A stretch of DNA of 64,000 nt from an endosymbiont of unidentified scaly snail isolate Monju (GTDB lineage Bacteria; Pseudomonadota; Gammaproteobacteria; Chromatiales; Chromatiaceae): NCBI RefSeq assembly GCF_000801295.1, contig NZ_AP012978.1, forward strand, positions 1,302,001 through 1,366,000. The letters run 5' to 3'. The notes beneath the pieces were generated by a model that was not told the DNA's origin, did not search any database, and worked only from the letters and a program-made list of their open reading frames with translations. A program made the position numbers and the translations under genes. Positions within the stretch are counted from its first letter, which is position 1. Each line of letters starts with the position of its first letter. Below, piece by piece: positions 1 to 64,000 of this stretch.

Positions 1-1322
1 TAGCCTTCACCCAGGAACCACCAACCGGCGATTCCGAGTTCCATCTCACCCGCGAGGGCGGTCATAGCCACCGCCGCGTGGTACACGCCGCCGACGCCAC
101 CGGCCGCGCGGTGGAGACCACGCTGGTCGAACAGGTGCGGCAACGGTCCAACGTGACGATCCTCGAGCATCACATCGCGGTCGACGTCACCCGGGTGCGC
201 GAGCGCGGCCGCGAGCCCCGCTGCACGGGTGCCTATCTGCTCGACCTGCAACGTGACCGGGTGGTGGCCGCGCCGGCGCGCACCGTGGTACTGGCCACCG
301 GCGGGGCAGCCAAGGTCTATCTCTATACCAGCAATCCCGATGTGGCGACTGGCGACGGCATCGCCATGGCCTGGCGCGCCGGCTGCCGTATAGTCAACAT
401 GGAATTCATCCAGTTCCACCCGACCTGTCTCTACCACCCGCAGGCCAAGTCCTTTCTCATCAGCGAGGCCGTGCGCGGTGAAGGTGGCCGCCTGCTGTTG
501 CCCGACGGCACGCGCTTCATGCCGCGCTTCGACGAGCGCGCCGAGCTGGCTCCACGCGACATCGTGGCGCGCGCCATCGACCACGAAATGAAACGCCTGG
601 GCACCGACTGCGTCTATCTCGACATCAGTCACAAGCCGGCGGCCTTCGTCGAGGAACATTTCCCCACCATCCATGCCCGCTGCCTGGAACTGGGTTTCGA
701 CATGCGCAAGGAACCGCTACCGGTGGTCCCCGCGGCACACTACACCTGCGGCGGGGTGCGCGTGGACACCCATGGCGAGACCGACATCCCCGGCCTGTTC
801 GCCATCGGCGAGACCGCCTATACCGGCCTGCACGGGGCCAACCGCATGGCCAGCAACTCCTTGCTCGAGTGCCTGGTGTATGGCGAACTGGCGCTCGAAC
901 GCATCCTGCAACGCCTGGACGAGGCCGACGATGCACCTCGGGTGCCCGCCTGGGACGAAAGCCGGGTCACCGATTCCGACGAGGAGGTGGTGGTGTCGCA
1001 CAACTGGGAGGAACTGCGCCGCTTCATGTGGGACTACGTCGGCATCGTGCGCAGCAACAAGCGCCTGGCCCGTGCGCGGCGACGGGTGGACCTGCTGCGC
1101 CACGAGATCGACGAGTATTACGGCAACTTCCGGGTCTCCAACGACCTGCTGGAGCTGCGTAACCTGGTCGAGGTCGCCGATCTGATCGTGCAGTCGGCGC
1201 TGCGCCGCCGCGAGAGCCGCGGTCTGCACTACAACATCGACTTCCCCGAGACCGATCCCAACCAGGCACACCCCACGGTGCTGATACCGGACAACTATGT
1301 TCCCCGAAGCTCGGTAGACTGA
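1..1322 (+). CDS. nadB: L-aspartate oxidase, 5' end outside the window
   Basis: Catalyses FAD-dependent oxidation of L-aspartate to iminoaspartate, the first step of de novo NAD synthesis in the cytosol. The reading frame is open from base 3, and the residues [13 protein letters not shown] near the window edge are typical of the NadB substrate loop, so the N-terminal FAD-binding part is missing. Visible family signatures include [32 protein letters not shown], and [18 protein letters not shown]. The C-terminal helical domain is complete and ends in a normal stop. The gene converges on ygfX and overlaps its 3' end by 28 bases. The family assignment is firm; closely related SdhA/FrdA are less likely because of the short C-terminus and the HSHRR loop. 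Confidence 0.96.
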
Positions 1323-1741
1323 GTCTCGCCGGATTCCACCGGCAACCCCGCGAGCAACAGCCGGCGCAGGGCACGATGATCTTCGGGATCGGTACTGTCG
1401 GCCGGCACGACCAGCCGCACCGGGCCAACCGGCGTCATCAACTCGCCACTGGCCAGCCATGCCGACACCCAGCCGCGACGCAGGCCGGTGATCGGGACGG
1501 GCTCTCCGCTGCCCCGGTGCAGGCGCCAGCCTTCCTTCACCTGCCAGAGTTGCACTTCGGGACCGCCCAGGCCCGGCGTGTTGCGCCACCACCAGAACAG
1601 CGCCAGACTCCAGGCCAGGCCAATGAACAGGCGTGCCTCGATACGGGTGCTGGCCAACAGGGCGGGCACCAGGGCAGCGACAACGAACACCACGCGGCGC
1701 CCCTGCCGCGACGGCCCGATATGAATCTGAAGGGTCTGCAT
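1295..1741 (-). CDS. ygfX: YgfX/CptA-like inner-membrane protein
   Basis: A 148-residue protein with two adjacent hydrophobic segments near residues 15-50 ([15 protein letters not shown] and [15 protein letters not shown]), followed by a basic, cytosolic domain containing [13 protein letters not shown]. This is the layout of YgfX, called CptA in E. coli, a membrane protein reported to act on cell division and cytoskeletal proteins. The start ATG (MQTLQIHIG) gives the usual length; a longer upstream frame adds a non-homologous Cys-rich tail. In many gammaproteobacteria ygfX lies beside sdhE and close to nadB. Here nadB is present and overlaps convergently, but no sdhE reading frame lies between ygfX and tatD. 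The family call rests on layout and neighbourhood, so it is good but not certain. Confidence 0.72.
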
Positions 1742-1784
1742 GTCACGCCTCCGTGCGTATCTGCAATGGCATGCCTCGTGATGA

Positions 1785-2558
1785 TCAGCCTCGCAGGAAC
1801 AGCCGATCGAAATTGGCACTGCTCAGGCGCGCCACCTCGGCCGTATCCAGACCGCGCAACCCGGCAATGGTCTCGGCCACCTGCGCCACGTAGCGGGGTT
1901 CGTTGGGCTTGCCGCGATATGGCACCGGCGTCAGGTAGGGCGAGTCGGTCTCGATCAATAGGCGATCGAGCGGCACCCGTCGAGCCACCTCGCGCAGTGC
2001 CTCGGCGTTCTTGAAGGTGACGATCCCGGAAAACGAGATGTAGAACCCCATGGCCATGGCCGCCTCGGCCATCTCCCAGGTCTCGGTGAAGCAGTGCATC
2101 ACCCCGCCGACTTCGGCCGCGTTTTCCTCTTCGAGGATGCGCAGCGTGTCCTCGCGCGCCTCGCGGGTGTGGATGATCAGTGGCTTGCCCGTCTCGCGCG
2201 CGGCGCGGATGTGAATGCGGAACCGCTCGCGCTGCCAGTCCAGGTCGCCCTCGGCACGAAAGTAGTCCAGACCGGTCTCACCGATGGCGACATTGCGCGG
2301 ATCGTCGGCCAGCGCCACCAGTTCAGCGACCGTGGGCGTACGGCGATCGGCATCGCAGGGATGCACTCCAACCGAGACCAGCACCTCCTCGTGCGGTTCG
2401 ACCAGCTCGCGCATTGCCGGATAGGACTCGAGATCGATGGACACGCACAGCATGCGCTCCACCCCGGCCTCACGGTTGGCGGCCATCATGCGCGAGAAAT
2501 CGCCCTCGTGGGGCGTCAGATCGATACGATCGAGATGACAATGGGAATCGACAAACAT
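1785..2558 (-). CDS. tatD: TatD-family metal-dependent DNase
   Basis: A 257-residue cytosolic hydrolase of the amidohydrolase fold, related to E. coli TatD and YcfH, which act as metal-dependent DNases. Metal-ligand motifs appear in order: DSHCHLD at the N-terminus, GVHPC, GETGLDY, HTREA, GVMHCF and IETDSPYLTP. The start at 2558 begins directly with MFVDSHCHLD and has AGGA about 7 bases upstream; the longer open frame would add 66 residues without homology. It is the last gene of the large fatty-acid/replication operon, after holB and pilZ, the same order as in Pseudomonas (holB-pilZ-tatD). Confidence 0.93.
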   Translation of the reverse strand: MFVDSHCHLDRIDLTPHEGDFSRMMAANREAGVERMLCVSIDLESYPAMRELVEPHEEVLVSVGVHPCDADRRTPTVAELVALADDPRNVAIGETGLDYFRAEGDLDWQRERFRIHIRAARETGKPLIIHTREAREDTLRILEEENAAEVGGVMHCFTETWEMAEAAMAMGFYISFSGIVTFKNAEALREVARRVPLDRLLIETDSPYLTPVPYRGKPNEPRYVAQVAETIAGLRGLDTAEVARLSSANFDRLFLRG

Positions 2559-2592
2559 CGGGAATCCTGCTGCGGGCCGGGCGCCCGCCAGC

Positions 2593-2942
2593 TTACATGG
2601 TGTGGGTGGCCTTGTCCGACTTGAGCATGCCGGCCAGGTAGCCCTCGATCTTGTTGCGCGCCACGCCGTTGTCCTGGTCGGAGAACTGCACCCCGATACC
2701 GGCCGCGCGGTTGCCCTCGGCGCCCACCGGGGTGATCCAGATGATCTTGCCCGCAACCGGCAGACGCTCGCTCTCGTCCATCAGGCTGAGCAGCATGAAC
2801 ACCTCGTCGCCCAACTTGTAGGGCTTGCTGGTTGGAATGAACAGACCGCCATTCTTGACGAACTGCATGTACGCAGCATAGAGCGCATGCTTGTCCTTGA
2901 TGGTCAGAGACAGGATGCCCTGTCGAGCGCGGGGGGCAGCCA

Positions 2943-2943
<1 letters not shown>
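2593..2943 (-). CDS. pilZ: PilZ-domain type IV pilus assembly protein
   Basis: A 116-residue PilZ-domain protein (MMAAPRARQGILSLTI at its start is really an ATG at 2943, with a TTG codon just before it). PilZ of this type is required for type IV pilus assembly and twitching motility; the founding family member lacks strong cyclic-di-GMP binding. Here the classic RxxxR motif is not evident, but GGLFIPT and GIGVQF match the beta-barrel core. The ATG overlaps the holB stop (TGATG), which indicates translational coupling. FimV in the same window is also a type IV pilus/polarity protein. Confidence 0.9.
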
Positions 2944-5560
<2,617 letters not shown>

Positions 5561-5573
<13 letters not shown>

Positions 5574-6394
5574 GCAGTTTCTCCGGCAAAGCGAAACGCG
5601 GCACGGTGCACGGCCTCCAGTTCCGGCGGCCGCTCCTGCAGCGCAAAGGTATGGCCATCGAGGCTGGCCACCGGACGAATGCCCAACAGGGCACTGGTCA
5701 GAAAGAGACCGTCTGCGGCAAACAGTCTCGCGTGCGGCACGGACTCGACGTGGACCGGCAGGGCCGATTCGAGCAGCAAGCGGCGTACGGTACCCGCCAC
5801 ACCGCATTCATCCAGCGGCGGGGTGAGCCACTGGCCGTCAAGATAGACCAGCAGGTTGGCAGCGATGGCCTCGACAGCGCGGCCTTGCGGGTCGCACAGC
5901 ACGCCTTCGTCGGCCTCCGGCGGCAGTTCGCTTCGCGCCAGCACCTGCTCGAGGCGATTGAGGTGCTTGATGCCCGCCAGCCGGGGTTGGTGAGCCAGGC
6001 GCAGGCGACAGCTGTACAGCCGCAATGGCGCGGTATGGGCCAGCGCCCCCTGTTCCGGCCAGGCCGTGCATTGCAGCCAGCGCACCGGTGCCGCATCCGG
6101 GTCACGCGCATAACCGCGTTGCGAGCGCCCGGCGGAGAGCACGATCTTGAGCACGCCGCGCTCACGACCGGCACACAGACGGCGTGCCTCGTCCAGCAGC
6201 AAGGCGGTATCGGGTCGGGGGAGTCCAAGGCGCGCGCAGCCTTCGCTCAATCGTTCGGCATGCAAGCACCAGAGGCAGGGTTGGCCGTCCACCACGGCCA
6301 GGGTCTCGAACAGGCCGTCGCCAAACTGACAGGCGCGATCGGCGAAGGCCCCTGCCGGGGCCGGTTCGCCATCGAGCAGCGCGTGCCCCGGCAT
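5561..6394 (-). CDS. pabC: Aminodeoxychorismate lyase
   Basis: A fold-type IV PLP enzyme of 277 residues that releases pyruvate from 4-amino-4-deoxychorismate to give p-aminobenzoate for folate synthesis. Signatures are FGDGLFETL near residue 25, the PLP-lysine region GIKHLNRLEQVLAR, and LTSALLGIRPV near the end. The start MPGHALLDGEPA lies 13 bases after the fabF stop. The order fabF-pabC-mltG-tmk-holB is the usual gammaproteobacterial one. D-amino-acid or branched-chain aminotransferases share the fold, but this neighbourhood makes PabC the best call. Confidence 0.93.
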
Positions 6395-6407
6395 GGCGCG
6401 GGCGGGC

Positions 6408-7664
6408 TCAGCCGTCGAAGCGACGCAGGACCAGCGTGCCGTTGGTGCCGCCGAAGCCGAAGGAGTTGGAGATGGCCACCTCGATCTTCGCCTCGCGCGC
6501 GGTGTGCGGCACATAGTCCAGGTCGCACTCCTCGTCGGGGTTGTCGAGGTTGATGGTGGGCGGCATCACCTGGTCGCGAATGGCCAGCGCGGTGAACACC
6601 GCCTCGGCACCACCCGCGGCCCCCAGCATGTGGCCGGTCATGGACTTGGTGGAACTGACTGCCAGCTTGTAGGCGTGATCGCCAAAGGCGCGCTTGACCG
6701 CCTTGGTCTCGGCCACGTCGCCGGCCGGGGTCGAGGTGCCGTGGGCATTGATGTAATCGACCTCTTCGGGGTTGATGGCAGCGTCCTCGAGGGCCATGCG
6801 CATGCATTCCGCCGCGCCTTCGCCGCCCGGCGAGGGCGAGGTCATGTGATAGGCGTCGGCATTCATGGCCGTACCCACGACCTCGCAGTAGATGGTGGCA
6901 CCCCGGGCCTTGGCGTGTTCCAGTTCCTCGATCACCACCACGCCCGCACCGTCGCTGAGCACGAAGCCGTCACGGTCGCGGTCCCAGGGGCGACTGGCGG
7001 CCTGCGGGTCGTCGTTGCGCGTGGACAGGGCACGCGCCGCGGCGAAGCCCCCCAGCCCGACCGGCGAGGTGGCCATCTCGGCACCACCGGCGACCATCAC
7101 GTCCACGGTGCCGTACTGGATCATGCGCATGGCATCACCGATGCTGTGGGTGCCGGTGGCGCAGGCCGAGACCAGCGACACATTCGCTCCCTTGAGGCCG
7201 AACATGATCGACAGGTTGCCCGAGACCATGTTGATGATGTTGGCCGGCACGAAGAACGGGGAGATCTTGCGCGGCCCGCCCTTGAGATAGGCGCCATAGG
7301 CATTCTCGATGCCGGTGATGCCGCCGATGCCCGAACCGATGGACACGCCGATGCGACGCCGGTTCTCGTCGGTGATCTCGATGCCGCTGTCCTGGATGGC
7401 CTGCACCCCGGCAGCGATGCCGTAGTGGATGAAGGCGTCCATCTTGCGGGCTTCCTTCTTCGAGATGTACTTCTCGACGTCGAAGCCGTAGATGGGACCA
7501 CCGAAGTGGACACTGAAGGGTTCGATGTCGAAATGCGTGATCGGCTGGATGCCACTCTTGCCGGCCAGGATGTTCTCCCAGCCCGTGGCCACGTCCTGGC
7601 CGACCGGGGAGATCAGGCCCAGGCCGGTGATGACCACTCGTCGTTCGGATTTGTAACCAGACAT
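6408..7664 (-). CDS. fabF: Beta-ketoacyl-ACP synthase II
   Basis: Condenses malonyl-ACP with acyl-ACP during fatty-acid elongation, including the temperature-sensitive palmitoleate step. The 418-residue protein has the catalytic Cys at about 168 in [13 protein letters not shown] and the two histidines in [11 protein letters not shown] and [12 protein letters not shown]. Length and motifs are typical of FabF. It follows acpP after a 96-base spacer that contains a strong hairpin, so its level may be set separately from acpP. Confidence 0.98.
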
Positions 7665-7706
7665 CAGGGGGCAGGCCTCGCGATGCGCTTGATCGGAATG
7701 TCAACA

Positions 7707-7738
7707 AGGCCGCACGGAACGCGGGTTCCGTGCGGCCT
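7707..7738 (-). terminator. Hairpin between acpP and fabF (attenuator or processing site)
   Basis: A perfect 14-bp inverted repeat (7707-7720 and 7725-7738, loop GCGG on the + strand) lies in the acpP-fabF spacer. On the transcribed strand the stem is followed by TTGTTGACA, a weak U-tract, so partial termination or RNA stabilisation of the acpP message is more likely than complete termination. This fits the need for far more ACP than FabF. Confidence 0.6.
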
Positions 7739-7760
7739 CGAACGGGTACTATCGCTACGC

Positions 7761-7997
7761 TCAGCTGCTGTGGGCAGTGACGTAGTCGATGGCCTGTTGC
7801 ACCGTGGTGATCTTTTCGGCTTCCTCGTCGGGAATCTCGGTCTCGAATTCCTCTTCCAGGGCCATCACCAGCTCGACGGTGTCCAGGGAGTCCGCGCCCA
7901 GATCGTCCACGAAAGAGGCCTCGTTGGTGACCTCGTCCTCGCTGACACCCAGCTGCTCCACAACAATCTTCTTGACGCGTTCTTCGATAGTGCTCAT
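7761..7997 (-). CDS. acpP: Acyl carrier protein
   Basis: The 78-residue acidic helical carrier of acyl chains in fatty-acid, lipid A and phospholipid synthesis. Ser37 in [13 protein letters not shown] is the phosphopantetheine site. The start [17 protein letters not shown] and the length are typical of AcpP. A strong GGAGG ribosome-binding site stands before the ATG. The gene has its own likely promoter in the 148-base gap after fabG and is followed by a hairpin, consistent with a highly expressed, separately made message. Confidence 0.99.
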
Positions 7998-8050
7998 TTT
8001 GGTTCGTTCCTCCAGATATGCGTGATCCCATGCTCACGCGATGAGGCCGT

Positions 8051-8078
8051 ATTGTATGTGCAAATTCGCCCCTGTCAT
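8051..8078 (-). promoter_or_regulatory. Candidate sigma-70 promoter of acpP
   Basis: Read on the minus strand, ATGACA (8078-8073) and TACAAT (8056-8051) are separated by 16 bases, close to the -35/-10 consensus. It lies in the 148-base gap between fabG and acpP, about 50 bases upstream of the acpP ATG. An internal acpP promoter is known in E. coli; here the assignment is from sequence only. Confidence 0.55.
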
Positions 8079-8145
8079 AGAGCCTTGCCAATTCGGCCGG
8101 GGTTGAATCAATGTCCTTTGCCTACAATGCGTTACGCACTGTTCC

Positions 8146-8886
8146 TCAAGCCATGTACATGCCGCCGTTGACGTGCAGCGTGGTGCCGGTCACATAGCCA
8201 GCCTCGTCCGAGGCCAGGAAGGCCACCGCCGCGGCGATCTCCTCGGGTTGTCCCAGGCGACCCATCGGAATGGCCGAGAGCAGCGCCTCGCGCTGCGCCT
8301 CGGGCAGCTCGCGGGTCATGTCGGTGTCAATGAAACCGGGCGCTACCGCGTTGACGGTGATGCCGCGCGAGCCGATCTCCTGTGCCAGCGACTTGGTGAA
8401 ACCGATCATCCCGGCCTTGGCCGCCGCATAGTTGGTCTGGCCCGCATTGCCGCTGGCGCCGACCACCGAGGCGATGTTGATGATGCGCCCGGTCCTGGCC
8501 TTCATCATCGGCCGCAGACAGGCCTTGCACACGCGGTAGAGCGAGCTGAGATTGGTGTCGATCACCGCCTGCCACTCTTCAGGCTTCATGCGCATCAGCA
8601 GGTTGTCGCGGGTGATGCCGGCATTGTTGACCAGCACAGTGACCGTGCCGAACTGCTCGGCGATGGACTTGAGCACGGCCTCCACCGAGGCATCGTCGGC
8701 CACGTCCAGGCGCATGCCGGTGCCGGGAACGCCGGCCTCCGACAACATGGCGGCGATGGCCTCGGCACCCTTGTCCGAGGTGGCGGTGCCGATCACGGTC
8801 AGGCCGTCGGCGCCCAGGCGCAGGGCAATGGCCCTGCCGATTCCCCGGCTGGCGCCGGTGACCAGTGCAATCTTCTGTTCAGCCAT
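8146..8886 (-). CDS. fabG: 3-oxoacyl-ACP reductase
   Basis: NADPH-dependent reduction of beta-ketoacyl-ACP in the fatty-acid cycle. A 246-residue short-chain dehydrogenase with the cofactor motif GASRGIG near residue 14, NNAG, the catalytic Ser in SVVGASGN, and YAAAK. The start MAEQKIALVTGASRGIG overlaps fabD by 8 bases; the longer frame upstream runs into fabD and is not used. It ends with ...LHVNGGMYMA, the usual C-terminus. Confidence 0.98.
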   Translation of the reverse strand: MAEQKIALVTGASRGIGRAIALRLGADGLTVIGTATSDKGAEAIAAMLSEAGVPGTGMRLDVADDASVEAVLKSIAEQFGTVTVLVNNAGITRDNLLMRMKPEEWQAVIDTNLSSLYRVCKACLRPMMKARTGRIINIASVVGASGNAGQTNYAAAKAGMIGFTKSLAQEIGSRGITVNAVAPGFIDTDMTRELPEAQREALLSAIPMGRLGQPEEIAAAVAFLASDEAGYVTGTTLHVNGGMYMA

Positions 8887-9814
8887 TGATCTTCTCCAGA
8901 GCCTTGTCGAGCGTCGCCCCGTCATACACCGGCAGGGCCGCAATCTGCTTGTCGATGCGCTTGCACAGGCCGCTCAGCACCTTGCCGGGACCGGCCTCGA
9001 TGAGGGTGTCCACGCCCTGCTCCGCCATGGCGCGCACCGTCTCCACCCAGCGCACCGGGCTGTAGAGCTGCTGCGCGAGCAGCTCGCGGATGGCGTCGGG
9101 ATTGTCGGCGGTGGCCACCGAGACATTATGCAATACCGGGATCTGCGGCACCGCGAAGGTGATGTCGTTCATGGCCTCGCGCAGCGCGGCGGCAGCGTCC
9201 TGCATCAGCGCGCAGTGCGAGGGCACCGAGACGTCCAGCGGCAGCGCGCGCCGGGCACCCGCGGCCTTGGCCGCCTCGACCGCACGCGCGATGGCCGCGG
9301 CGTTGCCCGCGATCACCACCTGCCCCGGCGAATTGAAATTGACTGCCTCGGCCACCTCGCCCTGCGCGGCCTCGGCGCAGATGGCACGCACCTGGTCGTC
9401 GTCCAGGCCGAGGATAGCGGCCATGGCGCCCTCGCCCGCCGGCACCGCGGCCTGCATCAGGCGACCGCGTTCGCGTACCAGGCGCACCGCGTCGGCAAAG
9501 GCCAGCACCCCGGCGGCGACCAGCGCGGAATACTCGCCAAGGCTGTGGCCGGCGAGCATGACAGGCTGCGCCCCTTCCTGGTCCTGCCAGATCCGCCACA
9601 CCGCGATACCCGCACTGAGCATCGCCGGCTGAGTGTTCTCGGTACGGTTGAGGTCTTCGGCCGGACCTTCCTGGCTCAGCGCCCACAAGTCGGTGCCGAT
9701 AGCGTCGGAGGCCTCCTCGAAGGTTTCGCGCACTTGCGGGAAGGCGGCGGCCAGGTCGGCCAGCATGCCCACCGACTGCGAACCCTGGCCGGGAAACACG
9801 ATTGCAAAACTCAT
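8879..9814 (-). CDS. fabD: Malonyl-CoA:ACP transacylase
   Basis: Transfers malonyl from CoA to ACP to feed fatty-acid elongation. The 311-residue protein begins MSFAIVFPGQGSQSVGML. The nucleophile Ser lies in GHSLGEYSALV near residue 92, and the catalytic His in the VPSHCALM segment near residue 201. It follows fabH after 11 bases and overlaps fabG, as in the standard fabHDG order. Confidence 0.98.
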   Translation of the reverse strand: MSFAIVFPGQGSQSVGMLADLAAAFPQVRETFEEASDAIGTDLWALSQEGPAEDLNRTENTQPAMLSAGIAVWRIWQDQEGAQPVMLAGHSLGEYSALVAAGVLAFADAVRLVRERGRLMQAAVPAGEGAMAAILGLDDDQVRAICAEAAQGEVAEAVNFNSPGQVVIAGNAAAIARAVEAAKAAGARRALPLDVSVPSHCALMQDAAAALREAMNDITFAVPQIPVLHNVSVATADNPDAIRELLAQQLYSPVRWVETVRAMAEQGVDTLIEAGPGKVLSGLCKRIDKQIAALPVYDGATLDKALEKING

Positions 9815-9825
9815 GGCGAACTCTC

Positions 9826-10806
9826 TCAGAACTTCAGCAAGGCCGAACCCCAGGTAAAACCGCCACCGAAAGCCTCGAGCAACAGGGTCTCGCCGCGCTG
9901 GATACGCCCATCGCGCACCGCAGTGTCCAGCGCCAGCGGCACCGAGGCGGCCGAGGTGTTGCCGTGCTGGTCAACGGTGACCACCACCTTGTCCATCGAC
10001 ATGTCGAGCTTGCGCGCCGTGGCACTGATGATGCGGATGTTGGCCTGGTGCGGCACCAGCCAGTCGATGTCGGACTTCTTCAGGCCGTTGGCCTCGAGCG
10101 TCTCGTCCACGATACGCCCCAGGGTGCGCACCGCCATCTTGAACACCTCGTTGCCGCGCATCTGGGCGTAGCGGGGATCACCCGCCTCCAGCGCGATATC
10201 GAAACCACGCGATACCCCGCCGGGCACGTGCAGCAGTTCCTCGTAACTGCCGTCGGCGTGCAGGTGGGTGGAGAGGATGCCCGGCTCGTCGGCGGCCTCG
10301 AGCACCACTGCCCCGGCGCCGTCGCCGAACAGCACGCAGGTGCCGCGGTCGGTCCAGTCGATCAGACGTGAGAAGGTCTCGGCGCCAATCACCAGGGCAC
10401 AGCGGTGAGTGCCCGAGCGTATGAACTTCTCGGCCACGCCCAGGGCATAGATGAAACCGGTACACACCGCCTGTATGTCGAAGGCCGTGGCACCGTGGTT
10501 GCCCAATCGCGCCTGCAACAGGCAGGCGGTGCTGGGAAAGATCTTGTCCGGCGTGGTGGTCGCCAGCACGATCAGGTCGACCTCGCCAGGATCGCGCCCG
10601 GCGGCGGCCAGGGCACGCCGTGCGGCATGCTCGGCCAGGTCGCAGGTGGTCTCGTCGTCCGCGGCAATGTGACGCTTGACGATACCGGTGCGCTCGCGGA
10701 TCCACTCGTCCGAAGTCGCGACCATCTTCTCGAGGTCGTGATTGGTGAGGATCTTCTCCGGCAGGTAGCTGCCGGTGCCGGTGATGCGGGCGAAACGGGG
10801 GCTCAT
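9826..10806 (-). CDS. fabH: Beta-ketoacyl-ACP synthase III
   Basis: Starts fatty-acid synthesis by condensing acetyl-CoA with malonyl-ACP. The 326-residue protein has the catalytic Cys in [14 protein letters not shown] near residue 114, the His in PHQANIRI and the Asn in QHGNTSAAS. The C-terminal [10 protein letters not shown] motif is present. Its ATG overlaps the plsX stop (10803-10806), so the two are probably translated together. Confidence 0.98.
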
Positions 10807-11828
10807 GCGCTGGCCTTCTGTTGCAGTTGCGCGGCCACCGTCTCGGTGATACGCCCGGCAATGTCGGCCTCGACCTCCTTGCGCGCGATGCCGATGGCGT
10901 TCTCGAACGAGAAGCGATCGGCGCCACCGTGGCTCTTGACCACGATGCCGCGCAGGCCGAGCAACGAAGCGCCGTTGTAACGGCGCGGGTCGATGCGTTT
11001 CTTCAAGTTGCCAAGCACCGGCAGGGCGACCAGGGCCGCCAAGCGGGTCAGCGGGTTGCGGCGAAACTCCACGCCGAGGAAGTGGCGGATCATCTTGGCC
11101 ACGCCCTCGCTGCTCTTGAGCGCCACGTTGCCGATGAAGCCGTCGGTAACCACGATATCCAGTCCCTCGCGGGTGTAGATGTCGTCTCCCTCGACATAAC
11201 CGATGTAGTTCAGGGCGCTGGCGCGCAGCAGCTGGTGCGCCTGCTTGACCGATTCCACGCCCTTGATCTCCTCGGCGCCGATGTTCAGCAGGCCCACGGT
11301 GGGAGACTCGATCCCCTCGACCGCGGTCACCAACTCGGACCCCATCACCGCAAACTGCATCAGGTGCTCCGCCGAAGAATCGATGTTGGCACCCAGATCC
11401 AGCACCCAGGTACGCCCGTCGATCGCCGGCAAGGCGGTGATGATGGCCGGCCGGTCTACCCCCGGGATGGTCTTGAGCACGAAGCGCGCGGTGGCCATCA
11501 GCGCCCCGGTATTGCCGGCGCTGACACAGGCATCGGCCTCGCCCGACTTGACCAGGTTGATGGCCACGCGCATGGACGAGTCCTTCTTGCCGCGCAGGGC
11601 ATTGGCCGGCGGCTCATCCATGCCTACCACCTGCGAGGCGTGCACGATCGAGAGCTGCGCGGACGGCTCACCCCCGGGCAGGTGCTCACGGATCTTCTCC
11701 TCCTGCCCCACCAGCACCAGGTGGCAGTCCGGTTGCTTGCGAGCAAAGGCGACCGCCGCCGGCACCACGACGGAGGGACCGAAGTCGCCGCCCATCGCGT
11801 CCAACGCCAAGGTGATCGGTGTGGTCAT
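10803..11828 (-). CDS. plsX: Phosphate acyltransferase PlsX
   Basis: Makes acyl-phosphate from acyl-ACP for phospholipid synthesis by PlsY. A 341-residue soluble protein starting [19 protein letters not shown], with the family motifs NTGALMA and DLGAN. It lies between rpmF and fabH, its usual place. A 54-base spacer separates it from rpmF. Confidence 0.97.
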
Positions 11829-11882
11829 GGATGCTCGATGCGATGCAATGCCGGCAGAAACGGCCTCGACATCACGGCCCGT

Positions 11883-12053
11883 TTACTTGTCCACGACCTT
11901 GCGGCCCTTGTAGAAGCCGTCCGGGGTCACGTGGTGACGCAGGTGGGTCTCGCCGGAGGTCGGATCGACCGACAGGGTCTCGGGCTTGAGCGCATCGTGC
12001 GAGCGGCGCATGCCGCGCTTGGAAGGGGTCTTGCGGTTCTGTTGGACTGCCAT
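11883..12053 (-). CDS. rpmF: 50S ribosomal protein L32
   Basis: A 56-residue basic ribosomal protein beginning [20 protein letters not shown]. The zinc-binding cysteines found in some L32 proteins are absent ([14 protein letters not shown]), so this is the Cys-lacking form. A GAGGA-type ribosome-binding site (TCAGGAGACGAAC) precedes the ATG at 12053. A much longer frame upstream is yceD read in another phase. yceD-rpmF-plsX is a conserved operon start. Confidence 0.98.
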
Positions 12054-12085
12054 GTTCGTCTCCTGAGGGACAATCGTTTTCGAAT

Positions 12086-12613
12086 TCAGTCGTCGCTGTC
12101 GCGCTTCAGCGCCCGCAAGGCGGCGAAAGGACTTTCCTTCCGTTGCGACGCCTCCGGGGCGGACTCCTGCCGGTAATCGGCCAGGTCCACACCGCAATCG
12201 GCGGCCGCATGCCGCGGTGCCGGTGGGATGGCCAGGATCAACTCGTCCTCGACCAGGTCCATCGGGCGCAGCAGACGCTCGTCGAGCAGCAGCGGCTCGT
12301 ACTCCGCCGGCAGACGCTCGGCCTCGCCCAGACCCGTCACCGGACTGAGCTGGAAGGCCGCGTCCACCGCCAGCGGCATGCTCTGCAGGCAACGCTGGCA
12401 GCACACCTGCAACTCGGCACGCACCGTGCCGCGCACACGCGGGCGGTTGGTCTCGTCGTGGTCGAACGCCAACGTAAACGCCGCCTCGCCCTCCGTGGAG
12501 GTCAGAAGCGGCGCCAGACGAGCCAGATCCTGCAATGCGACGCGCCCTTCGTAGCGTTTCCCCTGCTCGCATAGCCGCCGGGGATCGGCCTGTTCAGGAA
12601 GCTGCGACAACAT
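12086..12613 (-). CDS. yceD: YceD (DUF177) protein, 23S rRNA accumulation factor
   Basis: A 175-residue protein of the YceD/DUF177 family, linked genetically to 23S rRNA accumulation and always near rpmF. It has the paired cysteines CCQRCL near residue 72, the acidic stretch [12 protein letters not shown], and a charged tail. The start [18 protein letters not shown] resembles the family start. The ATG lies only about 10 bases from a strong -10 box, so the message may have almost no leader. First gene of the fab operon. Confidence 0.93.
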
Positions 12614-12622
12614 AAGCGCGCA

Positions 12623-12651
12623 ATTCTATGAAAATACTAAAAAAATAGCAA
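12623..12651 (-). promoter_or_regulatory. Strong sigma-70 promoter of the yceD-rpmF-fab operon
   Basis: On the minus strand TTGCTA (12651-12646) and TAGAAT (12628-12623) are separated by exactly 17 bases and an AT-rich spacer. The expected transcription start is about 12616, only about 3 bases before the yceD ATG at 12613, so the transcript would be leaderless or nearly so. A GC-rich GCGCGC discriminator follows the -10 box, typical of growth-rate-controlled promoters. Confidence 0.7.
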
Positions 12652-12704
12652 CCTTCGCCTGACCGGCAAGCGCTCCCCGGGCGAACACTGAAACTATCGG
12701 CAAA

Positions 12705-14000
12705 TCAGTGCCCTACGACCGCCAGCAGGACGCCCGCAGCGACCGCCGAGCCGATCACGCCGGCCACGTTGGGCCCCATGGCGTGCATCAGCAGAAAGTT
12801 GTGATGGTTGGCCTCCAGACCCACCTTGTTCACCACCCGCGCGGCCATGGGGACCGCCGACACCCCGGCTGCACCGATCAGTGGGTTCACCTGCCCACCG
12901 GAGAGGCGGTGCATCAGCTTGCCCATCAGCACCCCGGCAGCCGTGCCAATGGAAAAGGCGATCGCTCCCAACGCCAGGATGCCGAGCGTCTCCACGCTCA
13001 GGAACTTGTCGGCCTGCAGCTTGGAACCCACCGACAGCCCGAGGATGATGGTGACGATGTTGATGATCTCGTTCTGTGCCGCCTTGCTCAGACGCTCCAC
13101 CACACCCGACTCGCGCAACAGGTTGCCGAAGGTGAGCATGCCGATCAGCGGCGCGGCCGAAGGCAGGAACAGGGCGCACAGCGCCAGCACGGTGAGCGGA
13201 AACAGGATCTTCTCCAGTTTGCCCACCGGGCGCAGTTGCGACATCTCCACCCGGCGCTCGGCCTCGGTGGTGAGCAGACGCATGATCGGCGGCTGGGTGA
13301 TGGGCACCAGTGCCATGTAGGAATAGGCCGCCACGGCGATGGCGCCGAGCAGGTCGGGCGCCAGCTTGGAAGCCACGAAGATCGCCGTCGGCCCGTCCGC
13401 GCCGCCGATGATGGCGATCGCCGAGGCGTCGGCCAGGCTGAAGTCGAAACCGGGCACCAGGTCGAGCGCCAGCGCCCCCAGCAGGGTGGCGAAGATGCCG
13501 AACTGGGCCGCCGCGCCCAGCAACAGGGTGCGCGGCATGGCGATCAGGGCGCTGAAGTCGGTCAGCGCCCCTACCCCCATGAAGATCAGCAGCGGGGCCA
13601 CGCCGGAGCCGATGGCCACGTCGTAGAACATGCGCAGCATGCCCGACTCGTAGCCCATGCCCTCGGCGGCGAGCAGGCCGGCCGCATGCTGCGCCGGGCT
13701 GGCATGCTTCCAGGCCTCGGCCACCTGCGCCACGGGACTGCCGATGGCCTGCGCCAGCAGTGCGAGCTGCTCCGGGGTGCCCTCGGCCAGCAGATGTCCC
13801 ACCGCGTCCTCGGCCAGCCCGGCGACCGGGATGTTGGCCAGCACGCAGCCAAAACCGATGGGCAGCAGCAACAGAGGCTCGAAGCCCTTGCGGATGGCCA
13901 GATACATCAACAGGCCACCGACACAGAGCATCAGCGCCTGCCCCCAACCCATGTTGGCAATCCCCATCGACTGCCAGAGCGCCTCGAAACCGGCTTCCAT
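12705..14000 (-). CDS. oadB: Oxaloacetate decarboxylase, membrane beta subunit (Na+ pump)
   Basis: The integral-membrane subunit that decarboxylates carboxybiotin and pumps Na+ outward. The 431-residue protein has about nine to eleven hydrophobic segments. The family signature [10 protein letters not shown] near residue 205, with its essential Asp, and the segment [15 protein letters not shown] are present. It lies 9 bases after oadA. The same family includes beta subunits for methylmalonyl-CoA and glutaconyl-CoA decarboxylases, but the full oadGAB set with a pyruvate-carboxylase-like alpha subunit favours oxaloacetate. Confidence 0.94.
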
Positions 14001-14009
14001 GACCGCGCC

Positions 14010-15809
14010 TCAGGCCAGACTGAGCAGGGTGTCGCCGACCTGAACGGCGTCCCCTTCCTTGACCGCGACCGAACGCACCGTGCCATCGGCGGGCGAACGC
14101 ACCTCGGTCTCCATCTTCATGGCCTCGAGCACCATCACCACCTCACCGGAGCGCACGACCTGGCCCTCGGCCACCTTGACCTTGAAGATGGTGCCAGCCA
14201 GCGGCGAAGGCACCGGCTGGCCCGCGCCGTTGCCGCCTGCAGCCGGCGCAGCGGCCGGGGCGGCCGGGGCGGCATTCGTTGGCACCATCTGGTCGAGACT
14301 GCCGTCCGGCCCCACGGTGACGCTGTAGGCATGGCCATCGACGATCACCTGGTAGGACTCGGGGCCACCTGTAGCGGACGCCGCCAGGGCGGTGACGGCC
14401 GCGGGTTCCGGCTCGCTGCCCGGTACCGGCTCGAAGGCCGAGGGATCGTCGCGGTGATCGAGGAACTTCAAGCCCACCTGCGGGAACAATGCCCAGGTGA
14501 GCACGTCGTCGATCTTGTTTTCGGCCACCCGGAAGCCCTTTTCGCGGGCCAGGGCGTCGAACTGTTCGACCAGGCTGTCCAGTTCATTCTCCAGCCGGTC
14601 GGCCGGACGACAGACGATCGGCTCTTCATCGTCTTCGAGCACGCGCGCCTGGAGCGCCGCGTCCACCGGCGCGGGTGTGGCGCCGTACTCTCCACGCAGC
14701 ACCCCGGCGGTCTCCTTGGTGATGGTCTTGTAACGCTCGCCGGTGAGCACATTGAGCACCGCCTGGGTGCCGACGATCTGCGAGGTCGGCGTGACCAGCG
14801 GGATATAACCCAGATCCTTGCGCACCCGTGGGATCTCGGCCAGCACCTCGTCCAAGCGGTCGGCGGCATTCTGCTCCCGCAACTGGTTCTCCATGTTGGT
14901 GAGCATGCCGCCGGGCACCTGGGCCACCAGGATGCGCGAGTCGATGCCCTTGAGCGAACCCTCGAACTTCGCATAGCGCGCGCGCACTTCGCGGAAATGT
15001 GCGGCGATCTCCTCGAGCAGCGCCAGGTCGAGGCCAGTGTCGCGCTCGCCCCCCGCGTGGATGGCGACCACCGATTCGGTGGCCGAATGACTGTAGGTCA
15101 TGGCCATCGAGGAGATGGCGGTATCGACCATGTCCACGCCGGCTTCGGCGGCCTTGAGGATGGCCGCGGTGCTCATGCCGGTGGTCGCGTGCGAATGCAG
15201 CGCTACCGGAATGGAGACCGTCTGCTTCAGGCGGCTGACCAGCTCGAAGGCGGTATGCGGGGTGAGCAGCCCGGCCATGTCCTTGATGCAGATGGAGTGA
15301 CAACCCATGTCTTCCAGGCCGCGCGCCATGTTCAGCCAGTAGTCCAGGTCGTGCACCGGGCTGACGGTGTAGGACATGGCTCCCTGGGCGTGCTTGCCGA
15401 CCTCCAGCGTGGCGCGCACCGCGGTCTCGAGATTGCGCAGGTCGTTCATGGCGTCGAAGATACGGAACACATCGATGCCGTTCACCGCCGCGCGCTCGAC
15501 GAACTTGCGCACCACATCGTCGGCGTAGTGCCGATAGCCCAGGATGTTCTGGCCGCGGAACAGCATCTGCTGCGGCGTGTTGGGCATGGCCTGCTTGAGC
15601 GCGCGCAACCGTTCCCAGGGGTCTTCACCCAGGTAGCGAATGCAGGCATCGAACGTGGCTCCACCCCAGGTCTCCAGTGACCAGAAGCCGACGCGATCGA
15701 GCTTCTCGGCGATGGGCAGCATATCGTCCAGGCGCATGCGCGTGGCGAACAACGACTGGTGGGCATCGCGCAGCACCACCTCGGTCAGGGCAAGCTTGTT
15801 CTCGGGCAT
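14010..15809 (-). CDS. oadA: Oxaloacetate decarboxylase alpha subunit (biotinylated)
   Basis: A 599-residue protein that transfers the carboxyl group from oxaloacetate to biotin. An N-terminal carboxyltransferase TIM barrel carries [30 protein letters not shown] and the zinc-binding HSHATTG. The C-terminal biotinyl domain has the biotin Lys in EAMKMETEV at about residue 565, with an Ala/Pro-rich linker before it (about 505-530). The start at 15809 ([18 protein letters not shown]) matches the family. It sits between oadG and oadB and is the soluble partner of the membrane pump. Confidence 0.95.
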
Positions 15810-15837
15810 GGAGAGACTCTTGATGCTGGGCGGGCGC

Positions 15838-16089
15838 TCAGGCGCCACGCGTGGAACGGTAACGGGTGACAGCGGCACTGATGGCAGCGATCAGACGGAG
15901 ATCGGACGCGGCGCCGGCACTCACGGCCAGCGGCTTGGCTTCCGGCGGCTCGACCTCGCCCTCCAGGCGCGCGGCCAGCACGCTCATGCCGCGCATGACC
16001 ACGATCAGCACCGCCAGGAACATGAATACCATGCCCATGCCGAGCACCATCAACTCGAGGCCGGACATCAACATCTCGGATAGCGCCAT
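15838..16089 (-). CDS. oadG: Oxaloacetate decarboxylase gamma subunit
   Basis: An 83-residue protein with one N-terminal membrane span ([20 protein letters not shown]) and a short hydrophilic tail. This is the layout of OadG, which holds the alpha and beta subunits together at the membrane. An AGGAGG ribosome-binding site precedes the ATG. It is the first gene of oadGAB. Sequence conservation in this family is low, so the call rests on size, topology and position. Confidence 0.9.
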
Positions 16090-16306
16090 GATCCCTCCTG
16101 TGTCGGACGCCGCCCCGGAGCGACGTGATCGTGATTCGGCGTGACGGGCGGCATTCTACTGGAATTCACTCCGGGACGGGAATTCGGGCCCAGGGCAAGA
16201 AATCCCGAACTGGATATCGAATCCTGGGACCGGCCCCGACCCTGCGGCGCCCGCGCCGCCATCTGCTACACTGCGCGCCCTTGTCTGACCAGCCTTTTCC
16301 GCAACC

Positions 16307-16888
16307 ATGTCGATCAACCTGGTACTCGCCTCGACCTCGCCCTTTCGCGCGCAATTGCTGACCCGTCTGGGCCTGCCATTCGAAACCGACTCGCCGGCGG
16401 TGGACGAAAGCCGCCTGCCCGACGAGGCAGCCGAGGCGCTGGTGCAACGCCTCGCCCGCGCCAAGGCCGAAGCCGTGGCAGGCCGGCATCCCGACAGCCT
16501 GATCATCGGTTCCGACCAGGTGGCGGTGATCGACGGCGAGATCCTGGGCAAACCGGGCGAACGCGAACGCGCCATCGCGCAGTTGCAGCGCGCCTCGGGC
16601 AAGGTGGTGACCTTCTTCACCGGCCTGTGTCTGTACAACAGCCGCAGCGGCCGCAGCCAGGTCGTCTGCGAACCTTTCCGGGTACACTTCCGCGAGCTGG
16701 ACACACACCAGATCACGCGTTACATCGACCGCGAACAACCACTGAACTGTGCCGGCAGCTTCAAGTCGGAAGGACTGGGTATCACCCTGTTCCGGCGGCT
16801 CGAGGGGGACGACCCCAATGCCCTGATCGGCCTGCCGCTGATCCGCCTGACCGAACTGCTGTACAACGAAGGAGTGTTCCTGCCATGA
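16307..16888 (+). CDS. yceF: Maf-family nucleotide pyrophosphatase, YceF type
   Basis: A 193-residue house-cleaning pyrophosphatase; E. coli YceF removes 7-methyl-GTP. Visible motifs are LASTSPFRAQLL at the start, VDES, GSDQVAV with the catalytic Asp near residue 68, and KPG. It is divergent from oadG across a 217-base gap and overlaps cysZ by four bases (ATGA). In E. coli yceF lies directly beside yceD; here oadGAB separates them. Confidence 0.93.
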   Translation: MSINLVLASTSPFRAQLLTRLGLPFETDSPAVDESRLPDEAAEALVQRLARAKAEAVAGRHPDSLIIGSDQVAVIDGEILGKPGERERAIAQLQRASGKVVTFFTGLCLYNSRSGRSQVVCEPFRVHFRELDTHQITRYIDREQPLNCAGSFKSEGLGITLFRRLEGDDPNALIGLPLIRLTELLYNEGVFLP

Positions 16889-17616
16889 ATGGACTGATCG
16901 ACGGCCTGCTGCTTCCCCTGCAGGGACTGCGCCTGGTGTTCCGCCCGGGCTTCCGGCGCTACGTGATGGTGCCCCTGCTGCTCAACATCGTGATCTTCTG
17001 GCTGCTCGCCTGGCTGGGCACGCATTACTTCGACGGCTTCATGAACCACTACCTGCCGGAAGACGCCTGGTGGAGCTTCCTGCGCCCGGTACTCTGGGTG
17101 GTGTTCGCCCTGGCCTACGCCATGCTCATGTTCTATGGCTTCACCATCCTCGCCAACCTGATCGCCTCGCCTTTCAACAGCGTGCTGGCGGCACGGCTCG
17201 AGGAACACCTCACCGGGCAACGCCCCGAAGGCGCACAGACCGGCGTGCTGGCTGCCATCGGCCCGGCGGTGCGTGCCGAACTGAACAAGCTGCTGTACAT
17301 GGCCTCGCGCATGGTGCCGCTGCTGATCCTGCTCGCGGTCTCCGCACTGATCCCGGGGCTCAACCTGGTGGTCACCGCGCTGTGGCTGCTCGCCGGCTTC
17401 TGGTTCCTGACCCTGGAATACCTCGACTATCCCATGGCCAATCACGACCTGCCGCCACAGCGCCAGCGTGAACTGCTGCGCCAGCGCCGTTTCAAGAGCC
17501 TGGCCTTCGGCGCCGGGGTAACCGGGATGATGCTGGTGCTCGGCTTCGTCGCCATGCCGGCTTCGGTGGCCGGCGCCACCCTGTACTGGGTACGCGACCT
17601 GCGCGCCCGCGCCTGA
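16885..17616 (+). CDS. cysZ: CysZ-like sulfate transporter
   Basis: A 243-residue inner-membrane protein with four or so hydrophobic segments (residues about 27-45, 69-95, 140-170 and 205-230). The motif [15 protein letters not shown] is typical of the CysZ/EI24 family, which imports sulfate for cysteine synthesis. The ATG overlaps the yceF stop. It ends seven bases before the 3' end of the convergent ATPase gene. The substrate is inferred from the family only. Confidence 0.83.
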   Translation: MNGLIDGLLLPLQGLRLVFRPGFRRYVMVPLLLNIVIFWLLAWLGTHYFDGFMNHYLPEDAWWSFLRPVLWVVFALAYAMLMFYGFTILANLIASPFNSVLAARLEEHLTGQRPEGAQTGVLAAIGPAVRAELNKLLYMASRMVPLLILLAVSALIPGLNLVVTALWLLAGFWFLTLEYLDYPMANHDLPPQRQRELLRQRRFKSLAFGAGVTGMMLVLGFVAMPASVAGATLYWVRDLRARA

Positions 17617-17622
17617 AGCCGC

Positions 17623-18475
17623 TCAGACCTCGGTCTGTCTGCCCAGCCAGTCGATCGCGAACTGGCGCGCCACCCGCCCCGAGCGTGAACCACGCTGGGT
17701 GGCCCAGCGCAGGGCCTGGTCGCGCCAGATGCCCTCTTCCACCGGGCCATTGCCCAGGCGTGCGATCCAGTGCGCGCAGATCGCCAGGTATTGCACCTGG
17801 TCGAAGGGATGGAAAGACAGCCAGAGACCGAAGCGTTCGGACAGCGACACCTTCTCCTCGATCGCCTCGCCGGGATGGACCTCGCCATCCACATAGCGGG
17901 TCTGGCGGTTCTCTTCCATGAACTCGGGCATCAGGTGACGCCGGTTGGAGGTCGCGTACAGCAGCAGATTCTCCGGCGGCGCCGCGATGGAGCCCTCGAG
18001 CAGGGCCTTGAGCGTCTTGTAGGACGGGTCATCGGCCTCGAAGGAGAGAGGTCATCGCAATACAGCAGGAAGCGCTCGGAACGAGACCTCAGCAGCTCGG
18101 TGAGCGACGGCAGGTGCCGCAGCTCGGCCGGTTCGATCTCGATGAGGCGCAGCCCCTGGCCGGCCAGGGCATGGAACACGGCCTTCACCAGGCTGGACTT
18201 GCCGGTGCCGCGCGCCCCCAGAGCAGCACGTGATTGGCCGGGCGACCGGCCACGAAGTTGGCGGTGTTGCGCAGCACCTCGGCCTTCTGCCGGTCCATGC
18301 CGAGCAGGTCATCCAGTGCGACCCGGTGCGGCTCGCGCACACCGACCAGACCACCGTCCTGCCAGCGAAAGGCCTCGCAGGACCAGTCAGGCATACCGGA
18401 CCCGTGCGGCAACAACGGCTCGATGCGGTCGATCAGGTGATGCAGGCGCGCGATCAGGCGCTTCTTGCGGCCCAT
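17623..18475 (-). pseudogene. DUF815 AAA+-like ATPase, broken by two frameshifts
   Basis: Three pieces in three frames together make one DUF815 P-loop ATPase of unknown function. The N-terminal piece (from MGRKKRLIARLHHL, start 18475) ends in NHVLLWG. The reading then continues in another frame as ARGTGKSSLVKAVFHAL, the Walker A motif; one base is missing near the C5 run at 18215-18219. A second shift near 18043-18051, an extra two bases in a GA repeat, separates FLLYCDDLS from FEADDPSYKTLK. The final piece has SNRRHLMPEFMEENRQ and EKVSLSERFGLWLSF. Apart from the shifts no domain is missing. It may be a sequencing artefact or a young pseudogene. Confidence 0.85.
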
Positions 18476-18479
18476 GCGA

Positions 18480-18746
18480 CTAACCGATGGTAAAGTCCGC
18501 CGACGGCTCGCCGGTCCAATCGACACAACGCACCTCGGTCACCTGTGACAGGGGCGAACCCTCCCACAACCAGTCGCACAGGGCGGCAACCGCCTGCGGC
18601 TCACCGCAGGCGATCACCTCCACCGTGCCGTCAGGCAGGTTGACCGCGCTGCCCGACAACTCCAGTTCCAGCGCCTTGCGCCGCGTGGTGTCGCGATACC
18701 AGACCCCCTGAACACGGCCGGATACGATGCAGCGTTTGCAGATCAT
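18480..18746 (-). CDS. acyP: Acylphosphatase
   Basis: An 88-residue enzyme that hydrolyses acyl phosphates. The phosphate-binding loop Arg lies in SGRVQGVWYRD near residues 9-19, and the catalytic Asn in SGSAVNLPDGTVEV. The length is typical. It lies five bases upstream of the DUF815 start and six bases after the acnB stop, so it is probably cotranscribed with both. Confidence 0.95.
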   Translation of the reverse strand: MICKRCIVSGRVQGVWYRDTTRRKALELELSGSAVNLPDGTVEVIACGEPQAVAALCDWLWEGSPLSQVTEVRCVDWTGEPSADFTIG

Positions 18747-18752
18747 GATCTC

Positions 18753-21365
18753 TCAGAGTGCGAAATTCACCACCACCTCGTTCCTCGCGTGCTCGGCAGC
18801 CTCGGTAAAGTCCGGCATCTTGTCGAACTCGAGGTAACGGTAGATCTCGGGCGCCATGCTGTCGATACGAGTGGCGTACTCCATGTATTCCTCCACCGTC
18901 GGCAAGCGGCCCAGCACCGCGGCGATAGCCGCCAGCTCGGCCGAGGACAGGTAGACATTGGCTCCCGGCCCCAGTCGGTTGGGGAAGTTGCGGGTCGAGG
19001 TCGAGACCACCGTGCTGTTGGGTACCACCCGCGCCTGGTTGCCCATGCACAGCGAACAACCAGGCATCTCGGTGCGGGCACCTGAGGCCCCATAGATGTT
19101 GTAGTACCCCTCTTCCATGAGCTGGTGCTCATCCATCTTGGTGGGCGGGGCGATCCACAGCCGCGTGGGAATGACGCCACCGACTGCCTGCAACAGCTTG
19201 CCGGCAGCCCGGAAGTGGCCGATGTTGGTCATGCACGAACCGATGAACACCTCGTCGATCTTGTCGCCGGCGACCTCCGAGAGCGGCCTGATGTCGTCCG
19301 GGTCGTTGGGACAGGCCAGCAGCGGCTCGGTGATCTTGTTCATGTCGATCTCGATCACCTCGACGTACTCGGCGTCGGCATCGGCGCGCAGCAGGCTGGG
19401 ATTGGCCAGCCATTCTTCCATGGCACGCGCGCGACGCTCCAGGGTGCGTGCGTCCTGGTAGCCGTTGTCGATCATCCAGCGCAGCATGACGATGTTCGAG
19501 CGCAGGTAGTCGGCCACCGACTCTTCGGACAGATCGATGGTGCAGCCCGCGGCGGAACGCTCGGCGGTGGCATCCGACAGCTCGAAGGCCTGTTCCACGG
19601 TCAGGTTCGGCAGCCCCTGGATCTCGATGATGCGGCCGTTGTAGACGTTCTTCTTGCCCTTCTTCTCGACAGTGAGCAACCCGCGCTGGATGGCTTCATA
19701 CGGAATGGCATTGACCAGGTCACGCAGGGTGATGCCCGGCTGCATCTTGCCCTTGAAACGCACCAGTACCGACTCGGGCATGTCCAGCGGCATCACGCCC
19801 AGCGCGGCGGCAAAAGCCACCAGGCCAGAGCCGGCCGGGAAGGAGATGCCGAGCGGGAAACGGGTGTGCGAATCGCCGCCGGTGCCCACGGTATCGGGCA
19901 GCAGCATGCGGTTGAGCCAGGAATGGATGATACCGTCACCGGGACGCAGCGATACCCCGCCACGGGTCTCCATGAAGTCCGGCAGGGTGTGCTGAGTCTC
20001 GATGTCCACCGGCTTGGGATAGGCCGCGGTGTGACAGAAGCTCTGCATCACCAGGTCGGCGGAGAAGCCCAGACAGGCCAGCTCCTTGAGCTCGTCGCGG
20101 GTCATCGGGCCGGTGGTGTCCTGCGACCCCACGGTGGTCATCCTGGGCTCACAGTAGGTACCCGGGCGCACGCCCTCGACGCCGCAGGCGCGGCCGACGA
20201 TCTTCTGCGCCAGGGTGAAACCCTTGCCCGAATCTTCCGGGTCACGCGGGCGACGGAACACGTCCGAGGGCCCCAGCCCCAGGGACTCGCGCGCCTTGTC
20301 GGTGAGGCTACGGCCGATGATCAGCGGAATGCGGCCGCCGGCGCGCACCTCGTCGAGCAGCACCTCGGTCTTGAGCGAGAACTCGGCAACCAGGCTGCCG
20401 TCCTCTCGCTCGATGCGCCCGTCATGAGGGCGCACCACGATCACGTCGCCGGTTTCCAGGTTGTCCACCGAGACCTCGATGGGCAGGGCCCCGGCATCTT
20501 CGAGAGTGTTGAAGAAGATGGGGGCAATCTTGCTGCCCAGCACTACCCCGCCCTGCCGCTTGTTGGGGACGAAGGGAATGTCGTGTCCCATGTGCCAGAG
20601 CACCGAGTTGGTGGCCGACTTGCGCGAGGAGCCGGTACCCACCACGTCACCCACGTAGGCCAGCGGATGGCCCTTTTCCTTGAGCGCCTCGATCTGGCGG
20701 ATCGGCCCGATCTCGCCCGGCTTGTCCGGGGTGATTCCCGGACGCTCGTTCTTGAGCATGGCCAGTGCGTGCAGCGGGATATCGGGACGCGACCAGGCAT
20801 CCTGCGCCGGCGAGAGATCGTCCGTGTTGGTCTCGCCCGGGACCTTGAACACCGTGACGGTGATCGCCTCGGGCACCTCGGGCTTGCGGGTGAACCACTC
20901 GGCATCCGCCCAGGACTGCATGACCTCCCTGGCATTGGCGTTGCCGGCCTTCGCCTTCTCGTCCACATCGTGGAAGGTGTCGAACACCAGCAGGGTGAAC
21001 TTGAGCTGTTCGGCGGCCAGTTCGCCCAGTTCGGCATCGTCGAGCAGGTCGATCAGCGGCTGGATGTTATAGCCCCCGAACATGGTACCCAGAAGCTCCA
21101 CCGCGCGGCGCTTGTCGATCAGCGGTGATTCGGCCTGCCCACGGGTGATGGCGGCCAGGAAACCGGCCTTCACGTAGGCCGCCTCGTCCACCCCCGGCGG
21201 TACCCGGTCGGTGATCAGCTCCAGCAGGAAGTCCTCTTCGCCGGCCGGCGGGTTCTTCAGCAGCTCGACCAGGTCGTTCACCTGCTGCGCGTTCAGCGGC
21301 AGCGGTGGAATGCCCAGGGCGGCACGTTCTTCGACGTGAGCGCGGTAGTCTTCGAGAAAGGCCAT
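18753..21365 (-). CDS. acnB: Aconitate hydratase B
   Basis: Interconverts citrate and isocitrate through a [4Fe-4S] cluster. The 870-residue protein has the AcnB order: an N-terminal HEAT-like domain, the swivel domain and the catalytic domains. Cluster cysteines are visible in [12 protein letters not shown] and [10 protein letters not shown]. The start at 21365 has GAGG eight bases upstream and gives [15 protein letters not shown], matching the family; the longer frame adds seven unsupported residues. A small membrane-protein gene lies upstream, and a divergent LysR gene faces it. Confidence 0.97.
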
Positions 21366-21416
21366 GGCAGGTACCTCGATGTTCAAGAATTCGGAATGCG
21401 GTGATGACGGTTCGCT

Positions 21417-21596
21417 TCAGGCGTCCTCGGGGATTGGGCCCAGCAGCCAGACGCCAACCCCGCCCAACCCCAGCCACAGTGGCAATACGCCCGTGCCGAT
21501 GTACTGGCCGATGGCCTGCTGGAAGAACAGCACCCCCAGCGAGGCGAGCAGACAGACCAGACCCAGCGGACGGCGCCATTCGCCATTGTTCGTCAT
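21417..21596 (-). CDS. Small membrane protein, function unknown
   Basis: A 59-residue protein with two hydrophobic segments (PLGLVCLLASLGVLFF and TGVLPLWLGLGGVGVWLLG) and an acidic tail, probably two membrane spans. The start at 21596 (MTNNGEWRRP) has a good GGAGG ribosome-binding site eight bases upstream; the ATG 13 codons earlier does not. It lies 51 bases upstream of acnB in the same orientation and is divergent from the LysR gene. I do not recognise the family. The clear ribosome-binding site supports it as a real gene. Confidence 0.6.
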   Translation of the reverse strand: MTNNGEWRRPLGLVCLLASLGVLFFQQAIGQYIGTGVLPLWLGLGGVGVWLLGPIPEDA

Positions 21597-21632
21597 GGCT
21601 CGAGCCTCCGAGAACGGTAACGGGACTGTCTT

Positions 21633-21700
21633 CATCCTAACGGGATGTCATACATTCGTAAAACAGATACTTTTCATTTTATCCATGCTATTTTTGCATG
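21633..21700. promoter_or_regulatory. Inverted repeats between the small-protein/acnB genes and the LysR gene
   Basis: Two short perfect inverted repeats lie in the 106-base divergent region: CATCC-TAACG-GGATG (21633-21647) and CATGC-TATTTTT-GCATG (21684-21700). The region is AT-rich. LysR-type regulators commonly bind such sites between themselves and a divergent target. The sites are candidates only; no footprint can be seen from sequence. Confidence 0.35.
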
Positions 21701-21702
21701 AC

Positions 21703-22581
21703 ATGGACCTTCAGCTGACCCGTTCTTTCCTGACCGTCGCCGAAACCGGCTCCATCACCCGGGCAGCCAACCGCCTGGGCCTGACCCAGTCGGCGTTGTC
21801 ACGGCGTATCCAACAATACGAGGAACAGCTGGGTGCGCGTCTGCTGGTGCGCCATCGCCATGGCATCGAACTCACCGAGGAGGGACGGCTGGCACTGGCC
21901 GCCGGTCGCCGCCTGCTCGCCGGCTGGGAGGACCTGAAAGAAGAGATCCTGCTGCACCAGGGCCTGGAGCGCGGCCGGGTGCGCATCGGCGGTGGCGCCA
22001 CCGCCGTGTCCTTCATCCTGCCGCCGGCCATCGCGGCCTACCAGCGACACCACCCGCAGGTGCATTTCCAGCTCAAGGAGGCTGGCAGCAGCGAGATCAC
22101 CGAGGACGTACGCCGCGGCCACCTCGAACTGGGCATCATCACCCTGCCGGTGCGCTCCGAGGAACTGCGGGCCCACCCTCTGATGGACGACGATATCGTG
22201 CTGGTGGCCCGCCGCGACCACCCCCTCACCCGCGGCCGTCGCCTGGCAGTGCAGGACCTGGCCGGCGAGGGCTTCGTCGGTTTCGAGGCCGGCACCGCCC
22301 TGCGCCAGCTGATCGACAACGCCATGCGTGAGGCCGGACTGGAACCCCAGGTAGTGATGGAGCTGCGCGCCATCCCCTCCATCCTGCGCATGGTGGTCAC
22401 CACCGGGCACCTGGCCTTCATCAGCCGCCTGGCCTTGCAGAATCAGCAGGAAGTGGTCGAACTGAAGGTTCGTGGCCTGCGCATCCGTCGCCGTCTGGCC
22501 GTGGTCTCGCACCGCCGGCGCGCCCTCTCCGCCGCGGCCGCGGCCTTCGTCGATCACCTGCTCCGTTCATCCCCGATATAG
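21703..22581 (+). CDS. LysR-family transcriptional regulator
   Basis: A 292-residue regulator. The N-terminal winged helix-turn-helix spans residues 1-60 (DLQLTRSFLTVAETGSITRA, SALSRRIQQYEEQLGARLLV), and the periplasmic-binding-like effector domain fills the rest. It is divergent from the small membrane protein and acnB, so control of that unit is the simplest idea, but the effector is unknown. The start at 21703 is the usual family start; an ATG at 21685 is possible. The end is followed after eight bases by the convergent methyltransferase. Confidence 0.92.
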   Translation: MDLQLTRSFLTVAETGSITRAANRLGLTQSALSRRIQQYEEQLGARLLVRHRHGIELTEEGRLALAAGRRLLAGWEDLKEEILLHQGLERGRVRIGGGATAVSFILPPAIAAYQRHHPQVHFQLKEAGSSEITEDVRRGHLELGIITLPVRSEELRAHPLMDDDIVLVARRDHPLTRGRRLAVQDLAGEGFVGFEAGTALRQLIDNAMREAGLEPQVVMELRAIPSILRMVVTTGHLAFISRLALQNQQEVVELKVRGLRIRRRLAVVSHRRRALSAAAAAFVDHLLRSSPI

Positions 22582-22589
22582 CGCGGCAT

Positions 22590-23174
22590 TCAGGCCTCGC
22601 GTGTCGCCACCAGGGTCGCGATGTCACGCTGCCCCTGCACCGTATCGCCGAACAGCGCATGCTCCCGGTAGTCGATCACCCGCAGCCCGGCAAACAGTTG
22701 CAGCAGCTCGCTGGGCGCCAGCCGGAATTCGGGATTCGTGGGGCCACCGGTACCGACCGCCTCGCGCACGAAGGTCTCGTAGAACAGCAGGCCGCCGGGG
22801 CGCAGCGCATCGGCGGTGGCTGGCGCCAGGTCACGGTCGAGAAAATAGCTGACGACGATCACATCGAAGGTACGGGGTGGCGGCGGTTCGGCACAGACAT
22901 CGCGCACCTCGGCACGGATCGGCAGACCACGCCGTGCGGCGCGGGCTTCCAGGTCGACGATGGCCGCCTCGGCATAGTCCCAGGCCGTCACCGCCAGCCC
23001 CCGCGAGGCCAGCCACAGCGCGTTGCCCCCGCGCCCGCAGGCCAGGTCCAGCGCCCGTCCCTGCGCCGGCAGCAGGAAACCCAGCTCACGCAACACCCGC
23101 GCCGGCTGCGGCTCGCCTTCGGCAGTACGGTAACGGGATTCCCAGCGGAGGTGACGAGAGGTTTCCTCGGTCAT
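22590..23174 (-). CDS. SAM-dependent methyltransferase
   Basis: A 194-residue class I methyltransferase. Motif I is LDLACGRGGNALWLA near residue 43, followed by an acidic strand end in VTAWDYAE, then FDVIVVSYFLDRDL and LRPGGLLFYETF. It resembles the TehB/UbiE-like group, but its substrate cannot be told. It lies downstream of metZ on the same strand, after a 154-base spacer with a REP-like repeat, and converges on the LysR gene. Confidence 0.85.
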   Translation of the reverse strand: MTEETSRHLRWESRYRTAEGEPQPARVLRELGFLLPAQGRALDLACGRGGNALWLASRGLAVTAWDYAEAAIVDLEARAARRGLPIRAEVRDVCAEPPPPRTFDVIVVSYFLDRDLAPATADALRPGGLLFYETFVREAVGTGGPTNPEFRLAPSELLQLFAGLRVIDYREHALFGDTVQGQRDIATLVATREA

Positions 23175-23270
23175 GATCTCACTCCTTTCGGCACGTGCTG
23201 CCGGTTGGATACGGAACGGACGCCCCAGTGCCGATCCTTCACGACGGGGACACCGCTCCCACCTGTAGGA

Positions 23271-23310
23271 GGCCCGTCCTCGGGCCGAATGTTCGCGGCG
23301 GGGACGCCGC
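23271..23310. repeat. REP-like double hairpin (copy 1)
   Basis: Two palindromes, GGCCCGTCCTCGGGCC (23271-23286) and GCGGCGGGGACGCCGC (23295-23310), are joined by GAATGTTC. Related double hairpins lie at 43181-43226 and 54468-54536. It sits in the metZ-methyltransferase spacer, 3' of metZ, and could stabilise or end transcripts. The rest of the 154-base spacer shows a further related GGGGACACCGC stretch near 23246-23256 and nothing else. Confidence 0.7.
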
Positions 23311-23328
23311 GCCTGCTGGCAGGAGGGC

Positions 23329-24513
23329 TCAAAGCCGATCCAACCCCCGCGCCAGGTCGTTGCGGATATCCTCGACGGCCTCCAGCCCGACGGCGATGCG
23401 GATCAGGCCCTGCGTGATGCCCGCCTGCTCGCGCTGCTCGTCGCTCAACCGCCCGTGCGTGGTGGTGGCCGGATGCGTGATGGTGGTCTTGGTATCTCCC
23501 AGGTTGGCGGTAATGGAGCACAGGCGGGTGGCATCGATCACCGACCAGGCCGCCTCGCGTCCGCCCTTCACCTCGAAGGAAAGAATGCCACCGGGTGCAT
23601 CCTGCTGGCGTTGCGCAAGCGCATACTGGGGGTGACTTTCGAGTCCGGGATAGTGCACCCGCTCCACCGCCGGATGTGTTGCCAGCCATTCGGCCAGCTG
23701 CCCGGCGTTGCGGCTGTGCTCGCGCATGCGCAGGGCCAGCGTCTCCAGCCCCTTGAGGAAGATCCAGGCATTGAAGGGGCTCATGCTCGGCCCGGCAGTG
23801 CGCAGCACACCGTAGACCTCCTCGCCCACCCGCGTGGCATCGCCGACCACCGCACCGCCCAGCGCGCGTCCCTGACCGTCGATGTACTTGGTGGCCGAGT
23901 GCACCACGATGTCCGCGCCCAGTGCCAGCGGACGTTGCAGGGCCGGGGTGCAGAAGCAATTGTCCACCACCAGCAGGCAGTCATGGGCATGTGCCAGCTC
24001 GGCCAGGGCCCGGATGTCGCCCAGGGTGGTGAGCGGGTTCGCCGGGGTCTCGAGAAACAGCATGCGTGTCTCGGGACGGATGGCGGCTTCCCAGGCGGCG
24101 AGATCGGCGAGATCGACATAACTGGTCTGGATGCCGAAGCGCGAGAGGTACTTGTCGAACAGCACCACGGTGCTGCCGAAGATGCTGCGCGAACTGACCA
24201 GGTGATCACCCTGCTGCAACAGTCCCATGCAGGTAGCGAGGATGGCCGCCATGCCCGAGGCGGTGGCCACGCAGGCCTCGCCCCCTTCCATTGCCGCCAG
24301 GCGCTCCTCGAAGGCACGCACCGTGGGATTGGTGAACCGCGCGTAGATGTTGCCGGGCTGCTCGCCCGAGAAACGCGCGGCGGCCTCGGCGGCGGAACCG
24401 AACACGAAGCTCGAGGTGGCGAAGATGGGCTCGGAATGTTCGTTCTCGGACGTGCGCCGGTGACCGACACGGATGGCGCGCGTGGCGATGTCCCAGTCGT
24501 CCGTATCAGCCAT
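23329..24513 (-). CDS. metZ: O-succinylhomoserine sulfhydrylase
   Basis: A 394-residue PLP enzyme of the Cys/Met metabolism family. It joins sulfide to O-succinylhomoserine to give homocysteine. The PLP lysine lies in [12 protein letters not shown] near residue 208, with [10 protein letters not shown] and [12 protein letters not shown] flanking it. The [13 protein letters not shown] start is typical of MetZ rather than MetB. It overlaps purF by eight bases, the same order as purF-metZ in Pseudomonas. Confidence 0.93.
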
Positions 24514-26026
24514 GGTTGTGCACCCCGATGATATTGGCGCTCTGCGCCCGGTCGCGCTCGCTCTTGGCCAGATCGTTGCGCTGGCATTCCAGGTGGTGCA
24601 GGTATTCCGGGGTCACGTCGCCGGTGACGTACTCGCCGTTGAACACCGAAGCATCGAAGCGGTCGACGTGGGTGTAACCTTTCTTCTGCACCGCCTCGAT
24701 CAGATCATCGAGATCCTGGTAGATAAGCGCGTCGGCACCGATCCACTCGCACACCTCCTCCTCGCTGCGCCCATGCGCGATCAGCTCGGAGGCCGCCGGC
24801 ATGTCGATGCCATAGACGTTGGGATAACGCACCGGTGGCGCGGCCGAGGCGAAATAGACCTTGGCGGCGCCGGCCTCGCGCGCCATCTGCACGATCTGTT
24901 TCGAGGTAGTACCGCGCACGATGGAATCGTCCACCAGCAGCACGTTCTTGCCCTTGAACTCGACATCGATGGGGTTGAGCTTCTGGCGCACCGACTTCTT
25001 GCGCGTGGCCTGCCCCGGCATGATGAAGGTCCGCCCGATGTAACGATTCTTGATGAAGCCCTCGGTGTAACGCACCCCCAGGTGTGCCGCCAGGCTCATT
25101 GCCGAGGTGCGGCTGGTGTCGGGGATGGGAATGACCACGTCGATGTCGTGCTCGGGTATCATGCGCTGGAGCTTGCGAGCCAGCTTTTCACCCATGCGCA
25201 GCCTCGCCTTGTGCACGAAGATATCGTCGATGATGGAATCGGGCCGCGCGAAATAGACGAACTCGAACAGGCAGGGCGAACGCTGCCATCGTTCCGCGCA
25301 CTGGCGATGCAGCAGGCGGCCATCGAGGGTAAAGATCACCGCCTCGCCAGGATCGATATCGCGCACCCGGTCGAAACCCAGGGTGTCGAGCGCCACGCTC
25401 TCGGAGGCGACCATCATCTCCGGTCCCTGTTCGGTCTCGCGCACGCCGAACACCGCCGGGCGGATGCCGTTGGGATCACGGAAGGCGATCACCCCGAAGT
25501 TGGGAATCAGCACCACCGCCGCATACCCTCCCCGGCAGCGCCGGTGCACACCCGCCACCGCGCGAAACACGTCTTCCTCATCCAGCGCCAGCGAACGACT
25601 CTGGTTGGCCAGTTCGTGGGCGAAGACGTTGAGCAGGATCTCGGAATCGGAATCGGTATTGATGTGCCGCCGGTCCTGACGGAACAACTCCTGCTTGAGC
25701 TGCTCGGCATTGGTGAGATTGCCGTTGTGCGCCAGGGCGATGCCATAGGGCGAGTTCACGTAGAACGGCTGCGCCTCGGCCGAGGAGGAACAGCCGGCCG
25801 TGGGATAGCGCACGTGGCCGATGCCCATATTGCCGCGCAGCGAGATCATGTGCTCGTTGTCGAACACGTCACGCGCCAGGCCATTGTCCTTGCGCAGATG
25901 CAGGCGCCCTTCCTCGCAGGTCATGATGCCTGCCGCATCCTGCCCGCGATGCTGCAACACCTGCAAGGCATCGTAGAGCGACTGGTTCACCGGCTGCCTG
26001 CCGACGATGCCGACAATTCCACACAT
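24506..26026 (-). CDS. purF: Amidophosphoribosyltransferase
   Basis: Makes phosphoribosylamine from PRPP and glutamine, the first committed purine step. The 506-residue protein has the nucleophile Cys2 in MCGIVGIVG (after Met removal), the Ntn glutaminase domain (about 1-250), and the PRPP site [17 protein letters not shown] near residue 365. GNLTNAEQL and [15 protein letters not shown] are also present. It follows the cvpA stop by one base, as in E. coli and Pseudomonas. Confidence 0.98.
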
Positions 26027-26027
26027 C

Positions 26028-26549
26028 TCAGGTCAACCCCCGTTGGATGTCAGAGAGAGAAGCATATTGGAAATAGTTGGCCAGGTCTTGCGGCAGCAGG
26101 TCACGCAGCCACAAGGCCAGCTCCTGGAAATACGGAACGAGACGGGATTCGTGCCACCAGGCCTCCTGCGGCAAGGTGGTCAGACCGGCCAACAGCACCA
26201 GTACCGAGACCAGCAGCACACCGCGCGCCGCGCCGAAGATCATGCCGATGAAACGGTCGGTGCCGGACATGCCGCTCTTCTCGATCAACTGGATGAGCAG
26301 GAAATTGACCAGGCCGCCGATCACCAGGGTGACCAGCATCAGGGCGCCAAAGGCCAGCCCCAGGCGCACCGTGGGCGAACCGACCCAGGGCTGCAAGTGC
26401 ACCTGGAGATCGCGAAAGAAACTCCAGCTGATCCAGAAGGCAAGGATCCAGATGGCCAGGGAAAAGGCCTCGCGGATGAAGCCACGCGCCAGGCTGATCA
26501 GCGCCGAGATCAGGATAATGCCGATCAGCACGGTGTCCAGCCAGGGCAT
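26028..26549 (-). CDS. cvpA: CvpA inner-membrane protein
   Basis: A 173-residue protein with four hydrophobic segments (for example [20 protein letters not shown] and [12 protein letters not shown]-like regions). CvpA was named for colicin V production and is found upstream of purF across gammaproteobacteria; its true role is unclear. [15 protein letters not shown] is a family signature. It lies 54 bases after dedD, in the same direction. Confidence 0.93.
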
Positions 26550-26603
26550 GCGGGGTCTCTCGGGTGATTCGGAAAGCGGGGATTCTAGCAGGTTCGGGGT
26601 GGC

Positions 26604-27149
26604 TTACGGATAGGACCGCACCCGTCCCCGAGTGCCCGCCACCTTGTTCACCTTCGGCAGCATTGCCTCGGCGCGCTTGCGTTCCAGCACCGGCCCCACC
26701 TGCACCCGGTAGAGCGCCTTGCCGCGCAGTTCGATGCGTTCGGGATCGAGCACCTGCAAGCCGGCCTTGCGAAGCCGGCCCACCAGCTTGCGGGCATTCT
26801 CGAGGCTGGAGAAGCTGCCGACCTGCACCACCCAGGCGGCCAGGCCGGGGCGTGGCGTGGCGGGCTCGGAGCTGACCGGCGGCGCCGGCTTGGGGGCAAC
26901 CGGGACGATGGGCGCGGGCGCGACCTGCTCCTCCTCCGTCCTGGCCTGGGTCGGCGGCACGGCAGGCGGCGGCAACGGGACCTCCTCGCGCAACAGCGAC
27001 GACTCGAAGGGCTTGGCCGGCGGGGGTTCCGGCACGGCCTCCAGCGGCTGCCTGTCGGCCGGCTCTTCCACCAGCATGGGTACGAAGATCACCGCGAGCG
27101 AGGCCAGCACGGCGGCGCCAATCAGGCGTTTCTTGAGCGCTTCGTCCAA
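26604..27149 (-). CDS. dedD: DedD-like SPOR-domain cell-division protein
   Basis: A 181-residue protein with a short cytosolic N-terminus, one membrane span (RLIGAAVLASLAVIFVPML), a proline-rich periplasmic linker, and a SPOR domain at the end (WVVQVGSFSSLENARKLV, YRVQVGPVLERKRAE). SPOR domains bind denuded septal glycan. The start is a TTG at 27149, giving L/M-DEALKKRLIGA, the standard DedD start, with AGGAA about nine bases upstream; no ATG fits. An IS element ends 24 bases upstream, so promoter supply from folC is cut. Confidence 0.88.
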   Translation of the reverse strand: MDEALKKRLIGAAVLASLAVIFVPMLVEEPADRQPLEAVPEPPPAKPFESSLLREEVPLPPPAVPPTQARTEEEQVAPAPIVPVAPKPAPPVSSEPATPRPGLAAWVVQVGSFSSLENARKLVGRLRKAGLQVLDPERIELRGKALYRVQVGPVLERKRAEAMLPKVNKVAGTRGRVRSYP

Positions 27150-27211
27150 AGGTCTGTTTCCTGTGCGATGAGTGAACCGCCCCGGATATTCCGGAGACTG
27201 TTTTGTTTGAG

Positions 27212-28431
<1,220 letters not shown>

Positions 28432-28492
28432 AGACTCTATCCTCTCAAGAAATGGAGTCTCCGGGAAACCCGGGACGGTTCAGAGCGAGCGA

Positions 28493-29767
28493 TTATAACC
28501 CGCTCGGGTGGGCATCCAGCCAGGCCATCACCCGCCCGACCGTGACGAAGGACCCGAAAACCAGCACCTCGTCGTCCGCACCGAGCCGACTGTCGAGCGC
28601 GGCCAGGCAGTCATCGACATCGGTACAACAATGCGCGCCGGCACGCGCGGTCGCCGGCAAGGCATCCAGCAGGGTCTGTGCAGGAGCGCCACGTGGCTGA
28701 TCCCCCAGCCCCAGCAGGTGCCAATGATCGACACGGGGAGCCAGCACGGCCAGCACCTCCTCGATGGCCTTGTCGGCAAGCATGCCGACCACGGCGTGCC
28801 GTTCCCCCGACACGAAACGCTCGCCCAGCTGCGCGGCCAGCACTTCCGCCGCCTGCGGGTTGTGCGCCACGTCCAGGACCCAGGGACAGCGCCGATGCCG
28901 CACATCGAAGCGGCCGGGTAGCCGCGCCTCGAGCAGACCGGCGCGCACGGCCGCAGCATCGACCGGCAGGTCCGGCAGCTGCGAGAGTACCGCGAGGGCG
29001 CCTGCCGCGTTCTGCATCTGTGCGGCGCCCCGCAGGGCCGGCAGCGGCAGACCCGGGCGTATTCCGGCCTCACCCTGCCATTCCCAGCCATCACCGGCCT
29101 GTCGCCAGTCATAGTCACGGCCGGCATGCAACAGGCGAGCGCCTCGCTCATCGGCGACCCGAGCCACCGAATCCGGCATCTCGCGCGCGCTATACACCAG
29201 CGGGCGCCCGGAACGCGCGATGCCCGCCTTCTCGAAGCCGATGGCGTCCAGGTCGTCACCCAGCCAATCGGTATGATCCAGCGCGATGCCGGTGATCAGG
29301 CCCACGTCGGCATCCACGATATTCACTGCGTCCAGGCGCCCACCCAGGCCTACCTCCAGGATGGCGGCATCCAGCCCGGCACACGCGAAGCACCAGAGTG
29401 CGGCCAGGGTGCCGAATTCGAAATAGGTCAGCGGCGTGTCGCCCCGCGCCTGCTCGATGCGTTCGAAGGCCTCGCAGAGGATGGCGTCGGGCACCGGCAT
29501 GCCCTCGATGCGCACCCGCTCGTTGTAATGCAGCAGGTGCGGCGAGGTGTAGGCGCCAACACGATAGCCCGCAGCCCCCAGAATGGCCTCGAGAAAGGCC
29601 ACGCTGGAGCCCTTGCCGTTGGTGCCGGCGACGGTGACGACATGCAGCGTCGGGGCCGGGGCACCCAGCGCCCGCCACACCGCCGCGACCCGCTCCAGGC
29701 CCAGTTCAATGTCGGCAGGATGGGTCTGCGAGAGGTGGTCGAGCCAGTCGTCGAGGGTGCGTTTCAC
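28493..29767 (-). CDS. folC: Dihydrofolate synthase / folylpolyglutamate synthase
   Basis: A 424-residue Mur-ligase-like ATP enzyme that adds Glu to dihydropteroate and then to reduced folates. The P-loop GTNGKGSSVAFLEA is near residue 48, ALDHTDWLGDDLDAIGFEKAGI near residue 170, and DVAHNPQAAE near residue 301. It follows accD after 74 bases. An IS3 element begins eight bases after its stop, so the coding sequence is undamaged. Confidence 0.95.
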   Translation of the reverse strand: MKRTLDDWLDHLSQTHPADIELGLERVAAVWRALGAPAPTLHVVTVAGTNGKGSSVAFLEAILGAAGYRVGAYTSPHLLHYNERVRIEGMPVPDAILCEAFERIEQARGDTPLTYFEFGTLAALWCFACAGLDAAILEVGLGGRLDAVNIVDADVGLITGIALDHTDWLGDDLDAIGFEKAGIARSGRPLVYSAREMPDSVARVADERGARLLHAGRDYDWRQAGDGWEWQGEAGIRPGLPLPALRGAAQMQNAAGALAVLSQLPDLPVDAAAVRAGLLEARLPGRFDVRHRRCPWVLDVAHNPQAAEVLAAQLGERFVSGERHAVVGMLADKAIEEVLAVLAPRVDHWHLLGLGDQPRGAPAQTLLDALPATARAGAHCCTDVDDCLAALDSRLGADDEVLVFGSFVTVGRVMAWLDAHPSGL

Positions 29768-29841
29768 GGCGATTTTCCGGACCGGTGGAGTACGCGCCTG
29801 TCCGAGCGTTACGGGGGCTCGGGATGCGACTGCGGACAGAC

Positions 29842-30705
29842 TCAGGCTGCGCCGGCGCGACCGCTCATCATGCCCAGCAGGTTGGCGATGCGGTCACGCA
29901 TCTCGCGGCGGTCGACGATCAGGTCGATGGCCCCCTTCTCGAGCAGGAACTCCGAGCGCTGAAAGCCCTCGGGCAGCTTCTCGCGCACCGTCTGCTCGAT
30001 CACCCGTGGGCCGGCAAAGCCGATCAGGGCCTTGGGCTCGGCCACGTTGATGTCGCCGAGCATGGCCAGGCTGGCGGAGACCCCGCCCATGGTGGGGTCG
30101 GTCATCACCGAGACGAAGGGCAGGCCGCGCCGCGCCAGGCGATTGAGGGCAGCGGAGGTCTTGGCCATCTGCATCAGCGAGAACAGGGACTCCTGCATGC
30201 GCGCCCCGCCACTGGCCGAGAAGCACACCAGGGGACAGTCGTGTTCCATGGCGGCATTCACCGCACGTACGAAGCGTTCGCCCACCACCGAGCCCATGGA
30301 GCCACCCATGAAGGCGAACTCGAAGGCACAGGCGACGATGTCGCTACCCTTCAGACGCCCGCGCATGGCGACCAGGGCGTCCTTCTCGCCAGTGGACTTT
30401 TGCGCGGCGGCGACGCGATCCTTGTATTTCTTGCTGTCCTTGAACTTCAGCGGATCGGCTGGTTCGAGCTCGGCGCCGATCTCCTCGCGCGGCTCCGGGT
30501 CGAGAAAGATGTCCAGTCGCCGGCGCGCGCCGATGCGATTGTGGTGCGAGCACTTGGGGCAGACGTCGAGATTGCGCTCGACCTCGGCACGATAGAGTAC
30601 CGCGTTGCAGCTCGGACACTTGGTCCACAACCCTTCTGGCACCGTCTTCTTGTTGCCGCCGTCGGTGCGGATGCGGCTGGGCATCAGTTTTTCGAACCAG
30701 CTCAT
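29842..30705 (-). CDS. accD: Acetyl-CoA carboxylase carboxyltransferase beta subunit
   Basis: Forms malonyl-CoA with AccA by moving the carboxyl group from biotin to acetyl-CoA. The 287-residue protein has an N-terminal four-cysteine zinc ribbon (CPSCNAVLY and VCPKCSHHN, near residues 29-55) and the crotonase-like core with [19 protein letters not shown] and [10 protein letters not shown]. It lies between trpA and folC, a common gammaproteobacterial arrangement. Confidence 0.97.
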
Positions 30706-30772
30706 GGATCAGCCTTGCGATGGGAAGTCGTTGCGATTCTAGCAGGATGCGGCATGCGGTCGCCCGTTACAG

Positions 30773-31579
30773 CTACTCGGCGTCCATTGCCTGTCGCATC
30801 TCCCCGACGAGACGACCGATCGCCTTGCGAATGGCCTCGGGGTCGTCGGCGTGGCGCTCGACCAGCGAGACGATGGCACTGCCGACCACCACTGCGTCGG
30901 CGATCTCGCTCATGGCACGTGCGGTGGCCGCGTCCTTGATGCCGAAACCCACGCCCACCGGCAACTCGGTGACCGCACGGATCTCGCCCAGCTTGGCGCG
31001 CACCGCGTCCAGGTCCAGGTTGCCGGCCCCGGTCACGCCCTTGAGCGAGACGTAATAGACGAAACCGCTGGCCGAGGCGGTGAGACTGCGGATGCGCTCG
31101 GGCGTGCTGGTCGGCGCCAGCAGGTAGATGGGATCGATGTGGTGTGCGCGCAGGGCGGCGAGCAGTTCCTCGCCCTCCTCCGGCGGAATGTCCACGGTGA
31201 GCACCCCGTCGATCCCGGCCTCGGCCGCGGCCTTGGCGAAGTCCTGGTAGCCCATCACCTCGATGGGGTTGAGGTAGCCCATCAGCACCACCGGGGTATC
31301 GGCGTCGGTCTCACGGAAGGTGCGCACCATCTCCAGCACGTCGTGCAGCGAGGTGTGATGCGCAAGCGCCCGCTCGCTGGCACGCTGGATCACCGGTCCG
31401 TCGGCCATGGGATCGGAGAAGGGCACCCCCAGCTCGAGAATGTCTGCGCCCTGGGCCACCAGGGTGTGCATCAGCGGCACCGTGTCTTCCTTGCCCGGGT
31501 CGCCGGCGGTAATGAAGGGAATCAGCGCGGTACGGCCCTGCGCGCGCAAGGCCGCGAAGCGGTTCTCGATACGGCTCAT
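30773..31579 (-). CDS. trpA: Tryptophan synthase alpha subunit
   Basis: Cleaves indole-3-glycerol phosphate to indole, which is channelled to TrpB. A 268-residue TIM barrel with FITAGDP, the catalytic Glu and Asp region [18 protein letters not shown], and the phosphate-binding GVGFGIKD near the end. The ATG overlaps the trpB stop (ATGA); the open frame extending further upstream is trpB in another phase. Confidence 0.98.
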
Positions 31580-32775
31580 AGCTTCAGGCCCTCGCGTGCA
31601 GCCACGGTGTGCATGTCCTTGTCGCCCCGGCCGGAGAGGTTGACCAGCAGGATGGCATCGGGGTCCATCTGCGGTGCCAGCTTGATCGCCTGGGCGATGG
31701 CATGGCTGGACTCCAGCGCCGGGATGATGCCCTCGGTGCGGGTCAGGCGGTGAAAGGCTTCCAGCGCCTCCTCGTCGGTGATCGCGACATATTGCGCGCG
31801 CCCAGTGTCCTTGAGCCAAGCGTGCTCCGGGCCCACCCCTGGATAGTCCAGCCCGGCGGAGATGGAGTGGGTCTCGATGATCTGGCCGTCGGCATCTTCC
31901 ATCAGGTAGGTGCGGTTGCCATGCAGCACACCGGGGCGACCGGCGCACAGGGGCGCGGCATGGCGGCCGGTCTCCAGGCCTTCGCCAGCGGCCTCGACCC
32001 CGTACATAGCCACCTGCTCATCCTCGAGGAATGGGTAGAACAGGCCGATGGCGTTGGAGCCCCCCCCCACGCAGGCGATCAGGGCGTCGGGCAGGCGCCC
32101 GGTCATGGCCTGGATCTGCTCGCGCGCCTCGCGGCCGATCACCGCCTGGAAGTCGCGCACCATGACCGGATAGGGATGCGGCCCCGCCACGGTACCGATG
32201 ATGTAGAAAGTGTCGTCCACATTGGCCACCCAATCGCGCATGGCCTCGTTGAGGGCATCCTTCAGCGTCTTCGAGCCCGAGGAAACCGTGCGCACCTCGG
32301 CACCCAGCAGGCGCATGCGGTAGACGTTGGCCTCCTGGCGCGCGGCGTCCACCTCGCCCATGTAGACCACACATTCCAGTCCCAGGCGCGCGGCCACGGT
32401 GGCGGTGGCCACCCCGTGCTGGCCGGCCCCGGTTTCGGCGATGATGCGGGTCTTGCCCATGCGCCGCGCCAGCAACGCCTGGCCGATGGTGTTGTTCACC
32501 TTGTGCGCGCCAGTGTGGTTCAGGTCCTCACGCTTGAGATAGATCTGCGCCCCGCCCAGCTCGCGGCTCAGGCGCTCGGCGTGATAGATGGGCGAAGGCC
32601 GGCCGACGTAGTGCTGCAGGTCGGCATCCAGCTCGGCCAGGAAATCCGGGTCCTGCATGTACTTCTCGTAGGCCAGCCGCAGCTCCTCGATGGGTGCCAT
32701 CAGGGTCTCGGCCACGAAGACGCCACCATAGGGACCGAAGTGGCCGCGGGCATCGGGCAGTTCTGTCAGTTTCAT
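31576..32775 (-). CDS. trpB: Tryptophan synthase beta subunit
   Basis: A PLP enzyme of 399 residues that joins indole and serine to give tryptophan. The PLP lysine is in [15 protein letters not shown] near residue 90, with [11 protein letters not shown] and the phosphate-binding GGGSNAIG. The start [18 protein letters not shown] matches the family. It overlaps trpF and trpA, so trpF-trpB-trpA are one translational unit. Confidence 0.98.
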
Positions 32776-33410
32776 CTCGTCTCGTCTCCACGTCGCACCG
32801 CCTGCACGAAGCGGGCGATCTTCTCGGCATCCTTGATGCCGGGTTTGCTTTCCACCCCGCCGCTCACGTCCACGGCAAAGGGGCGGACCTGGCACACGGC
32901 CTGTTCCACGTTGTCAGGCGTGAGCCCCCCGGCAAGCACGATGCGCCCGGCCAGGTCGGCCGGGATGCGCGACCAGTCGAAGGTCTCGCCGGTGCCGCCC
33001 GGCACGCCGGGCCGGAAAGCGTCCAGCAGCAGGCCGCGCGCGCCGGCGAAGCGTTCGGACTCGGCGGCCAGGTCGATGTCGTCCTTCATGCGCAAGGCGC
33101 GGATCCAGGGCCGACCGTGCGTGCTGCAGTAGTCCGGACACTCGTTGCCATGGAACTGGAGCAGGTCGATACCGCAGGCGCTCACCGCCTCGGCGATGGT
33201 GTCGGCATCGGCGTTCACGGACAGCCCCACGGTGGCCACGAAGGGCGGCAGGGCCGCAGCGATGGCCGCCGCCTGTGCGAGTTCGACATGACGCGGGCTG
33301 GGCGGATAGAACACCAGGCCGACTGCATCGGCCCCGGCCTCGACCGCCGCACGGGCGTCCTCGACTCGGGTGATACCACAGATTTTCACACGGGTACGCA
33401 TGGGGCGCAT
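32772..33410 (-). CDS. trpF: Phosphoribosylanthranilate isomerase
   Basis: Third step of tryptophan synthesis from anthranilate. A 212-residue TIM barrel with the catalytic Cys in VKICGIT, then [31 protein letters not shown] and VDVSGGVES. The ATG at 33410 overlaps the truA stop as TAATG; an internal ATG at 33401 begins MRTRVKICG and is also possible. truA-trpF is the Pseudomonas order. Confidence 0.95.
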
Positions 33411-34192
33411 TATGCCGGAAAACCGCTGCGCGACGGCGCCGGGATGGCGAAGGCCGGCGGATATTCCACCGCCTCGAAGTACAATCCTTCCGGTGGCGCG
33501 GTCACCCCGCCCAAGGTGCGATCGCGCAGCGCCAGCACCTCGGCGGCCCACTCCTCGGGTTGGTCGCCCCGTCCGATGGCCATCAGTACGCCGGCGATGT
33601 TGCGCACCATGTGGTGCAGGAATGCGTTGGCATGCACCGACAACACCACGAAATCGCCGTGCCGCTCCACCACCAGGGAATGCGGGGTGCGCACCGGGCT
33701 CTTCGCCTGACAGCCCAGGGAGCGGTAGCTGGTGAAGTCGTGCTCGCCCACCAATGCCTGCCCGGCCCGGTGCATGCGTTCGGCATCCAGCGGACGATGA
33801 GTCCAGGTCACGCGACCAGCCAGCACTGCACTGCGTGCCGTGCGATTGAATATCACGTAACGATAACGCCGCGAGACTGCCGAGAAGCGCGCATGGAAGT
33901 CCTCCGGCATCTCGCGCACCCAGGTGATGGCGACGTCCGCCGGCAGGTTGACGTTGCCGCCGAGCAGCCAGTTGCGCTCGCTGCGCACCGCTTGCGTGTC
34001 GAAGTGCACCACCTGCCCCAGGCCATGCACCCCGGTGTCGGTACGCCCGGCACAGACCACCCGCACCGGGTGATCCGCCACCTTCGCCAAGGCTGCCTCG
34101 AGCACCGTCTGCACCGTGCGCACGCCCGGCTGCTGCGCCTGCCAGCCGTGGAAGCGACTGCCGTCATATTCGATGCCGAGTGCGATTCTCAT
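33410..34192 (-). CDS. truA: tRNA pseudouridine(38-40) synthase
   Basis: Isomerises uridines 38-40 in the anticodon stem of tRNAs. The 260-residue protein starts [18 protein letters not shown] and has the catalytic Asp in [17 protein letters not shown] near residue 52. It lies 75 bases after fimV, beyond a strong hairpin. Confidence 0.97.
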
Positions 34193-34218
34193 GGTGGTCT
34201 CGGTGACGCCAACGAGAA

Positions 34219-34237
34219 GGGGCGCCAGCGGCGCCCC
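34219..34237 (-). terminator. Hairpin after fimV
   Basis: An 8-bp perfect stem GGGGCGCC-GCT-GGCGCCCC on the transcribed strand, followed by TTCTCGTT. It is in the 75-base fimV-truA spacer and could reduce readthrough from fimV. The U-tract is poor, so it may be partial. Confidence 0.55.
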
Positions 34238-34267
34238 GGTCGAATTCCGCGCAGGATTCTCGCCCGC

Positions 34268-37126
34268 TCAGCTGATATCGGCAAGCAGCCTCTCGGCTTC
34301 CCTGCGCTGGGTTTCGTTGCCCTCCTGGCGGATCTCCTCGAGGATGTCCTTCGCCCCCTCGGGATCCCCCATCTCGAGGAAGGCCCTGGCCAGGTCGAGC
34401 TTGGTATCGACCGCCTCGGCATCGACCGTCTCCGGGGCAAGGCTGGAGATATCGATCTCCTCGTCCACCGCCTTGTCGAAGGCCTCGTCGATGGGCAACG
34501 GCTCGTCCAGCGCCCCCTGCCCGCGCTGAGCCGGCGAGGTGTCGAGATCGGGAGTGATCTCCTCGGTCAGGCGACTGAGGTCGTCTTCCAGTTCGGCCAG
34601 GTCACCCAATTCCTCGAGCTGGCTCTTGAGCTCGTCGTCGGCTACCAGTTCCTCGACATTGTCCTCACCGGTACCAATGTCCAGCGTAGGCAGGTCGATC
34701 GTATCATCGGGACGATCGGCCTCGGCGACGTTCTCCACGCTGGAGAGATCGAGATCCAGCGAGTCCAGCGGATGGGTATCCAGGTCGTCCAGGTCCTCGA
34801 GTTCCTTGAGGTCATCGAGATCCAGCGAGGGCTCATCCACCGAATCCAGCAGGCCGCCCCCCTCGCCATCCAGATCGTCCAGGGTGGCGAGACCCGACAA
34901 CTCCTCTTCGAAACGGGCGGCAGACTCGGCATCGACACCCCCCTCATCGACTTCCGGTGCCATCTGGCTCGACGTATCGTTCTGGTAGAGACTGTTGTCG
35001 GGCGAGATCTCGCGCCCCATGTCACAGATCCGCGACCAGGCATCGGGATCGACGATATCCTGACCATTTTCCACCATGCTTTCGGCCAGCTCGTTGAAAG
35101 CCGCCACGTTGCGCGTGGCATAGTAGACCTCGAGCAGCTTGTGCTTGAGTGCCAATCGGTCGGGATCGCGGGTCAGCGCCTGCTTGAGCAGGTCCTCGAC
35201 CTGCTGGTAGCGACCGTAGGCGATGTACACGTCGGCCTCGGCAATGGGATCCACCTCGCCCGTCTCGTCGCGCAGGGCGTTCATGTCGCTCGGCGTAAAT
35301 TCGCTGAGGAAAGAGGTTTCCTCCTGGTCGAACAGGCTGTCTCCGTCGACCTCGCTCTCTTCTTCGTCGGCGTCGACTGCTGCCGAGACGGCAGGTTCAT
35401 CAGCGGAGGCTTCCTCAGCTGCCGGAGAAGAGGCCAGATCGTTGAATGCCTCGTCCTCTTCCGCCTCTGCCCGTTTCCTGCGGACCCCCAGCAGGATCAG
35501 CAACAACACCAGGATGCCGCCGCCACCCGCCACGATGGGCAGGTTGTCACGCAGCAGCGCGGGAATATCCAGGCCGTCAAGGAGGGGGGCTGCCTCGGCT
35601 GCCTGCACTACTGTCTCGCCATTTTCCTCTGCCGGTTCCGCCGGCGACTGCACCGCCACCTCCGGCGTCTCGGCCGACGCAGAAGCCATCCCCCCGGTAC
35701 TCTCCGCCGCAGTCGCCTCGGGCGTCGTCTGCCCACCGCCCCCAGTGGAAGGGACGGCGGGTTCGGGTTCGACCACCGACGGTACCGGCGCGCCTTTGGC
35801 GTTCTTTTCCTCGACTACCGCATCGGCGGCCGCGATCAGATCGTCTGCAATCACGGAAAGCGCGTCGGACGGGGCCGACTCCGCACCTTCTGCCGTGGCA
35901 TCCGCCGGCGTCTCCCCGGCAGCCGCATCTTCGGTCGGCTCCTGCCGGGACTCGGCGGCCTGCTCCGCCTGACGCATCACCGCCTCGACATCGTCACCCT
36001 GACCTTCTGCGCCAGCATCGGGGTTCTCTCCGGTCTGCACCTGGAGGCGAGCCAGCTGCTCATCTTTCAGCATCAGCAGGCGACGCATGTCTTCGAGACG
36101 CTTCTGCAGCTCGTCGACCTCGTTGCGCAAGGCCTCGGACTCGAGCCGCGAGGCCTCGGCATTCTCGCGCGCCAACAACAGCTTGCGCTTGATGTCATCG
36201 ATCGTCTCGTCACCCCGGATCTCGCTGGCGCCAGCCTCGCCCTTGCCCTCGGGACGGGCGGTAGCGATTCGCAACTCGGACTGGGACCCGCCAGTCGGGG
36301 TGACACTGCCGGCAGCACCCTGCCCGGTCGTTGTCTTCCTGCCTGCCGCCTGCTGCATGTGCTCGCTGCGCCGCGCCAGCCATTGCGCCTGAGCCTGACG
36401 ATAGGCCTGACGCGCCTCGGCCCGCGACAGGGAAAGCACCGCGTCGGCACTGGGCACGCGCAACACCTGTCCACGCTTCAGGCGGTTGATGTCGCCCCCG
36501 ATAAAGGCATCGGGATTGGCCCGGTGCAGCGCGATCATCATCTGTTCCATGCTGGCACCACTCGGGCGCAGCTTGCGTGCAATACTCCACAGGGTCTCGT
36601 TGGCATTGACCGGGCCGTATTCACCCTTGCCCGCCATGGCGGGAGGCGCCAGGCGACGCGGTGTCGCGGCAGCGCGCGAGGTGGCCACACGCGCTGGCGC
36701 CGTCTGCACCTGGGGCGCCCGGCGCCTGGTGGTCACCGGCGGATCGAGCAACACTGTGTATTCACGGATCAGTCGCCCTTTCGGCCAGTTGATCTCGACC
36801 AGAAAATCGAGAAAGGGCTCGCGGATGGGGAAATCCGAGGTCACCCTGATCACGGCACGGCCATCCGGCAGCCGTTCCGGCTTGAACTTCAGCAAGGTGA
36901 GGAAGAAGGGGCGTTCGATGCCTGCCTTTTCGAACTCGCCTGGGCCGGCCAGCTTTACCCGAACACCATCCAGTTCGCCTTTAGCCACCGACAACAGCGC
37001 AATATCGGCCTTGAACTCCTGGTTCAGTGCGGAAGTCGTCTTGATGTCTCCCAGGCCCAGTGCATGCGCCGGAATCGAGACGGTGCCCAGCGCGAAGGCC
37101 ACGGCAAACGTCAGACTACGAACCAT
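34268..37126 (-). CDS. fimV: FimV-type cell-pole/pilus assembly protein
   Basis: A 952-residue inner-membrane hub needed in Pseudomonas for type IV pili and polar organisation (HubP in Vibrio). An N-terminal signal peptide (MVRSLTFAVAFALGTVSIPA) precedes the FimV N-domain (LGLGDIKTTSALNQEFKADI), then a peptidoglycan-binding LysM (NANETLWSIARKLRPSG, about residues 180-235), a coiled coil (ENAEASRLESEALRNEVDEL), one membrane span (LPIVAGGGGILVLLLILLGV, about residue 450), a long acidic cytosolic region and the FimV C-terminal TPR-like domain (KLDLARAFLEMGDPEGAKD). The start at 37126 begins the signal peptide. The acidic tail is typical. Confidence 0.93.
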   Translation of the reverse strand: MVRSLTFAVAFALGTVSIPAHALGLGDIKTTSALNQEFKADIALLSVAKGELDGVRVKLAGPGEFEKAGIERPFFLTLLKFKPERLPDGRAVIRVTSDFPIREPFLDFLVEINWPKGRLIREYTVLLDPPVTTRRRAPQVQTAPARVATSRAAATPRRLAPPAMAGKGEYGPVNANETLWSIARKLRPSGASMEQMMIALHRANPDAFIGGDINRLKRGQVLRVPSADAVLSLSRAEARQAYRQAQAQWLARRSEHMQQAAGRKTTTGQGAAGSVTPTGGSQSELRIATARPEGKGEAGASEIRGDETIDDIKRKLLLARENAEASRLESEALRNEVDELQKRLEDMRRLLMLKDEQLARLQVQTGENPDAGAEGQGDDVEAVMRQAEQAAESRQEPTEDAAAGETPADATAEGAESAPSDALSVIADDLIAAADAVVEEKNAKGAPVPSVVEPEPAVPSTGGGGQTTPEATAAESTGGMASASAETPEVAVQSPAEPAEENGETVVQAAEAAPLLDGLDIPALLRDNLPIVAGGGGILVLLLILLGVRRKRAEAEEDEAFNDLASSPAAEEASADEPAVSAAVDADEEESEVDGDSLFDQEETSFLSEFTPSDMNALRDETGEVDPIAEADVYIAYGRYQQVEDLLKQALTRDPDRLALKHKLLEVYYATRNVAAFNELAESMVENGQDIVDPDAWSRICDMGREISPDNSLYQNDTSSQMAPEVDEGGVDAESAARFEEELSGLATLDDLDGEGGGLLDSVDEPSLDLDDLKELEDLDDLDTHPLDSLDLDLSSVENVAEADRPDDTIDLPTLDIGTGEDNVEELVADDELKSQLEELGDLAELEDDLSRLTEEITPDLDTSPAQRGQGALDEPLPIDEAFDKAVDEEIDISSLAPETVDAEAVDTKLDLARAFLEMGDPEGAKDILEEIRQEGNETQRREAERLLADIS

Positions 37127-37373
37127 GAAAGTCCCCCTCAAGCGACAAACCATCGCAGAATGCTCCCTGTGGTATTGCGTGGTACCGCACATCCCGTCCG
37201 GCCGGGCGAGATCTTGCCAAGGCACCTGATAATTTGCAGCTAACTATAGCCCAGCAAAGGGTTTTGCCCAACCGATAGAATCAGAATCCGCTGTTGGAAA
37301 CAAACGCCACTACGGTCGGGCCAGGGACAGTGTGATCCGGCTCACAAAACCCCTTCCACCGGAGACAGGCGAT

Positions 37374-38495
37374 TCACAGCGCATCGAGCAGGATGCGCAA
37401 CATGCGCCGCAACGGCTCCGCGGCGCCCCACAGGAGCTGGTCACCTACGGTGAAGGCGTTGAGATATTCCGGTCCGAGGTTCATCTTGCGCAGCCGGCCG
37501 ACCGGCACCGTGAGCGTGCCGGTCACCTTCGCCGGCGTGAGCTCCTGCATGGTGATCTCGCGCTCGTTGGGGATCACCCTCGACCACGCGTTGGCCTCGT
37601 CGAGTATCTGCTCGATCTCGTCGACCGGCACGTCCTTCTTCAGCTTGATGGTCAGTGCCTGGCTGTGACAGCGCATGGCGCCGATACGCACACAGGTACC
37701 ATCGATGGGAATGCACTCCCCCTCGGAGCGACCGAGGATCTTGTTGGTCTCGGCCACCGCCTTCCATTCTTCCTTGCTCTGCCCGTTCTCCAGCGGCACG
37801 TCGATCCAGGGAATCAGGCTGCCGGCCAGCGGCACGCCGAAATGTGCCGCGGGAAACTCCGCGGAGCGCATGGCCTCGGTCACGCCACGGTCGATGTCGA
37901 GGATGGCCAAGGCGGGATCCTTGAGCAGTGCGTCCACGCTGTCGCGCAGGTAGCCCATCTGTTCGAGCAGTTCGCGCATGTTGCGCGCGCCCGCGCCCGA
38001 GGCGGCCTGGTAGGTCATGGCGGTCATCCACTCGACCAGGTCGTTCTGGAACAGGCCGCCGAGGCCCATCAGCATCAGGCTGACAGTGCAGTTGCCGCCG
38101 ATGAAGTCGCGCTTGCCCGAGGCCAGCGCCTTGTCGATCACCCGGCGGCTGACCGGGTCGAGCACGATCACGCTGTCCTCGGCCATGCGCAACGCCGAGG
38201 CCGCGTCGATCCAGTAGCCGGTCCAGCCGGCCTTGCGCAGCTCGCCGTGAACCTGCCGGGTATAATCACCCCCCTGGCAGGTGACGATGGCCTCCATCTG
38301 CTTGAGCTCGTCGATGTCGGTGGCATCCTTGAGCGCGGGGACATCCTTGCCGATGTCCGGCCCCGGCTGCCCGACCTGCGAGGTGGTGAAGAACACCGGC
38401 TCGTCGATCAGATCGAAATCGTTCTCCTCGCGCATGCGGCCCATCAGTACCGAACCAACCATGCCGCGCCAGCCCACGAAACCTATTCTCTTCAT
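37374..38495 (-). CDS. asd: Aspartate-semialdehyde dehydrogenase
   Basis: Reduces aspartyl phosphate to aspartate semialdehyde, needed for lysine, diaminopimelate, threonine and methionine. The 373-residue protein starts [18 protein letters not shown] with the NADP-binding loop and has the catalytic Cys in [18 protein letters not shown] near residue 135. The length is that of the gammaproteobacterial Asd. leuB-asd-fimV is the Pseudomonas order. The 247-base fimV-asd spacer shows no further gene. Confidence 0.97.
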
Positions 38496-38519
38496 TGCTC
38501 TATCCCGTATTGGTCCTTA

Positions 38520-38789
38520 ACCACAAAGGACACAAAGATCACAAAGATTTCCTGTTGGATACTCCTGATCCAAGGCAACTTGGAAACCACCGGGCACCCG
38601 GCAACACTCGACCCCGCAAGAAACCAACCACGAAGGGCAAAAGGATCACAAAGGTTTTCTGTTGCCCCCAATCAAAAGGTGAGTCTCAAACCACCTGGGA
38701 TTCGGCACCTCATGCCAACCCCTTCCTCCAACCGAGGAGAAGAAAACGCTTCTACCCGTCCTCTTCGTGTTCTTTGTGCGCTTCGTGGT
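38520..38789. repeat. Palindromic element A with 9-bp-unit arms, asd-leuB spacer
   Basis: The left arm (38520-38546) is three 9-bp units of the form NNCACAAAG. The right arm (38763-38789) is the inverted form, NNCACGAAG or NNCACAAAG on the other strand. A third, partial direct copy starts near 38627, and the sequence behind it resembles that behind the left arm, so the 270-bp element seems to contain a diverged internal duplication of about 105 bases. It fills most of the 326-base gap between leuB and asd; I see no gene in it. Related elements B and C lie at the next two spacers. Confidence 0.75.
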
Positions 38790-38821
38790 GAACCCTCGTA
38801 CCTACTCCCTTCGGTGAATTC

Positions 38822-39895
38822 TCACAACGCCGCGACGACCGCGTCGCCCATCGCCTCGCAGTTCACTTCTGTCATGCCCTCGGAGAGGATGTCCGGGGTA
38901 CGCAGACCGTCGTCGAGCACCTTGTTCACCGCCTTCTCGATACGCTCGGCCATTGCGGCCTCATCGAGACTGTATCGCAGCATCATGGCCACCGAAAGGA
39001 TGGTGGCCAGCGGGTTGGCAATACCCTTGCCGGCAATGTCGGGCGCCGAGCCGTGGATGGGCTCGTACATGCCCTGCCCCTTCTCGTTGAGCGAGGCCGA
39101 GCCCAGCATGCCGATCGAACCCGTCAGCATGGCCGCGCAGTCCGAGAGGATGTCGCCGAACATGTTGGTGGTGACGATCACGTCGAACTGCTTGGGCCAC
39201 TTCACCAGTTGCATGGCGGCATTGTCCACGTACATGTGACTCAGCTCGATTTCGGGATATTCCTGCTCCACCACGCGAGTGGCGACCTCGCGCCACAGCT
39301 CGGTGCACTCGAGCACGTTGGCCTTGTCCACCGAGCAGAGCTTCTTGCCGCGCTTCATGGCGATCTCGCAGGCGCCGCGCACGATGCGCTCGATCTCCGA
39401 CTCACGATAGACCAGGGTGTTGAAGCCCTCGCGCTCGCCGTTCTCCAGGGTGCGGATACCGCGCGGCTGGCCGAAGTAGATGCCGCCGGTGAGCTCACGC
39501 ACGATCATGATGTCCAGCCCCGAGACCACCTCTGGCTTCAAGGTCGAAGCATCGGCCAGTTGCGGCGCCAGCACCGCCGGCCGCAGGTTGGAAAACAACC
39601 CCAGCTCCGAGCGCAGCCCCAGCAGGCCCTTCTCGGGACGCACCGAGATGTCCAGCGACTCCCACTTGGGACCCCCCACCGCACCGAGCAGGATGGCGTC
39701 CGCTTCGCGCGCCATCGCCAGCGTGCTCTCCGGCAGAGGCACCCCGGTGGCATCGATCGCCGCACCGCCGACCAGCCCCTCGTCCAGCTCGATATCCAGC
39801 CCGTCCCCGGCCAGCTTGTCCAATACCTTGACTGCCTCGGCCACGATCTCGGGGCCGATGCCGTCACCCGGCAATACAAGAATGCTTTTGCTCAT
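38822..39895 (-). CDS. leuB: 3-isopropylmalate dehydrogenase
   Basis: Oxidative decarboxylation of 3-isopropylmalate in leucine synthesis, NAD-dependent. The 357-residue protein begins [20 protein letters not shown] and has the substrate-binding [13 protein letters not shown] and [21 protein letters not shown] ribosome-binding site precedes the ATG at 39895. It is followed downstream by element A and then asd. Confidence 0.97.
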
Positions 39896-39915
39896 GTCTG
39901 GTTCCTGTCTTGTTC

Positions 39916-39996
39916 ACCACAGAGGACACAGAGATCACAGAGGCCCTCGAATTGACGGCCTTGAAAAAGCTCTGTGTCCTCTGTGTTCTCTGTGGT
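39916..39996. repeat. Palindromic element B, leuB-leuD spacer
   Basis: The left arm (39916-39942) is three units of NNCACAGAG; the right arm (39970-39996) is their inverted copy. The arms match along 27 bases with few differences, so the RNA could fold into a long hairpin. The middle is 27 bases. The right arm's last base lies in the leuD stop codon. It fills nearly all of the 100-base leuD-leuB spacer. Confidence 0.8.
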
Positions 39997-40652
39997 TATC
40001 CCTCCGTCAACAGATCCTGGAACAGCCACGGTGCTTCCTGCATGCGGCGCTGTTCGTAGGCGCGGATGTCGTCGACGTGTTGCAGTGTGAGGCCGATATC
40101 GTCCAGCCCCTCGAGCAGGCAGTGCTTGCGGAAGGGATCGACTTCGAAGGCAATCTCGCGCCCATGGGCGGTACGCAGCCGCTGGTTCTCGAGATCGACA
40201 GTGATCTCCAGCGCCTGCTCGCCGCCGGCATCATCGAACAGTTGGTCCACGGTTTCGGCATCGAGCACCACCGGCAGGATGCCGTTCTTGAAGCAGTTGT
40301 TGTAGAAGATGTCGGCGAAGCTGGGCGCGATGATGACGCGGAAACCGTAGTCGGCCAGCGCCCAGGGGGCATGCTCGCGCGAGGAGCCGCACCCGAAGTT
40401 TTCGCGCGCCAGCAGGATGCTCGCGCCCTGGTAGCGCGGATCGTTGAGCACGAAATCGGGATTCAGCGGACGTTGGCTGTTGTCCATCCCCGGCTCACCG
40501 TGATCCAGGTAGTGCCACTCGTCGAACAGATTGGGCCCGAAGCCGCTGCGCTTGATCGACTTGAGGAACTGCTTGGGGATGATCGCATCGGTATCGACAT
40601 TGGCCCGGTCGAGGGGGCAGACGATGCCGGTAAACTTTTCAAACTTCTCCAT
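39996..40652 (-). CDS. leuD: 3-isopropylmalate dehydratase small subunit
   Basis: With LeuC it isomerises 2- to 3-isopropylmalate. The 218-residue protein starts [28 protein letters not shown] with the swivel-domain fold and has [14 protein letters not shown] near residue 77. leuC, leuD and leuB are in the usual order, separated by the palindromic elements. Confidence 0.97.
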
Positions 40653-40660
40653 GATTTTTC

Positions 40661-40791
40661 ACCACAAAGTACACAAAGGCCACAAAGGGGGCACGAAGGG
40701 TTTCTTGTGAGAGGTCAAGGCTTGCCGGGGACCACGGAAATCCCGTCACACAACACACCATGACCTTCGTGTTCTTTGTGCCCTTCGTGGT
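40661..40791. repeat. Palindromic element C, leuD-leuC spacer
   Basis: The left arm (40661-40687) is three NNCACAAAG units plus a fourth, GGCACGAAG, soon after. The right arm (40765-40791) is the inverted copy. Its end abuts the leuC stop directly. The 77-base centre differs from those of A and B. It fills almost all of the leuC-leuD spacer. Confidence 0.8.
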
Positions 40792-42198
40792 TCATGTCAA
40801 TTCCCGAACGTCCACGAAATGCCCCGCGATCACGGCAGCGGCAGCCATCGCCGGGCTCACCAGATGAGTGCGCCCGCCCTGGCCCTGCCGGCCCTCGAAG
40901 TTGCGGTTGGAGGTCGAAGCGCAGCGCTCGCCCGGTTCGAGCCGATCGGCGTTCATGGCCAGGCACATGGAGCAACCCGGCTCGCGCCATTCGAAACCGG
41001 CCTCGATGAAAATGCGATCCAGGCCTTCTTCCTCGGCCTGACGCTTGACCAGCCCCGAACCCGGCACCACCAGCGCCTGGCGGATGTTGTCGGCCACCTT
41101 GCGCCCCTTCACCACCTCGGCGGCGGCGCGCAGGTCCTCGATGCGCGAGTTGGTGCAGGAGCCGATGAACACCTTGTCCGGGCGGATGTCGGTGATCGGC
41201 GTGCCAGCCTCCAGCCCCATGTAGGCGAGCGCGCGGCGCATACCCTCGGCCTTGACCGCATCTGCCTCGGCGGCGGGATCAGGCACCTGGGCAGTCACCG
41301 GCACCACCATCTCCGGCGAGGTACCCCAGGTCACCTGCGGGGTGATGTCGGCGCCGCGAATCACCACTTCCTTGTCGAACACCGCGCCCTCGTCGGAGTG
41401 CAGCTCGCGCCAGGCGGCGACGGCCATGTCCCAGAGTTCGCCCTTCGGCGCATAGGGGCGGCCGCGGACGTATTCGATGGTCTTGTCGTCCACCGCCACG
41501 AAACCCGCCCGCGCACCGGCCTCGATGGCCATGTTGCACACCGTCATGCGGCCTTCCATCGACAGATCCATGATGCCCTGTCCGGCGAACTCGATAGCGT
41601 AGCCAGTACCACCAGCCGTGCCGATCTCGCCGATGATGGCCAGCACGATGTCCTTGGCGGTCACCCCCGGCCCTACCGGGCCGTCGATGACGATGCGCAT
41701 CGCCTTCGATTTCTTCTGGATCAGGCACTGAGTGGCCAGCACGTGCTCCACCTCGGAGGTGCCGATGCCGTGTGCCAGCGCCCCGAAAGCACCATGGGTG
41801 GAAGTGTGCGAATCACCACAGACCACGGTCATGCCCGGCAGGGTCGCGCCCTGCTCCGGGCCGACCACGTGCACGATGCCCTGGCGCGGGTCGTCCATGC
41901 GGAACTCGGTAATGCCGAAGGCCTCACAGTTGGCGTCCAGGGTCTCGACCTGGATGCGCGAGATGGGGTCCTCGATGCCCGCACTGCGGTCGGTGGTCGG
42001 CACGTTGTGGTCAGGCGTGGCCAGATTGGCGCCGGGCCGCCAGGGTTTGCGTCCGGCCAGGCGCAACCCCTCGAAGGCCTGCGGCGAGGTGACTTCATGC
42101 ACCAGGTGGCGATCGATGTACAGCAGGCAGGTGCCGTCCGGCTCCTCGCGCACCACGTGCGCTTCCCAGAGCTTGTCGTAGAGCGTCTTCGCGGTCAT
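40792..42198 (-). CDS. leuC: 3-isopropylmalate dehydratase large subunit
   Basis: The [4Fe-4S] subunit of isopropylmalate isomerase, 468 residues. Cluster cysteines are seen in [13 protein letters not shown] and GCSMCLAMN, and [19 protein letters not shown] is present. The start [16 protein letters not shown] is typical. It is divergent from a LysR gene across a 100-base region with a good palindrome, which suggests that regulator controls the leu genes. Confidence 0.98.
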
Positions 42199-42247
42199 CT
42201 CCCGATCCGTAGCAGCAAACTGGAACCGTTGCGAGCATAGCGTCTAT

Positions 42248-42268
42248 GATGAATAACACAAATTCATC
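42248..42268. promoter_or_regulatory. LysR-type operator candidate between leuC and LysR gene
   Basis: A perfect inverted repeat GATGAAT-N7-ATTCATC. It holds a T-N11-A core (42250-42262), the form bound by LysR-type regulators. It lies 30 bases upstream of the LysR ATG and 50 bases upstream of leuC, in the only AT-rich stretch nearby. Confidence 0.55.
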
Positions 42269-42298
42269 TTTTTCATCTTTTCGATTCCAATCCAGAAT

Positions 42299-43168
42299 AT
42301 GGAACTGACCCTGTTACAGGCTTTTCGCGCGGTGGCAGAACACGGCTCCTTCTCCCAGGCGGCCGAGCACATTCACCTCACCCAGCCGGCAGTGAGCAAG
42401 CGGGTGCGCCAGCTCGAAGAGGACCTGGGCGTGCGCCTGTTCGACCGCATCGGTCGGCGCGTGCGGCTCACCGAGGCCGGGCGCGCCCTGCTTCCGCGCG
42501 CGCGCCGGCTACTCAACGATGCGGCCGAGATCCGCCGCCTGCTTGCCAACCTCTCGGGTGAAGTGCGCGGCCGTCTTGTGATGGGCACCAGCCATCATAT
42601 CGGCCTGCACCGACTGCCCGGACCACTCAAGCGCTTCACCCGCGCCCATCCCGAGGTGGAACTGGACATTCGCTTCATGGATTCCGAGGCGGCCTGTCAC
42701 GCGGTAGAGATCGGCGACCTGGAGCTGGCCATCGTCACCCTGCCACCCGAGCCCCTGCCCCGCCTGCACAGCCGGCTCATCTGGGACGACCCGCTGGTAT
42801 TCATGGTCAGCCGCGAGCACCCCCTGGCCGGCCGGCGCCAGGTGGCGTTGGCAGAACTGCTGCAACACCCGGCCGTGCTGCCGGGCAGCAATACCTATAC
42901 GCGGGGAATACTGGAACGCGCGGTGCAGGCCGCGGGACTGCGCCTGCGCACCGGCATGGAGACCAACTACCTGGAGACCCTACGCATGCTCACCGAGGCC
43001 AACCTGGGCTGGAGCCTGCTGCCGGCAACCCAGCTCACGCCGCAACTGGTCGCGCTGAAAGTTGCGGGCATGCACCTGTCCCGCCGCCTGGGCGCAGTCA
43101 CCCACGAGGGGCGCAGCCTGAGCAATGCCGCCCGGGCCATGATCGCTGCCTGCGTCGAAACAAGATAA
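42299..43168 (+). CDS. LysR-family regulator, divergent from leuC
   Basis: A 289-residue regulator: an HTH in residues 1-60 (LLQAFRAVAEHGSFSQAAEH, QPAVSKRVRQLEEDLGVRLF) and an effector domain (GRLVMGTSHHIGLHRLPGPL, IGDLELAIVTLPPE). A LysR gene sits at this place in Pseudomonas also. Control of leuCDB is likely from position; the effector is unknown. The ATG at 42299 gives MELTLLQAF, the usual family start. Confidence 0.92.
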   Translation: MELTLLQAFRAVAEHGSFSQAAEHIHLTQPAVSKRVRQLEEDLGVRLFDRIGRRVRLTEAGRALLPRARRLLNDAAEIRRLLANLSGEVRGRLVMGTSHHIGLHRLPGPLKRFTRAHPEVELDIRFMDSEAACHAVEIGDLELAIVTLPPEPLPRLHSRLIWDDPLVFMVSREHPLAGRRQVALAELLQHPAVLPGSNTYTRGILERAVQAAGLRLRTGMETNYLETLRMLTEANLGWSLLPATQLTPQLVALKVAGMHLSRRLGAVTHEGRSLSNAARAMIAACVETR

Positions 43169-43180
43169 CGGTGAACGTTC

Positions 43181-43226
43181 GCGGCGGGGACACCGCCCCC
43201 ACCTGCAGGAGGCCCGTCCCTGGGTC
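43181..43226. repeat. REP-like double hairpin (copy 2)
   Basis: The element has GCGGCGGGGACACCGC (43181-43196) and GGCCCGTCCCTGGGTC (43211-43226), close to copy 1 but with several changes. It lies between the convergent LysR and chemoreceptor genes, where a bidirectional terminator would be expected. Confidence 0.6.
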
Positions 43227-43254
43227 GAATATTCGCGACCAGGGCGCCGGGGGC

Positions 43255-44868
43255 TCAGGGGGTACGAAAACGCCCCACCAGTTCGTCGAGGTGGGTCACT
43301 CGCTCGCCCATCTGCGACACTACCCCGGCGGCCTCGTCCATGCTGGCGGCGGTGGCATCGGCACGCTCGCGTATCCCGACCACGTTCTCGGCGATGTGAC
43401 GGGCCACCACGCTCTGTTCATCGGCCGCACTGGCGATGTGGCTGCTCATCTCCGAGACGTGCTCGACCAGCCCCACGATGCTGTCGAACGAGGCCTCGGC
43501 CCCGGTCGCCTCCTGCATGGTGGCCCCGGCCAGCTCGGCGCTGGCGAGCATGGAATCCACCGCCTGGTTCACCCCGGCCACCAGCTTTTCGATCATCTGC
43601 TGGATCTCTTCTGTCGAACTCTGGGTCCGACTCGCCAGGGTGCGCACCTCGTCGGCCACCACCGCGAAGCCTCGCCCCTGTTCGCCGGCTCGTGCCGCCT
43701 CGATCGCGGCATTCAGCGCCAGCAGGTTGGTCTGTTCGGCAATGCCGCGAATCACGTCGAGGATCCCGGTGATGCCCTCGCTCTGGCGCTCCAGCAGGCG
43801 GATCACCTCGCTGGTGCCCTCGATCTGGCGCACCAGTTCGCCCAGGCGCCCGATGGCACCGGCCAGGCTCTCGCGTCCGCCCCGGGTCTCGTCCTGCGCC
43901 TTCTGTCCGGCATCGGCCACCTCGGCAATACGCCCCGCGATCTCCGAGGCCGAAGCGGCCATCTGCTCCACGGTATCGGCCAGCTGGTCCGTCGCCAGCC
44001 GTTGCTCCGCCGCATTCCGCCCGGCGGTGGCAACCACGGAATCCAGCCGCCCCGTGCCTTCCACCAGCATCCGGCTGCTGCCCCTGATATCGCAGACGAT
44101 CTCCGCCAGGCGTTGACGCATTTCTTCCAGCGACTGCGCAAGCCGCCCGATCTCGTCATCCCTGTCCGCTGCCAGGGAGACAGAGAGATCCCCGTCACCG
44201 ATACCCTCGACCACCGGCAGGGTGGCCGCGAGCCGTTGCAGTCGCCGGCTGATCAGCCAGTAAAGCACCCCGATGAATCCCAGCACCACCACGCTGACCA
44301 CCAGCAGCACGCCACCATTGTAGTGTGACAGAGTCTTCTGGTGCACAGCGCGCGCGGTCGCCCGTGCCTGGATCTTCTCGAGCAGGGCATCGACCTGGCC
44401 ACCGAGCTTCTCGGCAGTGGCATCGAAGGCACCCATCATGCGGTTGCCGGCTGCGGGACCGCCCTCGATATAGGCCTTCGCCATCTGCTGCCCCACGGCA
44501 TAGTAGGCCTCGAAGGCCTGTAGGATATCCCCCTGCTTCACATCCAGTTCCGGGGCAAACTGCTGGATCTTCTGCAGCGACTGCCGAAAACGCTCCGCGT
44601 TGGCACGGGCCTGGTCGAAACCGTCATCCAGGCCATCCTGGCCCCGTGTGGCACTGATATCGGTGAGCCATTGCTGCACCTCCACCACCGCCAGCTTCAT
44701 CTCGTGCGCGGTGTTCACCAGCGGCAGGCTGCGTTCGGCGATCCGATCCGCCTCCTGTACCAGCGCCTGGTTGTTGTAGAACACGATGCCGTTCCCCACG
44801 AGCAGCAACGCGCCCAGCACGACGGTCAGCACCAGAAACCGTCCCTGGATGCCTCGAAATCTGTTCAT
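43255..44868 (-). CDS. Methyl-accepting chemotaxis protein
   Basis: A 537-residue transducer. A first membrane span ([20 protein letters not shown]), a periplasmic four-helix domain (about 35-190), a second span ([20 protein letters not shown], about 195-215), a HAMP domain with ISRRLQRL, and the cytosolic signalling domain with the conserved hairpin ([20 protein letters not shown]) follow in order. No CheR-tethering pentapeptide is seen at the C-terminus. The ligand is unknown. It is followed by a REP-like repeat. Confidence 0.95.
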
Positions 44869-44940
44869 GGAAAATTCCCTGCTCGGTTGGGTCTAGTGGT
44901 CGTGTTTTCGGCCGACCCCGGGAATCCTTGAGCAGCCCCT

Positions 44941-47900
44941 TCAGGTACCTATCGTCGCGCCGGCAGCCTGATCACCCTCACCCCGGCGCAGCAACAGGCC
45001 CTCCATGGCCGAGAGCAGTGAAGGCACCAGGAGCAGCACCAGAAAGGTGGTAAACATCAGGCCAAAGGAGATGGACACCACCATGGGGATGAGGAACTGG
45101 GCCTGCAACGAGGTCTCGAACAGCAACGGCAACAGACCGGCGATGGTGGTCAGCGAGGTGAGCAAGACGGCGCGCAAGCGCTGGCAGGCGGCCTCGACCA
45201 GGGCGTCGCGCACCGCCATGCCCTGCTGTCGCAACTGCTTGTAGAACACCACCAGGATGATCGAGTCGTTGACCGCGATCCCCGACAGGGCGAACAGGCC
45301 GAACATCGACAGGATGGTCGGGGTGATACCCATGACGAAATGCCCCAGCAGGGCGCCGACCACGCCGAAAGGGATGATGGCCATCACCACCAGCGGCCAG
45401 CCGTAGGAGCCAAACACCCAGGCCAGCACGATGTAGATCATGGCCAGGGCGAACAGGGCGCCACGCTTCATGTCGGCCATGGTCTCGGCCTGATCCTTGG
45501 CGCGCCCGGTGAACTCCCAGTGGATGTCGTGCCGACGTTCCAGCTCCGGCAACACCGTCTCGGCCAGGCGCGCACGCACCGCGTTGTTGCTGGCCACCCG
45601 CTTGTCCACGTCGGCATAGACCTTGACGGCCAGCCGCCCGTCCTCATGGCGCAGGGCCTTGTAGCCGCGCCGTTCGCTGAGTTCGACTACCGTGTCCAGC
45701 GGCACGTTGCCGCCACCGGGCAGGAACACCCGGAAATCGTCGAGCGCGGCCAGGCGATGGCGCTCCGAATCGGGCAGCATCACCCGCACCTCGACCTCCT
45801 CGTCGCCCTCGTTGAAAATCTGTGCCAGTTGACCATCGAAGGCGGCACGCAACTGCCGCGCAACCTCGTCCACGGTCAGGCCCAGTGCCTCGCCGTAGGG
45901 ACGCAGGCGGAACACCAGCTGCTGCTGCCCGTAGGGCATGTCGTCTTCCACGCTGCCCACGCCCGGCACTGCGGCCAGGGCCTGCGCCAGATCCAGCGCT
46001 GCCTGCTTGAGGTGCTCGGGATCGGCACCGCCGAGGCGGATCTCGATGTCGCGCCCCGGGTGCCCGCCCATGCGCACCGTGGTGGTCAGGTACTCGAGTC
46101 CGGGGGGGCAGATCCAGGCGAGCGCGCCATTCGGCGATGAACTGCTCGTTGCTCACCGCGCGGCTGTCGGTCGGCGTGAGCTCCACCACGATGGAGGCAA
46201 ACTGGTCGCCGCGCTGGGTCTGCCGCGCATTGGAGAAATACCCCAGTCCGTAACTCACCCGCGCCACTCGGATCAGCCCGCCACCAAAGTGCGCATCGGT
46301 GGCATACAGGGCCTGCTCGACCTGATCGATGAAACGGCGCACCCGCGCCGGCGGCGTGCCCGCCACGAAGGAGGCCGAGGCCACCACCACGTTGCCCGGC
46401 ACATTGGGAAAGAAGCTGAAGCCCAGGCGACCGCCGACCATCAGCCCGACCAGGAGCACGATGCTTGAGAAGGCCAGCGCCAGGGTCCCCGCCCGGTGGT
46501 GTACCGCCCAAGTCACGGCGCGCCGGAAAGGGCCGTCGCGGAAGCGCGCGAAGGCCGCGTCCCAGCGCTGGCGAAAGGGGCTTGGCGGCGCATGGTGCAT
46601 GCGGTGGAAACTGTGACGCAGGTGCCCGGGCAGGACCAGGAAGCTCTCGATCAGCGAGGCAACGATGACGCACACGATGACGAAAGGAATGTCGCCCAGG
46701 ATCTTGCCGATGAAGCCGGAGACCACGAACAGGGGAATGAAGGCAGCGATGGTGGTCAGCGAGGAGGACATCACCGGGGCCAGCATGCGCCGCGCCCCGC
46801 CCTCGGCGGCCTCCAGCGGGTTCTCACCGGTCTGGTAGTGCGCCAGCGCGTCCTCACCGACCACGATGGCATCGTCAACGATGATGCCCAGTGCCATGAT
46901 CAGCGCGAACAGCGAGATCATGTTGATGCTGCCCCCGGCGACGTACATGATTGCCAGCGTGGCCATGAACGACACCGGAATGCCCAGGGCCACCCACCAG
47001 GCCACTCGGCCGTTGAGGAACAGGAACAGGATGGCGACCACCAGTACCAGCCCCCCAGGCCATTGCGCAGCAGCAAGTCGATGCGTTCGCGAATGAGCTG
47101 CCAGCTCTCGTCGTAGACGATCAGCTCCATGTTCGGCGGCAGGCGGTTGCGCGCCTCGGCCAGCCACTCCTGCAACACCTGCGCCGAGGCCAGTGAATCG
47201 GCATTCGGGGAGCGTTGCAGGGCCAGCTCCACCGCGGGCCCACCCCGGTAACTGACCAGCACCTGCGCCGGACGCGCGCGGCGTTCGATGGCCGCCACAT
47301 CCCCCAGGCGCACCAGGCGGCCATCCTCGCCGGCCACCAGCGGCAAGGCCTCGAAGGCCGCCTCGCTGCGCGCCTGCGCGGTGGCGCGCAGCTCGCGGCC
47401 CACGTCGTCACGGCCCACGGTGCCGGCCGGGACATCGCGCGAGAAGGCTGCCACCCGGCGTGCAATGTCCGCCAACGACAAGCCCAGGGCCTGCTGCGCG
47501 CGCTCCGGCACCTGGATGGCCATCTCCTCGTCCGGCAGGCCGAGCACGTCGATACGTGCAATGCCACGATCGAGCAGTTCGCGCTCCATGCGCCGCACCA
47601 GGTGCCGCAGCTCGCCGGCATCCACGGGACCATGCACCAGCAGGCGCGCGACCGGCTCGTAACGCACGACATGCTGCACCCGGGGATCTTCGGCATCCGC
47701 CGGCAGGTTGCGCACCTGCTTGACCGTCTGGTCCACGCGGCTGGTGGCCTCGCCCATGTCGGTACCCTCGGGAAACTCCAGGGTGATGACACTGACGCCA
47801 CGCGCCGAGGTGGAGCGCATGCGATCCAGGCCGTCCACGTCACGCAGGGCCTGCTCCAGCGGCAGGGTCAACGAGCGTTCCACGTCCTCGGCGCTGGCCC

Positions 47901-48075
47901 CGCTCCACAGGGTGCGCACGGTGACGACCTCGACCTCGAAGTTGGGAAAGAACTGGGCGTTCAGATTGCCCAGGCCCCAGACCCCGGCGAGCAGCATCAT
48001 CACCATCAGCAGGTTGGCCGCCACCGGGTGACGGGCGAAGATGCCGATGATGTCCTCGCGATGCTGGAAGCTCAC
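44941..48075 (-). pseudogene. RND efflux pump, broken by two opposite frameshifts
   Basis: Together three pieces make an RND/HAE-1-type inner-membrane pump of about 1,044 residues. The GTG start at 48075 overlaps the HlyD stop. Piece one (ARHPVAANLLMVMMLLAGVW) ends in LLLRNGLGG; one G is missing in a G-run (47051-47056, C6 on the + strand), and reading continues as LVLVVAILFLFLNGR. Near 46102-46108 a G7 run has one extra base; after it GLEYLTTTVRMGGHPGRDIE begins the last piece. Segments DDAIVVGEDALAHY and GIAVNDSIILVVF are RND transmembrane motifs. The two shifts cancel, so a sequencing artefact in G/C runs is plausible. Confidence 0.87.
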
Positions 48076-49090
48076 GCGCCCGGCCCTTCCGCGACACGCA
48101 CCAGCAGCCCGTCGACCGCGTTGGGCAGATGAGTGACCACGATACGCACGCCGGGCCGCAGTGCCGGCGAGCGCACCAGCAGGCGCGTGCTGCCCCGTCA
48201 TCGCCCCGCACCTCGCCCAGGCGTTCGACCCGTACCGGCCGCATGCGCGATTCCCGGTCCACGATGTACACCTTGTCGACGCCATAGACCGCCTCGTGCG
48301 GCAGCACGACCACATCGGGCTCGGCGGGCAGGGTCATGTCCAGGCGCAGGAGGCGGCCCTGGCGCAACACCCCGATGTCCCCCTGGATATCGAACAGGCC
48401 ACTCACCCCGCCGCTGCCCGCCGTCACCTCGCCGCTCAGGCCACGCAGGCGTCCGTTCAGTCCGATCCCGTCGAGCTCGCCACGCACCTCGGGCGGTGCA
48501 CCCGCCGCCATGGCCGCGCGCACCCGTGGCAGGTAGCGCTCGGGGATCAGCGCGCGTACTACCATGGCCCCGGTGTCATAGACGGTAAGCAGGGGATCGC
48601 CGATGCGGGTACGGCGCCCCGGCGCGGTGGACAGGCGCGCCACGCAGCCGTCGAAAGGCGCGCGCACGGTGCAACGTTCGAGCTCGAGGCGGACCTGATC
48701 GCGCGCGGCCTCGATCCGTGCACGGGCATCGCGCACCTCGGCCTCGCGCTGTTGCAGGCGCAGGCGGCTGTCGCGCTCGTCCAGGCGCACCAGCACCTGG
48801 TCGCGGCGCACCGTTTCGCCCTCGGTCACGGCCACCTCGAGCACCTCGGCGGCCACCGGCGCGCTGAGCTGGGTGGACCACAACGATTCGAGTCGGCCGT
48901 ACAGGGTCAGGTGCGGCGCCAGGGTCTGCGGTTCGGCGGCGACCACCGCCACCCGCCAGGCACGCTCCTTGATGGCCAGCGGCTCGGTCTGCGGCCGGGT
49001 GGCGATCAGCCCGGCGGCCACCAATCCCATCAGGCCAAGCACCAGCCAGGGCCAGCACGCGCCTCGCCGCTTGTCTTGAGTCACTGCCAT
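48072..49090 (-). pseudogene. HlyD/RND membrane-fusion protein, frameshifted near its C-terminus
   Basis: A periplasmic adaptor of about 340 residues: a membrane anchor (PWLVLGLMGLVAAGLIATRP), a barrel-sandwich lipoyl domain with VAAEVLEVAVTEGETVRRDQ and a coiled coil (RLRLQQREAEVRDARARIEA). After RVERLGEVRGDDG the frame breaks in a G-run (48193-48196), and in the next frame it continues TRLLVRSPALRPGVRIVVTH and ends ...LLVRVAEGPGA at a TGA that overlaps the RND GTG start (GTGA). The coupling and the good sequence on both sides of the break suggest an indel error or very recent loss. Confidence 0.85.
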
Positions 49091-49130
49091 GAATGATCCA
49101 ACGATTCGAAGGAAAGCCCGATGATAAGGC

Positions 49131-50270
49131 TCAAGCCCGCGCAGCACCACAGAGGCCCTTCCAGACCACCAGGGCGCCGAGCAGGGCCGTGAGCGCGGCC
49201 AGCAGAAAACTGGTCGCCGGTCCCAGGGCATCCCAGGCCAGACCGCTGGCCAGGCTGCCGATGGCCCCGCCCACGCCGAAGCTCAGGCTGGAATACAGTG
49301 CCTGCCCCCTGCCCTGCAGGCGCCCCGGAAACTGTCGATGGACCAGGTCGATGGCCGCACCATGAAAGGTGCCGAAGGTGGCTGCGTGCAGCAACTGGGC
49401 GAACAGCAGCGCGACCACCGAGCCGGGCAGATAACCGATCAGCAGCCAGCGCAACGTGGCCAGACCAAGACTGGCGACCAGCACCCGCGCCGCCTCGAAG
49501 CGCTCGAGCAGGCGGTGCATGACCATGAAGATGGCCACCTCGGCGAGCACACCCAGCGCCCAGAGCTGACCGATCAGGGTCTTGCTGTAGCCGTGGTCCT
49601 CCATGTAGATGGAATAGAACGTATAGTAGGGCCCGTGGCTGGCCTGCATCAGCATCACCGCCACGAAGAAGGCGATCACCGGCGGCTGGCGCAACAGGCT
49701 GCCCAGCGAGACCTGTTGCGCGGGGTGCGGCTCCGGGTCGGGGTCGCGCACGGTCAGCGAGGTGAGCCAGATGCTGACGAAGATGACCATCACCGAAGGC
49801 AGCACCACCGCGGTCCCCGCACGATCGACCAGTACGCCCAGCGCCACCACCGCGATGATGAAACCGATCGAGCCCCAGGCGCGGATGCGTGCATAACGGG
49901 TGGCGCGGTCGCCCAGGTAGTTGAGGGTGATCACCTCGAACTGCGGCAGCGAGGCGTTCCAGAAGAAGCTGTAGAGCGCCATCGCCAGCGCCACGGCCCA
50001 GAAATCACGCACCACGAACATCAGGCCGAACACCAGCACCGAGGCCAGGGAAGCGGCACGCACGATCATCATGCGGTGGCCCAGGTAGTCGCCCAACCAG
50101 CCCCAGAGGTTGGGCGCGACGATCTTGGTCGCCATCAGGATGGCCATCAACTGGCCGATGGCCATCGCGTCGAAGCCACGGTGTTGCAGGAACAGGCCCC
50201 AGTACGGAACCAGTATCCCCAGCACCGCGAAGTAGAAGAAGTAGAAGGACGACAGGCGCCAGTACGGCAT
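49131..50270 (-). CDS. Major facilitator superfamily transporter
   Basis: A 379-residue protein with about 12 hydrophobic segments starting MPYWRLSSFYFFYFAVLGI. It resembles the HcaT/phenylpropionate-like MFS group (PYWGLFLQHRGFDAMAIGQL, LWGWLGDYLGHR). The substrate is unknown. A GTG at 50300, inside the end of aroC, would add ten residues; the ATG at 50270 matches the family. It lies downstream of aroC in the same direction. Confidence 0.85.
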   Translation of the reverse strand: MPYWRLSSFYFFYFAVLGILVPYWGLFLQHRGFDAMAIGQLMAILMATKIVAPNLWGWLGDYLGHRMMIVRAASLASVLVFGLMFVVRDFWAVALAMALYSFFWNASLPQFEVITLNYLGDRATRYARIRAWGSIGFIIAVVALGVLVDRAGTAVVLPSVMVIFVSIWLTSLTVRDPDPEPHPAQQVSLGSLLRQPPVIAFFVAVMLMQASHGPYYTFYSIYMEDHGYSKTLIGQLWALGVLAEVAIFMVMHRLLERFEAARVLVASLGLATLRWLLIGYLPGSVVALLFAQLLHAATFGTFHGAAIDLVHRQFPGRLQGRGQALYSSLSFGVGGAIGSLASGLAWDALGPATSFLLAALTALLGALVVWKGLCGAARA

Positions 50271-50292
50271 GGGCCGGCGCGCGCTGGACGAC

Positions 50293-51396
50293 TCAGTCAC
50301 CGGGGCGGGCGGGGATGACCGGCGTCTCCGGTCGCACGTCGGCGTTCTGCGCGCGGTGCCGCAGGGCGTGATCCATGAGCACGATTGCCAGCATGGCCTC
50401 GACGATGGGCACCGCGCGGATGCCCACACAGGGGTCGTGCCGCCCCTTGGTAATCACATCCACCGGCGCCCCCTGCACGTCCACTGTCTGCCCACCGAGG
50501 CGGATGCTCGAAGTCGGCTTGAAGGCCAGCCGGGTGGCGATGTCCTGGCCACTGGAGATGCCACCGAGCACCCCGCCGGCATGGTTCGAGAGGAAGCCCT
50601 CGGGAGTCATCTGGTCGCGATGTTCGGTACCCTTCTGCGCGACGCTGGCAAACCCCGCGCCGATCTCCACACCCTTGGCGGCATTGATGCTCATCAGCGC
50701 ATGCGCGATGTCCGCGTCCAGACGGTCGAACACCGGCTCGCCCCAGCCAGGCGGCACGCCCTCGGCAACCACCGACACCTCGGCACCGACCGAGTCACCC
50801 GACTTGCGCAAGGCATCCATGTAGGCCTCGAGCTCGGCCACCTGCCCTGCATCCGGCCAGAAGAAGGGATTGTTCTCGACCGGCTCCCAGGAAAACGATG
50901 TCGGCCGGTTCGGCCCTAGTGCCGACAGGTAGCCGCGGATCACCACCCCGCAGCGCTCGCGCAGGTACTTCTTGGCCACCGCGCCAGCGGCCACACGCAT
51001 CGCCGTCTCGCGCGCCGAGGAACGCCCACCGCCGCGGTAGTCGCGGATGCCGTACTTCTGGATGTAGGTATAGTCGGCGTGTCCCGGACGGAACTTCTGC
51101 GCGATCTCGCCATAATCCTTGGAGCGCTGATCGGTATTGTGGATCAACAGGCCGATGGGCGTACCGGTGGTCTTGCCCTCGAATACGCCCGAAAGGATCT
51201 GCACCTCGTCGGGCTCGCGGCGCTGGGTGGTGTGACGGGTCTTCCCCGGACGGCGGCGGTCCAGGTCGGGCTGTATGTCGGCCGCCGACAGCGCCATCCC
51301 CGGCGGACAGCCGTCGATGATGCAGCCGATGGCCGGCCCGTGGCTCTCGCCGAACGAGGTGACCGTGAAGATTTTTCCGATGGTGTTTCCAGACAT
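50293..51396 (-). CDS. aroC: Chorismate synthase
   Basis: Makes chorismate from EPSP, the last step of the shikimate path, FMN-dependent. The 367-residue protein starts [20 protein letters not shown] and has [18 protein letters not shown] and the C-terminal [17 protein letters not shown]. An ATG three codons upstream (51405) is possible but the one used matches the family. It is cotranscribed with the MFS gene; the latter begins near its end. Confidence 0.97.
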
Positions 51397-51732
51397 GCGC
51401 GGCATTGTACAGTGGCCGTGAGCCGGCGGCGAGATCGAGCCGGGACCTTGGCTACACGGGCACCGGCTTCATGGAAGATTCCACACGAAACATCGAGAAC
51501 CCCGGAAAGAACGGACAACAGGAACCGCCCGGGAATGCCACTCCAAAAGCCCTGGACTCAAGGATCCGTGCCATGAACCCAGCCCTTTCCCTCCCAACCG
51601 TGGCCGAACGCAAATACCGGAACAGGCGGTGATCCTCTTCACACGACACAGGAGGCCCGTTTGACAGTCCTCCTTTATGTGCCTAGCCTCAATCGGAACG
51701 GCAGCCCGTCAACTGCCGCGGGGAAGGCGACC
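51397..51732. other. Intergenic region between aroC and doxX
   Basis: A 336-base divergent gap. It holds a good promoter for doxX at 51661-51689. The rest shows no gene with a supported start; no strong palindrome was seen. The aroC promoter on the other strand is probably in the 51400-51470 stretch but I could not mark it. Confidence 0.5.
51661..51689 (+). promoter_or_regulatory. Sigma-70 promoter candidate of doxX
   Basis: TTGACA (51661-51666, perfect -35) and TAGCCT (51684-51689, weak -10) with a 17-base spacer, 44 bases upstream of the doxX ATG. Confidence 0.5.
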
Positions 51733-52143
51733 ATGTTCGAACAATCTTCATCCCTGTCCGGGGACATCGGGAGGCTGGTGTTGCGCCTGAGCCTCGGCGC
51801 CCTGATCCTGTTCCACGGCATCGCCAAGATCCTGCACCCGCAGGCCATCGACTTCATCACCGGCCGCCTGGCCGCCAGCCATTTGCCGACCTTCCTGGTG
51901 CATGGTGTCTACGTCGGCGAGATCCTGGCACCCCTCATGCTGCTGTTCGGCATCTTCACCCGCCTGGCTGGTGTGCTGGTGGCGATCAACATGCTGTTCG
52001 CCATCTTCCTGGTGCATCGCCACCAGCTCTTTGCGCTGACCGAAAACGGTGGCTGGCAGCTCGAATTGCAGGGCCTCTACCTGCTGTGCGGCATCGCCGT
52101 CGCCCTGCTCGGTGGCGGACGCTTCGCCCTGGTGCGCGACTGA
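51733..52143 (+). CDS. DoxX-family membrane protein
   Basis: A 136-residue inner-membrane protein with four hydrophobic segments (LVLRLSLGALILFHGIAKIL, VGEILAPLMLLFGIFTRLA, VLVAINMLFAIFLV, LQGLYLLCGIAVALLGGG). It belongs to the DoxX/DoxD family, whose archaeal member is a thiosulfate:quinone oxidoreductase subunit; bacterial ones are mostly uncharacterised. The start MFEQSSSLSGDIGRLV lies 44 bases after a promoter candidate. It converges on the double-thioredoxin gene with one base between the stops. Confidence 0.85.
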   Translation: MFEQSSSLSGDIGRLVLRLSLGALILFHGIAKILHPQAIDFITGRLAASHLPTFLVHGVYVGEILAPLMLLFGIFTRLAGVLVAINMLFAIFLVHRHQLFALTENGGWQLELQGLYLLCGIAVALLGGGRFALVRD

Positions 52144-52144
52144 G

Positions 52145-53182
52145 TCACTCCATCAGGTCGACCTTGAAGCCGCGCGCATGCAGCAGGTCGGTCCGGTGCT
52201 GCAGAAAGCGCTGGAAATTGGGCTGGTGACGCCAGGCGCCACTCACCACGTAGTCGATCGCTCCATGCAGGTGATAGGTGCGCAGGTAGGCTTCGGTACG
52301 GAACACTTCCTTGCCATCGGCGCCAAAGAACACCAGGCTGGGCGCGAACTGGATACCCAGTTCGCGCGCCCAGTCACGCGCCGGCAGTTCGCGTCCATCC
52401 GGGGTCTGCACGATCTCCTTCGACCAGATGTCCACCACCGCGGTGTCCAGGTTGGTGAGCGCCGTGGCGACCGCGCGGCGCTCGAGGATGTCCTGGTGCA
52501 ACTCGTCGCACTCGCGACACACCCGTTGCTCGAAGAACACCACCAGCGGACGCCAGGTGCGCTCGGGCGCATCCTTCAGGCGCAGCGGATGCGGCAATGA
52601 ACCGGGCAGCTCGTGCAGCTTGCCGCTCGCCGGCACCGGCGAAACCCGCGCGTAATAGGATCGGAAATCTCCCTCCTTCTCGTGATGCCCGGCCACGTAG
52701 TCGAGCGCCACGTCGAACTTGTGCGGCTCGAAATAGCCGTTGATGCGCAGCACCACCTGCCCCTGCTCGTCGAGCATCAGCAAGGTGGGGGTGTACTGCA
52801 CGCGCAGGGCACTGGCGAACTGCTTTTCGGTGGCGGGGCGCCCTGCAAAATCGGTCACCTCGCGGTCGCCCCACATGTTGATGGCAATGACATCGAAGTG
52901 GCGCTGCGCCTTCTCGGCGATGGCCCGGTTGCCGAAATTGTCCTTGAGCAACTTGGCGCAATAGGGGCAACCGTCCTGATAGAAGTACAGGATCACCCGC
53001 TTGCCGGCCTCCGCCGCCTCGGCCACGTCCTCGCGGATGTCGAGAAAGGATTCCTTGAACCAGGCAGGCTTTTCTTCGTATCCAGGATTGACGCCAGCCT
53101 CGAGCAGGGCAGCCTCACTGGCGGGCGTTGCGTGCAATCCCAACGACAACAGGCAGCAACAGATCAGTAACAGGGATCTCAT
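52145..53182 (-). CDS. Periplasmic protein with two thioredoxin-like domains (SoxW-like)
   Basis: A 345-residue protein. The signal peptide MRSLLLICCCLLSLGLHATP directs it to the periplasm. Domain one (about 50-185) has a CPYC redox motif in YFYQDGCPYCAKLLKDNF and a cis-Pro loop (VQYTPTLLML). Domain two (about 205-330) has CRECDELH and a similar loop (QFAPSLVFF). Two thioredoxin folds in tandem with different active sites, CPYC and CREC, suggest a thiol relay. Such SoxW-like proteins occur in sulfur-oxidising bacteria, but the partner is not known. It is convergent with doxX. The start at 53182 begins the signal peptide. Confidence 0.78.
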   Translation of the reverse strand: MRSLLLICCCLLSLGLHATPASEAALLEAGVNPGYEEKPAWFKESFLDIREDVAEAAEAGKRVILYFYQDGCPYCAKLLKDNFGNRAIAEKAQRHFDVIAINMWGDREVTDFAGRPATEKQFASALRVQYTPTLLMLDEQGQVVLRINGYFEPHKFDVALDYVAGHHEKEGDFRSYYARVSPVPASGKLHELPGSLPHPLRLKDAPERTWRPLVVFFEQRVCRECDELHQDILERRAVATALTNLDTAVVDIWSKEIVQTPDGRELPARDWARELGIQFAPSLVFFGADGKEVFRTEAYLRTYHLHGAIDYVVSGAWRHQPNFQRFLQHRTDLLHARGFKVDLME

Positions 53183-53374
53183 GGCATACGCTCTCCGTTC
53201 GTGTTTCACCCAACTCTAAGACATCGGACGGTCCTGCGGCATTCCCTCCGCTCGATCTCGCTGCGTCGGGAGTTCGTCATTTAGTCCTTTCGTGCCTGCC
53301 GCCTATGACGACATTTTGCCGACACCCTTAAAGGCACATCATCAAACTATTGATAAATAGTGGTTTTTATGTTT

Positions 53375-53390
53375 TGGCACAGCTTTCGCT
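53375..53390 (+). promoter_or_regulatory. Sigma-54-like promoter candidate
   Basis: TGGCAC (53375-53380), five bases, then TCGCT (53386-53390), a one-mismatch match to the -24/-12 consensus TGGCAC-N5-TTGCW with the correct GG-to-GC spacing. It lies 40 bases before the diguanylate cyclase ATG. The region upstream is AT-rich (for example TATTGATAAATAGTGGTT), as expected for enhancer or IHF contact, but no enhancer site is marked. Confidence 0.5.
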
Positions 53391-53429
53391 AGCCCTCTGG
53401 CGAGAACCACCCCAGCCAGGGATAATGCA

Positions 53430-54341
53430 ATGCACAGCTCGACACAAACAACAACAGGCGGATTTGCAGTGGTCGAAACCCAGCAGATGCACGGTCCGGT
53501 GACTCCACCGGCGCCCGAAACCCTCGGTCCCCGGGTGCTCGAGTTGTCCGGCATCCTGCAGACCACACTGGACCTGGAACAACAGATCACCCTGTTCGCG
53601 CGCAGCATCCGCGATGATGTGCCGATCGACGGCCTGGAATACGACAACCCCGCAGCCAGGGTGCTGATCCGACACGGCGAGCAGACCACCCACAAGGCCG
53701 CCTACGATCTGCAACTGGATGACCGTTCGCTGGGCGTGATCAGCTTCTTCCGTGACCTCCCCTTCAGCGAGGACGAACTGCACACGCTGGAAAACCTGCT
53801 GTGCGCCCTGGTCTATCCGTTACGCAACGCCCTGAGCTACCTCGAGGCCCTGCGCCTGGCCTCGCACGACCCGCTCACCGGTATCCAGAACCGGCTGGCC
53901 CTGGAACACGCCCTGCAACGCGAGGTCGACCTGGCGCGTCGCCAGCGCGCGACACTGTCGATGCTGGTGATCGACGCAGACCACTTCAAGCGATTCAACG
54001 ACGAGTACGGTCACGCCTTCGGTGACGACGTGCTGCGCGCCCTGGCCAACGCCATGTCAGCCACCGTGCGCCGTTCGGACCTGCTGTTCCGCTATGGTGG
54101 CGAGGAGTTCGTCGTACTGGCCTCGCACGCCGGCCGTGATGGTGCACGCCTTCTGGCCGAGCGCATCCGCGAGGCGGTCGCCGGCATCCGCACCATCGAT
54201 GGCCAGCCGGTGGATCTCAGCGTGAGCATCGGAGTGGCCGAACTCACCGAGGACGAGTCGCCCGAATCCCTGTTCGAACGCGCCGATCAGGCCGTCTACC
54301 AGGCAAAAGAAGCCGGCCGCGACCGCGTCGAACTGGCCTGA
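53430..54341 (+). CDS. GAF-like/GGDEF diguanylate cyclase
   Basis: A 303-residue soluble protein. Residues about 20-130 look like a GAF-type sensor (RVLELSGILQTTLDLEQQIT, LGVISFFRDLPFSEDEL). The GGDEF domain follows (about 140-303), with active-site FRYGGEEF and an RRSD motif five residues before it, the usual product-inhibition I-site, so it should be an active cyclase with feedback. The start has an AGGG ribosome-binding site. A sigma-54-like promoter is upstream. Likely output: cyclic-di-GMP control of surface or motility traits. Confidence 0.92.
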   Translation: MHSSTQTTTGGFAVVETQQMHGPVTPPAPETLGPRVLELSGILQTTLDLEQQITLFARSIRDDVPIDGLEYDNPAARVLIRHGEQTTHKAAYDLQLDDRSLGVISFFRDLPFSEDELHTLENLLCALVYPLRNALSYLEALRLASHDPLTGIQNRLALEHALQREVDLARRQRATLSMLVIDADHFKRFNDEYGHAFGDDVLRALANAMSATVRRSDLLFRYGGEEFVVLASHAGRDGARLLAERIREAVAGIRTIDGQPVDLSVSIGVAELTEDESPESLFERADQAVYQAKEAGRDRVELA

Positions 54342-54467
54342 GCCAGCCCGGATATTTCATATTTCACCGGCATCCCGATTCCGGCGGTTTTTCACCAGGA
54401 AACGCCTGGCAGGAGCAGCGTCCCCGCAGCAAACGGTTCCGTCCAAGGACGCCCCCCTGCGGCAGGA

Positions 54468-54536
54468 GCGGCGTCTTCGCCGCGAACATTCGGCCCGGGA
54501 CGGGCCTCCTATCCGTAGGAGCGGCGTCCTCGCCGC
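54468..54536. repeat. REP-like hairpins (copy 3, inverted)
   Basis: Three palindromes: GCGGCGTCTTCGCCGC (54468-54483), GGCCCGGGACGGGCC (54492-54506), GCGGCGTCCTCGCCGC (54521-54536). The first two are the inverted form of copy 1, with GAACATTC between. It lies between the convergent cyclase and endonuclease III-like genes; the whole gap is 230 bases. Further flanking stretches (54405-54460) contain diverged repeat-like sequence. Confidence 0.68.
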
Positions 54537-54571
54537 GAACCTGCGGCTCGGGGGCAGCTGCAATAGCCGGG

Positions 54572-55249
54572 TCAGGTGACGCCGACGCGCCCGCAGGCTT
54601 CGACCAGCGCACAATCATCACAGCGGGGACGGCGCCGGCACGCCTGCTTGGCATGCTCGACGATCAGGGCGTGGTATTCCTTGAACAGCGCCACATCGGC
54701 CGGCAATGCACGCTCGAATCCCGCGCGCAGGGTCTCGTAGTCTTCCGTCCCCTTGGCCAGCCCGTGCCGCACCAGCAGGCGGCGGGTGTAGGCGTCGATC
54801 ACGAACACCGGGCGATCCAGGGCATAGAGCAGAATGTCATCCGCCGTCTCCGGACCGATGCCGTTGACCGCCAGCAGGGCCGGTCGCAGGGTGGTGGTGG
54901 GAAGGCCTGCCAGCGCCTCCAACCCACCCTCGCCCGCCAGGAAAGCACACAGACTCCGCAACCTGCGCGCCTTGACGTTGAAATAGCCAGCGGGCCGAAT
55001 CCGCTCGGCCAGCTCCTCGTGCGACGCAGCCAGGATGGCCTCGCAGGAGAGCATGCCGGCCCCCTTCAGCCCGGCAATGGCGCGCTCGACATTGGTCCAG
55101 GCCGTGTTCTGAGTGAGCACCGCGCCCACCACGACCTCGAAGGGCGAGTCAGCCGGCCACCAGTCCTGAGCGCCATGGGCTGCGCGCAGCCGCTCGTACA
55201 ACGCGATCAGCGCACCGGACGATGGCGCAAAATCCTCAGTCTTCGGCAT
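54572..55249 (-). CDS. Endonuclease III-like DNA glycosylase, lyase lysine replaced
   Basis: A 225-residue HhH-GPD protein. The helix-hairpin-helix reads [18 protein letters not shown] near residue 130, where Nth has GVGRKTAN; the catalytic Lys position is Glu, as in MagIII-type monofunctional glycosylases. The general-base Asp is in [10 protein letters not shown] near residue 151. Four C-terminal cysteines [16 protein letters not shown] can hold a [4Fe-4S] cluster. The start at 55249 overlaps rluB by 14 bases. Base specificity cannot be told. Confidence 0.85.
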
Positions 55250-56111
55250 CGTCCCCGGTCGCGCGCCGGCGCCGCCAGGGGGTGCCGACCACCTTCTTGC
55301 GTCCCCGGGCACGGGCCTCCAGCCACGAGCCGGGCCGGAACAGGGTGCCCCAGGGCCGGTCGGCCTTCATGCCCACCGCCGCCAGCAAGGCCTTGCGCTC
55401 GACCCGGTCCAGCTCGCGCCACTGCCCGGCCTTGACCGCGCTGTCGAGGATCACCGGTCCATAGCGCACGCGCTTGAGGCGCGAGACCTGCACACCGACC
55501 GCATCCCACAGGCGCCGCACCTCGCGCTTGCGGCCCTCCATGATGACCACGTGGAACCAGCGGTTCATGCCCTCACCGCCGGATTCGACCACGTCCTCGA
55601 AGCGCGCCGGGCCGTCTTCCAGCTCGATGCCGTTGACCAGCCGGCGCACCATGTCCTCGGTGACTTCGCCGTGCACCCGCACCGCATACTCGCGGTCGAT
55701 CTGGTATTTCGGGTGCATCAGGCGATTGGCCAGTTCGCCGTCGTTGGTGAGCAGCAGCAGGCCGGCACTGTTCACGTCGAGCCGCCCGACAGAGATCCAG
55801 CGCCCCTGCGGCGGACGCGGCAGACGATCGAACACCGTGGGCCGCCCTTCCGGGTCGTGGCGCGTGACCACCTCGCCCTCGGGCTTGTTGTAGAGGATGA
55901 CGAAGCGCTCGCGCCCGGCCAGGCGCTTGCCCGCCACCGGTCGGCCGTCGATCTCGATCCGGTCCTCTTCGGTGGCGCGTGCACCCAGTCGGGCGACCCG
56001 ACCGTTGATGCGCACCCGGCCGTCGCGGATCCACTGTTCAATCTCGCGGCGCGAGCCCAGACCGGCGTTGGCCAGCACCTTCTGCAGACGTTCGCCGCGA
56101 GGATCAGGCAT
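55236..56111 (-). CDS. rluB: 23S rRNA pseudouridine(2605) synthase
   Basis: A 291-residue RluB/RsuA-family enzyme. An S4 RNA-binding domain ([20 protein letters not shown]) is followed by the catalytic domain with [19 protein letters not shown], where the Asp is catalytic. The basic C-terminal tail ([15 protein letters not shown]) is typical of RluB. It overlaps scpB by eight bases; scpA-scpB-rluB is conserved. Confidence 0.93.
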
Positions 56112-56844
56112 CGGGCCCGGTCCCTTGCACGGTCTCTTCCGGGGACGCCTCGTCCATCCCCGTGCCCGCCAGCACCTCGCGTGCGGCCTCTTCGAGGCTC
56201 ACGTCCTCCCCGGAACCCCCCGAGTCCTTCGCATCGCCGGCCGTATCCGCATCCCCCGTCCCCTTGTCCGCCGGACGGTCGGGATCGTCGAGTTCCAGCT
56301 CCCGATTGATCTCGTCGAGGTCGCGAATCTCGGCGAGCGTCGGCAGGTCGTCCAGCGACTTCAGGTTGAAGTAATCCAGGAACTCGCGCGTGGTGCCATA
56401 CAGCGAGGGTTTGCCCGGCACGTCGCGCTGGCCGACCACGCGGATCCACTCACGCTCGAGCAGGGTGCGGATGATATTGGAACTTACCGACACACCGCGG
56501 ATGTCCTCGATCTCACCACGGGTGATGGGCTGGCGGTAGGCGATCAGGGCGAGCGTCTCCATCAGGGCGCGCGAATAACGCGCCGGGCGCTCGGCCCACA
56601 GGCGCGAGACCCAGGACGAATAGTCCTGGCGCACCTGGATGCGCCAGCCGGAGGCCACCTCCACGACTTCGATGCCCCGACCCTGGTAGTCCTCGGCCAG
56701 GCGCGCCAGTACCTCGCGCAACTGCTTCTTCTCGGGTTGTTCGGCCTCGTCGAACAGGGCCTGCATGCCGTCCAGCGACAGGGTGCCGCCGCTCGCCAGC
56801 AAGGCCGCCTCGATAATATTCTTCAGCTTCTCGGGGTCTGCCAT
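56104..56844 (-). CDS. scpB: Segregation/condensation protein B
   Basis: A winged-helix kleisin partner in the SMC-ScpAB complex that condenses the chromosome. The 246-residue protein starts [20 protein letters not shown] and has two winged-helix modules, with [20 protein letters not shown] and [18 protein letters not shown]. The C-terminal 50 residues are acidic. The start lies one base after the scpA stop. Presence of ScpAB implies an SMC protein elsewhere rather than MukBEF. Confidence 0.95.
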
Positions 56845-56845
56845 C

Positions 56846-57685
56846 TCAGGCCCTCGCCTTGACGTGAATGGGTGCAAAGCTCTCCGCCTGCACCAGTTCG
56901 ATGAGCTGCTGCTTGATCAGCTCCAGGACCGCCATGAAGGTCACCACCACGCCGGGGCGACCCTCGGCCAGGTCGAACAGGTCGGTGAAGGCGGTAAAGC
57001 CTTCGCTGTTCACCTGGTCGAGTACCCGGCTCATGCGTTCGCGCAGGGACAGCGGTTCGCGCTGGATCTGGTGACTGCTGAACATGTCCGCACGGTGCAG
57101 CACGTCCTTCAGCGCCAGCAGTACTTCGCGCAGGTCCACTTCCGGCGGCTTCTGCTCGAGCTGCTTGTGCGGCACCTCGACCTTGACGGTGAACACGTCG
57201 CGTCCCACCTGCGGCAGCCCGTGGATGTCCTCGGCCGCCTGCTTGTAGCGCTCGTATTCCTGGAGACGACGGATCAGCTCGGCACGCGGATCCTCGCCCT
57301 CCTCCTCGTCCTCGGTGTGCACCCGCGGCAGCAGCATGCGCGACTTGATCTCGGCAAGCATGGCGGCCATCACCAGGTACTCTGCCGCCAGCTCGAAGCG
57401 CAGCTCGTGCATCATCTCGATGTACTGGATGTACTGCACGGTGATTTCGGCGATGGGGATGTCGAGGATGTCCAGGTTCTGCCGGCGGATCAGGTACAGC
57501 AGCAGGTCCAGCGGCCCCTCGAAGGCGTCGAGAAAGACCTCGAGGGCATCCGGTGGGATGTACAGATCCTTGGGCAGGGTGTACTGCGGCTCGCCGGCGA
57601 CCACCGCGAACGGCATCTCCTGCTGCTGCGGCTGCGGCGGGCCGACGAAAGCCGGCTTTTCGTTGCTTTCGGTCTGCGTGTTCAA
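56846..57685 (-). CDS. scpA: Segregation/condensation protein A
   Basis: The kleisin subunit of SMC-ScpAB, 279 residues. The N-terminal EVFLDAFEGPLDLLLYLIRR is a family signature. A winged-helix end (ELIKQQLIELVQAESF) is present. It overlaps the trpS stop and is one base before scpB. Confidence 0.95.
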   Translation of the reverse strand: MNTQTESNEKPAFVGPPQPQQQEMPFAVVAGEPQYTLPKDLYIPPDALEVFLDAFEGPLDLLLYLIRRQNLDILDIPIAEITVQYIQYIEMMHELRFELAAEYLVMAAMLAEIKSRMLLPRVHTEDEEEGEDPRAELIRRLQEYERYKQAAEDIHGLPQVGRDVFTVKVEVPHKQLEQKPPEVDLREVLLALKDVLHRADMFSSHQIQREPLSLRERMSRVLDQVNSEGFTAFTDLFDLAEGRPGVVVTFMAVLELIKQQLIELVQAESFAPIHVKARA

Positions 57686-58896
57686 TAGTCCAGCGACATC
57701 GCGTGCCGCACCTCGTCCATGGTCTCGCGCGCCACCTCGCGCGCGGTTTCACAACCTTCGTTGATGATGTTCTGCACCACCTCGGGCTGTTCCTCGTATT
57801 CGCGCGCCCGCTCCTGGATGGGCTTGAGCTCGGCCAGCACCGCGTCGATCACCGGCTGCTTGCACTCCAGGCAGCCGATGCCCGCCGAGCGACAGCCCTC
57901 CTGCACCCATTCCTGGGTACGCTCGTCCGAGTACACCAGGTGGAATTGCCAGACAGGGCACTTTTCGGGCTCACCCGGATCGCTGCGCCGCACCCGCGCC
58001 GGGTCGGTAGGCATGGTGCGCAACTGCTGTTCGACCTTGGCCGGCGGCGCGGACAGCGAAATGGTGTTGCCGTAGGACTTGGACATCTTGTGTCCGTCCA
58101 GCCCCGGCATCTTCGAGGCGCGGGTGAGCAAGGGCTGTGGCTCGGGCAGTATCACCTTGCCGCCACCCTCCAGGTAACCAAACAGGCGATCACGGTCGGC
58201 CACGCCGATATTCTGCTGTGCTTCGAGCAGGGCGTGCGCTGCGGCCAGGGCCTCGTCGTCACCCTGCTCCTGCCAGGCCCTGCGATAGTTGTTGAACAGC
58301 TTCGCCGCCTTCTTGCCTATCTTCTTGATGGCCTGCTCGGCCTTCTGCTCGAAGTCCGTCTCGCGTCCGTAGATGTGGTTGAAGCGCCGCGCCACCTCGC
58401 GGGTCAGCTCGACGTGCGCCACCTGGTCCTCACCTACCGGCACCAGGCCTGCGCGGTACACCAGGATGTCGGCCGACTGCAGCAAGGGGTAACCGAGGAA
58501 GCCGTAGGTGGACAGGTCCTTTTCCTTGAGCTTCTCCTGCTGATCCTTGTAGCTGGGCACCCGCTCCAGCCAGCTCAGCGGCGTGATCATCGACAGCAGC
58601 AGGTGCAGCTCGGCGTGCTCGGGCACCCGCGACTGGACGAACAGGGTCGCCTCCTTGGGATTGACCCCGGCGGCCAGCCAGTCGATGACCATGTCCCAGG
58701 TGGACTGCGGGATGGCGGACGGGTCGTCGTAATGGGTGGTCAGGGCGTGCCAGTCGGCAACGAAGAAGAAGCACTGGTACTCGTGTTGCAGTTCGACCCA
58801 GTTCTTCAATACCCCGTGATAGTGTCCCAGGTGAAGGCGTCCGGTCGGGCGCATACCCGAGAGGACCCGTGCGTGTTGTGCGGCTACGGCGTTCAA
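57682..58896 (-). CDS. trpS: Tryptophanyl-tRNA synthetase
   Basis: A class I synthetase of 404 residues. HIGH-like motif HLGHYHG near residue 22 and KMSKSYGN near residue 195. The start is a TTG at 58896 with GAGGAG six bases upstream, giving NAVAAQHARVLSGMRPTG; an ATG inside RPTG would remove the active site. The frame further upstream is out-of-frame M50 protease. It is the longer, TrpS2-like form with a C-terminal extension. It is in one operon with scpA. Confidence 0.92.
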   Translation of the reverse strand: MNAVAAQHARVLSGMRPTGRLHLGHYHGVLKNWVELQHEYQCFFFVADWHALTTHYDDPSAIPQSTWDMVIDWLAAGVNPKEATLFVQSRVPEHAELHLLLSMITPLSWLERVPSYKDQQEKLKEKDLSTYGFLGYPLLQSADILVYRAGLVPVGEDQVAHVELTREVARRFNHIYGRETDFEQKAEQAIKKIGKKAAKLFNNYRRAWQEQGDDEALAAAHALLEAQQNIGVADRDRLFGYLEGGGKVILPEPQPLLTRASKMPGLDGHKMSKSYGNTISLSAPPAKVEQQLRTMPTDPARVRRSDPGEPEKCPVWQFHLVYSDERTQEWVQEGCRSAGIGCLECKQPVIDAVLAELKPIQERAREYEEQPEVVQNIINEGCETAREVARETMDEVRHAMSLDY

Positions 58897-58916
58897 GACA
58901 TCTCCTCGATCAAGAT

Positions 58917-59588
58917 TCAGAGCAGGGCCACGCCCAGCAACAGTTTGTACAGACTGAAGACCATCGGCACCAGTGCCGACCCCAGCCAGCCGCTGAGCAA
59001 CAGCACCAGCAGGATCACCAGTCCCCAGGGTTCGAGCCGGGCATAGCGGTGTGCCAGCGACAGCGGCAACAGCGAGGTCACCACCCGACTGCCGTCCAGC
59101 GGCGGGATGGGCAGCAGGTTGAGCACCATCAGGAACAGGTTGATGAGCACCCCGAAGGCCCCGGCCTGCATCAGGAACACACCGGGCCCGGGGAACTGGC
59201 TGCCAATGTAAGGCGCCAAGGCCACCACACCGACCCACAGCAGGGCCATCACCAGGTTGGCGCCCGGGCCGGCAGCGGCGACCAGCGCCATGTCGCGCCG
59301 AGGGTGATTCAGGCGCGCGGCGTCCACCGGTACCGGCTTGGCATAACCGAAAAGAAAACCCACGCCTCCGACCAGAGTGGACAGGGTATAGAGTCCCAGC
59401 GGCAGCAGGATGGTGCCTATCAGGTCGATGTGAGGAATGGGATTGAAGGTGATCCGCCCGAGCTCGCGCGCGGTCGGGTCACCCAGCTTGTCGGCCACCC
59501 AGCCGTGCGCGGCCTCGTGCACCGTGACCGCAAAGATCAACGGCAGCAGCATCACCGACAGTTGCTGTATCAGGCTCAGTTCCTGCAT
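58917..59588 (-). CDS. Site-2-protease-family (M50) membrane metalloprotease
   Basis: A 223-residue membrane protein. The zinc motif HEAAH lies in AVTVHEAAHGWVADKLG near residue 28, and the third ligand Asp in NLLPIPPLDGSRV near residue 157. Four to six membrane spans. These RseP-like small enzymes have unknown substrates. The start at 59588 begins MQELSLIQQLS. It lies between yciO and trpS, a common place for it. Confidence 0.9.
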   Translation of the reverse strand: MQELSLIQQLSVMLLPLIFAVTVHEAAHGWVADKLGDPTARELGRITFNPIPHIDLIGTILLPLGLYTLSTLVGGVGFLFGYAKPVPVDAARLNHPRRDMALVAAAGPGANLVMALLWVGVVALAPYIGSQFPGPGVFLMQAGAFGVLINLFLMVLNLLPIPPLDGSRVVTSLLPLSLAHRYARLEPWGLVILLVLLLSGWLGSALVPMVFSLYKLLLGVALL

Positions 59589-59595
59589 CGGGCGA

Positions 59596-60222
59596 TTATA
59601 CCGGCTCGAACAGGGAGACATCGCCCCGGCCCACGCGCACCACCTGCGGCTGGTCGTCCTCGAAGGCGATCACGCTGGTCGGCTCGTAACCGCAGTAACC
59701 ACCGTCGATGATCAGATCCACTGCATGACCGATGAGGTCGCGCATCTCGTAGGGGTCCATCATGGGCAACTCCTCGCCGGGCAGGATCAGGGTGCTGGAG
59801 AGCAGCGGCTCCCCCAGCTCCTCGCACAGGGCCAGCGCGATGCGATTGTCAGGAATGCGGATACCGATGGTCTTGCGCTTGGCATGCATCAGGCGCTTGG
59901 GCACCTGTTTGGTGGCCGGCAGGATGAAGGTGTAGGGGCCGGGCGTGAGGTGCTTGATCCAGCGGTGCGCCTGGTTGCCCATCTTGGTGTAGGCCGACAG
60001 CTCCGAAAGGCTGCGTCCGACCAGGGTGAAATTGTGTCGCTCGTCGAGCCGGCGAATCTCGCGGATGCGGTCCATGGCCCGCTTGTCGCCCAGGTGTGCC
60101 CCCAGCGCATAGCTGGAGTCAGAGGGATAGACGATCACCCCACCGCCACGCACGATTTCCACCGCCTGGCGGACCAGGCGGGCCTGCGGATTGTCCGGGT
60201 GAATCTGGAAGAACTGCGACAT
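59596..60222 (-). CDS. yciO: YciO, Sua5/YrdC-family protein
   Basis: A 208-residue YrdC-fold protein; YciO resembles the threonylcarbamoyl-AMP synthase TsaC but its own role is less clear. Motifs are VIVYPSDSSYALGAHL near residue 30 and LLSSTLILPGEE near residue 145. The start at 60222 (MSQFFQIHPDNPQARL) is the E. coli YciO start. It lies before the M50 protease and just after the PHP gene. Confidence 0.93.
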   Translation of the reverse strand: MSQFFQIHPDNPQARLVRQAVEIVRGGGVIVYPSDSSYALGAHLGDKRAMDRIREIRRLDERHNFTLVGRSLSELSAYTKMGNQAHRWIKHLTPGPYTFILPATKQVPKRLMHAKRKTIGIRIPDNRIALALCEELGEPLLSSTLILPGEELPMMDPYEMRDLIGHAVDLIIDGGYCGYEPTSVIAFEDDQPQVVRVGRGDVSLFEPV

Positions 60223-60248
60223 CACAAAATCCGTAGCGGGAAGAGCCG

Positions 60249-61111
60249 TCATACGGCGACAGATGGGGCAGCCGATGCAGTATTCAAGGACCAGTCATGC
60301 CACACCGGGCACAGCCCGGCAGGCAACTCGGGCAGGCGCCCCAGCTCGATCCAGGGATTTTCAGGGCCGTGGTAGTCCGACCCGGCCGAGGCGAGCAGAC
60401 CGGTGTCGCGCGCGTGCGCGGCCATGGTGAACACCTCGTCGCGGGTGTGGCTGCCGGAAATCACCTCCATGGCTTCGCCGCCAGCCTCGCGGAACTCGCC
60501 GATCAGCCGTCGCAGCTTGCTGCGGGTTAACCCGTAACGCGCCGGGTGGGCAATCACCGCACGCCCACCGGCAGCGCGGATCCAGCCGATCGCCTCGGCA
60601 AGATCCGCCCATTCGCCCGGGACATGCCCCGGCTTGCCGCTCACCAGGAAACGCCTGAACACCTCGCGGGTAGTCTCCGCGTACCCCGCCTCGACCAGGG
60701 CGCGCGCAAAATGGGTGCGGCTGATCAGGCGCCCGTTGGAGTGCGCGCGGGCCTGCTCGAACAACCCAGGGTAACCAGCACGCTCGAGCCGGCGACCGAT
60801 CTCCTCGGCACGCCAGTCGCGAAAACGGCGCAACCCGGCCAGTCCCTGTTGCAACTCGGCATTCCCGGCATCCACCCGCAAGCCGACGATGTGCACCGTG
60901 CGCCCGCCCCAGGTAACCGAGATCTCCACCCCCGGCACAAAACGCATTCCCCGCCGCGCCGCCTCGGCAGCCGCCTCTTCCAGCCCCTCGAGGGTGTCGT
61001 GGTCGGTCAGCGCCAACGCATGCACCCCGGCGGCCTGTGCGCGCGCCACCAGTTCGGCCGCGGCGGAAGGGTACCGTCCGAGGCAGTGGAATGAGTGTGC
61101 AGATCGGGCAT
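60249..61111 (-). pseudogene. PHP-family phosphoesterase (Rnm/YciV-like), one frameshift
   Basis: The family removes 3'-phosphoadenosine 5'-phosphate or acts as a 5'-3' exoribonuclease (RNase AM). The N-terminal metal motif DLHTHSTASDGT starts at the ATG at 61111 but its frame breaks near 61058-61068, where one base seems missing; in the next frame AAELVARAQAAGVHALALTD follows, then HDTLEGLEEAA and the rest of the 280-residue enzyme. yciV-yciO order is as in E. coli. An ATG at 61120 is also in frame with the N-terminus. The gene may be intact in the organism if this is an indel error. Confidence 0.85.
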
Positions 61112-61192
61112 CGTGGACATCCGATCATCATACCAGTGTCGCACCACCAGCGGCGTGCAATTCCTGCCGCCGGAACAAGGAGAAAAAACCGC

Positions 61193-61223
61193 TTGATCTG
61201 GAGTCGACTCCAGGTTCTAGACT
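61193..61223 (+). promoter_or_regulatory. MerR-family promoter with 19-bp spacer (ZntR-type operator)
   Basis: TTGATC (61193-61198) and TAGACT (61218-61223) are separated by 19 bases, the over-long spacing that MerR-type activators correct. Between them is the perfect 16-bp dyad CTGGAGTCGACTCCAG (61198-61213), the core of the ZntR site at E. coli zntA. It is 26 bases upstream of the first gene's ATG. The likely inducer is a divalent metal (Zn, Cd or Pb) or another MerR-family signal. Confidence 0.82.
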
Positions 61224-61249
61224 AGGCTTTTCCACCAGGGAAAACCGCC

Positions 61250-62059
61250 ATGCACAGACGTCAACTCATCGCCCTCCTGGCCTCGGCAGCTCTGCTGCTG
61301 CCAGTCTCCGCGTCAGCTCATGACCCCATCTTCGGCCTGGGGCCCCATGTCTTGTACAAGGGCGGGATCGAGACCGCCCTGGAATGGGAGGCCGCAAAGG
61401 CCGGCCGGGAACGACAACAGGCACTGACCCTCGAGCTGACCCACGGCCTCACCGGCGACTGGGCAGTGGGTCTGGACCTGCCCTATCGCTTCGTGGACGA
61501 CGGCAGCGCGCAGCGACAGGGACTCGGCGACCTGGCCCTGTTCACCAAGTACCGTTTCTGGCGGGCCGATTCGCTGGCCCTGCAACGCTCGGCAGCAGTC
61601 GCCCTGAAGATCGTTACCGACAGTGCCCGGGACGGGCTGGACAAGGGCGCCACCGATGTCATCACCGGCCTGAGCTACGGCCACGAGGGACGGCGCTGGT
61701 ACGGCTGGGCCAGCGCCCGCTATCGCTACAACGGCGAGGACGGCAACGGCCTGAAACGCGGTGACCGCTGGCTGCTGGACCTGGTCGGCGGCATCCGTCC
61801 CGAGCCGCGCGGCTATCTCGAGACCGACACGGTCTGGCTGCTGGAGCTGAACACCGAGATCGGTCGGCATGCGCAACGCCGCGGCATCTCCCTGCCCGAC
61901 ACCGGCGGAACCGAGGTCTTTCTCTCTCCCGGCATCTTCTGGACCTGGCGCAACTTTGCCATCAAGGCCGGTGTCCAGGTTCCTGTATACGAAGATCTCC
62001 ACGGCCATCAGGACCAATCCGACTACCGATTCCGCCTGACCTTCGAAAATCATTTCTGA
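61250..62059 (+). CDS. Putative outer-membrane beta-barrel protein of a metal operon
   Basis: A 269-residue protein with a signal peptide (MHRRQLIALLASAALLLPVS, cut near SAHDP). The mature part, HDPIFGLGPHVLYKGGIETA, is rich in alternating polar/hydrophobic strands (for example LTLELTHGLTGDWAVGLDLP, WYGWASARYRYNGEDG) and ends in Phe (FRLTFENHF), as outer-membrane barrels do. It resembles the uncharacterised 'transporter' family that accompanies metal resistance genes. First gene after the MerR promoter, with an AGGGA ribosome-binding site. Role in metal passage is inference. Confidence 0.65.
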   Translation: MHRRQLIALLASAALLLPVSASAHDPIFGLGPHVLYKGGIETALEWEAAKAGRERQQALTLELTHGLTGDWAVGLDLPYRFVDDGSAQRQGLGDLALFTKYRFWRADSLALQRSAAVALKIVTDSARDGLDKGATDVITGLSYGHEGRRWYGWASARYRYNGEDGNGLKRGDRWLLDLVGGIRPEPRGYLETDTVWLLELNTEIGRHAQRRGISLPDTGGTEVFLSPGIFWTWRNFAIKAGVQVPVYEDLHGHQDQSDYRFRLTFENHF

Positions 62060-62075
62060 GCACGAGGACTCCACC

Positions 62076-62381
62076 ATGCAACGCCTGTCACTCCTCCTGA
62101 TCCTGCTGTTTCTCGCCAGCGCCCCCTGGGCAGGCGGTACCCGCTATGAAATGCGGGTCGATGGCCTGGCCTGTCCCTTCTGCGCCTACGGCGTCGAGAA
62201 AAAACTGAAGGCGATCGAGGGCACCCGCAACATCGAAGTGGACCTCGACCACGGTATCGTGAAGGTCGATATGGCCGAGGGCCGGGAACTCACCGAGGAG
62301 CAGATGCGCCAGCTGTTCCACGACGCCGGCTTTACCTATCGCAGCATGAAGAAACTGCCGATCGCGGAGAATGGGGAATGA
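62076..62381 (+). CDS. Secreted heavy-metal-associated (HMA) domain protein
   Basis: A 101-residue protein with a signal peptide (MQRLSLLLILLFLASAPWAG) and a ferredoxin-like HMA fold. The metal loop is LACPFCAYGVEKKLKAIEGT near residues 32-51, CxxC with Pro-Phe in place of the usual MT/H-C pattern. It is MerP-like in size and location, a periplasmic binder that would pass ions to the MerT-like partner. A GAGGA ribosome-binding site precedes it; it overlaps the next gene by four bases (ATGA). Confidence 0.83.
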   Translation: MQRLSLLLILLFLASAPWAGGTRYEMRVDGLACPFCAYGVEKKLKAIEGTRNIEVDLDHGIVKVDMAEGRELTEEQMRQLFHDAGFTYRSMKKLPIAENGE

Positions 62382-62782
62382 AGGAGCCAGCCATCGATAC
62401 CCGCACCCGGGGGGTCATCTGGCTGACCCTGTTCTCGACCACCGGCACCCTGCTGTGCTGCGCCCTGCCCATCCTGCTGGTGACCCTGGGTCTGGGCGGC
62501 GCTGTGGTCGCCCTGACCGGGGACTTTCCCTTTCTCATCCCCCTGACCCAGCACAAGGCCTGGATCTTCACCCTGTCGGGACTGATGCTGCTGGTCTCCG
62601 GCTGCCTGCTGTATCGACCGGGACAGGAGTGCCCGACCGACCCCGTACTGGGTACAGCCTGTAGTCGGGCGATGCGCTGGAATCGACGCATCCACGGGGT
62701 CTCGGTGGCGATCTGGGGTGTTGGCTTCGTCGCCGCCTACCTGGCCTTGCCGTTGCGGATCTGGCTGGAAGGACGCCCGTGA
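62378..62782 (+). CDS. MerT-like inner-membrane metal transporter
   Basis: A 134-residue protein with about three hydrophobic segments. The first carries CC in TGTLLCCALPILLVTLGLGG, like the CC pair in the first span of MerT. The LYRPGQECPTDPVLGTACSR loop, with two Cys, matches the MerT cytosolic loop. The third span is VSVAIWGVGFVAAYLAL. The ATG overlaps the HMA gene, so the two are a pair. The metal may be Hg(II) or another ion; no merA reductase is in the window, so mercury detoxification is not supported. Confidence 0.72.
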   Translation: MKEPAIDTRTRGVIWLTLFSTTGTLLCCALPILLVTLGLGGAVVALTGDFPFLIPLTQHKAWIFTLSGLMLLVSGCLLYRPGQECPTDPVLGTACSRAMRWNRRIHGVSVAIWGVGFVAAYLALPLRIWLEGRP

Positions 62783-62900
62783 GCCTGCGTATCGAGGTCT
62801 TTACCGTCCCCGGCTGCGCCACCTTTGCCGCGACAGCGCCGACGGCTGCCCCATCATCGAAGACCTGGACCGCCCGGCCCCGCCGAATGCCGCGGACTGA
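62779..62900 (+). pseudogene. Tiny Cys-rich reading frame, possibly frameshifted
   Basis: A GTG overlaps the MerT-like stop (GTGA) and reads VSLRIEVFTVPGCATF. Near 62822-62826 the frame would have to slip back by one (a missing T in TTT) to continue CRDSADGCPIIEDLDRPAPP and end at 62900. The joined 40-residue peptide would have a thioredoxin-like or metal-binding VPGC...C...C pattern. Without the slip the frame runs on into the next gene, which is not credible. It is a weak but suggestive fourth cistron. Confidence 0.35.
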
Positions 62901-62922
62901 TCCCGGTGTTACACTCGATGGC

Positions 62923-63666
62923 ATGAAAAACCTTCCCGTGGACATCGCCTACCTTTACGAGGTGTTTCGGGAGCAGGCGGAGCGTCTGCTCGAGCACCTC
63001 CAGACGCAACCGGCCGGATCACCGGAACAGGATGATCCGCAACGCCTGATCGGCGCCATGAGCGATCTGTGCAAGATCCTGCGCAAGGCCGAGGCATGCC
63101 AGGCCGGCGAATCTACCGAGACGGCCTGCCAGCCCGAGGAACTCGAGGCGCTGGGCAACTTCGGGTTGCAACTGCTCAACGACCTGAGCGAACAGGCCGC
63201 CGAGGCCGAACTGGCCGACTGCGCGCGCGAGCTGGAAAACCTTTGCCTGCCGCTGGGGGTATGGATCGCCCGCCGCGGTGTGGAAATCCAGCAACTGGCG
63301 CCAGTAGTCAACGCGCTGGCCTGGTATGCCAACCAGACACGCTCGCCCGAGGACATGCAAGTGCTCTATGGACTGGCCACCGAGATCGTGGAGGCAGTCA
63401 GCCCGCACCTCAGCGAAATCGGCACCCGTGATCTGCACCCTTGGCGCCTGCTGCTGATCAACCGCGCCATCGTGGCCACCCGTACCCATCGTCCCAGCCT
63501 GATGGAACCGGCCTTCACCGCCATCGTCGAACAACTGCCCGAGGACGCCCCGCGCTTCTTCGCCGAGGGCATGCAGCAGATGGACCGCGTGGGCTATCCC
63601 GAGCCGGTGCGCCAGGTGATGCGCCGCTTCCACGCCCTGTTCAGCGAAAAGCACACCCTGCATTGA
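62923..63666 (+). CDS. Hypothetical helical protein
   Basis: A 247-residue, probably all-helical soluble protein with no signal or membrane span. Sequence such as IAYLYEVFREQAERLLEHL and ALGNFGLQLLNDLSEQAAEA shows amphipathic helices. I do not recognise the family. The ATG at 62923 starts MKNLPVDIAYL; the open frame continues further upstream but into the metal operon and is not supported. It lies four bases before yciB, so it may be co-transcribed with it. Confidence 0.7.
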   Translation: MKNLPVDIAYLYEVFREQAERLLEHLQTQPAGSPEQDDPQRLIGAMSDLCKILRKAEACQAGESTETACQPEELEALGNFGLQLLNDLSEQAAEAELADCARELENLCLPLGVWIARRGVEIQQLAPVVNALAWYANQTRSPEDMQVLYGLATEIVEAVSPHLSEIGTRDLHPWRLLLINRAIVATRTHRPSLMEPAFTAIVEQLPEDAPRFFAEGMQQMDRVGYPEPVRQVMRRFHALFSEKHTLH

Positions 63667-63670
63667 TTTC

Positions 63671-64000
63671 ATGAAACTGCTGTCCGACCTGTTCCCGCTG
63701 CTGCTGTTCTTCATCGCCTACCAGCACTACGACATCTATGTCGCCACTCAGGTCCTGATGGGCACCATGGCGCTGCAACTGGTGGTGATGAAGCTTGCCG
63801 GCCGCCGCATCGAAACCATGCACTGGATCACCCTGGCGCTGGTGCTGGGCTTTGGCGCGCTCACCCTGGGGCTGCGTGACCCTCGTTTCATTATGTGGAA
63901 GCCGACCATCGTCAACTGGCTGTTCGCCGCTGCCCTGCTGTTTTCCGAATGGTTCATGGACAAGGGACTGCTGCGGCGCCTGTTCGAGAAGCTGGGCGAC
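63671..64000 (+). CDS. yciB: YciB/IspZ septation-associated membrane protein, 3' end outside
   Basis: A polytopic inner-membrane protein; YciB (IspZ) is required for normal division and envelope in enteric bacteria. It begins MKLLSDLFPLLLFFIAYQHY, with at least four hydrophobic segments before the window ends (110 codons seen, of about 180). RFIMWKPTIVNWLFAAALL is a family signature. It follows the hypothetical gene by four bases. Confidence 0.93.
   Translation, partial: MKLLSDLFPLLLFFIAYQHYDIYVATQVLMGTMALQLVVMKLAGRRIETMHWITLALVLGFGALTLGLRDPRFIMWKPTIVNWLFAAALLFSEWFMDKGLLRRLFEKLGD

Follow-up and report, generated by a model that had tools for sequence, protein, structure and literature searches.

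Among described systems, the transposon-type mer operon (merR, merT, merP, merA) comes closest to the locus studied here. Its reductase is encoded within the operon, and to our knowledge the route of Hg(II) across the outer membrane toward MerA is unsettled. Partial counterparts are the zntA promoter of E. coli, which is controlled by ZntR and has a 20-bp spacer, the ArsE/ArsG proteins of aromatic arsenical efflux together with the CcdA/DsbD proteins, the NCBIfam fusion selenoprotein MerT_CopZ_Se (NF045683), and the COG4313/FapF channels (4rl8, 5o68). According to passages of one report, COG4313 proteins are 12-stranded channels thought to import hydrophobic molecules (PMC4493636).

The window, a 64,000-nucleotide stretch from the genome of an endosymbiont of a scaly snail (G000), carries a MerR-type promoter followed by three genes and the remnants of two more. 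RB denotes the merR that ends the full operon in relatives, and Trx a thioredoxin-like gene.

61193..61223, plus strand: MerR-type promoter (TTGATC, 19-bp spacer, TAGACT) with the dyad CTGGAGTCGACTCCAG at 61198-61213
61250..62059, plus strand: outer-membrane barrel of the COG4313/Phenol_MetA_deg type, 269 aa, hydrophobic N-terminus (borderline PF13557, AlphaFold2, Foldseek)
62076..62381, plus strand: HMA protein with a CPFC motif and a hydrophobic N-terminus, 101 aa (PF00403 above cut-off)
62378..62782, plus strand: MerT-like inner-membrane protein, 134 aa (alignment of 19 proteins; profile match to classical MerT)
62779..62817, plus strand: remnant, first ~13 codons of a Trx gene (VSLRIEVFTVPGC) (blastx to Trx relatives)
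62814..62900, plus strand: remnant, last codons of an RB-type merR (LRHLCRDSADGCPIIEDLDRP...), in another frame (blastx to RB relatives)

A sequence-only reading of the window had described the trio of barrel, CPFC HMA protein and MerT-like membrane protein, and its open reading frames were confirmed. The reading also held that the locus is not a standard mer, znt or cad operon, which agrees with our results: it is a metal-type operon behind a MerR-type promoter, with products in three compartments. Upstream on the minus strand, a nucleoside bisphosphate phosphatase/RNase RNM-like gene (60249-61110) has an in-frame interruption near its 5' end, at a point where the gene is open in the sister genome G003. 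An Rfam search of 60900-64000 gave no match.

The barrel protein scored 21.8 bits against PF13557, just under the Pfam gathering score of 22.0, while a relative in L059 exceeded it with 39 bits and 30 of 41 family members, the window protein included, matched at E<=0.01. The AlphaFold2 model (pLDDT 92.1) has 12 long strands and one short one, counted by eye, and the best Foldseek matches were FapF (5o68, TM 0.65-0.72) and the COG4313 channel (4rl8, TM 0.67-0.68). The window protein is thus predicted to share the 12-stranded barrel of these channels, from which it differs in its low identity (13-17%) and its metal-gene context. By analogy, neutral mercury species would suit a channel of this type.

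The HMA protein, presumably periplasmic, exceeded the PF00403 cut-off (32.6 bits against 24.8) and lies far below the MerP equivalog cut-off (TIGR02052, 24.8 bits against 92.55). The MerT-like protein likewise scored below MerT (PF02411, 19.9 bits, gathering score 32.9). Nevertheless, the C27 C28 pair in its first hydrophobic segment is invariant in all 19 aligned proteins, as are the later cysteines C85 and C95, which form a second pair spaced C-x9-C in place of the C-x5-C of eight classical MerT proteins. Profile comparison with classical MerT by hhalign gave a probability of 95.6% (E 1.2e-8), and we regard the family as a true yet distant MerT relative. A structure model of the MerT-like protein (pLDDT 63) was left unused. 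No NCBIfam model was reached at its cut-off by the three window proteins. NF045683 is matched by 12 of 19 MerT-like members at E<=0.01, but the window protein scored 15.5 bits (cut-off 375) and the window has separate genes, not a fusion.

To see how the genes are arranged elsewhere, we searched related genomes. At E<=0.001 the barrel was found in 6 of 55 genomes searched, and the MerT-like protein was found in 20 of the order's 195 genomes, counting the window genome in each case; 18 of the latter had E<1e-30, and the G157 and G083 matches (~1e-4) were dropped from later counts. A scan of named genomes gave 442 relatives of the MerT-like protein, the best 80 of which were analyzed as loci; all save about nine are gammaproteobacterial or possibly so, by record titles. 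Neighbors were counted by tblastn, with many loci ending at contig ends. Around the MerT-like gene, these best 80 of 442 loci hold HMA in 77, Trx in 57, RB in 48, the window-type outer-membrane protein (OMP) in 46, CcdA in 31, a second barrel type (OMP2) in 30, another MerR type (RA) in 20 and OMP3 in 5. Mer genes are less frequent in the same loci (merA 15, classical merT 12, merP 11, merC 5). Of the 48 RB loci, 42 match with at least 45% identity and six are distant MerRs at 30-36% (L068, L077, L080, L083, L085, L089); the remnant in G003 (L062) is one of the 48. Eight of the 57 Trx loci have matches all below 42%, four of them in an apparent neighboring arsenic operon. In 17 of the best 80 loci, all six gene types share the operon strand; the count is 15 without L079 and L134, where the CcdA match is distant and far upstream. 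L065, L070 and L094 show the plain order OMP - HMA - MerT-like - Trx - CcdA - RB.

The window genes are the first three of this conserved operon, OMP - HMA - MerT-like - Trx - CcdA/DsbD-like - MerR. We view it as a mer-like operon for metal transport that also encodes outer-membrane and redox components, and the window copy is reduced. The operon is widespread and apparently undescribed: searches of open-licence papers for the operon, its neighbors and its parts gave no account of it in titles, abstract starts and passages, those of PMC8261052, PMC12195606 and PMC6741143 included. With transposon-type mer it shares a CC-pair MerT-like protein, an HMA protein, a MerR-type promoter and a genome-level link to merA. 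In contrast, it contains no reductase, includes an outer-membrane channel, has Trx and CcdA/DsbD-like proteins in its full copies, and places a regulator of another MerR clade last; its MerT-like and HMA proteins also fall below the cut-offs for mer MerT and MerP. The CcdA-like protein passes Pfam DsbD_TM (47.1 bits, cut-off 27.1), and full copies resemble ArsE/ArsG and CcdA/DsbD in having a Trx-like gene beside a DsbD_TM protein, although the operon's proteins are far below the ArsE/ArsG equivalog cut-offs and the window locus keeps a mere scrap of Trx.

The HMA motif is well kept in the operon, with CP[FY]C in 50 of 54 HMA proteins drawn from the best 80 of 442 loci. In L091, L095, L101 and L110, a second HMA gene, in which CDYC or CDFC replaces CPFC/CPYC, lies between the first HMA gene and the MerT-like gene. 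Near the set in L049, L050 and L055 we noted by eye lookalikes of ArsR, a small thioredoxin-like protein, GAPDH and a major-facilitator carrier, which we take to be an ArsJ-like arrangement.

The absence of an adjacent regulator, which the sequence-only reading had taken as a defining trait of the set, is a property of the window copy: no intact regulator gene adjoins the trio, but relatives carry the terminal RB and the window holds its remnant at 62814-62900. In blastx against a small set of 32 RB and 61 Trx proteins, to which the E-values apply, the best Trx match had 71% identity over 14 aa at the place that Trx holds in relatives. The RB remnant gave 57% over 30 aa as its best match by E-value and several of 68-74% over 19 aa; its frame runs from about 62814 to a stop at 62898-62900, and the Trx/RB junction is approximate. 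The start of Trx is therefore joined to the end of RB, indicating that the regulator was deleted in the window lineage. In the sister genome G003, more of the Trx start survives; after a stop come ~48 RB codons (56% identity), in which one of the two RB cysteines is changed (DNA read by eye). By these comparisons, the lineage lost at least Trx and RB, with no room left for CcdA, while keeping the operator. Either one shared deletion was later enlarged or two deletions took place. The window thus offers a clear natural example of regulator-gene loss in an operon whose control site and coding sequence were retained.

The retained promoter has its -35 element TTGATC at 61193-61198 and its -10 element TAGACT at 61218-61223, which gives the 19-bp spacer, and the 16-bp dyad CTGGAGTCGACTCCAG is perfectly symmetric. 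Symmetry by itself is no evidence, since the 64-kb window contains three such perfect 16-base palindromes where simple arithmetic expects ~1. A chance palindrome is ruled out because the letters recur at the same place in relatives. The promoter lies inside a run of 35 bases identical in G003, in a region that is 92% identical overall. The dyad is identical to the core of the E. coli zntA promoter and is present in 5364 of 5426 E. coli genomes; its position 5' of zntA was checked in one E. coli record.

To follow the site in other genomes, as had been proposed, we searched for TTGNNCTGGAGNNNNCTCCAG with at most two mismatches in the 420-base stretch upstream of every operon; 5 of the 80 loci were excluded as contig ends. 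The operator was found at 57 of the 75 testable loci (shuffles 0.0), with G003 (L062) among the 57 and the window itself uncounted. The family consensus over these 57 of 75 loci, drawn from the best 80 of 442, is TTGACCTGGAGTnnACTCCAGGnnnTAGnCT. The -10 element stands at the same distance, reading TA...T in 53 of the 57 sites, and outside promoter regions the pattern occurred 14 times in 713 kb. The operator accompanies RB: it is present in 37 of 40 loci with an RB match of at least 45% identity (L062 remnant included) and in 20 of the remaining 35 testable loci, which suggests that RB is its native reader.

The earlier designation of a ZntR-type promoter holds for the letters of the dyad. It does not hold for control by ZntR, which is ruled out by the 19-bp spacer, against 20 bp in zntA, and by the MerR genes of G000, which are only an ihfA-linked and a mer-linked one, neither of them zntR-like; the genes behind the promoter are also unrelated to zntA. 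Most likely, the zntA-like letters mark RB's own operator with its 19-bp spacer. The RB recognition helix resembles that of ZntR: the helix region, in which we presume the DNA-contacting residues lie, reads VTPDTIRYYEK in ZntR and LSADTLRYYEK in the RB consensus, and the common DT-[IL]RYYEK is consistent with the identical dyad. One RB protein scanned fell below the ZntR, CueR, CadR and MerR cut-offs, and the closest solved relatives by profile were CueR, then the 'regulatory protein' 4ua1 and CadR. RB keeps only a C-x6-C pair and lacks the helix-start Cys of mer-type MerR proteins. Judged by these residues, RB is not a canonical Hg sensor, and its metal may be copper or silver. The conserved operator and the RB clade offer a new case for the choice of metal and DNA by MerR proteins.

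A different MerR is found in L080, L083, L085 and L089, with CC at the helix start and a C-x6-C end. The promoters there have a 20-bp spacer (TTGACT-CTGGAGT...-TATC(C/G)T), so that regulator type and spacer change together.

What controls the window operon at present is a separate question. G000 and G003 have only two MerR_1 genes each; in G000, one adjoins ihfA (by eye) and the other is divergent from merC-merA at 2.26 Mb. The latter is a distant MerR gene of the kind that the sequence-only reading had suggested looking for, and it lies 0.9 Mb from the window operon. It scored 125.7 against the MerR equivalog (cut-off 150.85), and its assignment as mercury-type rests on its cysteines and the adjacent merC and merA. 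We see an even chance that the operator is dead wood, the operon being constitutive or slowly decaying now that its reader is gone. RB is lost in both G000 and G003. The window -35 is TTGATC, where 54 of the 57 sites have a TTGAC/TTGCC-type C at that base. The remote merR also has a helix (VKVETIRYYE) unlike those of RB (LSADTLRYYE, consensus) and ZntR (VTPDTIRYYE). Its own operator differs from the window's in the left half, with an odd-centered dyad and a CTGTAGT-like half-site; the promoter reads TTGAAG-CTATAGTAACTACAGGTTC-TAGACT, of a type CTGTAGTNACTACAG also present in G003, G004 and G006. In the same-genus genome G001 (L045 2237-2997, 5786-6140), the operon's barrel gene is broken into two frames; merA and merP are its neighbors, as is a classical merT, also split. 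The cause is either decay or possibly an assembly error.

Against dead wood stand the promoter identity with G003 and the purifying selection under which the set appears to remain, with dN/dS between G000 and G003 of 0.17 for the barrel, 0.07 for the HMA protein and 0.29 for the MerT-like protein (comparison genes: merA 0.24, merC 0.30, remote merR 0.39). If the loss of RB predates the divergence of G000 and G003, the genes persisted in its absence. Two further observations bear on the remote merR. Right half and -10 of the window promoter match the merC promoter at 16 of 17 bases, and the right half-site GTTCTAGACT is common to both. However, GTTCTAGCCT and GTTCTAGACT also close the merC promoters of two genomes in which no MerT-like gene was found, G004 and G006, so the shared half-site is a weak argument for remote control. 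The remote merR also groups with regulators beside a MerT-like/HMA/barrel set on a Vibrio plasmid and in G087 and G132 (support 91/93, below the tool's 95/80 star). An operator like that of the remote merR was found at the Vibrio plasmid and G087 sets; a search of the G132 set found none. In Synechocystis, passages of one report describe a MerR that acts on a distant merA (PMC6741143), which provides a precedent for remote control by a mercury MerR. From these comparisons, the orphaned site may have come under the control of the remote merR.

In G000, merA lies at 2259251 with merC and the remote merR, not in the operon, and the possibility that a standard mer operon with these genes as its remnants lies just outside the window can be set aside. 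MerC and MerA pass their NCBIfam cut-offs (148.6 against 140 and 541.1 against 454.45). At the order level, merA above cut-off is present in 10 of 18 MerT-like genomes and 9 of 177 others (p=1.6e-7; G127, with a merA fragment only, is counted as lacking it). At the class level, with 369 genomes, 23 of the 34 genomes with a strong MerT-like match (E<1e-40, own genome included) have merA where 6.7 are expected (p=1.5e-10), and with all 46 matches (E<=1e-15) 23 where 9.1 are expected (p=6.5e-7); these tests treat genomes as independent and are thus overstated, the class sample being spread over many families. The arsenite carrier ACR3, the sole control, was not enriched (16 of 34, 12.2 expected, p=0.11; 19 of all 46, 16.5 expected, p=0.25). 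None of the 12 weaker MerT-like genomes has merA above cut-off; several of these genomes are 1.0-1.3 Mb, and they may carry a separate subfamily. MerA, classical merT or merC (at least 40% identity) lies inside 19 of the best 80 of 442 loci, within ~6 kb, one of them being L109 (same-genus G001, L045); counting full-length loci only, mer genes are inside 5 of 32. In 6 of 23 class genomes, merA is on the set's contig at 1.2-15.6 kb. An organomercury-specific role is ruled out: among merA genomes, merB is present in 6 of 23 with the set and 13 of 50, and among all 369 genomes in 6 of 34 with the set (p=0.09).

Given this link, the three genes are probably the retained head of a conserved operon for mercury handling in the cell envelope. 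The earlier suggestion of an import or relay system remains the best reading, and our preferred interpretation is that the set assists mer by capturing and importing mercury. The sequences themselves show which genes make up the set and in what order, the operator, the loss of the genes that followed at the window locus and the statistical association with merA; from these we infer the metal, the transport direction, the electron flow and the present-day control. The barrel would admit neutral or complexed Hg(II) species, the CPFC HMA protein would bind Hg(II) in the periplasm, and the MerT-like protein would pass it from the membrane CC pair to the second Cys pair and on into the cytoplasm for reduction by MerA, whose gene lies 0.9 Mb away beside merR and merC. 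Where the operon is complete, its Trx and CcdA proteins may recharge periplasmic thiols and the terminal MerR may switch the operon through the TTGACCTGGAGTnnACTCCAG site. An outer-membrane channel that shares an operon with HMA and MerT-like genes makes the outer-membrane route of Hg(II) testable. A bolder proposal is that an envelope-spanning system for Hg import and thiol recharging, with its own channel, MerR clade and operator, feeds MerA across many Gammaproteobacteria and that the window operon, having lost its private regulator, has joined the regulon of the remote mercury MerR; this combination is doubtful as a whole. Several facts count against mercury: RB lacks canonical Hg-sensing Cys and has CueR as its best solved relative, 11 of the 34 strong MerT-like genomes have no merA above cut-off, other loci adjoin ars, RND or P-type ATPase lookalikes (by eye), one plasmid copy is beside annotated copper genes, and the known substrates of the barrel family are hydrophobic organic compounds.

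A rival reading, which we consider unlikely, is that the same operon serves copper, silver or gold, with RB as a CueR-like monovalent sensor and the set relaying Cu/Ag. CueR is the best PDB match of the RB profile, and the RB scores for the zinc regulator (118.9) and CueR (114.4) are close, both being below cut-off. Near the set on a plasmid of Vibrio alginolyticus are a P-type ATPase and genes annotated for copper resistance, and L043 and L046 have a P-type-ATPase-like ORF nearby (by eye). Nevertheless, RB mostly has Arg and a C-x6-C spacing where CueR has Ser77 and C-x7-C, and the strong co-occurrence with merA, when arsenic as the sole control is not enriched, argues for mercury.

Even less probable is export, in which Trx, the ArsG/DsbD-like permease and the barrel would expel a hydrophobic organometal with the HMA and MerT-like proteins as feeders. 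Against the ArsG-family permease model, the L065 CcdA-like protein scores 64.5 bits (cut-off 200), and the L064 Trx matches the ArsE-family model with 33.6 (cut-off 62) and the MJ0307 thioredoxin model better, with 54.6 (cut-off 92.75). The association of COG4313 channels with hydrophobic molecules in passages of PMC4493636 would also fit. However, neither ACR3 nor, among merA genomes, merB is enriched, and permease and Trx are gone at the window locus, yet its other genes show low dN/dS. A nutrient-metal import system in the strict sense, to which the three-compartment layout and the lack of an ATPase would be suited, is very improbable in view of the link with merA and because genes switched on by metal through MerR-type regulators usually serve a response to toxicity.

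On two Vibrio plasmids (L164 6000-6671; L166 5141-5671), the MerT-like reading frame is hidden by an overlapping annotated 'heavy metal-associated domain-containing protein', which is in another frame in L164. Next to it lies a GDCCVxC (seleno)protein gene.
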